NCBI GenBank assembly: GCA_002686835.1
Contig: NYYP01000006.1
Location: forward strand, 57,494-121,493
DNA length: 64,000 nt
Origin: Opitutia bacterium
GTDB taxonomy: Bacteria > Verrucomicrobiota > Verrucomicrobiia > Opitutales > Seribacteraceae
Direction: 5' to 3'
In this document: in pieces, positions 1-64,000 of the stretch
Layout: the number at the start of each line of letters is the position of its first letter
Position numbering within the stretch: position 1 is the first letter of the stretch
The notes under the pieces: model-generated
The model's database searches: none
The model's input: the letters and a program-made list of their open reading frames with translations, nothing else
Told to the model about the DNA's origin: nothing
Made by a program: the position numbers and the translations under genes

Positions 1-1
1 C

Positions 2-820
2 TTGCTGACCCGGGAAGACTTTAATGAACATGCCCGATCCAACAAAGTAAAAGAAACAATTGATACCCTACTTGAAAAAGGTGTGGTTCCAGTAGTTAAT
101 GAAAATGATTCGGTCAGCGATGATGAACTAAAGTTTGGGGATAATGATGTCATATCTGCTCTTCTCGCCTCGCTATGCCAAGCCGAACTTCTAATCATTC
201 TAACTACCGCTAAGGGCTTAATGACCTCACTGAGCTCAGGAACACTCGTTCCCTTTGTATCCGAAATTAATTCGGAGGTAGAAAAAATGGCTGAAGGAAC
301 CACCAGTTCTACAGCGGTGGGGGGCATGGCAACCAAAATTGAAGCTGCAAAAATAGCAACAAAATCTGGATGTGCCGTTTTTATTGGAAGTGGCGAAAAC
401 CCTGGACGGCTCCCTCAAATTATTGAAGGTCAGGCCGAGGGCACTTTTTTTGCTCCTGCAGGGCTCCCTTTAAACCAGCGAAAAAAATGGTTGGCCTTTT
501 TTCCAAGCCCCAAAGGGTCAATCGAAATTGACGATGGTGCATGCCAAGCAATTTTGGAAAAAGGGGCCAGCCTTCTGGCCAGTGGTTTAGTTCGGTTCAG
601 TGGGAATTTTGGCCGGTCTGAGGTGGTATCAATTCTTGACCCTAAAGGAAAAATCATTGCCCGTGGAATCTCCAGATTTGCGAGCAATGAATTGGATAAG
701 GTTATCGGACTGGACAATGATTCGGTTCTCCAAATTCACAGCTGGAGCAAAAAACCAGAAGTCGTACATCGAGACTTTCTTGCACCCCTTTTAAGCAAAA
801 CAAATTCAGAACAAGCTTAG
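2..820 (+). CDS. proB: Glutamate 5-kinase, 5'-truncated at window edge, with C-terminal PUA-like domain
   Basis: VVPVVNENDSVSDDELKFGDND and GGMATKIEAAKIATKSGC are ProB motifs; the C-terminal IARGISRFASNELDKV resembles the ProB PUA domain; the ORF begins at the window edge. Confidence 0.93.
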   Translation: MLTREDFNEHARSNKVKETIDTLLEKGVVPVVNENDSVSDDELKFGDNDVISALLASLCQAELLIILTTAKGLMTSLSSGTLVPFVSEINSEVEKMAEGTTSSTAVGGMATKIEAAKIATKSGCAVFIGSGENPGRLPQIIEGQAEGTFFAPAGLPLNQRKKWLAFFPSPKGSIEIDDGACQAILEKGASLLASGLVRFSGNFGRSEVVSILDPKGKIIARGISRFASNELDKVIGLDNDSVLQIHSWSKKPEVVHRDFLAPLLSKTNSEQA

Positions 821-822
821 CA

Positions 823-2922
823 ATGTACGACTACGAAGATGAAGAAGACGATTTATTCGGACCGCCTCCCCAAGCCGCCAAACCGTCCGCCAATAATGGA
901 ATAGATTTCGAGAAAGAATTAAACAACGATCAATATTTAGCTGTTACTGCACCTGATGGACCGGCCCTTGTTCTCGCCGGGGCGGGATCAGGTAAAACAA
1001 GAACCCTGACCTATCGGGTAGCTTATCTTCTTGAACAGGGAGTGCCCCCTGAATCCATTCTGCTTCTCACCTTTACAAACAAAGCCTCCAGGCAAATGCT
1101 GGAACGGGTGGAAGAATTAACCGGTGTCGGCAGCCATAGATTCCTGGGAGGTACATTTCATCATGTCGGCGGCCAGGCCCTGCGTTTATTTGGGGATCTC
1201 ATTGGATTGCCCAGAAGCTTTACTATCCTTGATGACGGCGATTCCGATTCTTTGCTAAATGAAGTAATTCGAGAAATTGATCCTGAATTCTTTAAGGCAA
1301 AAGAAAACCCCAAGGCCAAGCCCATCAAAGGACTGATTAGCTTCGCCAGAAATGTAGGTAAGGATGTTGAGGAAGTCGCTCTGGCACGCTATCCAGCGAA
1401 CCGTGAATTAGTCTCTAAAATCGATCAGTTTTTTGATGGATATACCCGGACTAAACTGGCTCGCGGCCTGACAGACTATGATGATCTGCTCGTTTTCTGG
1501 CTCACTCTTATGGAAAAACATCAGGAAGCCAGGGAATATTTTCAAAACAGGTTTTCCCATGTGCTAGTCGACGAGTATCAAGATGTTAATTCACTGCAGG
1601 CAAGTATCGTGGATCAGGTCGCCTCAAATCATCAAATTATGGCGGTAGGGGACGATGCCCAGTGTATTTATACTTGGCGGGGGGCGGACCTCGACCAGAT
1701 TCTTTCCTTTCCTGAGCGGCACCTAGGTGCAAAAATCTTTAAGATCGAAACCAATTATCGAAGTTCTCCGGAAATTCTTCAACTGGCCAATGGAATTTTA
1801 GAAAATAGGACCGCGGAAAAGAGTTTCAGTAAGGAATTAAAAGCATCCCGTCCTCACCATGATCTACCCCGTGTGGTCCCGACCCTGGATGCATACCAGC
1901 AGGCAGACTTTGTAATTTCAAAAATCGAGGAACTTTATAACTCGGGAGCGGAGTATGACCAGATTGCCATTTTATACCGGGCCCACTACCACGCGATGGA
2001 GTTGCAAGTCGAACTATCACGGCGAGGGTTGCCATTTCTCATAACCAGCGGGCTGCGGTTTTTCGAACAGGCCCATGTTAAGGATTTAGTTGCACAACTC
2101 CGGTTTGTCGCAAACCCAAAAGATACCACCGCATTTTTACGCTTTGCCTGCCTACTTCCCAAAGTGGGGGAGAAAACTGCAATCAAATTACTCAAGGTTG
2201 CCCAAAAGTTAGCCCAAGACAAATCCACTTCTGTATGTGAGGTTTTGGGCGAAGTTCAGGTCCTTAACAAGGTGCCAAAAGATGCGAAAGATGACTGGGC
2301 TTCAATGTCTGAGACTTTACTACAAATCCATGAAGTTGCCTCCAATTCCTCACCATCGGTAGTTGTCGAAGAAGCAACCGGAGGCTGGTATCAGCTATAT
2401 CTGCGTTCCACCTATGAAAATTGGCCCAGAAGGGAAGAAGATTTGGAAAGTTTAGTGGATTTTGCCACAAAGTACGATTCCTTGGCAGAAATGCTTTCCC
2501 AATTGGTTCTTTTAAGCTCAGAATCAGGTGACCGGGTAATCAGGCAGGGTGAGAGTTGTATTCGCCTCTCCACGATCCATCAATCCAAAGGTCTTGAATT
2601 CCCCCATGTGTTTATTATTGGTCTGGCAGATGGACTCTTTCCCAACAAGCGTGCCATTGATGGAGAAAGTGACCTGGAAGAGGAACGTCGCCTTTTTTAT
2701 GTCGCATCCACCCGCGCTGAGCGTTCCCTGCATTTACTCTACCCCACCCTGGCTAATCAAAAGGGTACACCTGTCCGATTGATGCAGAGTAGGTTTATCA
2801 AGGAACTGCCAGAATCACGCTATGAACTATTGAATGTCCATTCTCATTATGGGCATGGTCGTCAAAAAACATACGCAAATTCAACATGGAGAAATTTTGG
2901 TGGTAATTTTCGTAGGTATTGA
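823..2922 (+). CDS. UvrD/Rep/PcrA-family ATP-dependent DNA helicase
   Basis: Walker A AGAGSGKTRTLTYRVAYLL, VDEYQDVN, GDDAQCIYTWRGA, TIHQSKGLEFPHVFI, RRLFYVASTRA: superfamily 1 helicase motifs. Confidence 0.95.
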   Translation: MYDYEDEEDDLFGPPPQAAKPSANNGIDFEKELNNDQYLAVTAPDGPALVLAGAGSGKTRTLTYRVAYLLEQGVPPESILLLTFTNKASRQMLERVEELTGVGSHRFLGGTFHHVGGQALRLFGDLIGLPRSFTILDDGDSDSLLNEVIREIDPEFFKAKENPKAKPIKGLISFARNVGKDVEEVALARYPANRELVSKIDQFFDGYTRTKLARGLTDYDDLLVFWLTLMEKHQEAREYFQNRFSHVLVDEYQDVNSLQASIVDQVASNHQIMAVGDDAQCIYTWRGADLDQILSFPERHLGAKIFKIETNYRSSPEILQLANGILENRTAEKSFSKELKASRPHHDLPRVVPTLDAYQQADFVISKIEELYNSGAEYDQIAILYRAHYHAMELQVELSRRGLPFLITSGLRFFEQAHVKDLVAQLRFVANPKDTTAFLRFACLLPKVGEKTAIKLLKVAQKLAQDKSTSVCEVLGEVQVLNKVPKDAKDDWASMSETLLQIHEVASNSSPSVVVEEATGGWYQLYLRSTYENWPRREEDLESLVDFATKYDSLAEMLSQLVLLSSESGDRVIRQGESCIRLSTIHQSKGLEFPHVFIIGLADGLFPNKRAIDGESDLEEERRLFYVASTRAERSLHLLYPTLANQKGTPVRLMQSRFIKELPESRYELLNVHSHYGHGRQKTYANSTWRNFGGNFRRY

Positions 2923-2940
2923 TGGGTGCCTGAACCAATC

Positions 2941-3360
2941 TTAATCAAATCTGACCAACCCCAAGGACCGCCAGCAAAGCATGGCGCAATCCATCCGTTC
3001 TGGAAACTGAATCAAAGATTGATAAACTTCTAAATCGCCCTTCCATTGATTGGGAGAAATGCGATGCTCAACCCAGCGTTGTAAATCTTGCTGGATGGAC
3101 TGAACACGCTCAATAGTCTCCCCTTCGAGTTCGCTACACATGATTGAAGCACAGGCCTTGGCCAAAGCCGATCCTTCCACCTGAGTTAAAATATTTTGTA
3201 GAACATTGTTTTCAGTCCTGATTTGAACACGGCAGAGATTTCCCGTTTTGGGACTCTTCCATTCCACCACATCCGACAGACCTTCAAGGATCCCAGACCC
3301 ATATGGATTGCGGGCGTGCTCCTCTAATATTTCTCGCAGAAGACTTTCGTCTCTTTTCAC
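2941..3360 (-). CDS. SufU/IscU-like iron-sulfur scaffold family protein with divergent ligand set
   Basis: SufU-like layout: LLREILEEHARNPYGSG, TGNLCRVQI, VEGSALAKACASIMCSELEGE, FPERMDCAMLCWRSL; GTG start directly after the dcd stop. Confidence 0.68.
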   Translation of the reverse strand: MKRDESLLREILEEHARNPYGSGILEGLSDVVEWKSPKTGNLCRVQIRTENNVLQNILTQVEGSALAKACASIMCSELEGETIERVQSIQQDLQRWVEHRISPNQWKGDLEVYQSLIQFPERMDCAMLCWRSLGLVRFD

Positions 3361-3897
3361 TCAAAAAGAATTTTTCCACATCATCGACTCAACCGGTAAG
3401 GAGGATCGCCGGTTGTACTTTGCCGATACCTTGCTTGAGTAATCCACCTCTACCTCCCCTTCCACCAGAAAATAAATCAATTGGCCAATCGGCATGCCTG
3501 CATAAACACGCACCGGTTGAGAGACCGAAATTTCCAGGGTCCAGTGATTACAAAAACCCACATCGCCTTTCCCGGCAGTTGCATGAATATCAATTCCCAA
3601 CCTTCCCACACTGGATTTACCCTCCAAAAAAGGCACAAACCTTCTTGTTTCAGTATATTCTAAGGTAGACCCTAGGTAAGTTTGCCCGGGACGAAGCACA
3701 AAGCCCTCCTCTGGGATGTTGAAATGTTCAACCTGATTATGTTTTTTTGCATCAATTATCTCGTCGATATAACAAGCAAGGTGGGGAGATAAATGAACGT
3801 CATAACTATTGGTTCCAAGACACGAACGATCATAGGGCTCAATCACAATGTCCCTACACTCTATGGCCTCAAGAATAGCTCCATCGGAAAGTATCAT
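3361..3897 (-). CDS. dcd: dCTP deaminase
   Basis: MILSDGAILEAIE, SYDVHLSP, FLEGKSSVGRLGIDIHATAGKGDVGFCNHWTLEI, RVYAGMPIGQLIYF: characteristic Dcd motifs. Confidence 0.93.
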   Translation of the reverse strand: MILSDGAILEAIECRDIVIEPYDRSCLGTNSYDVHLSPHLACYIDEIIDAKKHNQVEHFNIPEEGFVLRPGQTYLGSTLEYTETRRFVPFLEGKSSVGRLGIDIHATAGKGDVGFCNHWTLEISVSQPVRVYAGMPIGQLIYFLVEGEVEVDYSSKVSAKYNRRSSLPVESMMWKNSF

Positions 3898-3939
3898 AAT
3901 TAATTTGCATAATGTTTAATTAATCCGGGTCAAAACAAA

Positions 3940-3965
3940 GCGACCCCGGGAAATACCGGGGTCGC
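3940..3965 (-). terminator. Rho-independent terminator downstream of the Gfo/Idh/MocA gene
   Basis: Perfect 10-bp stem GCGACCCCGG-GAAATA-CCGGGGTCGC; on the minus strand it is followed by TTTGTTTTGACC; lies between the Gfo/Idh stop (3995) and dcd. Confidence 0.8.
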
Positions 3966-3994
3966 CCAATGAATCCTTATTTTGCAAGGAGTGC

Positions 3995-5323
3995 TCAGAC
4001 TACGCGGCTTTTCCCTGGAACGGGTGCATCATATCCACCCGCTGCATTGGGCTGAACAGGGGCCTCGCTATCCCAACTGAGAGAATCGATATTCGGGCAA
4101 AGTTCAATTTTAGAACTAAGTGCCTGGTTCCAGCTAACTTCTTTCCCGGAGTATGTCGCACAACGACCAAGTATATTGGTCATCGTGCTCTTGGCTCCGT
4201 ACTCTCCTTCGTTGTAAACTTCTCCCTTGGCCAAGGCATCAATCATATTGAGTTGTTCTTGCTGATGACCACCAACTCTCTTGCCCGCATAACGCCAAGG
4301 GTCTCCTGCTTTTGGGAAAATTTGATGACGACTTAGTGCACTGTAACCTTCAGAACCATGGATATGCTCTGATACATTCTGCCAACAATTACTGATGTGA
4401 CGGCACTGGCTGTACATCCGGAAGCCATCGGCATACTCAAACTCCACAAAATGATGGTCGTAAATTTCTCCATGATCTTTCCAGTCCGGATCGTTTGCAG
4501 GATTTCCACGAACTTGACGACCGCCATGACCGTTAGCCTTGATCGGGTACGCACCCTTAATCCAGTTTATGATATCAGTATTGTGAATATGTTGCTCCAC
4601 AATGTGATCACCACATAGCCAATTAAAATAGAACCAGTTGCGTACTTGGTACTCCATTTCATTCTGGCTGGCCGTTCTTTTCTTTGTCCAGACTCCTCCA
4701 CTATTCCAAAAAACTCTGGCATAATTTAGCTCACCAATGGCACCGTCCTGTATTCGTTGTACGGTCTCAATGTAGTTGGTCTCATGGTGACGCTGCAATC
4801 CAACTGTAACCATAAGGTTTTTCTTTTTGGCGATCTCATTAGCGGCTAAAACTCGACGCACACCAGCTCCATCAGTAGCCACAGGTTTTTCCATGAACAC
4901 ATGTTTACCCTTATTGACCGCATGTTCAAAATGTAAGGGACGAAAACCCGGGGAAGTGGTAAGAAGAACCAAGTCAACATTGTCCATTTCCATTACTTTC
5001 TTGTATGCATCCAAACCCGCAAAAATGGTATCATCAGTAACTTTTAATTTATCCTCATGACCAACATGCTTAAGATAATTCTGGGCACCTTTGGCAGTGT
5101 CCATAAAGGCGTCCGCCAGGGCAACACATTCAGTTTTGTGTGGCGAGTTCATCACCTGAGCCGCAGCCCCTTTGCCACGCCCCCCACATCCAATCAAGGC
5201 AAAACGAATTACCTCCTTACCCTTACTTTCAGCGGTAAGAACATTGGGGAAAGAAACGGCGGCACCAGCTAAAGCAGCGGATCCCATGAATTTTCTTCGA
5301 CTAACTGAATCTTGATTACTCAT
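3995..5323 (-). CDS. Gfo/Idh/MocA family oxidoreductase with Tat-type signal
   Basis: Starts MSNQDSVSRRKFMGSAALAGAAVSFPNV (RR motif); FALIGCGGRGKG Rossmann motif; HVFMEKPVATD. Listed ORF start 5425 is upstream of the likely ATG at 5321-5323. Confidence 0.9.
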   Translation of the reverse strand: MSNQDSVSRRKFMGSAALAGAAVSFPNVLTAESKGKEVIRFALIGCGGRGKGAAAQVMNSPHKTECVALADAFMDTAKGAQNYLKHVGHEDKLKVTDDTIFAGLDAYKKVMEMDNVDLVLLTTSPGFRPLHFEHAVNKGKHVFMEKPVATDGAGVRRVLAANEIAKKKNLMVTVGLQRHHETNYIETVQRIQDGAIGELNYARVFWNSGGVWTKKRTASQNEMEYQVRNWFYFNWLCGDHIVEQHIHNTDIINWIKGAYPIKANGHGGRQVRGNPANDPDWKDHGEIYDHHFVEFEYADGFRMYSQCRHISNCWQNVSEHIHGSEGYSALSRHQIFPKAGDPWRYAGKRVGGHQQEQLNMIDALAKGEVYNEGEYGAKSTMTNILGRCATYSGKEVSWNQALSSKIELCPNIDSLSWDSEAPVQPNAAGGYDAPVPGKSRVV

Positions 5324-5372
5324 TATCTTTTTTTGGGTTATTGTGGTTTTAATACTACTAAAAAAATTTAAT

Positions 5373-6269
5373 TCACTTTTTATTTTTCGGCATAGGCAAA
5401 CTGTCAGAGGGTCCGTCCAGTTCACCGACTGACCAACGAATACCAGCTAAAAAGTGCTTAAGCAAAAAAGGTGTCCACCAAGACGATTTGTTATGACCGA
5501 AATTTGAATAAAACACCCTGCCCTTTCCGTATGATTTTACCCATGACACAGGATAGTCATGGGTCGGGGATTTTCCATTTATCCCGCTTTTATTTGCGTC
5601 CAAACTTATTAAAACCCGTAAATTTTTCCGATCATACCCTTTGTATTGATAGATCTCATCGGAGAAACGAAAGGTATTGGAAGAAAAACTCTTACACAAT
5701 GGGTGGGTTGGGTCCTCCACCGTGAATGGCCAGGTTCCTCCAGCATTCCACGGATGTCCATCAAAACAGCCCCCCACCATCTCAGTATACTCTTTCCATG
5801 TGGGCATTCCCGCATCCGATGCTCCGTGAAAACCACTAAAGCCTTTTCCCTGTTTAATGAAATTCAACAAAGCCTCTCTTTGCTCCAAAGAAACAAACGC
5901 TTTCTGGACCCGGGTGGTGTTATTAAAAATTATACCGTCATATTGCTTAAGATTCTCCTCACTAAAATCACTCACATCGGATGAGAAATCGGGTGTAAAA
6001 GCCTTCGTTTTTTCAGCTAGGGCACGCAAAGCCTTAACCCCGGTTGGGATCGATTTATGGGCAAACCCACTGGCTTTAGAGTAAACGAGCACCTTAGCAC
6101 TTGAGGTTGCATTAATAGGATTCAACCCTGTTAATGCTTTTTGAATCCTATTTAGTTCAGTATCTGCATAGACTGATGCCACGGTAAACAGGCAAACAAT
6201 AACTTGCGAAAGCAATATACTAAAAGTTCTGAAATTCATAAAAAACCTTACCTTTTCATAAAAAAACAT
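5373..6269 (-). CDS. ThuA-domain secreted protein
   Basis: KVLVYSKASGFAHKSIPTGVKAL, YDGIIFNNTTRV, GFSGFHGASDAG, WVKSYGKGRVFYSNFGHN; N-terminal signal peptide. Confidence 0.88.
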   Translation of the reverse strand: MFFYEKVRFFMNFRTFSILLSQVIVCLFTVASVYADTELNRIQKALTGLNPINATSSAKVLVYSKASGFAHKSIPTGVKALRALAEKTKAFTPDFSSDVSDFSEENLKQYDGIIFNNTTRVQKAFVSLEQREALLNFIKQGKGFSGFHGASDAGMPTWKEYTEMVGGCFDGHPWNAGGTWPFTVEDPTHPLCKSFSSNTFRFSDEIYQYKGYDRKNLRVLISLDANKSGINGKSPTHDYPVSWVKSYGKGRVFYSNFGHNKSSWWTPFLLKHFLAGIRWSVGELDGPSDSLPMPKNKK

Positions 6270-6327
6270 ATCCAGGCAAGTATGAAGCCCAGGAAAATGA
6301 ACATTATTTTTGAAGGGCTAATTTGCC

Positions 6328-6825
6328 CTAACTCCCACCCTGGCACTCTGGGCAGGTGCCAAAAACCTCCATCACATGAGATAGATCCGTGAACCCATAT
6401 GACCGGCCCACATCTTCAAGCTCCTCGCCAATACATAGATCCACCCGCTCAGTACGACCGCATGCCCGGCAAGTCAAATGGTGGTGATGCCCATGACCAT
6501 GGGAAAGGCAATAAACCTTGGTTCCATTTTCTCGTACTCCCAATTGGACAACTCCTATTCGTTCAAACTGTTCCAGGGAACGATAAACGGTGACCAAGTC
6601 GCAGGTAGCAGATTCGAGCTTAGAATGGGTCTCTTCGGCGGACAAAGGATTTTCTGCCTTAGCTAATACCTCGAGCATTGCTTTTCTTTGCTTAGTCAGA
6701 CGCAGACCGGATTTCTGTAAATTGTTTAGGGACTGATCAACCAATGAGTTTGCCATGATGAACCCTTCTATGCTCATAGGAAAATTCATTTCCTGCAAGC
6801 ATGAATAGACTTCATCGTTTGCCAT
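6328..6825 (-). CDS. Fur-family metalloregulator (Fur/Zur/PerR type not resolved); start could be internal at about 6756
   Basis: RLTKQRKAMLEVLAKAENPLSAEE, TVYRSLEQFERIGVV, HGHGHHHHLTCRACGRTERV, CPECQ (two CxxC pairs). Confidence 0.9.
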   Translation of the reverse strand: MANDEVYSCLQEMNFPMSIEGFIMANSLVDQSLNNLQKSGLRLTKQRKAMLEVLAKAENPLSAEETHSKLESATCDLVTVYRSLEQFERIGVVQLGVRENGTKVYCLSHGHGHHHHLTCRACGRTERVDLCIGEELEDVGRSYGFTDLSHVMEVFGTCPECQGGS

Positions 6826-6854
6826 CCCCAGCTGGATAATTTATTGGTTTTCGG

Positions 6855-7910
6855 GTGTTACCTTTACTTCTAGATCAGCCATTCGAAAAATGGAAACTCG
6901 GACAAGTTCCTCAATACCGCTTGGAACAATTACGCCACTGGATCTTTGATCAAGGTTGTTGTGAGTGGAAGGATATGTCTAATTTACCTAAATCCTTACG
7001 GGAAGAATTGTCGAAGGAATGGGACATATTACCCATGGAATTACTCCGTGTACAGGGCTCGGCCGATACCACACGCAAATTTCTCTGGAAACTAAGGGAT
7101 GGTCATTTGATTGAGAGCGTGCTTATTCCGGCCACTGAGGGAACCCGTGGCATTCGTTCCTCTCGCATGACCCTCTGTGTCTCCACGCAGGTTGGTTGTG
7201 CAATTGGCTGTAAATTTTGTGCCAGTGGGCTTGATGGACTGAAAAGGAATTTGAGCACGGGCGAAATTGTGGGACAGATCCTGCTGGCCCGTAATCAGGC
7301 AAAGAGAAGAATTGATAATCTGGTTTTCATGGGAATGGGCGAACCTCTAGCCAATCTGCCCGCACTACTGCCTGCTTTGGACCAAATCCTTTCCCCCAAA
7401 GGGTTGGGGATTGGAGCCAGACATTTAACCCTTTCCACCAGTGGCTTAGCTCCAAAAATTATCGAACTCGCCAAATATCCTGCACAAATTCGACTGGCCA
7501 TTTCATTGCATGGTGGAGATGACGAAACACGTCAAAAAATCATGCCAATTAATCAAAAGTTTCCCCTTGAACAACTCTTGCAAGCCTGTGAAAAATTTAT
7601 ACAGGAGCGCAAGAAAATGATCACCCTGGAATATATTCTTATCGAAGGGGTCAATGATGATCTTACACAGGCTGAACTCTTGGTGGCCCATGCCAAACGG
7701 CTCCGTGCCAAAATTAATTTAATACCGTACAACCGGGTTGATGGACTTGAATGGAAAAGACCTTCCGTGGAAAAAATTAGGGCATTTCATCGAAAGGTGG
7801 AACAGGGAAAGCCTGCCAGAGTTACCTTACGCATGGAAAAAGGCCATGACATTGATGCCGCCTGCGGACAACTGCGTTTACGTGAATCGAAGAATTCCAA
7901 CATATCATGA
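6855..7910 (+). CDS. rlmN: Dual-specificity 23S rRNA/tRNA adenine methyltransferase, radical SAM
   Basis: CAIGCKFCASG radical SAM motif, NLVFMGMGEPLAN, RLAISLHGGDDETRQKIMPIN, terminal CGQLR. Confidence 0.95.
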   Translation: MLPLLLDQPFEKWKLGQVPQYRLEQLRHWIFDQGCCEWKDMSNLPKSLREELSKEWDILPMELLRVQGSADTTRKFLWKLRDGHLIESVLIPATEGTRGIRSSRMTLCVSTQVGCAIGCKFCASGLDGLKRNLSTGEIVGQILLARNQAKRRIDNLVFMGMGEPLANLPALLPALDQILSPKGLGIGARHLTLSTSGLAPKIIELAKYPAQIRLAISLHGGDDETRQKIMPINQKFPLEQLLQACEKFIQERKKMITLEYILIEGVNDDLTQAELLVAHAKRLRAKINLIPYNRVDGLEWKRPSVEKIRAFHRKVEQGKPARVTLRMEKGHDIDAACGQLRLRESKNSNIS

Positions 7911-8866
7911 AAATGGATGGCCATGTCCATCTGATTGGAGATGGCTCTTCAGGAAGAAATCGATGGTTAAGACGTTCAGGCCTGTTCGACCGGTTGACTG
8001 AGTTTTTTTTTACAAGGCAAAACGGTCTATCAAGCAGAAAAAGTGGTGCCGGTCTTGATCAAGCCTATGAAAATCACCTCATCGAGCTGGTTAAAGACTC
8101 TTCTCTTGATTCGGTTCTTTTGCTGGCCATGGACTATCCCCATGATCCAGACGGTTGCAAAATTAAACATAAATGTAAGTTTTTCGTTTCTAATGACTGC
8201 GTACTTGAGTTAGCAAAAAAATACCCCTTTTTCGTTCCCGCCTGCTCCATCCATCCGGCCCGAAAGGATGCAATTGAAGAACTTGAACGATGTGCTCAGG
8301 CAGGGGCCAAGGTTTTAAAGCTTTTACCAAATTGTCATAATGTAAACTGTTCCAATCCTCGCTACCGTCCATTTTGGGAAGCAATGGTCAGACTAAATCT
8401 TCCTCTGCTTTCACATACTGGTGGTGAATTTTCAGTCCCTGTTTTAAACGAAAGATATGCCGACCCCCGGATTCTTCGCCTGCCCCTTGAGACCGGTGCA
8501 ACCGTAATCGCAGCTCACGGAGCAGGTAAATCAGGCATTTTTGACCGTGACTACACCCAGGAACTGATAGGTATGATGCAGTCCTTCCCCAGGCTTTTTA
8601 CTGATAACAGTGCTCTAGCCAGCCCAAATCGATGGCGAACCATTCCGGCACTCCTTCAACCAAAGGTTCAGACCCGGGTAATTCATGGAAGTGATTTTCC
8701 TGTGCCTTGTGGTGGGTTTGGTCCGTGGGCGGGAAAACTCCTTTCATTCTCAGACTACCGAATTTCTCGAAGTATTAAAAATCCATTGGAGCGTGATATC
8801 TTTCTAAAAAGATCTATGGGTTTTGGCGAATCGACCTTCTTTCTGTTGTCCAAATTACTCGGTTAG
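7907..8866 (+). CDS. Amidohydrolase-family (TIM-barrel) metal-dependent hydrolase
   Basis: N-terminal MDGHVHLIGDG (HxH), VPACSIHPARKDAIEELERCAQAGAKVLKLLPN, LPLLSHTGGE, VIHGSDFPVP; 4-bp ATGA overlap with rlmN. Confidence 0.82.
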   Translation: MKMDGHVHLIGDGSSGRNRWLRRSGLFDRLTEFFFTRQNGLSSRKSGAGLDQAYENHLIELVKDSSLDSVLLLAMDYPHDPDGCKIKHKCKFFVSNDCVLELAKKYPFFVPACSIHPARKDAIEELERCAQAGAKVLKLLPNCHNVNCSNPRYRPFWEAMVRLNLPLLSHTGGEFSVPVLNERYADPRILRLPLETGATVIAAHGAGKSGIFDRDYTQELIGMMQSFPRLFTDNSALASPNRWRTIPALLQPKVQTRVIHGSDFPVPCGGFGPWAGKLLSFSDYRISRSIKNPLERDIFLKRSMGFGESTFFLLSKLLG

Positions 8867-8922
8867 TCAAAGTTCTCACTCTCATAAACTTTCACTTCAT
8901 TAAGGCCTGACCTCTAAATTGG

Positions 8923-9543
8923 CTACAATTTCCTTAAATGAACTTCACGGATTTTGGCTGTGGTATCATAGGTTGAAAAGCCCAAGGGTACCGACATTTC
9001 AATCTCGCCTGTGCGCATCCCAACCTCTCTGCCTTCCACATTACAATCTATGAGCTTTTCACGATCTACCCAAAACTTAAAATGGGTATCGGTTACCTGC
9101 AGTAAACAATCATACCACCGGTTGGTTATAAACCGGTAAGCATTAGCGGTTTCATTTTCCGATGCGTCAAACCCGTCGATGCATGATATACCGACAAGGG
9201 CACCGCCCCAACCTCCCAAAATTAGGGTTGCGTGACTTGTTTTGTAAGGAAAAGTGAGTGAACCAAAAAAGTCGGTCCCCATTTCTTTTTTGGCCCTCCA
9301 TCGAACCTCGTAGTTGGAACTTGGCAAACTCTCTCCGTGCCAATGAATTCCTGTCAAAGCGATTCCAAACTCCAACAACACGCTCCCATTTCCATCCAGA
9401 CTAACCTCTCCCCTGCCGGCATAATCGGTAATTGTCCAATCACGCAAACTCTTTCCGTCAAAAAGAACTTTTTCCCGATTTTCTCCAAAAGAAATCCCAG
9501 TAAATGCCAAAAACAAAATAAGGGACTTAAAAATTTTCACCAA
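8923..9543 (-). CDS. DUF1080-type secreted glycoside-hydrolase-like / concanavalin-fold protein
   Basis: VLFDGKSLRDWTITDYAGRGEVSLDGNGSVLLEFG, NYEVRWRAKKEMGTDFFGSLTFP; signal peptide. Confidence 0.75.
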   Translation of the reverse strand: MVKIFKSLILFLAFTGISFGENREKVLFDGKSLRDWTITDYAGRGEVSLDGNGSVLLEFGIALTGIHWHGESLPSSNYEVRWRAKKEMGTDFFGSLTFPYKTSHATLILGGWGGALVGISCIDGFDASENETANAYRFITNRWYDCLLQVTDTHFKFWVDREKLIDCNVEGREVGMRTGEIEMSVPLGFSTYDTTAKIREVHLRKL

Positions 9544-9585
9544 TGAATTTTAAAATTTATAAATGATCAAAGTGAATAGATAGTT

Positions 9586-9969
9586 TTATTTCGGGCGCTC
9601 AATCACTTCAACCTCATAACCTTCAGGAGCATCGACAAAAGCGAATACCGAACCGGATGAACTCTTTGTGGGACCATCACTAAGCTCGACTCCAATTGAA
9701 TTCAAATGCTCTTGAAACGCATCCATACTCTCTACCTCGAAGGCGAGATGCATTAAATCTTCCTGTACTTGGACTGGTCCAGATCCTGGAAAGTGGGTGA
9801 TTTCAATCTCTTCCTCGCTGTTCGGAACCGATAAAAATGCTAGTTTTGAACCCCGGGGTGATTCATGCCTACGGGTTACCTCAAGACCAAACACCTTCCG
9901 GTAAAATTCGAGGGTTCTTTCTAGGTCATTTACCCGCATGCGGGTATGTAAAAATTTACATACTACCAT
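9586..9969 (-). CDS. Lactoylglutathione lyase / glyoxalase-family VOC protein
   Basis: LHTRMRVNDLERTLEFYRKVFGLEVTRR, LMHLAFEVESMDAF, FAFVDAPEGYEVEVIE. Confidence 0.9.
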   Translation of the reverse strand: MVVCKFLHTRMRVNDLERTLEFYRKVFGLEVTRRHESPRGSKLAFLSVPNSEEEIEITHFPGSGPVQVQEDLMHLAFEVESMDAFQEHLNSIGVELSDGPTKSSSGSVFAFVDAPEGYEVEVIERPK

Positions 9970-9984
9970 AGTGGGATAAAAAGC

Positions 9985-10419
9985 CTATTTGCGCCTCATA
10001 TTGGGAGAAACGCTTTTTATCTTGGCCGCCCCACAGGCATTTAGAGCTGCCAGGGGTGCTTGCCAATTTGCGAGAGGATCCGTCCATATATGTACCACAA
10101 AATCCTCTCCGTGCTTACTTTTTTCACCTAATAAATACTGCTTAACATCTGGAAGATCAAGGCTCTCAAGTGCATTGCCCATGTAGTTTCCGTCAACCCG
10201 CACAGATCCATCTGGCTCAATTTCTATGTGTGACTCTGGCTTGGGCTTGTTATAGCTGCTGGGTGCTGATTTTCCAGGCAGAATAGCGGAGAGCTCAGCC
10301 TCAGGTTGTTTAATCATGGTAGTTACCATAAAATAGATCAGCAGAAGAAAAGTAACATCAATCATCGGAGTAAGATCTACTTCATCGACATCATCCAAAA
10401 TCTTTTTAAAAGTATCCAT
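9985..10419 (-). CDS. ExbD/TolR-family biopolymer transport protein (second copy)
   Basis: DEVDLTPMIDVTFLLLIYFMVTT. Confidence 0.92.
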   Translation of the reverse strand: MDTFKKILDDVDEVDLTPMIDVTFLLLIYFMVTTMIKQPEAELSAILPGKSAPSSYNKPKPESHIEIEPDGSVRVDGNYMGNALESLDLPDVKQYLLGEKSKHGEDFVVHIWTDPLANWQAPLAALNACGAAKIKSVSPNMRRK

Positions 10420-10431
10420 ATAATTGAATAA

Positions 10432-10851
10432 CTATTCTGCAGACTTAAATGCAGCAAAGACTACATTCGATTGCCCACCCATCAGTACTTGCTCGTGGAC
10501 ATCATTTAAAACAGAAGCTGGAATATCAATGTGGTATCGCAAGAAAACTTTCCAAGTTGGATTTCTGGCTACTGCTACAGAGACCTGGGACATGTCAATG
10601 GGTTGCTCACCCCAATAAATCATCTGCCCCATCGATGGATCATCATCCACAGAAATAATAGTTCGAGAAGGAGGGGATTCAGGGACTTTTGCATTCGATG
10701 CAATGCCTAGCTTTGGGTCGGATAACTCGACATACTGCTCTGAAACTTGTTGAGCAACAACCATGAAGAATACAATCAACAGGAAAACAACATCGATCAT
10801 CGGAGTAAGATCCGGCGAATCATTGGTGTCTGGCACTTCAAATTTTGCCAT
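10432..10851 (-). CDS. ExbD/TolR-family biopolymer transport protein (first copy)
   Basis: DSPDLTPMIDVVFLLIVFFMVVAQQ. Confidence 0.92.
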   Translation of the reverse strand: MAKFEVPDTNDSPDLTPMIDVVFLLIVFFMVVAQQVSEQYVELSDPKLGIASNAKVPESPPSRTIISVDDDPSMGQMIYWGEQPIDMSQVSVAVARNPTWKVFLRYHIDIPASVLNDVHEQVLMGGQSNVVFAAFKSAE

Positions 10852-10902
10852 ATTCTAGGGGAAAACCTGACCGTTAATTAATCAAGGAATAAGACCGCTT
10901 TA

Positions 10903-11724
10903 CTAAGCAGGCTCTGGCGCAGCCTCTTCATAAGCTGCTTCTTCATAGGATTCGTCGACTCCACCTTCGGCGTCAAAACCGCCACGGGCTGCCCGTACTA
11001 ATGTAAATACCATTTCACCAGTTACCTGGTTAACTTCGGCCGCGATATTGCCAAACTTCGTTTTGAATAGAAAGTAGGATACCAAACATGGAATGGCAAC
11101 TACAAGGCCTGCCGCAGTAGTCCATAGAGCACTTCCAATATTGCCGGCCATTTGTTTGCTTGCTTCCCCGCCCATTCCCGCACTTGTAAGGACCGCAAAA
11201 GCTCCAATCATACCAACAACAGTACCAAGCAAACCAACCATTGGGGCAATCGACCCAACTGTATTAAGCATGTTAATCCAGGTAAATGGACGAGACATGT
11301 GCAAAGCGGCATTTTCATCCAGTCCCTTTTCAATTGCCTCGATATCGAGTTCATCATCCTGAATTCTTTCAAGACCACCTTTAAGTATGGAAGTAACCGG
11401 TAATTTGTATTGATCACAAAGAGACTTGGCTCCCTCTATATCCAATCCTTTAACCGCATCCATAATGGGGTTCAGGACATCGTCCTTAATGAAAGCCTTT
11501 CTGCGAACAGCAATTGAATTGAAGATGATCAAAGTTATTCCGGCAATGATTAGCAACAGGAAGACGATAAAAAAGGTAGGACCCAAATTACTCCAGGCTG
11601 CAACAAAAAGGTTGCTGTCTTGGGCCATTGCCTGATTGACCAACATGCTGGGGGACAGAGCAGTAAAAATTAATAAAAGATAGGCTGGTATACGTGAGGG
11701 ACGAATTTTCATAGTTCGGTGCAT
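10903..11724 (-). CDS. MotA/TolQ/ExbB-family proton channel protein
   Basis: MLNTVGSIAPMVGLLGTVVGMIGAFAVL and IGSALWTTAAGLVVAIPCLVSYFLF. Confidence 0.95.
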   Translation of the reverse strand: MHRTMKIRPSRIPAYLLLIFTALSPSMLVNQAMAQDSNLFVAAWSNLGPTFFIVFLLLIIAGITLIIFNSIAVRRKAFIKDDVLNPIMDAVKGLDIEGAKSLCDQYKLPVTSILKGGLERIQDDELDIEAIEKGLDENAALHMSRPFTWINMLNTVGSIAPMVGLLGTVVGMIGAFAVLTSAGMGGEASKQMAGNIGSALWTTAAGLVVAIPCLVSYFLFKTKFGNIAAEVNQVTGEMVFTLVRAARGGFDAEGGVDESYEEAAYEEAAPEPA

Positions 11725-11783
11725 TGCGATTTAGGAATTAGAAAAGTAAGAATATCGACTTAGGTCAATGAGGATTTGTATTC

Positions 11784-13028
11784 TCAGGTTTGCGGAAGGT
11801 TAGCCAAACGTTCCGTGCTGATTTTTTCCCATTTTGTTTTGGGAAAAAATACTTGAACCTGATTGTAAACATTTTTTGCAGCTTCTTGAAGCTCAAGCTT
11901 TTCATAAGCATCTCCGGCCATCATTAAAGATTCGGGCAACCAATCAAGCCCGATCCGGGCATTAACAATCCCTTCAGTAACTTCCAGTACGGATTGCCGG
12001 TAATAATCAGCAGAATTCATCTCATCCCCTCTTGCTTCATATTGCCTGGCGTATTGTACCCGGATTAAGGAACGTAACAACTTATACAGGGAGTATTCAT
12101 TGGTGTTACGGGAGGGAGGTTCTTCATCTAATTTTTTAAGGCCCTGCACAGCAGAATTAAACATTTTTCCGGCAGCCTCGGCATACCTTTTATCTTTGGC
12201 TGCTGCAGGGGCATATATCTCGTAAAGTTTTACATAACAATATACCGGCCAAATTTCCAAAATTTTGTTGTAAGGACTGTTCGGATCTTTTGCAACAATT
12301 GGGCTTAAGCGAGTGTACTCGGCAATAGCTTCAGCATATAGACCTTGGGATCTCATGGAATCAGCCAGCCTGAGATAAGAGGCATGGTCGGAACTGTTAT
12401 CCCGAATTGATATTCGCTTCAATAAGGCTTGGGATGCCTTGGCCGAATTTGGATTGGCCGCAATCATTTTTCCACACAACTCCAACGCAGCCTCGGAAAA
12501 ATCACGGTATCCATATTCGTCAAGTCTAGCTAAATTTAAGCGTGAAAGAAGATAAAATGCCTCATTAAACTGCTCCATTCCAAGCAAACCTTTGACATAA
12601 GTTAAGCAATCATCATGGATGGCCAGGTACTGAAAAGGCATATCCAAAAAGAGCATCACTTTGTAAACCTCAGGTCGTAAAGCCGTTAAAATTCGTGGGT
12701 CATACTGCTCGTTTGCGAGATAATTCAAGTATGTCTTTGCATTTCTTGACCAAGAAAATTCAAACTTTTCGATATTTTGTCTTTGCAACTGACGAAGTTC
12801 GAGCTCGAGTCGGCCAGAACCCTCCATCTCTGCGTAGACGATTCCTCGGGCAGCATCGATGCCCAAAAGGTTCATTTGCTTATTAACCGCTGACTTGAGG
12901 TATTTTACTTTTACCGGTATTTTCCCGGCATATTTTTTAAAGTAGTCTTCTGCCATCGCAATTGATGGCAAACAAAACAAGGATGTTAGAATTATCCTTA
13001 TAAAAAGATATTTTAAATTTCTGATCAT
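11784..13028 (-). CDS. Secreted TPR-like protein of the ExbBD cassette
   Basis: Signal peptide; helical repeats such as YLRLADSMRSQGLYAEAIAEYTRLSP and ESLMMAGDAYEKLELQEAAKNVYNQVQVFFPKTKW. Confidence 0.75.
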   Translation of the reverse strand: MIRNLKYLFIRIILTSLFCLPSIAMAEDYFKKYAGKIPVKVKYLKSAVNKQMNLLGIDAARGIVYAEMEGSGRLELELRQLQRQNIEKFEFSWSRNAKTYLNYLANEQYDPRILTALRPEVYKVMLFLDMPFQYLAIHDDCLTYVKGLLGMEQFNEAFYLLSRLNLARLDEYGYRDFSEAALELCGKMIAANPNSAKASQALLKRISIRDNSSDHASYLRLADSMRSQGLYAEAIAEYTRLSPIVAKDPNSPYNKILEIWPVYCYVKLYEIYAPAAAKDKRYAEAAGKMFNSAVQGLKKLDEEPPSRNTNEYSLYKLLRSLIRVQYARQYEARGDEMNSADYYRQSVLEVTEGIVNARIGLDWLPESLMMAGDAYEKLELQEAAKNVYNQVQVFFPKTKWEKISTERLANLPQT

Positions 13029-15298
13029 TGGTACCTCCTAAGCCAGTCATCCCGTCTCTTTTCAAGTCGATCGACCTGATTCGACTTTCCTACTTTTTCG
13101 TAACAGGAAATGGCTTGATCGAAAGCTTTCTCTGCCCATTTCCCAGACGAAGCATAGCGGGATGTCGTATCATCAAAGTGGCGAGATGCACCGTCATAAT
13201 CACGAATTTCTTTAAGACACTCTCCCATCATGTAGGAACACTCCCCCTTTAAATTCATGGAACTTTCATCACTGTCTCTTGCCTCTCCAAAGGATGCCTG
13301 AGCCAACAAGAATTTTTCTTCATCTTTATTCGCTTTACCAAGCTCATACAGGGCATATCCCTTGCGCAACCTGGCATCGTTAGAATTTGGATGCCATGGG
13401 GCATTGGTTATGGCCGTATCATAGCTACCAGCTGCATCAACAAAATCACGGTTCTTATCATGGACTTGGCCAATAATATAATTTGCCGAGAAGAGAAGTT
13501 CTCCTTCCGCATTTGGAAAAACTTGAACCAGCCTTTCCATTGCAGCCACCGCATCGTTAAGAGAGTTTTGGCTAAGCATCTTTTCGGCCATCCAGACGAG
13601 CACACTGGGGCTGGCTGCCGGAAACTCATTCGTTTGGGGATTATATCCTGAACCGATCCTCGATCCGATACGGTCTAAGTTTGCTCTCATCCGCAACTCC
13701 AATGTTTTCTGACCGTTTGATTCTGCTTCCTGAAGCATTGTTGCAAATGCTTTGGAAGGGGACAAATCCTTAGGGAAACGCGATTGTAGACCCTCATATT
13801 TTTTCAGGTAACCTTTGAATTTTTCAATATGTGCAGGGTTATTAAATATTCCTCCCCGATATTTGACGATTTCCTCATAAATTTTTGGATCCATCCCCTT
13901 GTACTGGGACGATAAAAAGGAAAGGCTTTTTCCCCGGTCCAAAATGATTTCCTCGATGGTTCCGGAGACTTGTTGCTCAATCCCTTTACGGTCGGTGTAA
14001 CTGAATGATACTGATTCTCCTGGATTTTGAAGCTTGCCCAAAACATCCAATGTCTGACCAAACTTGTTTTCATAGTGTTGATATTTTTCACAGTATTTTT
14101 TGAGGATATCATCCACCCCAAGATTGGTTGGATTGTTTCCAAATTTACGAATATCCTCAAAGTACAACTTGAGCATAGCAGATGGCTGTCCAAGTTTCTC
14201 TTTGGCAAACCCAATCTTTTCAGTGGCCTTAGCCACTTTTGCACCATCAATTGAGCCAAACTTTTCCATGTATTCGGAATACAATTTTTCTAACTCCTGA
14301 TAACAGGCACTGGCTGCACCATCGTATACTTCCTCAAATTGCAATTTGCCATCCCCATTTAAGTCGTGATCAGTAAAACTGAAGGAGAATGAATCTCCCA
14401 TATTTTTTTGATAAGATTCAAACTCTGCTTTTCCCACGCATTTGTCCGCATCCTTATCAAAGCTCAAAAGGTGATTCACCAAACCTTCTGGGTTTTCACC
14501 AACCCGTTCGAGCAATCCACCTTCATTGGAAGTCGAATCAGAGATCAATCCAATCTCCTGTGTATTTTCGCGGACCTTCGCATAACTGGAACGGGCTTGG
14601 CGGATTTGTTGAATAGTAGGCTGTGCATCCGGACCTAATCCACTGGTGGCTAAATCACCCATGCTTAGGTATACTTCAGCAACAAGTTTGTCTTCCGGGA
14701 AAAGGGTTACAAATTGCTGAAATAGGCGAATTGCATTTGCGTTGTCTTCTGATCCCTGAAAGGCAACCGCCAAGCGAAACATGGCTTGCTTTGCATATTC
14801 CTCGTCTGGAGAATATCTGGCACTGGCCCCACTTGGCCATGAACCAACGAGATTTTCACCACCTGAGGCAACTGTTCGTCCCGACCCAGCTTTTGTGGTT
14901 ATTTTCCACAAAGAACCGTTGGTCCAAAGGAAATAAAGTCCGTTGGTGTATACCGGGTGATCGTTCATTTTGACCATCTCCATCTTTCCACCATTATCTT
15001 CGTAAATAGGCAAAAACACACCATTGGGATCAGGAATCTCCACGGGCTCTGTGTCCGCCTCCACCGGTTCCACAGCCTCAGGTGGAGGAAGGTTTTCAAG
15101 TTCCTGATTACTGATATTATTCGCTTCTGCGGATCCATCGAAGGCACCAGCAGCATCTTCCGCTGGGACAGGTTCTTCACCACCGCAGCCCCAAAGAAGG
15201 AGTATACAAATTAATTTGGGGGCAATCTTTGCTGGCATATAGACAAACTTAGTTGTTAAAAAATGAAGGGCAGACAATGGAAATAGGTTCATAATCAA
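13025..15298 (-). CDS. TPR lipoprotein with two EF-hand-like motifs; probable start MPAKIAPK at about 15238
   Basis: Lipobox-like LLLWGCGG; TPRs (AMFRLAVAFQGSEDNANAIRLFQQFVTLFPEDKLVAEVYLSMGDLA); FDKDADKCVGKAEF and DHDLNGDGKLQFEE EF-hand-like loops; 4-bp overlaps with both neighbours. Confidence 0.8.
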   Translation of the reverse strand: MIMNLFPLSALHFLTTKFVYMPAKIAPKLICILLLWGCGGEEPVPAEDAAGAFDGSAEANNISNQELENLPPPEAVEPVEADTEPVEIPDPNGVFLPIYEDNGGKMEMVKMNDHPVYTNGLYFLWTNGSLWKITTKAGSGRTVASGGENLVGSWPSGASARYSPDEEYAKQAMFRLAVAFQGSEDNANAIRLFQQFVTLFPEDKLVAEVYLSMGDLATSGLGPDAQPTIQQIRQARSSYAKVRENTQEIGLISDSTSNEGGLLERVGENPEGLVNHLLSFDKDADKCVGKAEFESYQKNMGDSFSFSFTDHDLNGDGKLQFEEVYDGAASACYQELEKLYSEYMEKFGSIDGAKVAKATEKIGFAKEKLGQPSAMLKLYFEDIRKFGNNPTNLGVDDILKKYCEKYQHYENKFGQTLDVLGKLQNPGESVSFSYTDRKGIEQQVSGTIEEIILDRGKSLSFLSSQYKGMDPKIYEEIVKYRGGIFNNPAHIEKFKGYLKKYEGLQSRFPKDLSPSKAFATMLQEAESNGQKTLELRMRANLDRIGSRIGSGYNPQTNEFPAASPSVLVWMAEKMLSQNSLNDAVAAMERLVQVFPNAEGELLFSANYIIGQVHDKNRDFVDAAGSYDTAITNAPWHPNSNDARLRKGYALYELGKANKDEEKFLLAQASFGEARDSDESSMNLKGECSYMMGECLKEIRDYDGASRHFDDTTSRYASSGKWAEKAFDQAISCYEKVGKSNQVDRLEKRRDDWLRRYQ

Positions 15299-17016
15299 TC
15301 CTCTTCGACAGCAGCCTCATCCAAAGGCAAGCCATTGATACTTACTCCAACAACAGCCCCAAGAAATGGCTTGGCCGCATCATAATTACCACTCGCCAGG
15401 AAAGCCAGTCCACTCATGTAATTTACCCGCCCCATAGACAGAGTTCCTTGAAGCTCTTTTTTATTGGCATAACCAGCGGTGGGATTGAACGTTCCATTTT
15501 CAAACCCGGCAAATTTCCTGAGTAACTTGTCGAATTCTTGTCGCTTAAAAAATTCTGCACCCATCATACCGATGAATTCTCGGGAGTATTTGTGCTCTGG
15601 CATGACTTCAAGAAAATCGTCACATAATTCAAAAAATCTCGCCTGGTACTCATCTGCCTTGGTTTTTGCTGCGGCAGCCCGTTCCTTGTCAACAGTCGCA
15701 AGAGATGATTGCAATTCTTCAACGATACCCATCTGAGTAACCGCCTCTTTACGATAGGCATTAGCCATGATGAAAGTGACATCCGGCCTGAACTGAACCA
15801 ACTCTTTATTAGCCAAATATTCCTCACCCAGTTCGATTGATTTCTCACGGTATTTCACTGTATTTGCCGAAGCAAAAGCTGCATAGATAAAGTTTTCCAC
15901 CATTTCATGGTCGGGAAAATCTTTGTACAGCCAGTAGAAAGCCCAGAACGATTCCCATTCTCTTTTACATGCCTGAAAATTATCCGCTTTACGCCAGCGT
16001 AAAACAGTGGTGAAGGAAGGTGTGCTTTGGGCAAGTTTCAGGTGACTGCGGGCACTGGTTGCTTTCATCGCCAAGTCATTAATTCTATTTTTGAGAGAAG
16101 TAACTCTTTTAGGCGGTAACCGCCTGCCCTGAGCATCAATGAAGGATTGTATCTGATCCATTTCATAGGTTATTTGTTTTTCCCTTGAAGTGTAAAAGGT
16201 GACGATCTCCTCGGTGGTCATGGTGAGGGCGAAAAGCAAGGAGGCCTCCACTTGCCTGTCCTGCTCTTTTAAAATTTCCGCTCCCTGCATGAGATTGACA
16301 TTTAAACGCAGGTCAAATCGTGCCGGTGTATCCCCCGATAATCTGGGCAATAAAGGAAAAATCTCATCAATGCGCCTTTCTTGCACAAACATTTCAACCA
16401 TGCAGGAAACCGCATAGGCAGCACGATCTTCATCTTTGGCTAGATCAGAAAACTTCAAAAGCTCAGCAAATGCCTTTTCCCCCATTCTCCAATTCTGTTT
16501 GATGTGATAGCACTGAGCCCGGCCATAATAGAGGTTCATAAGCTCACTTCTTTTGAGAATTTTTTTCTTAAATGGCTTATCTTCGTCCAGTAGTTCTTCG
16601 ATCACTTCCGCTGCCTCTTCCCATTTCTGCAAAGCTCGCAAACAGGTTGTTCGTTGCTGCATCGCAGATACGGCATTCTCATTTTCAGGATATTTTTCCA
16701 CAAATTTGGCAAAAGCATCAGCCGCTTTTTGCATATTGGACATGTCTCCGGTTTTACCAAAGTTTTGTATGTAACCTACGCCCCGAACAAAACCAAACTG
16801 CTCTAAGATCTTCTCCACTTCCGGGTTACCCTCGCCGGCAAAGCGGATTTCCAGCTGGTCAAGATAGGGAGCAGCACTGCCGTAATCACCCGCACCAATC
16901 AGTTCCTGTGCTTCACTCATAACTTGACGCATGGGCATGTCGGCGGGATTTTGCGAGTATGACGATATCGCAACAAAACAAAGAAAGAAAATACAGAAGG
17001 CCAGAGGCTTTAACAT
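15295..17016 (-). CDS. Secreted TPR protein of the ExbBD cassette
   Basis: Signal peptide; EAQELIGAGDYGSAAPYLDQLEIRFAG and ADAFAKFVEKYPENENAVSAMQQRTTCLRALQKWEEAAEVIEELL repeats. Confidence 0.78.
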   Translation of the reverse strand: MLKPLAFCIFFLCFVAISSYSQNPADMPMRQVMSEAQELIGAGDYGSAAPYLDQLEIRFAGEGNPEVEKILEQFGFVRGVGYIQNFGKTGDMSNMQKAADAFAKFVEKYPENENAVSAMQQRTTCLRALQKWEEAAEVIEELLDEDKPFKKKILKRSELMNLYYGRAQCYHIKQNWRMGEKAFAELLKFSDLAKDEDRAAYAVSCMVEMFVQERRIDEIFPLLPRLSGDTPARFDLRLNVNLMQGAEILKEQDRQVEASLLFALTMTTEEIVTFYTSREKQITYEMDQIQSFIDAQGRRLPPKRVTSLKNRINDLAMKATSARSHLKLAQSTPSFTTVLRWRKADNFQACKREWESFWAFYWLYKDFPDHEMVENFIYAAFASANTVKYREKSIELGEEYLANKELVQFRPDVTFIMANAYRKEAVTQMGIVEELQSSLATVDKERAAAAKTKADEYQARFFELCDDFLEVMPEHKYSREFIGMMGAEFFKRQEFDKLLRKFAGFENGTFNPTAGYANKKELQGTLSMGRVNYMSGLAFLASGNYDAAKPFLGAVVGVSINGLPLDEAAVEED

Positions 17017-17247
17017 AGTAAGTAACTAACGATTAAGGGTATATAATCGGATAAAAGACAGCACACTAAATTCCCGCAAGCCTTTTCTTTTTTCGTCCCG
17101 ATGGTCAGAAAATCCAAGTCGAACTAAGGTGTTTGAATTTTCTAAATTACCCCATACAGGAGAAGTTCATCGAGCCTATCTAAAAATTTTCTATCCTTTT
17201 GCTTGCCAAAGGGTGGAGCCTCTTTCGTATTTTGTGCTGGTTAAACC

Positions 17248-18903
17248 ATGCAATCACCCAAGGATTTATTTTTCCCTACCTTTCTTCTTCGACTCTTTTT
17301 GATCTGGACTTGCCTGTGGGTGCTGTTGGCGTGTTCTCAGCCCACCAATGTCGAGACTGCACTGGAAGAACAAATTCTTCACTTTGGGCTGGGATCCGAG
17401 CCACAAAATTTAGACCCCCATTTGGCCACTAGCGTAGCTGCCCACAATATACTTTCCGCACTTCTGGAAGGCCTGGTCAGCGAAGATCCAAAAACACTGA
17501 AGCCAAAACCGGGGGTGGCCCAGAGCTGGGCAATTTCTGAGGATGGGAAAATATATACCTTTAAATTAAGAAAAAATGGGCAATGGAGCAATGGCGATCC
17601 CGTGACCGCCCATGATTTTGTTTATTCCTTCCGTCGCATGCTAAATCCCAACCTGGGTGCCCAGTATGCATCCATGCTCTATCCATTAAAAAATGCGAAG
17701 TCTTTCCATCAGGGAGTTAAATCCTGGGAACATGCCAAGGTGGGTGCAAAGGCATTGGACGACCACACGCTTAGGCTTACTCTGGAAAATCCAATTCCCT
17801 ATTTTTTAGAACTGCTTAATCATTTCTCCTGGTTTCCTGTACACCAACCAACCATCGAACATTTTGAGGCCTACGAAAAAATCGGTTCGGCATGGACAAA
17901 ACCCGGGAACTTTGTTGGTAACGGCCCATTTCTTTTGACAAACCATCGCATAAACTCGGTGATCGAGGTGAAAAAAAACCAACATTATTGGGATGCCAAG
18001 ACCGTTCGATTAAATGGCATTCGTTTCTATCCTATTGAAGCAGTCTATACCGAAGAGCGTGCCTACCGATCAGGCTTTCTTCATTTGACCCAGAGCGTTT
18101 CCGCAGACCGGATTGAATTTCTTCGGAAAAAACACCCAGACGAATTACATTACGAACCTTACCTTGGAACCTACTTTTACCGCTTCAATCTCAAAGCTCC
18201 ACCTTTTGATGATCAACGGGTTCGCGAGGCTTTTTCCCTTGCCATTGACCGGCAAAGACTGGTGGACAAGGTACTCAAAGGTGGTCAGTCACCTGCTACC
18301 AGCTTCACTCCACCAGGGACCGGTGGGTTTATGCCTGTGTCGAAATTCCGTTACGATCCAGAATCCGCCAAGGCATTGCTGCATTCCTATCTTCAGGAAA
18401 AAGGAATGGACAGGCTGCCCCCAATTGAACTGACTTACAACACTTCGGAAGGACACAAGAAAGTTGCCGAAGCTCTCCATGGAATGTGGAAAAATGTTCT
18501 GGGGGTGGAGATCCGTTTGCTCAATATGGAATGGAAAGTCTTTCTCTCCACCGTGGCCAAAGGTGAATTTACTCTTGCCCGGGCAGGATGGATTGGAGAT
18601 TACATCGATCCGCACACCTTTTTGCATATGTGGAGAACGGACGAGGGTTTAAATATGACAGGATGGGGAAACCAAACCTATGACGAGGCGTTACGAAGGG
18701 CAGAGATTTCGAATTCCGAACAGGAAAGGTGGCAAAATTTCCAGACCTGCGAAAACCTCTTGGCAGAAGAATTTCCCATTCTGCCCTTATATTTTTATGT
18801 TCACCTGACACTGCGTCATCCAACCGTCAAGGGTTGGTACCCGACCCTGCTCGACCACCATCCTTATAAGTATGTTTATCTGGCAAAAGAGGAGGGCAGA
18901 TGA
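17248..18903 (+). CDS. oppA: Oligopeptide ABC transporter substrate-binding protein
   Basis: GSEPQNLDPHLATSVAAHNILSALLEGLV; VREAFSLAIDRQRLVDKVLKGGQSPATSFTPPG; WIGDYIDPHTFLHMW. Confidence 0.92.
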   Translation: MQSPKDLFFPTFLLRLFLIWTCLWVLLACSQPTNVETALEEQILHFGLGSEPQNLDPHLATSVAAHNILSALLEGLVSEDPKTLKPKPGVAQSWAISEDGKIYTFKLRKNGQWSNGDPVTAHDFVYSFRRMLNPNLGAQYASMLYPLKNAKSFHQGVKSWEHAKVGAKALDDHTLRLTLENPIPYFLELLNHFSWFPVHQPTIEHFEAYEKIGSAWTKPGNFVGNGPFLLTNHRINSVIEVKKNQHYWDAKTVRLNGIRFYPIEAVYTEERAYRSGFLHLTQSVSADRIEFLRKKHPDELHYEPYLGTYFYRFNLKAPPFDDQRVREAFSLAIDRQRLVDKVLKGGQSPATSFTPPGTGGFMPVSKFRYDPESAKALLHSYLQEKGMDRLPPIELTYNTSEGHKKVAEALHGMWKNVLGVEIRLLNMEWKVFLSTVAKGEFTLARAGWIGDYIDPHTFLHMWRTDEGLNMTGWGNQTYDEALRRAEISNSEQERWQNFQTCENLLAEEFPILPLYFYVHLTLRHPTVKGWYPTLLDHHPYKYVYLAKEEGR

Positions 18904-19820
18904 CCAGACTCATTGTTTCTAGAATTCTTCAGGCTGTGCCCACTTTATGGGTCATTGCCACCCTTACCTTTTTTATGACCCGTTATGCCCCCGGAGGACC
19001 CTTCGATGCGGAACGGGCCATTCCAGAAGAGATCAAGGTAAAACTGGAAAGACATTTCGGATTGGATCAGCCCTTGTTGGATCAATACATTCTCTATTTG
19101 CAGAACCTCTTACGGGGTGACCTTGGACCCTCGTTTAAATACCCGGAATGGGAAGTTTCAGAATTAATTGCAACCGCATTTCCAGTCTCACTGACACTGG
19201 GTGTTTTATCCCTGTTGGTCGCACTACTTATCGGAATACCGGCGGGTATGATTGCAGCCCTCAGAAGGAACAGCTGGATGGATTACCTGCCCATGAGTCT
19301 GTCTATGGCCGGAATCTGTCTGCCAACATTTGTGCTTGGACCGTTACTGATCTTTGCATTGTCCACCAAACTAGGAGTTTTCCCTCCGCTTGGATGGTAT
19401 GGCCCCTCAGACTGGGTGCTTCCCTCGCTCACCTTGGGTTTGTTTTACGCCGCATACATTGCCCGGCTAACCCGGGCCGGAATGTTGGAAACCTTGCAGC
19501 AGGACTATGTAAGGACTGCCCGGGCAAAAGGTGCTTCCTCATGGAGAATCCTGAGCAGACATGCCGCCCGGGGCGGACTTTTGCCGGTGCTTACTTTTAT
19601 GGGCCCTGCATTTGCTGGCTTGATCAGTGGTTCCTTTGTCATTGAAAGTATCTTTTTCATTCCTGGGCTGGGAAAGTTTTTTGTTACTGCAGCTTTCAAT
19701 CGCGATTACACGATGGTGTTGGGCACGGTTCTGTTCTATGCCACTTTGATCATAATTCTTAATCTTTTGGTCGATCTCTTACAAGCTTGGCTCGACCCCA
19801 AATCCCGCAAAGAAAAATGA
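18900..19820 (+). CDS. oppB: Oligopeptide ABC transporter permease OppB
   Basis: RLIVSRILQAVPTLWVIATLTFFMTRYAPGGPF; RLTRAGMLETLQQDYVRTARAKGASSWRIL; SGSFVIESIFFIPGLGKFFVTAAFNRDYTMVLG. Confidence 0.95.
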   Translation: MTRLIVSRILQAVPTLWVIATLTFFMTRYAPGGPFDAERAIPEEIKVKLERHFGLDQPLLDQYILYLQNLLRGDLGPSFKYPEWEVSELIATAFPVSLTLGVLSLLVALLIGIPAGMIAALRRNSWMDYLPMSLSMAGICLPTFVLGPLLIFALSTKLGVFPPLGWYGPSDWVLPSLTLGLFYAAYIARLTRAGMLETLQQDYVRTARAKGASSWRILSRHAARGGLLPVLTFMGPAFAGLISGSFVIESIFFIPGLGKFFVTAAFNRDYTMVLGTVLFYATLIIILNLLVDLLQAWLDPKSRKEK

Positions 19821-20677
19821 ACATTAGCCAATCCTCATCCTTGGGTCGTGATGCCTGGGTCCGTTTACGGGCAAACCGGATGGCCATGGTCAGCCTTTCC
19901 CTCCTAGTTGCGATCTCTTTTGTGTCTCTTTTTGGCCCACTCCTTAGTTCCTATTCCTACGACCAGCAAAACCTCGACCATATCTTCAAAAGTCCAGATT
20001 CAACCCATCTTTTCGGCACTGATAATCTCGGGCGTGACCTTTTTGCCCGTACCACTTATGGGGGAAGAATCTCTTTGGCGGTTGGTTTGCTGGCCACCTT
20101 GGTATCTTTGATAATCGGTGTGACATACGGAATGCTCTCTGGATATGCCGGTGGCCGGATCGATTCATGGATGATGCGTTTTGTGGATGTTTTATACTCC
20201 CTTCCTTTCATCATTTTTGTAATTTTATTAATGGTCATTTTTGGCCGAAATTTCCTGCTACTCTTTTTGGCCATTGGGGCGGTGGAATGGCTGACTATGG
20301 CCCGGATAACACGTGCCCAAACCTTGCATTTAAAAAATGCGGAGTTTATCGAGGCCGCCCGGGCACTGGGCTATTCTCATGCCCGAATCCTTTTTCGCCA
20401 TCTTCTCCCCAACCTGATTGGCCCCATTATCATCTACTCAACCCTTACTGTCCCAGCGGTCATGCTGCTCGAAGCAGTGCTGAGTTTTCTCGGACTGGGG
20501 GTGCAGGCACCCATGAGTTCCTGGGGTAGTTTAATTAAAGAGGGTGCGGAAAAGATGGATGCAGCTCCATGGCTACTCTTCTTCCCAGGATCATTTTTCT
20601 GTCTCACTCTGTTTGCCCTGAACTTTCTGGGAGATGGTTTACGGGATGCTCTTGACCCCAAATCATCAAAGGACTGA
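19817..20677 (+). CDS. oppC: Oligopeptide ABC transporter permease OppC
   Basis: HLFGTDNLGRDLFARTTYGGRISLAVGLLATLVSLIIGVTYG; FIEAARALGYSHARILFRHLLPNLIGPIII; start refined to MNISQSSS (4-bp overlap with oppB). Confidence 0.94.
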   Translation: MNISQSSSLGRDAWVRLRANRMAMVSLSLLVAISFVSLFGPLLSSYSYDQQNLDHIFKSPDSTHLFGTDNLGRDLFARTTYGGRISLAVGLLATLVSLIIGVTYGMLSGYAGGRIDSWMMRFVDVLYSLPFIIFVILLMVIFGRNFLLLFLAIGAVEWLTMARITRAQTLHLKNAEFIEAARALGYSHARILFRHLLPNLIGPIIIYSTLTVPAVMLLEAVLSFLGLGVQAPMSSWGSLIKEGAEKMDAAPWLLFFPGSFFCLTLFALNFLGDGLRDALDPKSSKD

Positions 20678-20681
20678 TCAC

Positions 20682-22364
20682 ATGGGACAACTTACGATTA
20701 AAAATTTAGAGGTCAGCTTTCATTCCCGTGAAGGCACCATCCATGCTGTTGATGGAATAGATCTTTGCATCAACCCGGGGGAGGTTGTTGGGCTGGTTGG
20801 AGAGTCCGGTTCCGGGAAATCGGTTACTTGTAATTCCATCCTCCAACTGCTTCCCTCCCCTCCTGCTCAATTTGGAAAAGGAAAGATTGAATGGTCAGGG
20901 AAAGACCTGCTTCAGCAAACTGATGACAGGATGAAAAGTATTCGGGGAAAAGAAATTTCTATGATCTTTCAGGATCCGATGAGCTGCCTAAATCCCTATC
21001 TTCCGGTGCTTGACCAGGTTGCCGAACCTTTACTAATTCATGGAATGTGCAGCCCAGCGGAGGCAAAAAGTAAAGCCATGCAAATGCTTGTCAAAGTCGG
21101 GGTTGATCGTGTTACTGAAAACCCGGATTCTTACCCTCACGAGTTTTCCGGCGGGATGCGCCAACGGGCCATGATTGCCATGGCTTTGATCACCGAGCCC
21201 TCACTACTTCTGGCAGATGAACCGACGACTGCGCTTGATGTTACTGTGCAGGCAAAAGTTTTGAATATTTTGCGCGAGCTCTGTTCTAACCTTGCAGTCA
21301 GTGTGCTTTTTGTAAGCCACGATTTGGGACTGGTCGCAGAACTGGCAGACCGGGTGGTGGTAATGTATCGCGGCAAAGTGGTGGAACAGAATGAAACATC
21401 GGCAATTTTTCAAAATCCACAACATCCCTATGTAAAGGCACTGATTGCCTGCCGTCCAACTTTGGAAAACACCCAGGACCGGTTACCCACCGTGGAAGAC
21501 TTTATCAATCCTCAACCAGAAAACCAAGGGGAGTCACCAGTTGAGACAGAGTTTTCAAACTCTTTAAAATCCGGGAAGGTATTGACCGAGGCTAAAAGTC
21601 TCGTGGTTGAATTCACCACCAATAAAGGGGCGGTCCGGGCGGTCGATGAAGTTAATTTACGCATAAATCAAGGCAAGACCCACGGACTGGTCGGAGAATC
21701 TGGATCCGGCAAAACCACTCTTGGCCGGGCCTTGCTCAATTTAGTACGGAAGCAGTCGGGAGAAGTTTTATTTCATGGAAATCCAATTTCTTCCTATGAC
21801 GATAAAAAGATGATGAGTTTTCGAAAGTCTATGCAGATTATCTTTCAGGATCCCTATGCTTCCCTTAACCCTCGTCTGACTATCGAACAAACTTTAATTG
21901 AACCAATGGTTGTGCACCAAATTGGCAGTTCCAAAAAGGAACGCAGGGCACGTGTGGTTGCCCTGTTGGAGGAAGTTGGTCTTGGGTCCGAGCATCTTGT
22001 CCGTTATCCCCATGAATTTTCTGGCGGACAAAGGCAAAGAATATGTGTAGCCAGAGCCCTGACCACTGAGCCAGAATTTATTGTATGCGATGAGTGCGTC
22101 AGTGCGATGGATGTATCTGTACAAGCTCAAGTGCTCAATTTATTAAAAGCCCTGCAAGTATCCCGTGGTTTGACATATCTTTTTATTTCGCACGATCTCG
22201 GGGTAGTAAAATTCATGTCCGATGAAATATCTGTCATGCAAAAAGGCCAACTTATTGAAAGCGGGCCGGCAAATGACATCTACAACTCCCCGCAGACAAA
22301 ATACACCCAGAAACTAATCCAGTCCATACCCACAGCCAACCGGTCAAAGCTTTTTTCGTTTTAA
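20682..22364 (+). CDS. Fused oligopeptide ABC transporter ATP-binding protein (OppD-OppF fusion)
   Basis: Two Walker A motifs (GESGSGKSVTCNSI, GESGSGKTTLGRAL) and two signatures (EFSGGMRQRAMIAMAL, EFSGGQRQRICVARAL); start refined to MGQLTIKNLEV. Confidence 0.94.
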   Translation: MGQLTIKNLEVSFHSREGTIHAVDGIDLCINPGEVVGLVGESGSGKSVTCNSILQLLPSPPAQFGKGKIEWSGKDLLQQTDDRMKSIRGKEISMIFQDPMSCLNPYLPVLDQVAEPLLIHGMCSPAEAKSKAMQMLVKVGVDRVTENPDSYPHEFSGGMRQRAMIAMALITEPSLLLADEPTTALDVTVQAKVLNILRELCSNLAVSVLFVSHDLGLVAELADRVVVMYRGKVVEQNETSAIFQNPQHPYVKALIACRPTLENTQDRLPTVEDFINPQPENQGESPVETEFSNSLKSGKVLTEAKSLVVEFTTNKGAVRAVDEVNLRINQGKTHGLVGESGSGKTTLGRALLNLVRKQSGEVLFHGNPISSYDDKKMMSFRKSMQIIFQDPYASLNPRLTIEQTLIEPMVVHQIGSSKKERRARVVALLEEVGLGSEHLVRYPHEFSGGQRQRICVARALTTEPEFIVCDECVSAMDVSVQAQVLNLLKALQVSRGLTYLFISHDLGVVKFMSDEISVMQKGQLIESGPANDIYNSPQTKYTQKLIQSIPTANRSKLFSF

Positions 22365-23218
22365 CAAGTGTCGGAGCGTTTGACCCTCACCGTCACGTCA
22401 AATTGATGGGGCCTGGGCCCATAATAAGAACCTGTGATTGGAGCCACATCGCGATAATCTCTGCCCGTTCCCAAAATAACATAAGTGTCATCCACCACCC
22501 GGTTATTGGTTGGGTCCAACCCGAACCACCCATGGCCTTGCACCATCACCTCAATCCAGGCATGGGATGCTTCCGCACCACGCATCCGGCGATCTCGGGT
22601 GGAATCAAAAAAATATCCACTCACATAACGGGCAGGTATGCCAAGGCACCGGCAAAGTGCGAGGGCGGCATGTGCGAAGTCTTGGCACACTCCCCGGCGA
22701 ATATCCAAGACTTCATTTGCATGGGTATCCACTGTGGTTGTCGATTTACAGTACTCAAAATTTTGGTAAATGAACTCCATCACTTGATACGCAGTTTGAA
22801 ATACATCCTTGGTTTCACCCTGCAAATCGACCGCCATCCGCCATACCTTGGGGTTAATCTCCACATAGGATGAACTTTGTAAATAGTCCCGGTACTCGGG
22901 AACAACCTCCATTTTGGATAAACTGCACAGGTTTACACCATAAGGAAAATTATTAAAATCCACTCGTTGACTTGTTTCCACCAAGGACCTTGCTTCAATA
23001 ACTAATTTTTGATGCTCCTCAGGAAGTTCAAAATGGTGTACAATATTACCATTTAAATCTAAATAACTCTGGGTTCGGCAAATCGGCAATATCGACAGAG
23101 TTGAGGACAGGCATTTTTGCCAGACATTACTTAAAGGATGCAAGCGCAATTCATTATAGCTTTCGGTAACCGGCCCCGGGTACCGGTAGCTTGTCCTATG
23201 AAAAACATACAGTTGCAT
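22361..23218 (-). CDS. Transglutaminase-like family protein (bacterial transglutaminase-like N-terminal plus core)
   Basis: N-terminal FHRTSYRYPGPVTESYNELRLHPLS; catalytic RRGVCQDFAHAALALCRCLGIPARYVSGYF, ASHAWIEVMVQGHGWFGLDPTNNR. Confidence 0.92.
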   Translation of the reverse strand: MQLYVFHRTSYRYPGPVTESYNELRLHPLSNVWQKCLSSTLSILPICRTQSYLDLNGNIVHHFELPEEHQKLVIEARSLVETSQRVDFNNFPYGVNLCSLSKMEVVPEYRDYLQSSSYVEINPKVWRMAVDLQGETKDVFQTAYQVMEFIYQNFEYCKSTTTVDTHANEVLDIRRGVCQDFAHAALALCRCLGIPARYVSGYFFDSTRDRRMRGAEASHAWIEVMVQGHGWFGLDPTNNRVVDDTYVILGTGRDYRDVAPITGSYYGPRPHQFDVTVRVKRSDTC

Positions 23219-23271
23219 AATCCAAAGATGCAGGTCGAACTAGCCGAAGCTTCAATGAATCCTTACAGGAA

Positions 23272-24258
23272 TCACTGCTGTTGTTGAGCTTGGGCTAGTT
23301 GGGCAGAAGTTCGTTCGCCCAGGCTTTTAATTTCAGAAGGGAGCAGAACATAGGTCTCAAAGACCCGTTGTCCAATTTCAATCAAGGTAGTCTGCAATTC
23401 ATCCAGGGTCTGGTGCAGACCTTTTGCCTGCACTTGATTCCAATCTGTAAAGTTTACCATGGCCAAGGTACTACCAGTTAGCTTTTCTGCTTCGTTGGAA
23501 AAAGTCCCGGTGGGGACTCCTGAAATTGCATGTAAACTGTAATCAATTGCCCGTATACAAAAACGAATAGACCGGGGAAAGTCTTCTGAGAAAAGAAGAA
23601 AGCTGGCTACATTCTGGAGGGATAAATGCCCGCGGAACTGTTGACGGAAAGCAGATAGTGCAATGCAGCAACGCAGCACGGACATTAAATCGGCACGGGA
23701 AGGCTCTTTAAGCCTGAGGTTTAAGGTATCAAGCATTCGGCTGGTTTGGTCTGCCCGTTCAAGGTATTTTCCCAGTGAAAGAAACCTCCAACCTTCGCCA
23801 TGTGGAATAGTCGCATCTGCAAGCCCCTGAAAAACGAGAGAGAACCTGGTAATTCTGTCCAAAAGAAGGTCAGAACCTTGGTTATAAAGATCCAAAGCAT
23901 CGCCATTACGAAAAAATAAATAGATGTTGTTCAACTCCAGCCAAAGCTCCTCCGATAATTGGTCTCTGACCATCCTGGCATTTTCCCTTGCAAGAGAAAT
24001 ACACGAGAGAATTGAATTCGAAAAAGATTCGTCAAAAAGTAATGTCTTTCCGATTTTTCTAACCCCTATCTCGCTGGGATGAACCGATTCTGCGCAAATT
24101 GACTGAAGGACTGGTTGCCAAAATTCCTCCAGTTGTTGATCGTTCTGAGCATACTCGAGGGCCTGACTTTGATGAACCTGAATCATTCGGGCCATACCAT
24201 CCGCCCGCTCGATATAACGGCTCATCCAATACAAATTATCTGCTACACGAGAAAGCAT
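23272..24258 (-). CDS. Alpha-E domain-containing protein
   Basis: MLSRVADNLYWMSRYIERADGMARMI, REWLELNNIYLF-like region LSEELWLELNNIYLFF, FLSLGKYLERADQTSRMLD; sits between ATP-grasp and transglutaminase genes. Confidence 0.92.
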   Translation of the reverse strand: MLSRVADNLYWMSRYIERADGMARMIQVHQSQALEYAQNDQQLEEFWQPVLQSICAESVHPSEIGVRKIGKTLLFDESFSNSILSCISLARENARMVRDQLSEELWLELNNIYLFFRNGDALDLYNQGSDLLLDRITRFSLVFQGLADATIPHGEGWRFLSLGKYLERADQTSRMLDTLNLRLKEPSRADLMSVLRCCIALSAFRQQFRGHLSLQNVASFLLFSEDFPRSIRFCIRAIDYSLHAISGVPTGTFSNEAEKLTGSTLAMVNFTDWNQVQAKGLHQTLDELQTTLIEIGQRVFETYVLLPSEIKSLGERTSAQLAQAQQQQ

Positions 24259-24261
24259 TTT

Positions 24262-25716
24262 CTAAAATTCCCGCAGTACCCAAGTGTCTTTGCTTCCTCC
24301 ACCCTGAGAAGAATTAACCACCAACGATCCTTTTTTAAGAGCCACTCGGGTCAAGCCACCAGGCACAATTTCCACATCCTCACCATATAAAATGAATGGA
24401 CGCAAATCCACATGTCTACCCTCGATTCCCTCTTGGCAAAAAGTGGGGTGACGGGAGAGAGAAATAATCGGTTGAGCAATATATTCTCTGGGATGGGCCT
24501 CAATGAGTCTGGCAAACTCGTCGCGTTCCTTCAAAGTTGATTGATTGCCAATCAACATGCCGTATCCACCAGATTCATTGGCCGCTTTAACCACCAGGTT
24601 TTCTAAGTTTTCCAACACATGTGCACGATCGGTATCTCTCCAGCACAAGTAGGTTGGAACATTGGAAAGGATCGGTTCCTGGTTAAGGTAATACTTAATC
24701 ATATCCGGAACATAAGCGTAAGTAACTTTATCATCCGCAACGCCGGTACCCACGGCATTAGCCAAGGCAACATTGCCCTTGAGGTATGCATCCATTAATC
24801 CCGCTACGCCGAGCATGGATTCTTCCCGAAAAACCATCGGGTCAAGAAAGTCATCATCCAGCCTTCGATAAATCACATCCACTTGTACCAAGCCCCTAGT
24901 TGTCCGCATGTATATGCATGAATCAATTGCAATGAGATCTTTTCCTTCGACAATTTCGATCCCCATCTGTCTGGCCAAAAATGTATGTTCAAAATAAGCA
25001 CTATTGTAGACTCCAGGAGTCAACAATACACATACTGGTTTTTGGGATTTGCGGGGCGACAAATATTCCAGGGTGCGCAACAACAAATCGGGATAGGCTT
25101 CCACTGGTCGCACTGACATGCCTCCGAAGGTCTGAGGAAATGCACGCTTCATGATCTCTCGATTTTCCAGAAGGTAAGAAGCTCCTGATGGACAGCGTGC
25201 ATTGTCCTCCAGGACTAGATAGTTCCCCTGATCATCACGGATCAAATCCGTTCCGCAGATATGGGCATATACTTCTTGAGGGGGATCAAACCCAACCATT
25301 TCCGGTCGGTAATTTTTGGAAGAATTTATAATTTCTTCAGGGATGATTTTATCCTTAATGATTTTTCGATCGTGGTAGATATCATTGAGAAATAAGTTCA
25401 GGGCAATGATGCGCTGCCTTAGGCCATTTTCGACCACATTCCATTCACTTTCAGGAATGACTCGAGGAATCAGATCAAACGGAAAAATCCTCTCCGTTCC
25501 TCCTTCATCTCCGTATACCGTAAAAGTGATTCCGTGCTCAAGAAAAGAAGAGTCGGCCTGTTGACGCCTTTCAGAAATTTCTGTTTCCGTCAACCGGTCC
25601 AGTCGCTGATAAATTTTTTCGTAATGCGAACGTGCCCTTAACTCACCATTTCCAGAAAACATTTTGTCAAAGAAATGTTCAGTTGAGTAGCCTTGGAATT
25701 GTCTGGGTATGCTCAT
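24262..25716 (-). CDS. Circularly permuted ATP-grasp family protein
   Basis: [92 protein letters not shown]. Confidence 0.93.
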
Positions 25717-25779
25717 AAAATTTTCAATTCATTAAGTAGGCATTTCTTGTGCCACTCCTTGAGATTGGAAAGCACATTG

Positions 25780-26667
25780 TCAAATTTTTCCTTCCTTTTG
25801 TTCTGTGTCCTGGGAAAGGATTCGCTGGTATGAAAAAAGAAACTGCTGAGCCAAACCAGCATGTTGCCCAAAATGAATGCGGGCGAATTCTTGCATTTGT
25901 GAAATCTTCCAATCACTCATACTATACTGCTTTTTCAGGGACTGTAATATCCAAGTATCAATGGGAAAAGCCTGATTTTTTTGTCCACCAAAAAGCAGTA
26001 CACAGTCTGCCACTTTCGGCCCAACCCCGGGTAGTTCCATCAATTTTAACCTGGCTTGAGAATAAGGTAATTTTTCCAGGCTTTGCAAAAATTGAGGGTT
26101 TTTTTCAAGATGACGGGCTGTACCAACCAAATATTTTGCCCGGTATCCCATTCCAAGGGTTCTTGCCTCCTTCTCACTCAAACCCTTCAGCCGTTGCCAA
26201 CCGGGGAAAGCATGCATTCCCTCGCTCAGTTCATCACCCAATAATTGATTAGTCTTGGCACGCAGTTTTTTAATTTGAGGAATGCTCTTGGCCGAACTGA
26301 GCAGAAAAACCATCAGCGTTTCCTCAATGGGCTGCCGCAGAATTCTCAATCCAGGGAACCGTTGGATTGCCTGATGCAAGGTTTCATCACTTCGCCAAGG
26401 CAAAGAATCCACTGCTTTGAAGTAAGAATCATCGAGCCATAGGTAATGCAATAGTTCCTTTTTTCTTAGGGGAACGGGCCCGGAACAACGCCATTGTAAT
26501 TGTCCGGCAATCCATCTTAATTCAACCACTGAATTTTCAATCACCCCGATCCATTGGTCTTCCTCCTTTGCTGACCAAGAAAAGCTTTGCCCTCCAAGCA
26601 AGGTCTCCCGCAGTCCAATAAGAGAGAATGCATTTACAGGTCCAATGGGCTCCCATCTACCTGTCAT
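25780..26667 (-). CDS. OGG1-type 8-oxoguanine DNA glycosylase / AP lyase (HhH-GPD)
   Basis: N-terminal LRETLLGGQSFSWSAKEEDQWIGVI; LPGVGPKVADCVLLFGGQKNQAFPIDTWI contains the HhH, putative catalytic Lys and Asp as in OGG1. Confidence 0.87.
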   Translation of the reverse strand: MTGRWEPIGPVNAFSLIGLRETLLGGQSFSWSAKEEDQWIGVIENSVVELRWIAGQLQWRCSGPVPLRKKELLHYLWLDDSYFKAVDSLPWRSDETLHQAIQRFPGLRILRQPIEETLMVFLLSSAKSIPQIKKLRAKTNQLLGDELSEGMHAFPGWQRLKGLSEKEARTLGMGYRAKYLVGTARHLEKNPQFLQSLEKLPYSQARLKLMELPGVGPKVADCVLLFGGQKNQAFPIDTWILQSLKKQYSMSDWKISQMQEFARIHFGQHAGLAQQFLFSYQRILSQDTEQKEGKI

Positions 26668-26685
26668 CGGGTGCAGGTAAGGGTG

Positions 26686-27177
26686 TTATTTGGACCACAA
26701 AAAACTCTGCCTTTTTGCGATCGTTGTACCTTCTTCTCCCACAAGACACAAACGCCAGGCAAGAGGCTTAACTGATGGGCCCGGCCAATCTCCTCCAGTC
26801 AGTCCAATAAAAACTTCTCTTCCTGAAATTCCTGCGTTATCGATGGGAATTTTTATGGACTGAGCCATTGGATCGAGTGGAGTAACCCAATCCAATATCC
26901 AATAAACACCATGGGGCAGGTTTTTGGCAGAGCCATTTACTTTAACTACAAAATAAAAACCTTCTCGCTCATTCGGGCGGGACCGGCAATAAACTTTACT
27001 GCCTTGGAATTCCTGCCCACTAAAAAATTCAGGAATTCGCTTAAAGTCAGGAACGAAAAAATAAGATTTGTTCCTGACCTCCAACTCAACTTTTGAAAAT
27101 AGGTGGGTGGTTAGAATTATGAAAACAAACCACAAAACTGCGGGAGTCTTAAAAGATGCCCGCATTGCACTCCTCAA
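26686..27177 (-). CDS. Hypothetical secreted protein
   Basis: Signal peptide RASFKTPAVLWFVFIILTTHLFS; no family recognised. Confidence 0.6.
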   Translation of the reverse strand: MRSAMRASFKTPAVLWFVFIILTTHLFSKVELEVRNKSYFFVPDFKRIPEFFSGQEFQGSKVYCRSRPNEREGFYFVVKVNGSAKNLPHGVYWILDWVTPLDPMAQSIKIPIDNAGISGREVFIGLTGGDWPGPSVKPLAWRLCLVGEEGTTIAKRQSFLWSK

Positions 27178-27183
27178 TACAAG

Positions 27184-27477
27184 TTACTCTTCGTTCGCAG
27201 CAGGAGCATCTTCGGCCTTAGCTGCTTCTGGTGCTCCAGAGTCAGGACCGAGGACATCAGCTGCAGTCGCCTTGTCCGAAGATTTTACTTCAGCGGCAAC
27301 ACTGGTTGGTTCTTCCTTTGCGGCTGGCTTTTTGGGAACGGACTTGGAAACCTTTCTGGCCGGCTTTGCCTTAGGGGATGCTTTGGCGGTAGTGGATTCG
27401 GCAAGTGCTTTTTTTCGACGGGCCAAGTAGGCAGCTCGGCGGCGGCGCTTTATTAATTTGTTGTACTGTTTGCTCAT
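27184..27477 (-). CDS. Small low-complexity protein: Arg/Lys-rich N-terminus, Ala/Lys/Pro middle, acidic C-terminus
   Basis: MSKQYNKLIKRRRRAAYLARRKKALAESTTAKASPKAKPARKVSK...APAANEE. Confidence 0.68.
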   Translation of the reverse strand: MSKQYNKLIKRRRRAAYLARRKKALAESTTAKASPKAKPARKVSKSVPKKPAAKEEPTSVAAEVKSSDKATAADVLGPDSGAPEAAKAEDAPAANEE

Positions 27478-27538
27478 AAAAGATGCTCAGAATAGAGGAG
27501 ATGCCAATGATTGGCAAGCTCAGGACAATGAATTGTAT

Positions 27539-28624
27539 TCAGGAAATCTCGACCGGTTTTCCACTTCGGGCAGACTCATAAGTCGCATCGATAATTTTCA
27601 TCAATGCCAGTGCCTGTTCCGGTGTATTGAGCGGCTCCTCCTTTCCTTCAAGAGTAAGGGCGAAATTTTGAGCAGATCGAATCCTTCCCATATCTTCACA
27701 TTCTTCCACAACGATCGAACGATTGACCGAACGGCCGTGTTCCTGAAAGTATAGTTCGCAATCGTCCAGCGCGGTCGCATCGATACCGTCCCGTCCAAAG
27801 AGCCGGCGAACCATTCCCCCTGCCTTGGTGCCCTGAAAGGTTACTGAAACTTCTTCGCGTTTATTCATCTCTGCCCAGGATACCTGAAAATTCAAAACTT
27901 GCCCGGTTACAAAACGAACAAATCCATGAGCGGCACTTTCGACATCAGTAACACCATCTGCCACATCGGGAATCCCCCAGGGGCCTTTAAATCCTTTGTC
28001 GGTTATAAAATTGTCAAATGTTTGAGCAAGCACATGACTGGGAGCAGGATAGTCCATGTAGTATAATGCTAAATCTATCATGTGCAACAGATCGATCAAG
28101 GGCCCACCACCCGACTGTGATTGGTTGGTAAACCAGCCACCGAATCCGGGAATACCAGTGCGCCGAATCCATTTTGCCTGAGCCGAATTTATTTGACCAA
28201 CCTGCCCAGACTCCAGGTAGCTCCGCATGGCATAGGATTCAGGACGGGCACGGTTGTTAAAGTTAAACATCAGTGTCTTGTCCGCTTTTTCCGCAGCTGC
28301 TTTCATTTCGGAAATTTCCGCGGCATTCAAAGCGGGCGGTTTTTCACAAAAGACATGCTTGCCGGCCTCTAATGCCTGGATGGCAAGCGGTTTGTGTGTA
28401 CGGTTGGGGGTGATAATACTGATCGCATCCAAGCTGGACAATTCCTCCAACATTTTCTGAGAGTCAGAGAAAACATGAGCGGCACCGTAAGTTTTAGCGG
28501 CTTTCTTTGCCGCTTCCACATTCATGTCGCAAATGGCAACAATTTCTGCTCCACCCGCATGAAAACCAGGGGCATGATACTGGAGCATGCCACCTGCTCC
28601 AATTATTCCTATTTTTTGGGTCAT
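27539..28624 (-). CDS. Gfo/Idh/MocA family oxidoreductase
   Basis: KIGIIGAGGMLQYHAPGF, AGKHVFCEKPPALNAAEISEM. Confidence 0.93.
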   Translation of the reverse strand: MTQKIGIIGAGGMLQYHAPGFHAGGAEIVAICDMNVEAAKKAAKTYGAAHVFSDSQKMLEELSSLDAISIITPNRTHKPLAIQALEAGKHVFCEKPPALNAAEISEMKAAAEKADKTLMFNFNNRARPESYAMRSYLESGQVGQINSAQAKWIRRTGIPGFGGWFTNQSQSGGGPLIDLLHMIDLALYYMDYPAPSHVLAQTFDNFITDKGFKGPWGIPDVADGVTDVESAAHGFVRFVTGQVLNFQVSWAEMNKREEVSVTFQGTKAGGMVRRLFGRDGIDATALDDCELYFQEHGRSVNRSIVVEECEDMGRIRSAQNFALTLEGKEEPLNTPEQALALMKIIDATYESARSGKPVEIS

Positions 28625-28649
28625 AATGTATTTGAGGTTTTAAAAAAGG

Positions 28650-29819
28650 TTATTTTGGGATGGCAGGGAACTTGACCCACTTTTGTTTTGAATTTGAACT
28701 TTTTACAACAGTTTCAATGAAGGCCATCCCAATGATACCATCACGAATATCCGGATAATCATATCCTGACTTACGAGGGAATTTTCCGTCAATCTCATCA
28801 CGGATTGCAACCGAAGCAGAATTGTAAACATTGGCAAATGCCTCGATAAATCCTTCCGGGTGCCCAAAGGGTATGCGGGTATTGTCAGCCGCGGCTCCCG
28901 TCACATATTCGTTTCCGCGACGATAGACCTGACGGGGTTCACGGGCATCCTTGACTATCAGATCATTGGGGTCTTCCTGGTGCCACTCGAGCGACTTCTT
29001 GGTACCATACACCCGAATATTAAGGTTGTTTTCATCGCCGTTGGATACCTGGGACGCATAGATGATTCCTCGTGCACCACCCTTAAAACGCACGAGGACA
29101 TTTCCATCGTCGTCCAGTTGCCTGCCTGGAATATTAACCGACAAATCGGCACACAAAGAATCAATCTCCAATCCACTGATATAGTGAACCAGATTCTCGG
29201 CATGCGTACCAATATCACCCATACAATTTGAAATGCCAGCCACCTTGGGATCAGCACGCCAATTGGCAATGGATTTATCCTCTCCTGTCAGGGCAGTGAT
29301 CGCATAGCCCTGCGGGTATTCACAGACCACCTTGATAATCTTTCCAAGCTCGCCTTTCTTCACCATTTGCCTGGCCAGTTTGACCATAGGGTAACCTGTG
29401 TAGTTGTGCGTTAAGGCAAATACCTTTTTACTTTTGGTGACAATCTTTCTTAACTCCCTTGCTTCTGCTAATGTAAAAGTTGCCGGTTTGTCACAAATTA
29501 CATTGATCCCAGCCTCGAGAAATGTCTTAGCCACCTTAAAGTGAAGGTGATTGCGCACCACGATGGAAACAAAGTCGATTCTCTCACCCACTGGCATCGC
29601 ACTCTCCTTCTTTGCCATCTCCTGGTAAGAGGAATAGACCCGTGAGGGCTCGATAAAAAAATCTTTTCCAGAAAGAGCCGATTTTTTCGGATCGGATGAA
29701 AACGCTCCCGCAATTAGTTCGATCTGCCCGTCCAGGGCAGCAGCACGCCGGTGTACGCCCCCGATAAATGCTCCGCGGCCTCCCCCGACCATACCCATGC
29801 GTAATTTTCTCTTTTTCAT
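28650..29819 (-). CDS. Gfo/Idh/MocA family oxidoreductase
   Basis: RMGMVGGGRGAFIGGVHRRAAALDGQIELIAGAF, GINVICDKPATFTLAEARELR, GHPEGFIEAFANVY. Confidence 0.93.
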   Translation of the reverse strand: MKKRKLRMGMVGGGRGAFIGGVHRRAAALDGQIELIAGAFSSDPKKSALSGKDFFIEPSRVYSSYQEMAKKESAMPVGERIDFVSIVVRNHLHFKVAKTFLEAGINVICDKPATFTLAEARELRKIVTKSKKVFALTHNYTGYPMVKLARQMVKKGELGKIIKVVCEYPQGYAITALTGEDKSIANWRADPKVAGISNCMGDIGTHAENLVHYISGLEIDSLCADLSVNIPGRQLDDDGNVLVRFKGGARGIIYASQVSNGDENNLNIRVYGTKKSLEWHQEDPNDLIVKDAREPRQVYRRGNEYVTGAAADNTRIPFGHPEGFIEAFANVYNSASVAIRDEIDGKFPRKSGYDYPDIRDGIIGMAFIETVVKSSNSKQKWVKFPAIPK

Positions 29820-29831
29820 CAGTTTTTCAGG

Positions 29832-30875
29832 TTATTGGTTATCTTTGTCGAAGGCGGAGTCAAAGGCCATTTCGTTGGGCTTAAAATCTAGCTTCTTCAC
29901 AAAAGCACATGACTCCTCCCCCCCATGAAAACGATCCATTCTGCTGTCCTCCCACTCCACGGAGAGAGGCCCCGCATAACCAATATCATTCAAAGCAATT
30001 ATTATTTCCTCAAAATTCACATCTCCACGGCCAATTGAGCGGAAATCCCAAAACCGGCGAGGATCGGCAAAGGTGGTATGCCCTCCAAACACCCCGACGG
30101 ATCCGTCCCCGTGCCCCCACCAGGCATCTTTCATGTGTGCATGATAGATTCGCTCCGGAAAAGTACGGATAAATTTCACATAATCGACACCTTGGTAGCC
30201 AAGATGCGAGGGATCGTAATTAAACCCAAAACGCTTATGGCCTTTAACTGCCTCAATCGCCCTTTGGGCACTGGCAATGTCAAAGGCAATCTCTGTGGGG
30301 TGCACCTCTAGGGCAAAGTTGACATTTTGTTTTTCAAACTCATTTAAGATCGGTCCAAAACGCTTTGCAAAATCTGCAAATCCGTTGTCCCAGTAAGCCT
30401 GATCTGTGGGGGGGAATGCATAGATAGAATGCCATATACTCGAACCAGTAAATCCATTAACCACTGCAGGGAAATCGTCCTTTTTTCCCCTGCCGGGTTT
30501 TGCATTAATGAAATTTCGGCAAGCCTTGGCGGTTTTGGCCAGCTTTTTGGCGGCCCGCCGGCGTACTTTTTCGGGATCTCCTTCCCCCCAGACATCGGTT
30601 GGCAGGATAGCTTTGTGGCGCTCATCAATTAAGTCACACACCGCTTGACCAACCAAATGGCTCGAAATGGCGAAGGCGGTCAGTCCGTGATCACTGAGAA
30701 TTTCCCACCTGCCCTGGCAGTATTTTTTGGAAACTGCAGCCTTATCGACATCAAAGTGATCGCCCCAGCAAGCTAGTTCTAGGCCGTCATATCCCATCTG
30801 GGATGCCTTGGCTGCAAGGTCGGGTAAAGAGAGATCGGCCCACTGGCCGGTGAATAGGGTTACGGGTCTAGGCAT
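29832..30875 (-). CDS. Sugar phosphate isomerase/epimerase-family TIM barrel
   Basis: [85 protein letters not shown]. Confidence 0.9.
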
Positions 30876-30973
30876 AGTTGGTTACAACGGGGTTTAGGTT
30901 AAAACAGGGTGATAGTTGTTTCACAAAATCATAACTTTGGGCGCAACACCTTTTTTTGAAAATATTCACCTTT

Positions 30974-31633
30974 TCACGAACGAATTACAATTTTTTCAGC
31001 GGTTTTGGATCCCAAATTAAGAATTGTTTTTTGTTCCACTTTTAATTCGATCGAGTCGGCAATCTCGTCATGACGAATAATTTCGATTCTCTTCCCTGGT
31101 ACCAATTTGTTCTTTCGGGCAAATTGCAGAAATTTTCTTCCTTGGTCTTGAATAGACTCAATTCGTACGCAATCTCCCTCCACACAATCGAGCAAACTAC
31201 GATTGGAAGCCTTCGGCATGGTTCCCCGCTTTGTTGGAATTGGATCGCCATGAGGATCGTGACTCGGTCGACCGAGAAACTCGTCCAGTTTTTCCAGCAC
31301 TTTTTCAGAAATTGCATGCTCTAATTCCTCAGCTTCATCATGAATTTCTCCCCAGTCCAAACCCAGAGTTTCCACCAGGAATGTTTCGAGCAGTCGGTGT
31401 CTGCGCAACATATTCATACCGACTTTTCGTCCCGCTGAGGTTAACATCACTCCTTTACGGGGACGGTATTTCAACCAGCCTTTTTTTTCCAGGCTCTTCA
31501 TCATGGTTGTGGCAGTCCCCGGGGTAACCTGCAAGCATTCTGCGACCTTTCCCATAGCTACTTCGGATGATTCCGCTTGAATCGATTCCACAAGTATTTG
31601 TTTAAGATAATTCTCTACGGTTGAACTTGGCAT
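30974..31633 (-). CDS. DtxR/MntR-family metal-dependent transcriptional regulator
   Basis: VENYLKQI, MGKVAECLQVTPGTATTMMKSLEKKGWLKYRPRKGVMLTSAGRKVGMNMLRRHRLLETFL, IHDEAEELEHAISE, DPHGDPIP, C-terminal FeoA-like domain. Confidence 0.93.
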   Translation of the reverse strand: MPSSTVENYLKQILVESIQAESSEVAMGKVAECLQVTPGTATTMMKSLEKKGWLKYRPRKGVMLTSAGRKVGMNMLRRHRLLETFLVETLGLDWGEIHDEAEELEHAISEKVLEKLDEFLGRPSHDPHGDPIPTKRGTMPKASNRSLLDCVEGDCVRIESIQDQGRKFLQFARKNKLVPGKRIEIIRHDEIADSIELKVEQKTILNLGSKTAEKIVIRS

Positions 31634-31694
31634 GGGTAAAGAGAGATGATCATCCTGTTCTTGACCCTCTTCTTTTTCAAGTTTATTAATTTAT

Positions 31695-31712
31695 ACTTTG
31701 ATTAGTCAAAGT
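31695..31712. promoter_or_regulatory. Candidate DtxR/MntR operator in divergent intergenic region
   Basis: Perfect inverted repeat ACTTTGA-TTAG-TCAAAGT between the divergent DtxR gene and the metal ABC operon. Confidence 0.6.
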
Positions 31713-31742
31713 TTATTATTTTACTACCCTAATTTTTAGCGA

Positions 31743-32699
31743 ATGCATATTTTTCTTCCACTCTTGAATATCCTCTTTCTTTTTACCCTGGTTGTTGGTT
31801 GTGGGGGGCCACAGAAAGCCGATACAGCAATGGATGCAAAGCCCCTAGTTGTTGCCACGACCACCCAGCTTTCTGATCTGGCGAGGCAGATTGGAGGAGA
31901 TCATATCGAGGTCGTCTCATTAATGAAACCCGGGGTGGATCCACACTCTTACCAAGCATCGGCTCAAGATATTACCAATCTGCATTCAGCCGACTTTGTC
32001 CTTTTTCACGGTCTCTCTCTTGAAGGCAAGATTGCCCGGGTTTTGGAGAATGTGAAAAAGAAGGGAAAGTTTCATTTCTCTCCATGTGTGGCATTACCTA
32101 AAGAACAATTAATTCAAGGGGAAGACACCAGTGCACCCATCGATCCTCATCTTTGGTTTTCGCCAGATTTGTGGATTCAGTGCGGCCATTTACTCAGCCA
32201 AAAATTTTCTGAGTTTCTCCCCCAAAATCAGGAGTCTTTTGCTTCCAATTTTTTACAATTTAAACAGTCGGTTAAAGAACTCGATCATTGGGGGAAAGCA
32301 TTGGTTGGGGGCCTTCCTGAAACTTCGCGGACCCTAATAACCAGTCATGATGCTTTTCGATATTTTGGCCGCCATTTTGATATTCGGGTCGTTGCCCTTC
32401 AGGGAATCAATACCATTGCCGAGGCCGGATTGGCAGACCGAACAAACTTGGTTGATTTCATCCGCAAGCACCATTCCCCGGCTCTATTTGTGGAAAGCAG
32501 CGTAAACCCAAAAGCACTCAAAGAAATTGCCCGTGAAACCGGTTCTGTTATCGGAGGAACCCTCTTTTCTGATGCCCTGGGATCAGACTCCCAGTTTGCT
32601 CAAGGACCCAAGGGAGAAAACCTCCCCACCTCCACTTGGCAAGGAATGATGGCTCATAATTTGAGGACCATTGAAAAAGCCTTGCAAAAAACACAGTGA
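31743..32699 (+). CDS. Metal (Mn/Zn/Fe) ABC transporter substrate-binding lipoprotein
   Basis: VVGCGG lipobox; VVATTTQLSDLARQIGGDHIEVVSLMKPGVDPHSYQASAQDI; ITSHDAFRYFGRHFDIRVVALQGI: ZnuA/TroA-like. Confidence 0.93.
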   Translation: MHIFLPLLNILFLFTLVVGCGGPQKADTAMDAKPLVVATTTQLSDLARQIGGDHIEVVSLMKPGVDPHSYQASAQDITNLHSADFVLFHGLSLEGKIARVLENVKKKGKFHFSPCVALPKEQLIQGEDTSAPIDPHLWFSPDLWIQCGHLLSQKFSEFLPQNQESFASNFLQFKQSVKELDHWGKALVGGLPETSRTLITSHDAFRYFGRHFDIRVVALQGINTIAEAGLADRTNLVDFIRKHHSPALFVESSVNPKALKEIARETGSVIGGTLFSDALGSDSQFAQGPKGENLPTSTWQGMMAHNLRTIEKALQKTQ

Positions 32700-33463
32700 C
32701 CAACCCTATACCCATACCCCTTGAAATCCACGACCTGACCGTGGCCTATGAACATAAACCTGTGCTGTATGGGATTGATCTGAAGGTGGAGCAAGGATCA
32801 TTGGTGGGGATTATCGGTCCAAACGGTGCAGGAAAATCTACCCTAATCAAAACGGTAATGGGTATGATCAAACAAGAGGATGGTTACATCAAAATCTTTG
32901 GTAACAAAAACCATAAAGCCATCACCCGTATTGGCTATGTTCCACAACGAGAGAGTGTAGATTGGGATTTTCCTGTTACCGCGATGGATGTAGTCCTCAT
33001 GGGTAGGTTTGGCCATACCGGATGGTTCCGTAGAATAAATAAAAGGGACCGTACTTTTGCCTCTGCGTGCCTTGAACAGATGAACCTTTTGCCTTACGCA
33101 GACCGTCAAATCGGCAACCTATCCGGTGGGCAACAACAGCGGGTTTTTCTTGCCCGTGCCCTTGCTCAGCAAAGTGATTTATACTTAATGGATGAACCTT
33201 TTGAGGGCGTGGATGCAGTAACTGAAAAAACTATTGTTGCATTACTTAAACAGCTACGAGACCAGGGAAAAACCTTGATGGTTGTCCATCATGATCTTTC
33301 CACTGCCAAAGAATATTTTGATCAACTGGCCCTACTTAACATGCGCTTAGTTGCATACGGCAATACCAATGAGGTTTTTACCAACGAACTCCTGCAAAGG
33401 ACTTACGGAGGCAAACTCACCGTTCTCTCCGAAGTAGGTAGCCGCAAGGTAAACAGTCATTAA
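32696..33463 (+). CDS. Metal ABC transporter ATP-binding protein
   Basis: GPNGAGKSTLIKTVMG, LSGGQQQRVFLARALAQ, LMDEPFEGVD; 4-bp overlap with SBP gene. Confidence 0.95.
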   Translation: MTNPIPIPLEIHDLTVAYEHKPVLYGIDLKVEQGSLVGIIGPNGAGKSTLIKTVMGMIKQEDGYIKIFGNKNHKAITRIGYVPQRESVDWDFPVTAMDVVLMGRFGHTGWFRRINKRDRTFASACLEQMNLLPYADRQIGNLSGGQQQRVFLARALAQQSDLYLMDEPFEGVDAVTEKTIVALLKQLRDQGKTLMVVHHDLSTAKEYFDQLALLNMRLVAYGNTNEVFTNELLQRTYGGKLTVLSEVGSRKVNSH

Positions 33464-33471
33464 ACTTCCAT

Positions 33472-34971
33472 GTGAAACGCTCAATGTCTTGGGTCTGCCA
33501 GTTTTACAAATTTAAATACTTGTTACTTATATTGGTTGGGTGGAGTGCCCACCAACTGCAGGCAGATCAAATAATCGATGCTTCAGCTAAAGACTGGATG
33601 GATCGTGCCCTACGATTTTGGTCATTTGATGAGCCTTCTCTTCAGGTCATAGTCGTGGGCGTCCTCCTGGTTGGTACCAATTGCGGTTTAATGGGTGGTT
33701 ATATAGTAACCCGTCGTCTTTCGATGTTTGGCGATACCTTGTCCCATGCGGTTTTGCCCGGGATCGCAGTGGGTTACATCATCAGCCAATCAAGAAACCA
33801 GTGGGGGTTGATGCTGGGTGCAACCTTATCTGGATTTATCGGAGTTGCTATTATCTCCCTGTTAAAAAAGTACACCAAGATAAAAGCTGACAGTGCAATG
33901 GGGTTGATTTTGGCCTCTTTCTATGCACTGGGAATTTGCCTGCTCTCACATTTACAACAGGCTCCGGGCGGGGGCATTGCCAACCTGGAAAATTACTTGT
34001 TCGGTTCTTTGGTTGGTCTTTCCCAATCTGACCTACCCGCTATTATTGCCTGTCTTTGCCTAATTGTGCTTACTTTCATACTGCTTAAGAAAGAACTGTT
34101 GGTATCAGGCTTTGATCCTTCCTTTGCTCGCTCAATTGGGTTGCCGGTTGATATTATTCAATTCTTTTTGTGGGCTTTGTTGGCATTTTGTATCGTTTCT
34201 TCCCTCCAAATTATTGGCGTAGTTCTGGTCTCGGCACTGCTCATTATACCAGCAGCAACCTCCTGGTTACTTACCCACAGGATGAGCCATCTCCTCATCC
34301 TCTCTGCTGTAATTGGTTCATTGAGTGCTCTGATGGGCTGCTTTTTTTCATTCCTGACCAATCATTTACCCGCTGGCCCAACCATTATTCTCTGCTCAAC
34401 TTTTATATTTTTAATGGTATTGTTTTGTAGCCCGTACCGGGGGATCATACCTGCATGGGCAAGATCCAGAAAGCGAGCCCAGAGGATTCGTCTGGAAAAT
34501 ACCCTGAAGGCCTCTTACCAGGTACTCGAAGAATTCGGCTTTGGCCAAGAATCGTTTACGCAGTCACACCTTGCACGACGGAGGGGTAAAAGCGATGGTG
34601 AAATTGAACAGGAAGTCTATGCCATGATCCGCCAAGGATTTGCCACCCGCACAGCTAAAACCCAAGATCAGCCCAATGAATTGCCGTCTGAAAACATGAT
34701 CTCACTCACCCCAAGTGGCTGGGAGGTGGCCTGTCGGATGATCCGGAATCATAGATTATGGGAGCTTTATCTTACGAATGAAGCCTCTTACGCCCCTGAT
34801 CATGTTCACGACGATGCCGAAAAAATTGAGCATATTATTGGAGAAAAAACCGTTCGTCAGCTTGAGCGTATTCTTGAAAATCCAAGAATGGATCCACACG
34901 GCAAACCTATCCCTGGCCGGGATGATATTGATCGTGGTTGGGCGTCTTCCCCGTCGAGCTCCATCCAATAA
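33472..34971 (+). CDS. Metal ABC transporter permease with fused C-terminal DtxR-like region
   Basis: GLMGGYIVTRRLSMFGDTLSHAVLPGIAVGYI and QIIGVVLVSALLIIPAATSWLLT (TroC/ZnuB-like); C-terminus LTPSGWEVACRMIRNHRLWELYLTN...HVHDDAEKIEHIIGE...MDPHGKPIP (DtxR wHTH and metal/dimerisation features); GTG start. Confidence 0.92.
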   Translation: MKRSMSWVCQFYKFKYLLLILVGWSAHQLQADQIIDASAKDWMDRALRFWSFDEPSLQVIVVGVLLVGTNCGLMGGYIVTRRLSMFGDTLSHAVLPGIAVGYIISQSRNQWGLMLGATLSGFIGVAIISLLKKYTKIKADSAMGLILASFYALGICLLSHLQQAPGGGIANLENYLFGSLVGLSQSDLPAIIACLCLIVLTFILLKKELLVSGFDPSFARSIGLPVDIIQFFLWALLAFCIVSSLQIIGVVLVSALLIIPAATSWLLTHRMSHLLILSAVIGSLSALMGCFFSFLTNHLPAGPTIILCSTFIFLMVLFCSPYRGIIPAWARSRKRAQRIRLENTLKASYQVLEEFGFGQESFTQSHLARRRGKSDGEIEQEVYAMIRQGFATRTAKTQDQPNELPSENMISLTPSGWEVACRMIRNHRLWELYLTNEASYAPDHVHDDAEKIEHIIGEKTVRQLERILENPRMDPHGKPIPGRDDIDRGWASSPSSSIQ

Positions 34972-35906
34972 TGAGTTTTTTCTGGGAAATACTGCAGGGG
35001 CCCTGGGAAACTCCATCCCAGGTTTCGTGGAACTTACAAATTATGATCATGGGTAGCTTGGTTTGTTTGAGCTGCGGACTTGTAGGAACTTTCGTGGTAA
35101 TTCGCAGAATGGCCCTGCTCGGAGATGCGATTAGTCACGGCATTCTACCGGGTATTGTCCTCGCCTATCTGTTTACCGGCAGTCTTTCTCCTGGGCCCAT
35201 GTGGATTGGCGCATGCCTGGCTGGATTAGGGTGCGGCGTATCCATCGAATGGTTAAGCACCAGAACGCCCCTTAGAGAGGATGCTGCCATGGGCCTTACA
35301 TTTACCTCTTTTTTTGCCCTGGGTATCGTTTTGCTTAGCCTGCAGGCAGGCAATGTTCACCTGGACCCTGCATGCGTTCTATATGGTGACATTGGCTTAA
35401 TTCCATTGGAGAAGGAACTAAAACTTTGGAACTATACTTTGGGTAACCAATCTATTTGGAGCACCGGGCTGGTTTGCCTGACAACGGTAATCTCATCCTT
35501 TGTCCTTTACAGGCTTTTGTTGGTTACCAGTTTTGATCTCAGTCTCGCAAAATCACTGGGTATGCCGGTTCTTTGTGTGCAGTATGGATTGATGTTGCTT
35601 CTGGCCTTAGTGATCGTGGCATCCTTTGAGTCAGTTGGAGTAATTCTGGTACTGGCAATGATGATCCTCCCCTCGGTATCCTCCGCTTTTCTTTTTGATC
35701 GGTTGCCTCCTATTCTTATCAGTTGTGTACCTTGGTCTATTTTATATTCCATTGGAGGAATCCACTTGGCACATTGGACGGACTTTCCTATTTCCGCGTC
35801 GATGGCACTCGTTGGATCAATTCTTTTTATACCATGTTGTCTATTCGGCCCCAAAGGAGGGGTACTCAGGAAATCCAATATGCAAACGGGGCAGAGGATT
35901 TCATAA
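34971..35906 (+). CDS. Metal ABC transporter permease (second)
   Basis: VGTFVVIRRMALLGDAISHGILPGIVLAYLF, SVGVILVLAMMILPSVSSAFLF; start refined to ATG at 34971, overlapping the previous stop (TAATG). Confidence 0.92.
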   Translation: MSFFWEILQGPWETPSQVSWNLQIMIMGSLVCLSCGLVGTFVVIRRMALLGDAISHGILPGIVLAYLFTGSLSPGPMWIGACLAGLGCGVSIEWLSTRTPLREDAAMGLTFTSFFALGIVLLSLQAGNVHLDPACVLYGDIGLIPLEKELKLWNYTLGNQSIWSTGLVCLTTVISSFVLYRLLLVTSFDLSLAKSLGMPVLCVQYGLMLLLALVIVASFESVGVILVLAMMILPSVSSAFLFDRLPPILISCVPWSILYSIGGIHLAHWTDFPISASMALVGSILFIPCCLFGPKGGVLRKSNMQTGQRIS

Positions 35907-35925
35907 GCCTTACTATCCCAAATAA

Positions 35926-35951
35926 AAAAGCCCTCCAAGCGGAGGGCTTTT
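35926..35951. terminator. Bidirectional rho-independent terminator between convergent genes
   Basis: AAAAGCCCTCC-AAGC-GGAGGGCTTTT: 11-bp stem with A/T-tract flanks between 35906(+) and 35975(-). Confidence 0.9.
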
Positions 35952-35974
35952 GCAAAATTGTGGTATTGCTCGAA

Positions 35975-36259
35975 TTATTTCTGAGCCAAGGCTATTTTCT
36001 TTGCCTTCTTGCTGGAGCAATTGCAGCCGTCTACTGAGACCTTGTCACCGGCTGCCAGTTTTGTGGGACATTCAAAACCATCCAGCTGAGTGCTACTGGA
36101 TACTTTAATCTGTTTTTCTCGCTTTCCTTGTTTGACGGTGAGCGTCTTGGAATCGGAATCAAAGCTGACTACCTTTCCATTGATTGTTTTGGCCGGACAA
36201 CCAGCAAAGACAGAAGCGGCAAAAAAGAAACTGGCTAGTGATAGGGTGATGAATTTCAT
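35975..36259 (-). CDS. Small secreted Cys-containing hypothetical protein
   Basis: Signal peptide MKFITLSLASFFFAASVFAG; INGKVVSFDSDSKTLTVKQGKREKQIKVSSSTQ beta-rich DUF5666-like pattern; four cysteines in the mature part. Confidence 0.65.
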   Translation of the reverse strand: MKFITLSLASFFFAASVFAGCPAKTINGKVVSFDSDSKTLTVKQGKREKQIKVSSSTQLDGFECPTKLAAGDKVSVDGCNCSSKKAKKIALAQK

Positions 36260-36357
36260 ATGTTAATTTTTTTTTTATTGTTGGATGATATATTATTTCC
36301 AATTCACAATTTTAAAATAGACAAGTAAGAAGTATTCAATTCTCGATATTTTTCTTT

Positions 36358-37542
36358 ATGCACATACGGCTACGATTTCTCAGGGTCTTTCTTTGCTGCT
36401 CTCTTTTTGCAGGAGCAATTATTCCTGCTCAATCTCACCCCATTCCCGACCTTCCTGTTTTTGGATTTTTCGAAAACAATGGATCAGCGAACATTATTTT
36501 GGAAATCGACCCACGGGCATTTTCGAAGGATCCCGAAGCGGAACCATTCCTCACATTTACTAGTTTTAAGGAAATGAACGCATCCGTCAGGCAGGGTTTA
36601 CTCCAAGAAGGAAAGAATCTTGTCGAGCAATCTCTCCAAGTAAGGATGAGATCACAGGATTGGTTTCTGCCAAATTTTGATTTTCAATTTAATGAAAAAT
36701 CCGATGATGAAAACAACGAGACAATTATTTTGATTCGGGCTTTTGCAGAATTAAGCCGTGAAAGAAATGACACTTACCAGATCCGTTCACTTGGGACCTC
36801 ATCCTTGGATTTAATATTTACCAATCAAATCAACGGTATTCCTCACCGGCGAGTAAATGTATTATTTCCGGGGGAGGAAAGTTTTGTGCTCAATTTGCCC
36901 ACCCTCAAAAACGATCAAGTTGAGATTAATGAACAGATGGAATCCTCTTCAAATTATGATTATGATAAATCCGGATCCAAGCATATAAAGAGCACTTTCC
37001 TGTCATTTGCCAGACAAGGATTTTTACATGTTTTACCATGGGGACTGGATCATATTCTTTTTGTATTGGGAATTTTCCTTCTGTCCCGAAAATGGAAACC
37101 ATTAGTTCTGCAGGTCTCGACATTTACCCTGGCACACACCATCACTTTGGGACTAGCCACCCTTGGATGGGTGTCTGTGCCATCATCCATCGTTGAACCA
37201 ATTATCGCCGCAAGCATCACCTTTGTGGCCCTGGAAAATATTTTTTTTCCTAAATACCGCACTCGCAGGCTCCTCCTTGTATTTTTCTTTGGCTTGATTC
37301 ATGGTCTTGGTTTTGCGGGGGCCCTTTCCGACCTGAATCTTGATCCATCTGTTCTCTTTGTCTCCCTCGTTGGATTTAACCTCGGGGTGGAGGGTGGCCA
37401 ACTTGCCGTTGTATTACTCTCTTTGGCTGGCGTTTTTCCCTTTCGTAATGAAGAAGCTTACCGAAAAAGAATCGTAATTCCTCTTTCTGTCGCGATTGCT
37501 GGAGTCGGCATTTACTGGACCATCGAAAGAATATTGGGTTAA
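36358..37542 (+). CDS. HupE/UreJ-like membrane protein with extracytoplasmic N-terminal domain
   Basis: Signal peptide; FLHVLPWGLDHILFVLGIFLLSRKWKPLVLQVSTFTLAHTITLGLA; LLLVFFFGLIHGLGFAGAL; FNLGVEGGQLAVV. Confidence 0.88.
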   Translation: MHIRLRFLRVFLCCSLFAGAIIPAQSHPIPDLPVFGFFENNGSANIILEIDPRAFSKDPEAEPFLTFTSFKEMNASVRQGLLQEGKNLVEQSLQVRMRSQDWFLPNFDFQFNEKSDDENNETIILIRAFAELSRERNDTYQIRSLGTSSLDLIFTNQINGIPHRRVNVLFPGEESFVLNLPTLKNDQVEINEQMESSSNYDYDKSGSKHIKSTFLSFARQGFLHVLPWGLDHILFVLGIFLLSRKWKPLVLQVSTFTLAHTITLGLATLGWVSVPSSIVEPIIAASITFVALENIFFPKYRTRRLLLVFFFGLIHGLGFAGALSDLNLDPSVLFVSLVGFNLGVEGGQLAVVLLSLAGVFPFRNEEAYRKRIVIPLSVAIAGVGIYWTIERILG

Positions 37543-37641
37543 TCTGCTCTTCACTCTCAAAATTTTAATTTTGGTTTTTTTAGTTTTTCTCCGTGCTTTT
37601 TAAATTTTTTGGAAGTAGGAATTACTTAATCTAATACAACC

Positions 37642-39825
37642 ATGACGACTCGCTTATCTTTATATCTTTGCGTTTCTTTGTTTCTTGCACCAAGCCTGCT
37701 CTTGGCCAGTGGCTTTCGACTTTCTGAAAATAATTTAAGAAAGGAAGTTGCATCTGTTAATGAAATTTTACGGAAGGAACATCAAATACGAAACATTACG
37801 CCTCCCCAAAAACTTCCTGTCAGCCTGCTGGTCCGCCGGGTTTATTTGTCCGCCGCTGGCAGGATTCCCAGTTTTACAGAAATCGATGCTCTTGAGCCCT
37901 TTGATCAACAAGAGCTGAAGATTAGCCTGATCGATCGATTGCTCCTGTCCAAGGCCTACGAAAGCCAGATGTTCAACTGGTGGGCCGATCATCTGCGGGC
38001 CAAAACCTATGTCATGGGTCAGGCCAACCAGGTCGGAGTGGGCTTTTTGTATGTAGACTGGTTGAAGTCCCAGGTCTCAAAAAATGTTCCGTTTGACGAG
38101 TTAGCCCGTAGCGTAATCGCATCTGAGGGTTACCCCTGGGAAAACGGGGCCGTCGGCTACTACCTGAGGGACGATGGCATGCCCTTGGAAAATATGTCCA
38201 ATACTGCAGAATTGTTTCTTGGTACCCAGTTGGTCTGTGCCCAGTGTCACAATCACCCCTTCGACAAATGGACGCAAATGGAATACTACCAAATGGCAGC
38301 CCACACTTACGGCGTAGTAACCCGTATGCAGGGAGGCATTTCTTCGGATCTTTACAAATTGGCTAAAGTAAAGTCCCAAGAAATGAATGGTATGCAAATG
38401 TCTTCCATGATGGCCAAAGGGGACACTAAGCAGAAGCGTGCCTTCCGCCAGTCTGTGCAGGATATGCTGCTACCCCTGCAATTCGGGGCCAAGCACAAAG
38501 ACCGTAAATTAAAGCTTCCACACGACTACAAATACGATGATGCAAAGCCCAAGCAGGTGGTTGGACCGGGTAAGATTTTTTCATTAACTGACAACCAGGA
38601 AGGAGAACCCGGCCTTGTGCAGCAATATGCAAAGTGGATGACCTCCCCGGAAAACCCGCGGTTTACGCGGGTAATTGTAAATCGTATGTGGAAAAAGGTT
38701 TTTGGCATCGGATTGGTCGAACCGACCAACGACTGGAAAGATGATACCGTTGCATCCATTCCACCCTTACTTGACCATCTTTCCGATTTAATGGTTCGCT
38801 TGGACTATGACTTACGCGAATTTCAACGGGTCTTGATGAATTTGGAAATTTTTGAACGGGAAGCATACGATAAGGAAATTGAACCCGGTAAACCCTATTA
38901 TTTTCCCGCCCCAACCCTTACCCGCATGTCTGCGGAACAACTTTGGGATTCCATTCTTTCCATCTTTGTACCCGACCTCGATAACCGGACAGTACAATAC
39001 GAAAATGACTTCCTTAGCCGTAAAAAGAAGAACTTCGATAAATACCTGAACACAGTTCAAAACCTGAGCACGGAAGAACTCTTAAATTTGGTCTTGGAAG
39101 GACAGGAAATCACTCTATCCATTCAGCAAGAAATTAATGAATTAAGTGCTAAAATCAAGGAGGCTTCCCGTGAGGATAACCGTAAGGGACTGGGCGAACT
39201 CAAGGGCAGACTTAACAAAAAGCGAGATCAACAAAGAACCGCAATCGCCCAATTGATCATGGGAGAAGACTTCAATGTCACCCCCATGTACAAGAACTTT
39301 GCCCCTAAGCCCAAAAGACCGCTCACTCATGAGGAAAAGATCTTCCCCCATCATTTGCGACGGGCATCAGAACATATTTCACCCACAGGAGCCGACCATT
39401 TTCTCAGAGAGTTCGGCCAATCTGACCGTAACTTGATTGAAAACGGACGCAGGGACGCTTCGGTACCACAAGCACTCAATCTATTAAACAATAACATGCG
39501 CAATCGCTTGTCGGACAAAAACTCTGTCTTGGGCAAAAAAGTGATGAGCTTACAGACCGTGGAAGCGAAAATTCAGGCAATTTATTTGGGAACCTTACAG
39601 CGCCCGCCCACAAATGAAGAATTGTCCCTTTGCAAACAAACCTTCGAATTTCCCGATCCTGCTGTCCTGCAAAAGCCAAATTTACAAAATAACACCAAGA
39701 AAGATGCGAAGATGCTCAAGGATTGGGAGAAAAGAAAACAGCACTATTACAATAAAGTACACGACGAATTACGACATTTAGCCTGGGCTCTGCTCAACAC
39801 CCGGGAATTTTCCTTTATCCAATAA
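37642..39825 (+). CDS. DUF1549/DUF1553 domain protein (PSD-type)
   Basis: LVRRVYLSAAGRIPSFTEIDAL, FNWWADHLRAKT, LVCAQCHNHPFDKWTQMEYYQMAAHTYG, FTRVIVNRMWKKVFGIGLVEPTNDW, ALNLLNN, LAWALLNTREFSFIQ. Confidence 0.93.
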   Translation: MTTRLSLYLCVSLFLAPSLLLASGFRLSENNLRKEVASVNEILRKEHQIRNITPPQKLPVSLLVRRVYLSAAGRIPSFTEIDALEPFDQQELKISLIDRLLLSKAYESQMFNWWADHLRAKTYVMGQANQVGVGFLYVDWLKSQVSKNVPFDELARSVIASEGYPWENGAVGYYLRDDGMPLENMSNTAELFLGTQLVCAQCHNHPFDKWTQMEYYQMAAHTYGVVTRMQGGISSDLYKLAKVKSQEMNGMQMSSMMAKGDTKQKRAFRQSVQDMLLPLQFGAKHKDRKLKLPHDYKYDDAKPKQVVGPGKIFSLTDNQEGEPGLVQQYAKWMTSPENPRFTRVIVNRMWKKVFGIGLVEPTNDWKDDTVASIPPLLDHLSDLMVRLDYDLREFQRVLMNLEIFEREAYDKEIEPGKPYYFPAPTLTRMSAEQLWDSILSIFVPDLDNRTVQYENDFLSRKKKNFDKYLNTVQNLSTEELLNLVLEGQEITLSIQQEINELSAKIKEASREDNRKGLGELKGRLNKKRDQQRTAIAQLIMGEDFNVTPMYKNFAPKPKRPLTHEEKIFPHHLRRASEHISPTGADHFLREFGQSDRNLIENGRRDASVPQALNLLNNNMRNRLSDKNSVLGKKVMSLQTVEAKIQAIYLGTLQRPPTNEELSLCKQTFEFPDPAVLQKPNLQNNTKKDAKMLKDWEKRKQHYYNKVHDELRHLAWALLNTREFSFIQ

Positions 39826-39832
39826 GAACGCC

Positions 39833-41128
39833 ATGAAAAATCACTTTTCTTCCCATTCCGAACTTAACCGCCGGGCGTATCTCAGCATGGCAGCCAAGGG
39901 TTTCCTTGGAGTGAGCATCCTCCCATGGGCATCTTCCTCAAAACTACAGGCAGCCGGTCTTGGCCTTAACCGACCTGTAAATTATGCCCCCAAAGCGAAA
40001 AATGTAATTTATCTGTACATGTCTGGAGGAATGAGCCATCTCGATACCTTTGATCCGAAAACCACCGCTGTCAGGGGCCCGATGGAATCAATTTCGACGA
40101 AAACAGATGGCATGATACTGGCACAGACATTACCGCTTGTCGCCAATCATAGCGACAAGATTGCCGTGATCAGAGGGCTGACTTCAACCAAGGGTGCCCA
40201 CGAGCAGGGCAATTATTTTATGCATACCAGCTACGACAAACGGGGAACCATTGTCCATCCAAGTATGGGCTCCTGGCTTACTCGCTTGGACGGTCGCTTC
40301 AACCCCACCCTGCCAGGTGCAGTAGTCGTGGGAACGGGCAACCAGCACCCCCTCGCCGGATTTCTCCCCTCTTCCCACCAACCCCTGAAAATTGGAAGGC
40401 CAGATAAGGGATTAATGAACTGCGAGCACCGCGGGCTTACCGAATGGAAATTCAACCGCAATTTGGAATTGTCCAAAAAACTGGATCGTTCCTTTGTGGA
40501 AAAGTACGATTTGGCCAAAGTCAGATCCTATGCCGACATGTACGAGGATGCAGTTCGCTTGATGCGAAGTAAGGATCTTGACGCCTTTGACATTGGCAAA
40601 GAGCCCAAAGAGATAAGGGAAGAATACGGCAAGGACAACTTTGGACAAGGTGTGTTACTTGCACGCAGATTGGTGGAAAAGCAAGTACGATTCGTTGAGG
40701 TTCAATTGGGTGGCTGGGACACGCACCAAAGTAACTACGACCGGGTCTCCGAGCGTTGCGACATTTTAGATCAGGCACTCTCAGCACTGCTCAATGATCT
40801 CCACAATCGGGGTATGCTTGAGGAAACATTGGTGGTGGTGGCCACCGAGTTCGGCCGCACACCCGACTACAATGTAAACGACGGTAGAGATCATTACCCC
40901 AAAGCCTTCTCCTGCATGCTTGCCGGAGGCGGTATCCGTGGCGGCCAGGTGTGGGGATCTACCGATGACGAAGGCCGTGAAGTTGTCGAAGGATCCACCC
41001 AGATTCCTGATTTCAATGCTACCATCGCCTATGCACTCGGACTCCCCCTGGACGAGATTGTTTACTCTCCTTCACGTAGACCGTTCACCCTATCCGATAA
41101 AGGCCAGCCTCTTACTCAACTGTTTTAG
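39833..41128 (+). CDS. DUF1501 domain protein
   Basis: LNRRAYLSMAAKGFLGVSILP signal; NVIYLYMSGGMSHLDTFDPK; FVEVQLGGWDTHQSNY; VVVATEFGRTPDYNVNDGRDHYPKAFSCMLAGGGIRGGQVWG. Confidence 0.94.
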   Translation: MKNHFSSHSELNRRAYLSMAAKGFLGVSILPWASSSKLQAAGLGLNRPVNYAPKAKNVIYLYMSGGMSHLDTFDPKTTAVRGPMESISTKTDGMILAQTLPLVANHSDKIAVIRGLTSTKGAHEQGNYFMHTSYDKRGTIVHPSMGSWLTRLDGRFNPTLPGAVVVGTGNQHPLAGFLPSSHQPLKIGRPDKGLMNCEHRGLTEWKFNRNLELSKKLDRSFVEKYDLAKVRSYADMYEDAVRLMRSKDLDAFDIGKEPKEIREEYGKDNFGQGVLLARRLVEKQVRFVEVQLGGWDTHQSNYDRVSERCDILDQALSALLNDLHNRGMLEETLVVVATEFGRTPDYNVNDGRDHYPKAFSCMLAGGGIRGGQVWGSTDDEGREVVEGSTQIPDFNATIAYALGLPLDEIVYSPSRRPFTLSDKGQPLTQLF

Positions 41129-41154
41129 TCAATTTTAACCAGTAAATTTTTTCG

Positions 41155-42297
41155 GTGTCAGGAGGGTTGTATATCCGTAATTTCCCGAAAGATTGTTTTT
41201 CATTCTCCAGCAGGGGATTTTTTCTTTGCTTTGTCTTGCACTCAGCTATTTTTGCTGTCGGTCTTATTGGTGAGGGCTTTCATGTGTACTCCCCCAGTTC
41301 CAAAGAAAAAAGTCTCTGGGTAGTCAAGGCAACTCCTCATCAAGAAAGCCTCAAACTCATGGTTGATGAAAAGGTGGAGCTAGACTTCCCCGGTCGGGTT
41401 ATCACTGCACACCCCACCAAACCAATTCTCTATGTTACAGCTACTCATGGGGAGCCTGGTAAGGTACCCGGTGCTGTTATATTCCTAAATCAGAATGGTT
41501 CCTACAAAAGCCACCAAAGGATAAATTTTAATGACGGGGCTTGCTTCCTCAGTCTGGACAAAGAGAACAGGCACCTTCTGGGAGTCAGCTACGGGAATGG
41601 GAGGCTCAATGTATATTCACTGGACAATGAAGGAATGCCTGGGAAGACCGTCACCACCGTGGACGAAGGAAAACCTCAAGCTCATTGTGTTCTCCTTCCT
41701 CCCGACGGGAAGAATATCTACATTCCTTATGTAAAAAGTAACCTCGCCATTTTGCAGTACTCCTACAACGGCAAAACTGGTAAACTTAACCCACTTGAAC
41801 CCAAAGACGCTAAGCCCCCTATGGGCTCAGGTCCCCGCCATATGGCTTACCACCCCACCCTCCCAATGGTGTACTTCAGCAACGAACAGGGAGTTGGGCT
41901 ATCTACCTACCGCCGGGAACCCAATGGACAGCTGAAGATTGAACAGGACATCAGTATTTTGCCGCCAGGAATATCCAAGATCGGCCTAAGTGCCTCGGAT
42001 CTCCTCATTACCCCGAATGGAAAATTTCTGTTTGCCGGTTTACGAGGACACAGTCAGAACTTCGATCATATATCTCGATACCAGATACTGGAAAACGGGA
42101 TGGCCGAATTTTTAGGCCTGACCAAGGCCGACAAAACTCCCTGGGGACTAACGCTCTCACCTGATGGAAAATTTTTGCTCGTCACCGCCACTACCGGAGC
42201 CAGTCTCTGTGCCTATCGAATTTCAAAATCCGGAAAACTCAAGAAAGTGGCGTCGCTTGCCTGGGATCCCAAAATGTCAGATTTGGTCACTCGATAA
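41155..42297 (+). CDS. Lactonase-like (6-phosphogluconolactonase type) beta-propeller, secreted
   Basis: GTG start; PQAHCVLLPPDGKNIYIPYVKSNLAILQY, GPRHMAYHPTLPMVYFSNEQGVGLSTYRRE, WGLTLSPDGKFLLVT. Confidence 0.82.
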   Translation: MSGGLYIRNFPKDCFSFSSRGFFLCFVLHSAIFAVGLIGEGFHVYSPSSKEKSLWVVKATPHQESLKLMVDEKVELDFPGRVITAHPTKPILYVTATHGEPGKVPGAVIFLNQNGSYKSHQRINFNDGACFLSLDKENRHLLGVSYGNGRLNVYSLDNEGMPGKTVTTVDEGKPQAHCVLLPPDGKNIYIPYVKSNLAILQYSYNGKTGKLNPLEPKDAKPPMGSGPRHMAYHPTLPMVYFSNEQGVGLSTYRREPNGQLKIEQDISILPPGISKIGLSASDLLITPNGKFLFAGLRGHSQNFDHISRYQILENGMAEFLGLTKADKTPWGLTLSPDGKFLLVTATTGASLCAYRISKSGKLKKVASLAWDPKMSDLVTR

Positions 42298-42475
42298 TCC
42301 TAGAACAATAAGCCTGAATTGCTTTTATATCACTTCGACTAATGCTTTGCTTTTTTTCAAAGGTTGATCATGCCAGATTACATATTTACCTAAATTGGGT
42401 GGGGTTTAAGCTCGATCTATTGCTCGGTCGATTATATTAACTGTAACTTTTAACCTTAAAATCCAACCTATCAAA

Positions 42476-43075
42476 ATGAAGTATTTCGCCATCATCGCGC
42501 TCTTGCTTCCCATCATCGTGACAGCAGCCAACTCAACTTCCTCCTCCACTGAAAATGTCATCGTTATCGAGCTAAAGGATGGCCCCGTGGTCATCGAAAC
42601 CTATCCGGATGTGGCCCCCAAACATGTCCAGCGCATTGAAAAGCTCGCCAAGGAAGGCAAATACGACGGTGTTGCCTTTCACCGTGTAATTGATGGATTT
42701 ATGGCTCAGACCGGTGATGTGGAATTCGGCAATGTCAAAGATTTCAGCGATTTTCGCGTAGGTACAGGAGGGTCTGACCTGCCTGACCTCCAGGAAGAAT
42801 TTAATGACAAAAAACATGTTCGCGGAACATGCTCGATGGCCCGCTCATCCAGCCCCAACAGTGCCAACAGTCAATTCTTTATCTGTTTTGAGCCCGCTCC
42901 TTTTCTAGACCGCCAATATACGGTCTGGGGTCAGGTGATCGAGGGCATGGAAAATGTAGACAAAATCAAAATGGGATCCAGCCGGGACAATGGCTCAGTT
43001 ACCGACCCGGACCATATGATTAAAGTTAGCGTGGGTAAACCAGAAGCAGAGGATAAAGATTCGGAGAAAAAGTAA
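42476..43075 (+). CDS. Secreted cyclophilin-type peptidyl-prolyl cis-trans isomerase
   Basis: YDGVAFHRVIDGFMAQTGDVEFG, RGTCSMARSSSPNSANSQFFICFEPAPFLDRQYTVWGQVIEGME; signal peptide. Confidence 0.93.
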   Translation: MKYFAIIALLLPIIVTAANSTSSSTENVIVIELKDGPVVIETYPDVAPKHVQRIEKLAKEGKYDGVAFHRVIDGFMAQTGDVEFGNVKDFSDFRVGTGGSDLPDLQEEFNDKKHVRGTCSMARSSSPNSANSQFFICFEPAPFLDRQYTVWGQVIEGMENVDKIKMGSSRDNGSVTDPDHMIKVSVGKPEAEDKDSEKK

Positions 43076-43107
43076 TTTCACCGAGGATGGGAAATTTCTC
43101 CCATTAC

Positions 43108-43884
43108 TTATTGGTCTTGGTGAATCATTTCATCACACTCCACATGGTATAGGCCAACAAAGAACTCCTGATCCCAGCGCTCCTCCACCGTAAGGTTTCC
43201 CAAAACGCGGACCACTCGATCCATTGCCACATCAACGCCCCTCTCGGAACGAACAACCAACCAACCGTTTGCCTCCGGAGCCTGCCCAAAACAACAGCTC
43301 AACTGGTCCGGCATGAGTAAAAATTCTTCGACTATGTTTTGCTCGTTGACCACGGTGGGCACCATAAACCCTTCAATCGCCACTTTTTTTCCCGAAAGGT
43401 TGCGTACATTCCGAGGTACACGGGATGCATAAGCAGAAAAATCAAAGGCCAGTCCGTCAGACTCCCAATCAATCTCATAGGGAAATTCAGTCAGCATGGA
43501 ATAAGTAATCATTTCATATCCTCCACTTGGGTCATGAGGGGGTAGGTTGTTTACAATGGGTAATGACTGGTTTCCCTCCGACCCGAGCAAGGTCTTTCCA
43601 AGAATGATTTCTCCCTCAATAATCGTACTTTGCCCATTGTCTGTGGCATTCTGCTCAACAACTTCTACGATATCAGATGACACCGTATTTTTGGGGTCTA
43701 ATATTGGCTCGCCAATTAATGGTTCGCCGACCTCCAAAAATTCAAAGCTTTCATCTGCATACTTCGGGTCTTGTGAGCATGAAAAGAGTACCAACATGCT
43801 GGATAAGAAGATAATCCTGAAAAAATCAATTAAACGGTTAGAGGGGCACTTTACTGGATTGGTCGCTCGTTTCATTTTACCCAT
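43108..43884 (-). CDS. DUF3299-like lipoprotein
   Basis: LVLFSCSQ lipobox; LSGKKVAIEGFMVPTVVNEQNIVEEFLLMPDQLSCCFGQAPEANGWLVV. Confidence 0.78.
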   Translation of the reverse strand: MGKMKRATNPVKCPSNRLIDFFRIIFLSSMLVLFSCSQDPKYADESFEFLEVGEPLIGEPILDPKNTVSSDIVEVVEQNATDNGQSTIIEGEIILGKTLLGSEGNQSLPIVNNLPPHDPSGGYEMITYSMLTEFPYEIDWESDGLAFDFSAYASRVPRNVRNLSGKKVAIEGFMVPTVVNEQNIVEEFLLMPDQLSCCFGQAPEANGWLVVRSERGVDVAMDRVVRVLGNLTVEERWDQEFFVGLYHVECDEMIHQDQ

Positions 43885-45091
43885 GAGGATTTAAAGAGTC
43901 CTGCAAACTGGACCGGTAAAGTTTGCGGGCAGGCAACCAAGCACTTACTAGGCCCAACACAAGGATTCCTCCACCAGTTAACCATGCGACCTCATCGAGT
44001 ATGGGAAGTCCCATGCTTACTCCCATTTGTAAACGAATGAGAGAAGAAAAGGCTTGGGACAAAACCAGAAAAACCACCAAAGAGCCCAACGCACCCATCA
44101 AACAAATTAGGATGGACTGCCAAAGAATTGACCCTGTGACCACCGCCCGACTGGCTCCCATACAACGAAGCACCGCGAATTCCCGCCTTCTCTCATGCAT
44201 GGTTGAGCGAAGTGTTACCAGGATAATCAAACCACCGACAATTGCCATTAACAAAGCAAGGCCAGCAATAGTGTTTTCTAACCAGGCAAATCGATTAAAG
44301 AATGAGGAAAGAATGGCAGGAACCGGCCAGGCAAATGTCGCCTGATCCCCCTGTTTATTATACTTAACATCGAGGGCCAAGCCCGAAGAACCCTTGAGAT
44401 TGAGTAACACCCCACTTATGGAATTGGAGGCGGAAGGGTCATGACCTTCCATCATTTGCACACCCTTAAGAGGTATCCAAATGACTTGATCTACCGGTGT
44501 GCCTGTTGATTCAAGAATACCCACTACCAGATAGATGTCAGCGTGCTTCGTTTCCGGATTGTATTCAAGCCCATGATAAGGATGAAAACGGTCTCCAATC
44601 TTCAGGCCGATCTCCTCTGCCACTTGTGCACCCACAATCGCTTCCTTGGCAGCCTCAGAAAAGATTCTTCCAGGTAAATGGACCTGAAAATTTTTGCCTG
44701 GTTTCCATTGGTGTTGAAGGAATAAATCCGGAGTGGTCCCTACGATGCGATACCCCAAATAATTATCTCCCAGGGCAAAGGGATAGGCTTCGGAAACACC
44801 TGGATGCTTGCGAATGGTTTCGTACTGTTCCCAATCAAGATTTCCGGGAGAATTTTCAATGTGGAACAAGGCATTAAGCACAAGTTGCAGTTGCGACCCC
44901 CTTGCCCCGAGCACAGCATCAAATCCAGCCGCAGACTGAGCAAAAGCCAGGTTCACCGATTGCTTGGTTTTCCATGCCCCTAAAAACAAACCTCCCGAAA
45001 GGGAAACTGTAAAGATCGCAACCAGACTGGTGAGTAAATTTTGTCTTAATGCCCGCCAGGCGAGACGAAACGAAATATTTATTGTAGCCAT
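43877..45091 (-). CDS. FtsX/LolE-type ABC transporter permease
   Basis: NISFRLAWRALRQNLLTSLVAIFTVSLSGGLFLG; MHERRREFAVLRCMGASRAVVTGSILWQSILICLMGALGS; start refined to MATINISF. Confidence 0.9.
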   Translation of the reverse strand: MATINISFRLAWRALRQNLLTSLVAIFTVSLSGGLFLGAWKTKQSVNLAFAQSAAGFDAVLGARGSQLQLVLNALFHIENSPGNLDWEQYETIRKHPGVSEAYPFALGDNYLGYRIVGTTPDLFLQHQWKPGKNFQVHLPGRIFSEAAKEAIVGAQVAEEIGLKIGDRFHPYHGLEYNPETKHADIYLVVGILESTGTPVDQVIWIPLKGVQMMEGHDPSASNSISGVLLNLKGSSGLALDVKYNKQGDQATFAWPVPAILSSFFNRFAWLENTIAGLALLMAIVGGLIILVTLRSTMHERRREFAVLRCMGASRAVVTGSILWQSILICLMGALGSLVVFLVLSQAFSSLIRLQMGVSMGLPILDEVAWLTGGGILVLGLVSAWLPARKLYRSSLQDSLNPHG

Positions 45092-45099
45092 GATCCAGA

Positions 45100-45795
45100 T
45101 CAATGATGGTCTGCCACAACCTGCTGTTCCTTCTTCACTTGGTTTAATTCCTCCCAATCAATGCCCGTTTCAAATTGATCAATTACCCGGGGGTCATGAC
45201 TCACTAAAATCAGCGAGCTTCCCCATTGCTGACATAGAGAACGGAGTATACCAAGTGAACGGTCGGTATTTGCCGGATCGAGATTGCCAGTCGGTTCATC
45301 TGCCAGGACTATTTTTGGACGGTTCACCAATGCCCGTGCAATTGCAACTCTCTGTTGCTGACCAATAGAGAGTTGGTTGGGGCGATGATCCCTGCGGTCC
45401 TCCAGGCCCACGGCTTCTAATAATGCTTGGGCTCTGTCAATATCATGCAGACCATTTACACTCATGGCCAGGGTAAGATTTTCCAGGCAACTGAAACCAC
45501 TAAGCAAGTTAAAGGATTGAAAGACATACCCAATCTTTCCCGCCCGTAATTGATCTCTCTTAGACTCACTCAGCAAATGTAATAAATGTCCATCTACTGA
45601 AATTTCTCCAGCATCTGCACAGAGCACACCGGCAAGTAAATGAAGAAATGTAGTCTTGCCACTCCCACTAGCTCCCTGCAAAGCAACCTGCTCTTTTTCT
45701 TCGAGACAAAATTTTGGAATATGTAAAACGGGATCAATCACTCCTGCTGGGGAATGAAAGGATTTTTTTAAATTTTCTACTGTGATCAAAGGCAT
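45100..45795 (-). CDS. LolD-like ABC transporter ATP-binding protein
   Basis: GASGSGKTTFLHLLAG, LSIGQQQRVAIARALVNRPKIVLADEPTGNLD. Confidence 0.93.
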   Translation of the reverse strand: MPLITVENLKKSFHSPAGVIDPVLHIPKFCLEEKEQVALQGASGSGKTTFLHLLAGVLCADAGEISVDGHLLHLLSESKRDQLRAGKIGYVFQSFNLLSGFSCLENLTLAMSVNGLHDIDRAQALLEAVGLEDRRDHRPNQLSIGQQQRVAIARALVNRPKIVLADEPTGNLDPANTDRSLGILRSLCQQWGSSLILVSHDPRVIDQFETGIDWEELNQVKKEQQVVADHH

Positions 45796-45881
45796 TGGGG
45801 AACCTATTTCTTACGACAAGGGATGCTCTGAATCAAGCGGTATGAAGACCTTTTCCTATTTAGTTTTCCATCTTTACAAAC

Positions 45882-46325
45882 TTGATCTGCCCTACCATGA
45901 ATAATTATTATTTTGGGGTTGTGGTGGATTTCAAGAAAGTTAAAGCAAATGCAAAATGGGGCGTGGTTCCGTTTCGGGTGCTCGCTTCTGGAAAGGTCGA
46001 AGTATTAATTATTTCCACCAGGCAAAAAAATTGGAGTTTTCCCAAGGGCAATTTAATGAAAAATATAGGACCACGGAGGACCGCACTTCTCGAAGCATAT
46101 GAAGAAGCTGGCATAGATGGGAATCTTCACCCCAGGCCAATCCCATGCACCATAGATCGAACCTGTGTTTATTTTTTTCCGATGGAAGTGACAAAGTTAT
46201 TTGATGACTGGCCGGAATCAACCTTTAGAAAACGCAAATGGATACAAATTAAAAAAGCCAGAAAAATGTTACACCATAGAGAAATGGGAAAAATCCTGCT
46301 TCAATTCTTCCTAAAGAAAAATTGA
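45882..46325 (+). CDS. NUDIX-family hydrolase with divergent Nudix box
   Basis: KWGVVPFRVLASGKVEVLIISTRQKNWSFPKGNLMKNIGPRRTALLEAYEEAGIDG. Confidence 0.82.
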   Translation: MICPTMNNYYFGVVVDFKKVKANAKWGVVPFRVLASGKVEVLIISTRQKNWSFPKGNLMKNIGPRRTALLEAYEEAGIDGNLHPRPIPCTIDRTCVYFFPMEVTKLFDDWPESTFRKRKWIQIKKARKMLHHREMGKILLQFFLKKN

Positions 46326-46366
46326 TTTTCTTTGTCCCATGGTGTCTCTGGCTTTAAAAAGAATCT

Positions 46367-47311
46367 ATGAGGCTGAACAGTTTAGATTTCGAAAAAAAGC
46401 CCCCATATTTTCGCCCACCCAAATACACCGGTATTACCCTTTCCTTACTTTCGATATTTGTATTGGTAAGCATGCTAGCGGTGTGGGAGAAGATGGCTAA
46501 TGTGCCTGAACTTCCGGAGATCAGTTTGCTGGCTTGGGAAAAGTCAAAACAGCCTATCGAAAAAATTAGGGTAGCTTTTCAAAAAGAAGCATCCTGTATA
46601 ATCAATACTACTTATCTGTCACTGTCGGAACTTTCATTGTTGCCAGATTTAAATAGTAAGGCTGACAAACCCCAATTGGATATCCTGTTACTCCCCAAGA
46701 TAGACCGACTTAAATCTTACTTTGAAAATAAACAGTACGACAATCGGGGCATTGTGGCCTATTTTAAAGAAAATATTCATGGGTCTGCACAGAACCTGAC
46801 AATGGATAGACCCTCTCCACTGTATAGTTTAATCAACCGGTCAAAACAGAGCCATTCCAAGATTCTTTCATTTTTGCGCTTTCTAAAAGCTCCCACTCAG
46901 GGGCAAGTTGAGTTCGCCGCCAATGGATGGACTGGTGTGGATGAAGACCACTGGGATATTGCGCCCGAACTTAAAATCTACGCAGTTCAATCCAGCCAAT
47001 CATGGCTAAGAAACTCCGCCCAGAGCTTTGCAAAGAAAGAGGGCTTTGAATTAAGCATTTCGTTTTTAGATGAGAAAAATTTACACAAGAGTTTAAAAAT
47101 TTTAACAAAAGCAGATAATAAAGATTACCTACCCGACCTTGTTTGCTTTCCAAATAATTCTCCCATTCCCAAAGGCATGCATCCCTATTTTTCTGAGCTT
47201 AATAACGACTCCCATATTTCTGCAATGGGCCACTCTTTTTACATCCGTAAAAAATCTCCATTGTCGAAAACCATACAAAAATTTTTGCGCCACCTCAATG
47301 AGAGCAAATAA
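46367..47311 (+). CDS. Hypothetical membrane-anchored protein, possible divergent tandem ModA-like periplasmic-binding-fold protein
   Basis: N-terminal TM LSLLSIFVLVSMLAVW; ILSFLRFLKAPTQGQVEFAANGWTGVDEDHWDIAPELKIYAVQSSQSWLRNSAQSFAKKEGFELSISFLD resembles the end of one ModA-like unit and the start of a second. Confidence 0.55.
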   Translation: MRLNSLDFEKKPPYFRPPKYTGITLSLLSIFVLVSMLAVWEKMANVPELPEISLLAWEKSKQPIEKIRVAFQKEASCIINTTYLSLSELSLLPDLNSKADKPQLDILLLPKIDRLKSYFENKQYDNRGIVAYFKENIHGSAQNLTMDRPSPLYSLINRSKQSHSKILSFLRFLKAPTQGQVEFAANGWTGVDEDHWDIAPELKIYAVQSSQSWLRNSAQSFAKKEGFELSISFLDEKNLHKSLKILTKADNKDYLPDLVCFPNNSPIPKGMHPYFSELNNDSHISAMGHSFYIRKKSPLSKTIQKFLRHLNESK

Positions 47312-48314
47312 TAGTGGATGTTTTCCGTCCAAGACCGGCCGGGTTGCCTGCCTTCTTACATCTCTTGCTATCTTCTCTCCCAGTTATGGACAGAAGCAAA
47401 ATAACTCCGTTTCTGCATGGGAGAAAGATTTACCCGAATCCATCGGTGACCTTCAGGCAATCCAAAACCAAATTCAATCGAAGTTACAAATGGTCCGCAA
47501 CACCGTTGTCTCAGTGGAAGCAGAGGATGGAGCAGGTAGTGGTGTTTTGGTATCTGCAGATGGTTTAATTCTTACCGCTGCTCATGTCATTGGTGAAAGC
47601 GGTCGAAAAATGGATGTCGTTTTCCCTAATGGGTATGTGGCAGAAGCCTTGAGCCTGGGTGGTTCTGAATTATCGGATGCCGGCATGCTTAAAATTATTG
47701 AACCGGGCCAATGGGACTATGCACCCATAGCACTGGCAAACAAATCTGGCGTTGGCGACTGGTGCTTTTCCCTTGGACACCCCAGTGGCTATAATGAAAA
47801 ACGAGGGTCGGTTTTACGGGTCGGTCGGGTCATTCACAAAAAAGAGGAAACCATACAGACCGATTGCCGTTTACTCGGTGGAGACTCTGGCGGTCCTCTT
47901 TTCTCAATCGATGGTGAAGTGATAGGAATTCATAGTCGGATTTCCCAAAGTCCAGAAGACAATTTTCACACCTCAATCGAATCCTTTCTTTCCAACTGGG
48001 AATTTTTTTTAAATGAAGAATTACACACCTATGTTGCTATGCAAAAGGGTGGCTTTTTGGGTGTTTTATGTGAGGAATTTCAGGACGGATTACAGGTAGT
48101 GGAAGTGGTTCCAGAAACTCCGGCTGAGGATGCCGGTATTCGTAGGGGTGATCTTTTTCGGAAGCTGGATGGCATTCCCTTGGATACGAGAGAAAAGCTT
48201 AGTATATTAGTAAGTAGTAAACCCCCCGGTTCCTTCGTCGTGATAGACTATCTAAGAGACGGGAAAGAGATCTCCGTTCGTATTAAACTTGGAGAAAGAT
48301 TTGTAAAGGAATGA
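47298..48314 (+). CDS. Secreted trypsin-like serine protease with C-terminal PDZ domain
   Basis: GSGVLVSADGLILTAAHVIG (His), LSDAGMLKI (Asp), TDCRLLGGDSGGPLFSIDGEVIGIHSRI (Ser), EVVPETPAEDAGIRRGDLFRKLDGIPL (PDZ); start refined to MRANNSG. Confidence 0.9.
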   Translation: MRANNSGCFPSKTGRVACLLTSLAIFSPSYGQKQNNSVSAWEKDLPESIGDLQAIQNQIQSKLQMVRNTVVSVEAEDGAGSGVLVSADGLILTAAHVIGESGRKMDVVFPNGYVAEALSLGGSELSDAGMLKIIEPGQWDYAPIALANKSGVGDWCFSLGHPSGYNEKRGSVLRVGRVIHKKEETIQTDCRLLGGDSGGPLFSIDGEVIGIHSRISQSPEDNFHTSIESFLSNWEFFLNEELHTYVAMQKGGFLGVLCEEFQDGLQVVEVVPETPAEDAGIRRGDLFRKLDGIPLDTREKLSILVSSKPPGSFVVIDYLRDGKEISVRIKLGERFVKE

Positions 48315-49318
48315 AACTTGTTTTTCTTTTACTTTCCTTTCTGATCGGCCGAGTTTCGCTGGTTGGAGAGTCCCTGAAACCAGCTGATGCTCTCGCTCCC
48401 GAATACAGGTTAAACGGTCCATCCTTTGGCGAGGTGCTCGGGACTGCCAAGGAGCATCTTCTCCAGTCGGTGGTGGGTCTCTTTCGCAACGAAAAATTAA
48501 TTGCCCATGGAGTAGTCGTGCATCCCCAGGGATTACTTCTTAGCAAAGCAAGCTCAAGCGTAGGGGCTGGAATGATCCAGTCTTCCCAAGGGCAAACTTT
48601 TCCCATCCGTATTCGGAAAAGGGATGAAATTAAAGATCTGGCCCTTTGGCAGATTACCTCATCTCCCCCTTTATGGAGAGCGGTCACTTGGAAGGGTGAG
48701 CATAACCAGACTCAATCAGGAAGCTGGGTGATCTCTGCCTCGCCATCTCTCGAGGAGCTTAAATTCGGGGTCGTTTCAGCTACTAGTCGACCCATTGGCC
48801 GGGAAGGTGGGGTAATGGGGGTTTTACTTGAAGAATCAAACTCCTCGGACTTGGGCATTGAGGTGGTCGAAGTTCTTCCCCAGGCTGCTGGGGACCGGGC
48901 TGGCTTAAGAGTTATGGACCGTATCCTTCGTATGGACGGAAGGCCGGTCAAGACAGTCGAATATATTAATCGAATGCTCCAGAACAAAGATCCTGGGGAT
49001 CTTGTAACCTTATTAGTGAACCGCAAAGATAAGGAAATTCTCCTTCGGGTAACCCTTGGACATCGGGCAGTCGCATTTGATTTATTTAACCGCAATCTAC
49101 TAATGAGTGGACCCGTATCCAAAAGGAAGGATAATTTTCCCCTAATCATTCAGCAGGACCTACCCTTGCAAAAAGAAATAATGGGAGGAGGATTATTTGA
49201 TATCCACGGACATTGTCTTGGTATTAATATTGCCCGGGTTGACCGGGTTACAAATTACACCCTTCCCACCAAGGTGATATTACCAACATTGAATATGTGG
49301 CTCAAAGATTGGCCCTGA
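48311..49318 (+). CDS. PDZ protein with degenerate trypsin-like fold (probable pseudoprotease)
   Basis: VVGLFRNEKLIAHGVVVHPQGLLLSKASSSV (His absent), KDLALWQI, PDZ EVVEVLPQAAGDRAGLRVMDRILRMDG, then QQDLPLQKEIMGGGLFDIHGHCLGINIARVDRVTNYTLP (Ser absent). Confidence 0.83.
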   Translation: MKLVFLLLSFLIGRVSLVGESLKPADALAPEYRLNGPSFGEVLGTAKEHLLQSVVGLFRNEKLIAHGVVVHPQGLLLSKASSSVGAGMIQSSQGQTFPIRIRKRDEIKDLALWQITSSPPLWRAVTWKGEHNQTQSGSWVISASPSLEELKFGVVSATSRPIGREGGVMGVLLEESNSSDLGIEVVEVLPQAAGDRAGLRVMDRILRMDGRPVKTVEYINRMLQNKDPGDLVTLLVNRKDKEILLRVTLGHRAVAFDLFNRNLLMSGPVSKRKDNFPLIIQQDLPLQKEIMGGGLFDIHGHCLGINIARVDRVTNYTLPTKVILPTLNMWLKDWP

Positions 49319-49323
49319 TTTGA

Positions 49324-50571
49324 CTACCTCAAAGGCAACCCCAAAACATACCTAAATCCGATTTCAGAGCCTCGATAGGACGGTTCGTAATTTAGCCTTT
49401 TGGCTGATCTGCTTTCGTGTGCCGACCGTACAAAGCTACCTCCTCTTACAATTCGATGAATTCCCCGTATCGGGCCGATTGGATCAACTCGTGTAAGATT
49501 ACCTTCTGGATAAATGTCATAAAAGTCATAGCACCACTCCAAAACATTTCCGTGCATATCATACAGACCCCACGCATTTGGGGGATAGGCAGGAGAATTC
49601 TTGCGAATTGGCACATAACCCTTACGAAAGATAGGAACAAATGAGCCCCCTTCACTAAATTCAGATTTTGGGCGATTATCAATAATATAGCCTCTTATCG
49701 ATCCATCAATATTAGCATTTTCTCCGGAAAGAAAATCTCCCTCTCCCAGCCCACATACCCCGGAAGTGCCCGCACGGCATGCATATTCCCACTCTGCCTC
49801 AGTTGGCAGACGATACACAAATGGGCTCGGAAGAGACTTGTTCAATCTTCCTCTCTGGGTTTTTTCCCAGCAATAGGCCACCACTTGAGAATAAGAAACA
49901 CGAGAGACCGGAAACAATTGGTCAATCCGGTCAATTTGCTTGATATTATGAGAGTTCAAAAAAGCCAGCAATGTATTCATATCCTTAAATTTCTGAGAAT
50001 TTACTTTGTAGTTTCTTGGCTTTTTCGCTCGCGTCCAAAATCCCAGATTTGGCCGATTTATTGCCTCCTCCAAATAGATCGCGTCACCATCACGACCCTG
50101 AAACTCAGAAATTGTAAAATTTCCGCTTTGATAACCTGATGAGCCACACAGTGCTTCGAGTATCTTCTTGGTTAAATGAAAGATTGGACTTCCTTTCTTT
50201 TGATTTTGCGGCACAAAAGCGTTCCATTCTTCCTGGGTAACCTCAAATTTTTTTATCCAAAAAGGTTGAGTAATCCGGACTCGGTTTCTTGTCTCATTCG
50301 GACTTCTACCCACCTCATCCTCAGGACTACCCATGAAAAATTCTCCGGACTCGATCAAAACTAAACTCTCCTCTTTGGCCAATTTATTGAGAGCTGGAAT
50401 GTTAACTTGAACAGGATTTTGTCTGGTAAAAAATTTTGGGCCTTCTTCTCTGGCCAGACTCTTCGTCGATGCCTTTTCCCCACATCCGCTGGTAAAAAAA
50501 CAAAAGAATAAAATGCAAAGACCGGGCAAAAGAGCCCCAACCCAGTACAAAGTTTGGGTGCGTTTAATCAC
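49324..50571 (-). CDS. SUMF1/formylglycine-generating-enzyme-like domain lipoprotein
   Basis: FTSGCG lipobox; LVLIESGEFFMGSPEDEVGRSPNETRNRVRITQPFWIKKFEVTQEEW; YRLPTEAEWEYACRAGTSG; GLYDMHGNVLEWCYDFYD; RIVRGGSF; GFRYVLG. Confidence 0.92.
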   Translation of the reverse strand: MIKRTQTLYWVGALLPGLCILFFCFFTSGCGEKASTKSLAREEGPKFFTRQNPVQVNIPALNKLAKEESLVLIESGEFFMGSPEDEVGRSPNETRNRVRITQPFWIKKFEVTQEEWNAFVPQNQKKGSPIFHLTKKILEALCGSSGYQSGNFTISEFQGRDGDAIYLEEAINRPNLGFWTRAKKPRNYKVNSQKFKDMNTLLAFLNSHNIKQIDRIDQLFPVSRVSYSQVVAYCWEKTQRGRLNKSLPSPFVYRLPTEAEWEYACRAGTSGVCGLGEGDFLSGENANIDGSIRGYIIDNRPKSEFSEGGSFVPIFRKGYVPIRKNSPAYPPNAWGLYDMHGNVLEWCYDFYDIYPEGNLTRVDPIGPIRGIHRIVRGGSFVRSAHESRSAKRLNYEPSYRGSEIGFRYVLGLPLR

Positions 50572-52232
50572 TGCTCCATATTTGTCTGAACCATGGGTAA
50601 TTTGATGTAAAAGGTTGTTCCCACTCCCTCCTTGCTATCAAACCAAATTTGTCCTTGGTGAGACTTTACTATGACATTATGGGCAATAGCCAGTCCCTGC
50701 CCTGTTCCCACTCCTACCTCTTTGGTGGTAAAAAATGGCTCAAATATACGCGCCTGTACTTTCGCCGGTATTCCTCCACCATTATCTGCAATAGCGATTA
50801 TGACACACTGAGCATCAGGATAATGACGGGTCGATACCACCAGGTTTCCTTTTTGTCCTTCAACAATTCGGTCACGGATTGCATGAGCCCCATTGACAAT
50901 CAAGTTTAAGACTACTTGATTAATTTCACCAATATTACAGGGAACCAAAGGCAGTTCATCCTGGAGGTGGAGGTCAAGGTCAGCATGGTATTTCCATTCA
51001 TTTGTGGCCACAACAACAGTTGATCGGATGGCCTGGTTTAAATCATTATTTCTTTTGGCAGATTCTGCATCCCGGTAGGCAAAGTTCTTCATCGATTTGA
51101 CAATGGTGGTAATTCTGGAAATACCCTCCGCTGCCTGCTCCACTGCTTCAGGTGCATTCTCTTTAAAAAAGTCAATTTCTTCATCATCTGGAGAATCTGC
51201 GGACTGATTCAATTTCTTAATAAATCCATCCGTTGCATCTTTGATAAATAAAATATTATCATTGGCAAACTGAGAGGGAGAATTAATTTCATGTGCGATC
51301 CCGGATGCTAGTTGACCCACTGCTTCCATTTTCTGTGCATGGACTAGCTGAGTTTCTAATTCCTTGCGCTGTTGCATTTCCAGTTTCAATTTTTCATTGC
51401 TCTCCTGCAGTGCGGCTGTCCTCTTTTTAACCCTTGCCTCCAAGCCGGCAATCAGACCCCTGAGCCTCTTGGTGACCGAGCGTATCTCATAAGGGCCAGA
51501 TTCAGCCAGATTGAATGGTTTATTGTGATCGATCGAGTTCTTGGCCGCAGCTTCTAGTTTACGAATCGGACTGGCAAAACTCTTATAAGTTACAATGGCA
51601 AGCGTACCAACGAGGACCAGGTACATTCCACTAACAAAAAAGAACAGTACGGTATTGGCACTCTCTTCTTCCCTTAGGGCCAGAATTTTCTTCTCCATCC
51701 CCTGTTTAGATTCCCACATCCGCTGTTCCGCACTGGATTCCAATGTGTTCAAGTGTTGAGAAATGCTTTCTTGGGCATCCTGATAAGCCTTTCTTGCAAC
51801 TTGCAATTGTGCCAATTTATTTTTGGATGCGGAGAGGGCAGATTTCTCCATTGCAGAAATCGCATCTTCTAATTCCCTAATCCCAGCAAACAAGGGACGA
51901 AGTACAGACTCGGGGTAATTGCTTGCATATTTGGCTGAAATTAAATTCAGTCCCTCTTTGGAAAGGACGAGTCGGTCGCGCACCACTCCGTATATACCCA
52001 AAAAGTTTTGAGGATATGTTTCAAAAGCCTCAAAACATCCGCGAGTTGTAGATAGAAACGCATGAATGTCCAAATACTCGCTCGAAGAATCACCAGAATT
52101 TTTACTTTCCTGCTCAAGTTCCCGGCTCGACTGATTGATGCCTGACAACATCCACCAACCAATAATGCCCACTATCAATGCCCCACCCAGACTACCAGCA
52201 GATAGCAATCCAATGTATGACCTAACCTTCAT
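50568..52232 (-). CDS. Membrane sensor histidine kinase
   Basis: Two TM segments, HAMP-like region, HAQKMEAVGQLASGIAHEINSPSQFANDN, NQVVLNLIVNGAHAI, IADNGGGIPAKVQARIFEPFFTTKEVGVGTGQGLAIAH. Confidence 0.95.
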   Translation of the reverse strand: MKVRSYIGLLSAGSLGGALIVGIIGWWMLSGINQSSRELEQESKNSGDSSSEYLDIHAFLSTTRGCFEAFETYPQNFLGIYGVVRDRLVLSKEGLNLISAKYASNYPESVLRPLFAGIRELEDAISAMEKSALSASKNKLAQLQVARKAYQDAQESISQHLNTLESSAEQRMWESKQGMEKKILALREEESANTVLFFFVSGMYLVLVGTLAIVTYKSFASPIRKLEAAAKNSIDHNKPFNLAESGPYEIRSVTKRLRGLIAGLEARVKKRTAALQESNEKLKLEMQQRKELETQLVHAQKMEAVGQLASGIAHEINSPSQFANDNILFIKDATDGFIKKLNQSADSPDDEEIDFFKENAPEAVEQAAEGISRITTIVKSMKNFAYRDAESAKRNNDLNQAIRSTVVVATNEWKYHADLDLHLQDELPLVPCNIGEINQVVLNLIVNGAHAIRDRIVEGQKGNLVVSTRHYPDAQCVIIAIADNGGGIPAKVQARIFEPFFTTKEVGVGTGQGLAIAHNVIVKSHQGQIWFDSKEGVGTTFYIKLPMVQTNMEQ

Positions 52233-52265
52233 AATCGAAGTTATATTCGATTATGGTTTGGGTTG

Positions 52266-53411
52266 TTAAGCAACAGGAATCATAACATTAATTTTTTTGG
52301 GAAACGGAAATTGGGAATAGCATGCGATGTAATTTCGTATTACTTTAAGCAGGGCACGATCGATGTCTGCCCCGGAAGATGCAATCAACATAGAACCATC
52401 GAGCAAAAGGTCTTCATTTAACCTCATGCCCTCTTCAAGTTTACGGGTATCAATTTCTTCCAGAGAATAACTATGGGCATCGGCATCTAGAAATTGAGTC
52501 AAACCAGCGACAACTTTTTCATCATAAGTTTCCGTTCTCGATTGGAGAGTTTGTAAAATAAGGCAATCTTCATGCCCCTGCTCATGATAGTAATCATAAT
52601 CCAATCCAACCCGCAAAACCGAAGCTGCTGTGCGAATACCCGACCCGTCCTCAACTTCATACTTTGGCTGGATATCTACACGCTGAAGGATTTCACGGAT
52701 ATCTTCCAGCCCTGGGATTAAGTCCACGATTTTAAGGGTTTCTTCGGGCAATTCACGGATCATTGCCTTAACCTCTGGAGTCAAGTCTTTCCTGTGATAT
52801 ACAGCCTCACTTAGATGCTGGGGAATAGAAAGGTATGCAATTTGTGAAAAAATGGCCGCAACCCCAAGCCGCCAAGATTCTTCAAGTTTCATCTCTTCGG
52901 CCAATCCGTTGACCAACCTCCTCACCCTCTGGGCACGTCCAAAGAAAAGAGGCTGGGCAGTTGCAAGAGATTGAGCAAGGGCATCAACCGCACCTCTGAG
53001 TGTCTTATCAAGCAAGATTCTCTTGCTTATAATTAGATGGTGTTGATCGATCGCATCTTTGAGTACTTTTCTTAAAACTTCCGGAGGGCATGGTTTGGAA
53101 AGCATGCGGAAAACATTTCCCTCATTTACCGCTGCCATCGCCGACTCAAAATCAGTATGTCCTGTTAATAAAACTGTGACTACTTCGCTGTTTAGTTTTT
53201 TAATGGAAGAAAGCATTTCTGCTCCATTCATATTAGGCATTCGCATGTCTGATAAAACTACTGCAAAGCCACCTTCTCGTTGAAATAATTCTAGGCCTTC
53301 TTTGCCATCTGAGGCTAAATGAAGATCAAACTTGTCTCTTAAATTTAATGTAAAGCCTCTCAAAATAGACTCTTCATCATCCACGCATAATATTTTGTTA
53401 TTTAAACTCAT
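52266..53411 (-). CDS. Response regulator: REC domain with degenerate HD/HD-GYP-like output domain
   Basis: KILCVDDEESILRGFTLNLR, VVLSDMRMPNMNGAEML, VVTVLLTGHTDFESAMAAVNEG, RMLSKPCPPEVL; C-terminal RAQRVRRLVNGLAEEMKLEESWRLGVAAIFSQIAYLSIP. Confidence 0.9.
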   Translation of the reverse strand: MSLNNKILCVDDEESILRGFTLNLRDKFDLHLASDGKEGLELFQREGGFAVVLSDMRMPNMNGAEMLSSIKKLNSEVVTVLLTGHTDFESAMAAVNEGNVFRMLSKPCPPEVLRKVLKDAIDQHHLIISKRILLDKTLRGAVDALAQSLATAQPLFFGRAQRVRRLVNGLAEEMKLEESWRLGVAAIFSQIAYLSIPQHLSEAVYHRKDLTPEVKAMIRELPEETLKIVDLIPGLEDIREILQRVDIQPKYEVEDGSGIRTAASVLRVGLDYDYYHEQGHEDCLILQTLQSRTETYDEKVVAGLTQFLDADAHSYSLEEIDTRKLEEGMRLNEDLLLDGSMLIASSGADIDRALLKVIRNYIACYSQFPFPKKINVMIPVA

Positions 53412-53473
53412 CTGGGACTAGAGTGATATGAACAAAGATCGATCAATAATCAATAGACATTCAAAATATTAGC

Positions 53474-54454
53474 TTATTTTCTTCTAAATTTGCCAATTTT
53501 GTTTTTAACGACTTGTTCATTTTTCCAATTCTCTGGTCTTGGAAAGTCCTGATTCTTCAGTAGATCGTCCAGGGTTACTTCCTTAGATGGTACGCCACTC
53601 TCTGGCACTTCTACTTTGGCAATCCAGGCAATTGCATTGAGAACAAGTCTCCTTGCATCCAAAGATGCCCAGTTTTCATGAAAATGCGCACCTGTGAATC
53701 CAAAGCCTCTGCCATAATTATAGTCTTCACCCCGTTGGTATGCCCATGCCACATGCTGAGCTTCTTTTCGCTTAAGCACTGCTTGGGCAACATTTGGATT
53801 ACCATGATGAGGATGACTTTCCACACCGGGTTTTAACCGTTTCATGGTATTTTCTGGAGGATGGGCAGACAGAATGGGTGTAATCGAACCAATGGCTGAT
53901 GTTGCCTCACGAAATCTCATATGGTAGTACCACTCATCATGCATTTCAAAGGGTAGCACACCCTGGGAGATAGGATGTTGTGGGAGTAGTTTAAACTCTG
54001 CGTTCCAAACTGGATTCACAGACCAATAAGGCTCAAAATATCCACCCATCCACTTCAGGAAATGATCACCTGCCGGACCTTTGGTAGTTTCTACTCCATA
54101 ATGGATACAGGCTAACCCGACACCTCTTCGCATGATCTGGTCAAATTGCCCGAGATGCTTGTTGAGCAAATGCCGAACACCCCCATCACATGCAACCACG
54201 ACTGCGGCTGCATCATTAAATACACTGGCGTCTTTGGGATAGCCTCCTTCAGCAACCACCACTGGTTCGATACCTATTCCGGCCTCCTTTAAGTGCTCGG
54301 CCAATAGTTTGCAACCTGCTGCGTGCTCATGAGCAAAAAAGCCATGACTCTTTGGTCCTGCCACAAATACAACCTTTTTGTCTAAACCAAATACAGGCAG
54401 AAAAAAAGCATTTACCACGGCAAAGGTGAGAAAGGTTTTTGAGAAAAGTTTCAT
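53474..54454 (-). CDS. ThuA-like domain secreted protein
   Basis: KVVFVAGPKSHGFFAHEHAAGCKLLAEHL, GVGLACIHYGVE, RGFGFTGAHFHENWASLDARRLVLNAIAWIA. Confidence 0.85.
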   Translation of the reverse strand: MKLFSKTFLTFAVVNAFFLPVFGLDKKVVFVAGPKSHGFFAHEHAAGCKLLAEHLKEAGIGIEPVVVAEGGYPKDASVFNDAAAVVVACDGGVRHLLNKHLGQFDQIMRRGVGLACIHYGVETTKGPAGDHFLKWMGGYFEPYWSVNPVWNAEFKLLPQHPISQGVLPFEMHDEWYYHMRFREATSAIGSITPILSAHPPENTMKRLKPGVESHPHHGNPNVAQAVLKRKEAQHVAWAYQRGEDYNYGRGFGFTGAHFHENWASLDARRLVLNAIAWIAKVEVPESGVPSKEVTLDDLLKNQDFPRPENWKNEQVVKNKIGKFRRK

Positions 54455-54602
54455 AAATATAATTTTGTAAAAATAATGCTTAAAAATTTACAAATAAGCA
54501 GTTTGGGGCAGGATTTAAATCGTTAAGTAAATCCAAAGTAAATATTTTTGAATAAACCTGCAGCAGCCAAGCAAATTTAATTCATCCGTCAAACGAAGGG
54601 TT

Positions 54603-55952
54603 TTAGTTCTCGGAACTATGTATCTCTTTAAGGGACAAATAGAATCGATAAAAAAGTGGGTCCTGCTCGCCAATTTGGATTAATATATCATCACCCATCT
54701 TTTCGAAAGAGGAGCCCAGACTTAAAACCAGTTCCCGGTTGCTAACATTTTCAATTTCTGGATCATCCGCATGCAGTTGGCGATATTCACGAATTACATC
54801 GCACTCAAATGTGGGCTCCGCTTCAGAAGGTTCCAATCCCTGCACATTGGTGATAGCTAGTTGAGAAAGGTTACCCTCCAGTCTGCCCAGTAGATTTCCA
54901 TCAAGACTATTATTTGATTCATTTTCCGATTGAGCATTCTGTTCTGCTAATTCTATCGGGCGAAAGAACTCCAAACTGTTGAGAATGTATGAAATGGTAT
55001 TTGAAGAAAGAGCCATATTTTCAAGTTCTGAATCCTCAAAGATAAGACCTGAAAGCCGGGCATGGTAAATATTATCATTTTCACGGTTCAATCGGGCTCT
55101 TTGAATTAAGGAATCATCTATTTGCTTATCTGTTTTACCCTTGCTTATAATACCCATGAACCAAGAAGACTCGGAGGTATCCAAGGCTACTTCTTCGCTT
55201 GGGTTTTTGACAATTAGGGCAGTTAATAGATTGCTTTCATTCCGAGCTGCATCTGCGATTGTCTTAACTGCCTTTCCTTGTGCATATGCAAATACCTTTT
55301 CTGAAAAATTCGGGTACTGGGCCTTCAAAAACTTGAGCTTTGCCTGTAACTCATCCGGGGCTTGAGGGTGAAGCAAGACACATGCAATTCCATGATTGAG
55401 CAGAAAGGAGAATGCACTTTCCAGTCTGGCAAATTCAGTTTCATAAACCGCTCTTGAACCAGGCGGAATGATATGGACGAACAGTGCCTTGGAATAGCTC
55501 ACTGGTAATCCTTCCCTGCGGGCCAAGCCAAGTTCTACATCACCAGGTGTGGCTGGGCGTCTCATCCCAGGCAAAACAACACCTTCGACCATACCCAAAT
55601 CTACGATCTCAAAATTTCGGAGAGGATTTACTTGTTTGATCGCAAAGTTGAAGTATCTGTCCCGGGCAGGTCGATCAAACCTAGTAATTTTTTTTGCATA
55701 TTCAAACTCCTGTTTAAGTAAGGATAAAGGAGTGCTTCGTTGCGAGGCGATGCTGGGAGGAGTAACAAAATGGTCTAAAGGGAGTTTTTTGAGGATTGGA
55801 TTTGCTCCGGCAACCTCTGGGGTTCCCCAGGCAAATTGAAGGCGCCAATTTGCATATGGTTCCACGAGCCTGTAACTGGCTCCTTCTATCAAAAATAAGG
55901 AAAGTACAAAAACTGCAGATATTAAAATGAAATTTATGGATTTATGAATCAT
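54603..55952 (-). CDS. Hypothetical membrane-anchored/secreted protein, possibly a degenerate alpha/beta-hydrolase fold
   Basis: N-terminal TM; LLNHGIACVLLHPQAPDELQAKLKFLKAQYP...VFAYAQGKAVKTIADAARNESNLLTALIVKNPSEEV; no GxSxG nucleophile elbow. Confidence 0.55.
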   Translation of the reverse strand: MIHKSINFILISAVFVLSLFLIEGASYRLVEPYANWRLQFAWGTPEVAGANPILKKLPLDHFVTPPSIASQRSTPLSLLKQEFEYAKKITRFDRPARDRYFNFAIKQVNPLRNFEIVDLGMVEGVVLPGMRRPATPGDVELGLARREGLPVSYSKALFVHIIPPGSRAVYETEFARLESAFSFLLNHGIACVLLHPQAPDELQAKLKFLKAQYPNFSEKVFAYAQGKAVKTIADAARNESNLLTALIVKNPSEEVALDTSESSWFMGIISKGKTDKQIDDSLIQRARLNRENDNIYHARLSGLIFEDSELENMALSSNTISYILNSLEFFRPIELAEQNAQSENESNNSLDGNLLGRLEGNLSQLAITNVQGLEPSEAEPTFECDVIREYRQLHADDPEIENVSNRELVLSLGSSFEKMGDDILIQIGEQDPLFYRFYLSLKEIHSSEN

Positions 55953-56956
55953 GCAATTTTCAAATTTTCAGAGGTTTTAGGTTCCCCGGATTTCTCCCCT
56001 TGTTCCTTTTCAGGTTCTGCTTCTGGCACCGTGTCATCCACGGAGCCCTCACCCTTCTGCGTTTCTGTTTCCGCAATAGGTTCTTCATCCCTTTCTGTTG
56101 GATTTAAGCTATCCTCCGAAGAAGAAATATCTGTATCACTTAAATCCTCAGAATTACTTTCAGTTTCTTCCTTGGACCCAGAATCCTCTTTGCTTTTACC
56201 ATCTTCTTCTCCAGTTTCTGGAAGAGGTTCCCCGTCTGCAGATTCATTCCCTTCCCCACCGGTTAGTTCATCAGAATTATCAATATCCTTATTTGAGTCA
56301 GTTTCAGAAGTTTCAGCCTGCACATCTGGATTATCTGTGGGTTGCTGGGATTCATTGCTTGTTTCTTCCTCCACCTTGGAAGATGCAGTGGTTGATGGCT
56401 TGATAGCTTCTGTTCCCTTTACATTTTGTGTGGCATTTTTTTCGTGTTTTGGACGTTTGACCCGCATGGCATACCACAACAAAAATATACCGGACAGGTA
56501 AGTAATTGCGGTTAAGCCAAAGATGGCAGATTTTTCCGATAGCTTAATCACTTCAGTTCCATTGATTAAACAAATCCAGAACAAACCAAGGATTGTAAAT
56601 AATGCAGCAGATGACAACGCACTAAGGAATCTAAACTGCAATGAGATTCTCGGTAGATAACTCAGCAAAATTAAGAACAGCGAACTAAGTCCAACACATC
56701 CAGAAATGAGTAATTTTAGAAGGTGAATTCTTTGCCCTGGATCCAGGCTGGGTGAAAATTGCAGAAAATCTGTAATGGTAAAACCGGCAAACCTGTAGTT
56801 CAAGATCACTACAATAAAGTGATCCATTTTGAACAGATTATACTCCAAAGCAGACCATAAAAAAACCAACAAGAGTAAACCGACAGTTCCGGTTGTGAAA
56901 AAAAGGCTTTTACAAAGGGCATGCATGGGCAAAATTAGTCTTGGTAAATCGTTCAA
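55949..56956 (-). CDS. Hypothetical membrane protein (several TM) with long Ser/Glu/Asp-rich C-terminal tail
   Basis: TM segments in the first half (LFFTTGTVGLLLLVFLWSAL, FLILLSYLPRI, YLSGIFLLWYAM); tail KEDSGSKEETESNSEDLSDTDISSSEDSLNPTERDEEP; 4-bp overlap with 54603-55952. Confidence 0.65.
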   Translation of the reverse strand: MNDLPRLILPMHALCKSLFFTTGTVGLLLLVFLWSALEYNLFKMDHFIVVILNYRFAGFTITDFLQFSPSLDPGQRIHLLKLLISGCVGLSSLFLILLSYLPRISLQFRFLSALSSAALFTILGLFWICLINGTEVIKLSEKSAIFGLTAITYLSGIFLLWYAMRVKRPKHEKNATQNVKGTEAIKPSTTASSKVEEETSNESQQPTDNPDVQAETSETDSNKDIDNSDELTGGEGNESADGEPLPETGEEDGKSKEDSGSKEETESNSEDLSDTDISSSEDSLNPTERDEEPIAETETQKGEGSVDDTVPEAEPEKEQGEKSGEPKTSENLKIA

Positions 56957-57013
56957 AAGATTCCCTTCATGGCAAGTGAATCTTTATGATTGTAAAAATA
57001 TATCGTTAAATTC

Positions 57014-57694
57014 CTAGATTTTTGAACGAATACGCAAATGATCCCAGTACATTTTCTCTTCTGCATAGGAAAATCCCCAGACGGCACATTTTCCACTACG
57101 GATTTTTCCATCCACTACAGTACTTGACCCCAACATTGATTGCTCAGGGTCTGCTTCCCTGGAAACTTCAAGTTCTACACCTGTTTGCTCTTTGTGCGAA
57201 TTCCACTCTAGCCGAAGCTTAATTCGCATCCATTCGGTAGATGACCAGTTTACGGCAAACGCTCTTTGCCAATCATCTTCATAAAAGAGGATAATTTCCC
57301 GAGATGTTGGATTCACCCGGAACTTTAATCCCCTTATTCCCCCTAAAGCTCCGGCAAAAACATTATGCCTTCTGCTCTTAAATCCTCCCAGGCAGGAAAA
57401 AGAAAGCTCAAGGCTTTCAGCTGCGAGTCGTGGTCCAAAAAGGAATCCATGCTCGCCCACAGGAGTGCCAGACATAGCCAGGCACTTTCTGCCATCTTTC
57501 GATGTAACCTTAAATTCTCCATCCAATACAAAAAAGTCATCTGGTAATTCATCATTCCCCACTTGATCAAACTTTTCTTCGTATACTGTTTGCCATACTT
57601 GTGTATGGTCGGGCAAAGTTTCTGCCCACACACCAATGCAGACAAAGTGGTAAAGCAAAGGGATCAAAAATTGGTTCAATCTTTTTTTATTCAT
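57014..57694 (-). CDS. Secreted hypothetical, LamG/concanavalin-like fold suspected
   Basis: Signal peptide NKKRLNQFLIPLLYHFVCIGVWA; VYEEKFDQVGNDELPDDFFVLDGEFKV...MYWDHLRIRSKI. Confidence 0.6.
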   Translation of the reverse strand: MNKKRLNQFLIPLLYHFVCIGVWAETLPDHTQVWQTVYEEKFDQVGNDELPDDFFVLDGEFKVTSKDGRKCLAMSGTPVGEHGFLFGPRLAAESLELSFSCLGGFKSRRHNVFAGALGGIRGLKFRVNPTSREIILFYEDDWQRAFAVNWSSTEWMRIKLRLEWNSHKEQTGVELEVSREADPEQSMLGSSTVVDGKIRSGKCAVWGFSYAEEKMYWDHLRIRSKI

Positions 57695-60600
57695 CTCGCA
57701 AAGCATCAAAGGATTGTTGTTTTAATCCAATCTGAACCGCAAGAAATAAGCTAAGATAAGAAAACGCTAATAAACTTGCCCCAAATCCTAATACACTGAT
57801 TGGGGAAAGGTTCTGTTTCTGCTCGACCATAGCCGGGATCAAGCCAAACAAACCAGCCACCAGTCCAAGAACTAAACCTGCCCAAATCACCCGCTTATTT
57901 TCATTCATGGCAATGTTTTGTAAATGTGCTAACGAAAATCCTATTGCCTCTAATATTGCCTGTTCCTGTCTGCGTTCCCATAGATTTCTTAACACAAGGA
58001 CAAATAGTCCAATCGTTCCCAAAAGTACTCCCATCCCACCCAGTGCTTGAAAAATAGATAAATAGGTATTTTCGACCATTCTAAATTGGCCCATTCGCTC
58101 GTGGGTCGACTGGACCCGTGCCCCATAATTTAACAACCTTTCTTTTAAGTGCCCCACTACGGAGTCTACCATTCCACTGCCTCCAATCCAAAATTCCTTG
58201 TAGCCTCCCTTGCTGGGAAACTTTTTTTGCCAGTCTTTTTCCGAAATATATAACCCCCCTTGCAAAAAGCTCCCCTTTATCACTGCTGCCAATTCTACCT
58301 CAAACCCTTGCCCTTCTCCATCCATATAGGTAATCCGATCTCCTATCCTTTTTTTTAAAGACCACATTAGGGTGCTCTGATCAACCGCTGCCAATAGAAC
58401 ATCAGAGTGCTCCGGTTTTTTTAATGATGTCCAATTCCCGTCGATAAAAATAAACCTGCCCTTCACTTGATCAACTGGTATGCCCAGGAGAGGAGGTTGT
58501 TTGGATTGATACAAGTTCAAACAACTTGCATCATCTCCATCCTGAGACCGCAATGGTACGATCGATACATCCTCGAAGAGATGAGTATTAAAATCAAACA
58601 GCTCACTCGCGTCCTTACTCAATAAATCATCATAGAGGGGCAAGCTCGTTTTCATGATGTAGGAGAAACCACCCGTTGCGGATTGAAAATCATTCGATTG
58701 TTCGGGCGGACTCTGCCTAAATGCACCCGCACCAACAACCAGAAATGTACCCACTGCAAGCATACCCACGACAGTCATTTTTCTTCCTCTGCGATAGTCC
58801 AAATGTAACAGTAAATCCTTCTTTTTCCTAATATCTATAGGCCCTGCAACTGCTTGGTTTCCAAAAAGCCGAATCATTCCTCCCAGCAGGACCATTGCCC
58901 CACACCCAAAGAAAGTTGGACCCGCCGGAAGATCAAAAAACCAAGAATAAAAGACGGTGCCTATTAACATTGTCCAGACCAGGATCTTTGTACCTATCCA
59001 TCCCCATTTCCGGTATTTGATCTTTGTCGGCGAGCTTGGTTTCTCGAGGAACTCACCCGCCTGGATCAATTCAATCGGCCGGCTTTTCAACTGTCTTCGA
59101 AGCACCCATAATAAGGAAACCAGTGCGACCAAAAAGGAAGCACATGTTCCAGTTATGATAGAATCCATGCTTGGCAGATAAAAGATATCGAGTTTCGAGA
59201 CTGCCCCTCCCCACGCCCCATTTAACATCCACAAAACCGCATGCCCAAAAAACCAGGACCAACCAAGGCCCATCAATGTGCCCAGCAAACAAACCAAAAT
59301 TGCTTCCACTGAGATTATTAGGTTTACTCTCCCTGGGGTGTATCCCAAAGAAAGCAACATACCAACCTGCCGGTTTCTTTGCTCTAGCGAGAATCCAAAA
59401 AGCAACGCACTTAGAGATAGCCCAGCCAGTACCACAAAGAGCCCAAAAGACAGAAAAAGCTGACTGAAGTCTACGGGGCCAGAAATGGCAGCTTCAGCAT
59501 CTTTCATTAAGTCCAATCGCTGGATACCAAAGTTTGACGGGCTTAGATTGTTGAGTAATTGCTGATTTAAATCCTCGGCCTTTTTCTCTCCATTTATTCG
59601 CAACCCGGTCAAATTCCCCCATCGGGTTCCCCACATCTCCTGTGCCGCCTGCAGGGAGAGAAATGCCTTGGGACTTCCTCGATATTCGTCCCAATAAGTC
59701 TCATCCTTTGGCCGTATCTTATGCTTGATGGGAATACCTGTATCCCATTCCCCACAATTTTCGGCATCACTGAGCCCGGGAAACCTCGGCGTCCAGTCGC
59801 TCTCCTCACCAGGGGGAATTTTTTCTGGCATGGGTAAGATTTTTCCAACCTCAAAATACCGTTTCTTTTCAATTAGTTCTCGGCGCTCACCCACCACATA
59901 ATATTCCAGACTGATCCGATCTCCCACACTCAAATTCTGGTCTTTTGCAGCCCATTGGTTTAAAGCAATTTTTGTATCCTCCCAGTCCGGCCCAAGAATC
60001 CCATCTGGATGGAGCTCCACCCCTGTTACCATCGAATAAGGAATGAGGGAGGAATTTGTATCCTCTCGCCCCTCTGGCCTGCCAATCGAATTTACCAAAT
60101 AGGTTAGCTCGCCCTGAAGGGTGGGGTTTATTTGTCTGGCTGTATGAACAACCCTGTCCGACAAAAAAACGCTCCGGCTTCGAAGATTCCATGCATTTGG
60201 GGAACGAAGCTTTTTTATTTGCAGCCCTGCATCTGCCAAAGTCCAGCAACGCTCCATTGCGTCCATCATTGGATCGATTGGTTTTTCCCCTGCTCCAACT
60301 AAGAGAAGATTCGTAAAGTCTGTCCTTTCCCCATCTGCCGAAAATGAGACAAACATATCCTCCTGAATCATGGATAACGGGACAAAAATAGTACGGACTG
60401 GTTCCATGCTTGCCCGCAAAGAAAAATTGCCCATTGCCCCATGACTGAGTTCGCCCAGATAAGGACGATTCCAGGAAACAAACCGGGCATCTCTTTCCCC
60501 GGACAAGGGTGCATCCCTTGAAAACAAGCTGGGCTCCTCTACTCGCAAGACCAAGCGGTCTCCGACCTCGGTTTCCAGCTCAGCTGCAAGATCAGGACTT

Positions 60601-61016
60601 GCCCAGTAGCCGGCAGTTATCAGGTCGGGGAGTGGTAGGGAGTCTCTGGAAAAATCAAAGAATCTTTGATCGATTCCCAGAACCGTAATGCCACTTGCAT
60701 GAGTTTTACCATCCGGGGAGGAAAGAGTCCCCATAGTCATGAGTACGGGAGCTACTTTTATGTCACTGTCAAAACCTTCAGTCTTTAGGACACGGTCGGC
60801 CAGGTCTGAATGGAAATATCCATGTCCGGATAAAAACACATGGGTGACCAAACCAATACGTTCTTTCGCTTTATAACTTAGGGTTGCACGAACAGAATCT
60901 CCAATGGTTAGTGAGCCCACCAGGATCATCGAGGCAAGAGCCAGCCCCAGACATGTGCCCAAGTGTTGCCTTCTCGAATAAGAGAGATTGGCGAAAATCA
61001 TTCGCCAGATACTCAT
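57687..61016 (-). CDS. Large FtsX-type ABC transporter permease (1109 aa)
   Basis: MIFANLSYSRRQHLGTCLGLALASMILVGSLTIGDSVRATL; two FtsX-like TM regions (GLFVVLAGLSLSALLFGFSLEQRNRQVGMLLSLG; GTIGLFVLVLRNLWERRQEQAILEAIGFS). Confidence 0.9.
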   Translation of the reverse strand: MSIWRMIFANLSYSRRQHLGTCLGLALASMILVGSLTIGDSVRATLSYKAKERIGLVTHVFLSGHGYFHSDLADRVLKTEGFDSDIKVAPVLMTMGTLSSPDGKTHASGITVLGIDQRFFDFSRDSLPLPDLITAGYWASPDLAAELETEVGDRLVLRVEEPSLFSRDAPLSGERDARFVSWNRPYLGELSHGAMGNFSLRASMEPVRTIFVPLSMIQEDMFVSFSADGERTDFTNLLLVGAGEKPIDPMMDAMERCWTLADAGLQIKKLRSPNAWNLRSRSVFLSDRVVHTARQINPTLQGELTYLVNSIGRPEGREDTNSSLIPYSMVTGVELHPDGILGPDWEDTKIALNQWAAKDQNLSVGDRISLEYYVVGERRELIEKKRYFEVGKILPMPEKIPPGEESDWTPRFPGLSDAENCGEWDTGIPIKHKIRPKDETYWDEYRGSPKAFLSLQAAQEMWGTRWGNLTGLRINGEKKAEDLNQQLLNNLSPSNFGIQRLDLMKDAEAAISGPVDFSQLFLSFGLFVVLAGLSLSALLFGFSLEQRNRQVGMLLSLGYTPGRVNLIISVEAILVCLLGTLMGLGWSWFFGHAVLWMLNGAWGGAVSKLDIFYLPSMDSIITGTCASFLVALVSLLWVLRRQLKSRPIELIQAGEFLEKPSSPTKIKYRKWGWIGTKILVWTMLIGTVFYSWFFDLPAGPTFFGCGAMVLLGGMIRLFGNQAVAGPIDIRKKKDLLLHLDYRRGRKMTVVGMLAVGTFLVVGAGAFRQSPPEQSNDFQSATGGFSYIMKTSLPLYDDLLSKDASELFDFNTHLFEDVSIVPLRSQDGDDASCLNLYQSKQPPLLGIPVDQVKGRFIFIDGNWTSLKKPEHSDVLLAAVDQSTLMWSLKKRIGDRITYMDGEGQGFEVELAAVIKGSFLQGGLYISEKDWQKKFPSKGGYKEFWIGGSGMVDSVVGHLKERLLNYGARVQSTHERMGQFRMVENTYLSIFQALGGMGVLLGTIGLFVLVLRNLWERRQEQAILEAIGFSLAHLQNIAMNENKRVIWAGLVLGLVAGLFGLIPAMVEQKQNLSPISVLGFGASLLAFSYLSLFLAVQIGLKQQSFDALRDE

Positions 61017-61708
61017 GGATCTATCGCATTAAGTTTACCATCCTGAAAAGACAGGATTTCATCCATTCTTTTTGCCTGTGTCAGAGAGTGGGTAACCACC
61101 AGCATAGTGCACCGGAATTCCTCGTTTAAACGCAGAAGTATATCCATTAAATGATCTGCATTTCCCTGGTCGAGAGCCCCGGTTGGCTCATCCGCCAATA
61201 ATAATTTTGGTCGGTTGATCAGGGCCCGGGCAACAGCCACTCTTTGTTTCTCCCCTCCCGATAATTGACTGGGCATGTGACTGGCCCGTTCTTTAAGTCC
61301 GACCTGCTCGAGCAATTGATAGGCAAGGTCCCGACCAACCGAACCGCCCGCTTCTCCATGGCCGGCAAGTGTGGGAACCATCACATTTTCATGTGCGGTA
61401 AGTGCTGGTAAAAGATGGTGAGCCTGAAAAATAAAGCCCATGGTTTGGTTGCGAAATTTTGCCGCTTCATTTGGGGACAATTGATCGACCTGATGTCCAT
61501 CAACCCAAACCTCTCCACTGGTTGGCTCATCCAATCCGCTCAATAAATTGAGCAAAGTGCTTTTTCCAGATCCGGATGGACCGATCAGTCCGATTGTTCT
61601 ACCCCTGCTTACCTGCAAACTAAGATCATTCAGAATAGGTTTGGAAAAATCTCCCGTCACGGCAGGATAAGCCTTGGTCAAATTTCTGACATCAATAAAG
61701 GGATTCAT
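61013..61708 (-). CDS. LolD/MacB-like ABC transporter ATP-binding protein
   Basis: GPSGSGKSTLLNLLSGLDEPTSGEVWVDG, LSGGEKQRVAVARALINRPKLLLADEPTGALD. Confidence 0.95.
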   Translation of the reverse strand: MNPFIDVRNLTKAYPAVTGDFSKPILNDLSLQVSRGRTIGLIGPSGSGKSTLLNLLSGLDEPTSGEVWVDGHQVDQLSPNEAAKFRNQTMGFIFQAHHLLPALTAHENVMVPTLAGHGEAGGSVGRDLAYQLLEQVGLKERASHMPSQLSGGEKQRVAVARALINRPKLLLADEPTGALDQGNADHLMDILLRLNEEFRCTMLVVTHSLTQAKRMDEILSFQDGKLNAIDP

Positions 61709-62985
61709 CTTAATTTCTCATTTTGGTTGATCCATCTGTTCGCTTTCATTTCAAACCTTGGCAAGGTTCCTGGGGGCACACACTCCACCGGAATTCTCAG
61801 TGCTAACAAATTATGAATCGCACCCCCCAAAGCATGAGCAACTGCAGTGTCGCACTCCGCCCGAATAAGAGCTTCTTTCATGCCCCGCGATTGCTTAATT
61901 CTGACCTCATACTCTTGTACCTGGGGAAAGGTTCGGACAATTCTATCGATTGCAGAAGGGTATAAATTTACTCCCCTGATAATTGCCATATCGTCCGCTC
62001 GTCCAAGCACCCCTCCCACTAAGTCAAATGTTGGGTTTCCCAGATCGTCCACTCCCCGGTTTGCCCGTGCCAAATCCCCAGTGCGATAGCGAAGCACTGG
62101 AGAACCAGTCCGTCCCAGTGGAGTCAGGACCAACTCCCCGAGTTCACCATCATCGAGCGGTTGCAAACTGTTCGGGTCAATTATCTCGGCATGATAAGAG
62201 TCCAATAATATACGCAAGCCACCCTGCCCACCTGGGGTTTCATATGCCACCGGGCCCACCTCTGTCATTCCATAATGATCAAAAAACAAAGATTTTCCTC
62301 CCCAGGCCTGGTCGATCGCCTTACGAATCTCAGGTACACTGCCCCCGCACTCTCCAGCCACAATGATTTTCTTGAGCGAATGACTTTTCAGGGATAATTG
62401 CAGTTCCTTAGCTGTTTCAATTAATCTCAGTGCATAGGTGGGTGTACAAAAAAGATACTCAGCTTCATTTTCCAAAATTGCCCGTAGCCTAGCTTCGGTG
62501 GATTGCCCACCTCCCGGAATTGCAATGCATCCTTTTTGAACCACAGCTTCGTACGCAGTCCAAAATCCAAGAAAGGGGCCAAACGAAAAAGCAAAAAAAC
62601 AACGACTTCCCTTCTCCATTCCAGCGGCTTCCATGATCCGCTTCCAATTTTCCAGCATCCATTGCCAGTCCTCCTCTGTATCCATCCAGGTGGTTGGATC
62701 ACCGGTTGTTCCACTGGTGCGGGAATAGCGAACATATTTGTCTGCGGAATAAGTAAAGTTTCTACCACCAGAGGGGCTGGATGTTCGATCAATTTCCAGT
62801 TCCTGCTTGGTGGTTAGCGGGCAGGCTCTGGTAAAGTCATCAAAATCCTTCCATGATTCCCACTCCGTCCATTTGGGAAAGCGTTCTTTTTGAAAATCAT
62901 TAGATTTACAAATGTTTTTAAAATGAGCCTGAAAACCCTTCCATCTTTGTGACTCCCAATTCTTATTGGTGTGCAAATGCTTCAT
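61705..62985 (-). CDS. PaaK-like AMP-binding ligase (phenylacetate-CoA ligase family)
   Basis: YSRTSGTTGDPTTWMDTEEDW, HYGMTEVGPVAYE, LVLTPLGRTGSPVLRYRTGDLARANRG, LGRADDMAIIRGVNLYPSAIDRIV. Confidence 0.9.
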   Translation of the reverse strand: MKHLHTNKNWESQRWKGFQAHFKNICKSNDFQKERFPKWTEWESWKDFDDFTRACPLTTKQELEIDRTSSPSGGRNFTYSADKYVRYSRTSGTTGDPTTWMDTEEDWQWMLENWKRIMEAAGMEKGSRCFFAFSFGPFLGFWTAYEAVVQKGCIAIPGGGQSTEARLRAILENEAEYLFCTPTYALRLIETAKELQLSLKSHSLKKIIVAGECGGSVPEIRKAIDQAWGGKSLFFDHYGMTEVGPVAYETPGGQGGLRILLDSYHAEIIDPNSLQPLDDGELGELVLTPLGRTGSPVLRYRTGDLARANRGVDDLGNPTFDLVGGVLGRADDMAIIRGVNLYPSAIDRIVRTFPQVQEYEVRIKQSRGMKEALIRAECDTAVAHALGGAIHNLLALRIPVECVPPGTLPRFEMKANRWINQNEKLR

Positions 62986-63023
62986 TTTCTTGGTGGATGT
63001 TTAAAATCCACTACAATTTGTAA

Positions 63024-63551
63024 TCAGGAATTGGATTGTTCAACTGAAGCGGGAACAGGCTTGGGCGGCTTGGGGGCATGCTTGGTGATCATGTACCCAC
63101 CCACAGCAGCCAGGGCGATACCCAGAACAAAGGGCCAGTTCACATAAGACCAGTTCCCCTCCTTGGTCGTGCTAACCAAGGCATTGACCATAGGAGCCCC
63201 TGCAAAAATGATCGACATGATCACGGGCACATAGGCTGGACTGGGCATTTTTCCAAATGCAAGCAGCACGCCCAGTGCTCCAATGGCACCCAGAGTCCCT
63301 GCAATCAGGGACCATTGCCAACCCTTGACTGGATAGGTCCAAAACGCGATATTTCCCCCCTTTAATTTGAGGATGATCAAAGGTGCAACCACTGCGGTTA
63401 AAAAGTAAGCAAGTCCAACCCAAAGAAAAGCCATAATCCTGCCATTTTCTTTGTCTCCCATATTACTGGATCCGATGTGCATACAAACACCATAGGTTCC
63501 CCAGCAAATCACGGTTAAAAGTGCAAATTGTAAATAGTGCATAGGACACAC
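63024..63551 (-). CDS. Small multi-TM membrane protein (EamA/DMT-like fold suspected)
   Basis: HYLQFALLTVICWGTYGVCMHIGSSNMGDKENGRIMAFLWVGLAYFLTAVVAPLIIL; GTLGAIGALGVLLAFGKMPSPAYVPVIMSI; FVLGIALAAVGGYMITKH. Confidence 0.65.
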   Translation of the reverse strand: MCPMHYLQFALLTVICWGTYGVCMHIGSSNMGDKENGRIMAFLWVGLAYFLTAVVAPLIILKLKGGNIAFWTYPVKGWQWSLIAGTLGAIGALGVLLAFGKMPSPAYVPVIMSIIFAGAPMVNALVSTTKEGNWSYVNWPFVLGIALAAVGGYMITKHAPKPPKPVPASVEQSNS

Positions 63552-63626
63552 TTTCTATCGGTAGTCACCATCAGGCAAACCGATTTTACAGAGTTTCCTG
63601 AAATTCAGGAAATGGCATGGTATGGT

Positions 63627-64000
63627 TTAGTCTTGGTTGAGTGACTGGCTTGCTTTTTCCTGATCTGCAGTCTGTTCAGGAGAAAGAGCGGGGTAATATA
63701 TGTCCCAATCTTTAGTAGCAGTATCCCAATAAATCATGCCGGGCTGTCCATCGGTATCCTTGGCCAATTGAAAATATAACCAACTATTTGATTCGTGCGA
63801 GTAAGCCCACGGATAATAATCCATCCACATCCAGCCCTGCGGATACGATTTTTTGCGGAGTACTCGGACATTATCGACATATGTTTTGTATTCTTTCCAA
63901 TCCGGATCTTGATCGTTAAATGCAAAAAAACCGTACCAATTCGGATTATAACTTGTTTCGAATTCTAAAACTACTTCATCATTAAGCATTAAATAACCTT
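63627..64000 (-). CDS. C-terminal part of a hypothetical protein with Trp/Tyr-rich tail; N-terminus beyond window
   Basis: YPQGWMWMDYYPWAYSHESNSWLYFQLAKDTDGQPGMIYWDTATKDWDIYYP; the frame stays open (GYL) upstream of the first Met to the window edge. Confidence 0.6.
   Translation of the reverse strand, partial: GYLMLNDEVVLEFETSYNPNWYGFFAFNDQDPDWKEYKTYVDNVRVLRKKSYPQGWMWMDYYPWAYSHESNSWLYFQLAKDTDGQPGMIYWDTATKDWDIYYPALSPEQTADQEKASQSLNQD

Follow-up and report, generated by a model that had tools for sequence, protein, structure and literature searches.

We identified a metal ABC importer of the Verrucomicrobiota in which one permease subunit, permC-R, carries a DtxR-like module at its C-terminus. 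By comparison of fused and free family members, the module appears to keep the DtxR metal site and dimerization domain and to have lost the DNA-reading surface. Since the metal part is nearly unchanged and the DNA-reading part is lost, a built-in brake on uptake is likelier than a gene switch. We consider it probable that the module serves as a cytosolic metal sensor which feedback-inhibits a Mn/Fe-type importer, analogous to transinhibition in MetNI and ModBC. Two elements are new: in some lineages each of the two permeases bears a DtxR module, and the module's DNA-recognition signature has been lost. Neither double-module permeases nor this loss was described in the literature searched, most subscription journals lying outside the search.

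Fusion gene and distribution

The window, the 64,000-nucleotide stretch of DNA analyzed here, contains an operon of the order SBP–ATPase–permC(R)–permD, where SBP is the substrate-binding protein. Its features and the adjoining regulator are as follows.

30974–31633, minus strand: free DtxR/MntR-type regulator (Pfam: wHTH, metal/dimer and FeoA domains)
31695–31712: palindrome ACTTTGATTAGTCAAAGT, in the gap separating the importer operon from the divergently transcribed regulator
31743–32699, plus strand: metal substrate-binding protein, ZnuA/TroA family (Pfam ZnuA, 2e-69)
32696–33463, plus strand: ABC ATPase, Mn/Fe type (top NCBIfam hits, all below cut-off, to ABC ATPase models for Mn and Mn/Fe)
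33472–34971, plus strand: permC-R, permease–DtxR fusion gene, 499 aa (open frame, Pfam, AlphaFold2)
33640–34428, plus strand: ABC-3 (TroC/ZnuB/PsaC-type) membrane domain, residues 57–319 (Pfam ABC-3, 5.6e-66)
34444–34935, plus strand: C-terminal DtxR-like module, residues 325–488, wHTH fold plus metal/dimer domain (AlphaFold2, Foldseek)
34594–34632, plus strand: former recognition helix, residues 375–387, acidic and diverged across the fused family
34708–34914, plus strand: metal-binding/dimerization domain, residues 413–481 (Pfam Fe_dep_repr_C, 2.4e-24)
34971–35906, plus strand: second permease permD, without a DtxR domain (Pfam)

The permC-R frame (33472–34971) has no internal stop, and its ABC-3 and Fe_dep_repr_C (PF02742) scores both lie well over the Pfam cut-offs, bearing out the initial annotation of a permease fused to a DtxR-like region. 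The permD ATG overlaps the permC-R stop codon (TAATG); the ORF listing begins permD at an upstream TTG (34938). Sixty-seven further loci with the fusion came from a scan of named genomes; to judge by their titles, all belong to Verrucomicrobiota or related PVC bacteria, and nearly every one has the fusion as a single open frame. A frameshift between the two parts, a concern raised at the outset, or a mis-assembly is excluded because these 67 loci share the fusion. A similar operon surrounds the fused gene in nearly all loci with long enough flanks, and the nearest named relatives of the window are Opitutales genomes of the Verrucomicrobiota. In a phylum survey of 144 genomes, almost all with a completeness of 95% or more, the permease match extended into a DtxR module in 19, and in five of these the partner permease also bore one. 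No fusion on a plasmid or viral contig occurred among the matches listed. Among the candidate metals manganese is favored, since the models closest to the ATPase, the permease and the regulator point to it, each with a score below the equivalog cut-off. Rfam gave no structured RNA match in the importer operon.

Conservation of metal and DNA-binding regions

Sequence motifs had been noted as parallel between the fused module and the free DtxR; these parallels are genuine and span the DtxR ligand positions. Conservation was assessed in 48 diverse fused proteins with identity to the window protein as low as 37%, all of which matched both ABC-3 and Fe_dep_repr_C in Pfam. The residues at DtxR ligand positions (H427, E431, H446, E450, E453 and H454) were conserved in 48/48, and N343, the member of the ligand set in helix 1, was asparagine in 47/48. 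The stretches NHRLWELYLT and HVHDDAEKIEH were invariant.

The DNA-binding region presented a different pattern. A Pfam scan of permC-R found no match to PF01325 (Fe_dep_repress, the DNA-binding wHTH of DtxR), and none of the 48 fused proteins matched it even at E ≤ 1; 5/5 free DtxR/MntR proteins scanned passed its cut-off. Separate DtxR-like proteins of 316–349 aa are encoded at loci L099–L107 (e.g. L102:6787–7773, plus strand, and L100:6634–7680, minus strand), one such gene at L100 being divergent from an ordinary DtxR. The two that were scanned with Pfam have twin FeoA domains and miss PF01325 too, so that a missing match alone is a weak sign. Direct comparison within 12 Opitutales genomes having both fused and free proteins gave a recognition-helix identity of 0.38 for fused versus 0.81 for free, and a metal-domain identity of 0.82 versus 0.89. 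One to five acidic residues were present in the recognition helix of 67/67 fused proteins and none in that of 21 free proteins (raw counts, kinship included). In a wider sample, likewise including kin, the helix was without acidic residues in 8/10 short MntR-like and 26/26 long free proteins. The basic stretch after helix 2 is conserved in the fused proteins, with R371 present in 45/48. Ligands and DNA-recognition residues, whose joint loss the initial annotation had named as evidence against its proposal, have thus fared differently: the former are kept and the latter lost.

Internal initiation yielding a free module was considered and rejected. The sole ATG with an SD-like stretch within permC-R is at residue 385, inside the recognition helix, and this column is leucine in most relatives.

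Predicted structure

The AlphaFold2 model of permC-R had a mean pLDDT of 87 and a pTM of 0.78, with local values in the module mostly about 93–98, falling to about 80 near the wing. A wHTH-like fold was modeled at high confidence (helices 364–371 and 375–387, and wing strands). The winged-helix-like part described earlier is thus present as a predicted fold, but its sequence does not carry the DtxR signature of a DNA-binding wHTH. Foldseek matched ~145 module residues to the Mn repressor DR2539 (8pvt/8pvz, TM(target) 0.78–0.82), and also to DtxR and IdeR. The module resembles DtxR/MntR regulators (DR2539, IdeR, DtxR, ScaR) in predicted fold, metal/dimer domain and ligand positions. It differs from them in being membrane-fused, in the absence of a FeoA/SH3 domain, in the unmatched PF01325 and in its unconserved recognition helix. 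Given the confident fold and the conserved basic stretch, the module could conceivably contact DNA or another polyanion.

The nearest solved fold to the permease domain was PsaC of PsaBC (7kyp, TM(target) up to 0.86). The PsaBC/MntBC manganese ABC importers share this fold and the operon parts with the window system, whereas PsaBC, reported to be a homodimer (PMC11779740), lacks a C-terminal sensor. In the permC-R model the last membrane helix (301–319) is followed by a long helix (325–354) that is also the first helix of the module. The segment after the last TM helix is strongly basic (mean net charge +5.9), and the module is therefore predicted, by the positive-inside rule, to be cytosolic, with a helical connection to the channel.

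Free regulator, palindrome and phylogeny

The separate DtxR on the minus strand, recognized in the initial annotation, is complete. Only two DtxR-domain proteins, permC-R and this free DtxR, were found in the window genome (2.16 Mb, 89% complete), and a separate second DtxR-family protein is present in 49/50 fusion-bearing genomes. The module is consequently not the sole DtxR-family regulator in the window genome or in those 49. A perfect ACTTTGATTAATCAAAGT palindrome lies between free DtxR and operon in four close relatives (two near-identical). The window copy is the sole site in its genome with fewer than three mismatches to the palindrome, and is the probable operator of the free DtxR on sequence grounds. 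With a separate DtxR so widespread and the palindrome conserved, a dedicated transcriptional regulator is available. Another palindrome, TGTTTTA..TAAAACA, was found 5′ of the SBP gene in L018, L022, L028 and L029, loci without an adjacent free DtxR.

A phylogeny of fused and free DtxR domains, as the initial annotation had suggested, placed a 99%-supported branch between all fused modules and the free regulators. This was a quick tree, with one fragmentary free row misplaced on a very long branch. An origin of the window module as a recent duplicate of the adjoining DtxR finds no support in this split. The permD-borne modules formed a well-supported group of their own.

Proposed function and alternatives

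We propose the following scheme for the sensor function. A YtgC/TroC-type permease subunit would carry a repurposed DtxR module at its C-terminus, placed in the cytosol directly under the channel and helix-linked to the last membrane helix. Once cytosolic metal (Mn or Fe) is sufficient, the module would bind it and change its packing, whether against the ATPases, a second copy of itself or the partner subunit. The repacked module would slow further uptake, a substrate-dependent transinhibition, and control of operon transcription would fall to the free, divergently encoded DtxR at the 31695 palindrome. Metal binding, metal identity, and the direction and mechanism of gating are inferred here by analogy. 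Internal substrate inhibits the MetNI and ModBC importers via dimerizing C-terminal domains on their ATPases, as covered in the available part of a transporter-regulation review (PMC10710835); that part names no DtxR-type brake for Mn/Fe ABC importers. The likeness is a functional one, a C-terminal cytosolic domain able to dimerize and bind ligand, which for the window module is a matter of prediction. In MetNI and ModBC this domain belongs to the ATPase subunit and does not derive from DtxR, and inhibition in the window importer is our proposal. The window importer has one DtxR module per C/D heterodimer and so no evident partner for its dimerization, which counts against a sensor or gate, as do the confidently modeled wHTH fold with the conserved basic stretch, the basic recognition helix of related fusions in other families (type II, below) and the DNA-binding repressor to which the homologous chlamydial gene gives rise. 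Of the two functions offered in the initial annotation, a metal sensor gating transport gains comparative support and a membrane-tethered DNA-binding regulator does not.

The architecture itself is already known. The initial annotation was aware of no mechanistic study of such fusions, but Chlamydia trachomatis YtgCR (CT069/CTL0325) is a studied permease–DtxR fusion, cleavage of which frees the iron-dependent repressor YtgR (PMC5599777, PMC7755916, PMC6504234). Metal-coordinating residues are conserved in the YtgR repressor domain (PMC5599777), and no iron-dependent regulator other than YtgR has been identified in Chlamydia (PMC6504234). Compared by published description, the two systems share an ABC-3 permease with a C-terminal DtxR-like module in an SBP–ATPase–permC–permD operon. 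They differ in that YtgR is reportedly cleaved, binds DNA and is the sole iron-dependent regulator identified, whereas the window has a full DtxR adjoining; the recognition helix of the window module lacks the free-DtxR pattern.

By this precedent, the module could be a latent repressor: once cut from the permease it would be soluble and would repress its own operon in a metal-dependent manner. The gene architecture and operon type match those of YtgCR, with its reported cleavage and YtgR DNA binding (PMC5599777, PMC7755916, PMC6504234), the wHTH fold is predicted intact by AlphaFold2, and the TGTTTTA..TAAAACA palindrome precedes the operon in some loci without an adjacent free DtxR. We nevertheless consider release of a repressor unlikely: the recognition helix is acidic and unconserved, PF01325 is unmatched, 49/50 fusion genomes have a separate DtxR, and the operator-like palindrome of the window is at the divergent promoter of the free DtxR. 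Moreover, helix 2 is lost in the permD-borne copies of L112, L113 and L117, and the junction is modeled as a helix rather than a flexible linker.

A role mainly in assembly, stability or metal hand-off, in which the module pairs permeases or takes metal at the channel exit without feedback control, appears quite unlikely. The dimerization domain and the invariant NHRLWELYLT and HVHDDAEKIEH stretches would fit oligomerization or metal transfer equally well, and the module is found on both permeases in some lineages, but the full DtxR-type ligand set exceeds the needs of assembly. Regulation by a membrane-tethered module that binds DNA without cleavage is very improbable: the fusion, the wHTH fold and the conserved basic stretch near helix 2 would allow it, but it is left unsupported by the eroded, acidic and unconserved recognition helix, the failure of all 48 fused proteins to match PF01325 and the free DtxR nearby.

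More broadly, and with rather less confidence than the sensor function itself, we suggest that Verrucomicrobiota possess an undescribed class of importers under post-translational control by DtxR-derived, non-DNA-binding permease modules. Lineages with both modules would have a heterodimeric sensor beneath the channel, and YtgR would represent a DNA-binding branch. If true, a transcription-factor fold would have been turned into a transporter brake, providing a fast post-translational off-switch for metal importers, and Chlamydia YtgCR would gain a wider setting. Whether such modules are released repressors or built-in gates can then be put to the test in free-living relatives that are in culture, for example Rubritalea marina (L049).

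Variant fusions and neighboring genes

The DtxR module is present on both permeases at ten loci (L111–L118, L130 and L132), which belong to further families within the phylum, for example L111:6609–8183 and L111:8886–10229, both on the plus strand. In the permD-borne modules of L112, L113 and L117 the HTH helix 2 segment is deleted and the metal motifs are kept; in the model of the L112 permD module, helix 1 and the wing are separated by one helix only. A second type of permC fusion (type II; L119–L129, L131, L133 and L135, also from other families) has the motifs HVDRDADxVEH and RQHLLRALYE. Its ligand motif is changed, with histidine at the DtxR residue-10 position, and its recognition helix, RSW[ST]..LR, is more conserved and basic, which makes DNA binding by these fusions conceivable. 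From their sequences, type II fusions possibly use a different metal or have retained DNA binding.

Shortly 3′ of the metal operon, the window encodes a HupE/UreJ-type membrane protein (36358–37542, plus strand), possibly another metal transport gene. Between the two sits a gene for a small, probably secreted DUF5666-like protein (35975–36259, minus strand; Pfam match slightly under cut-off).
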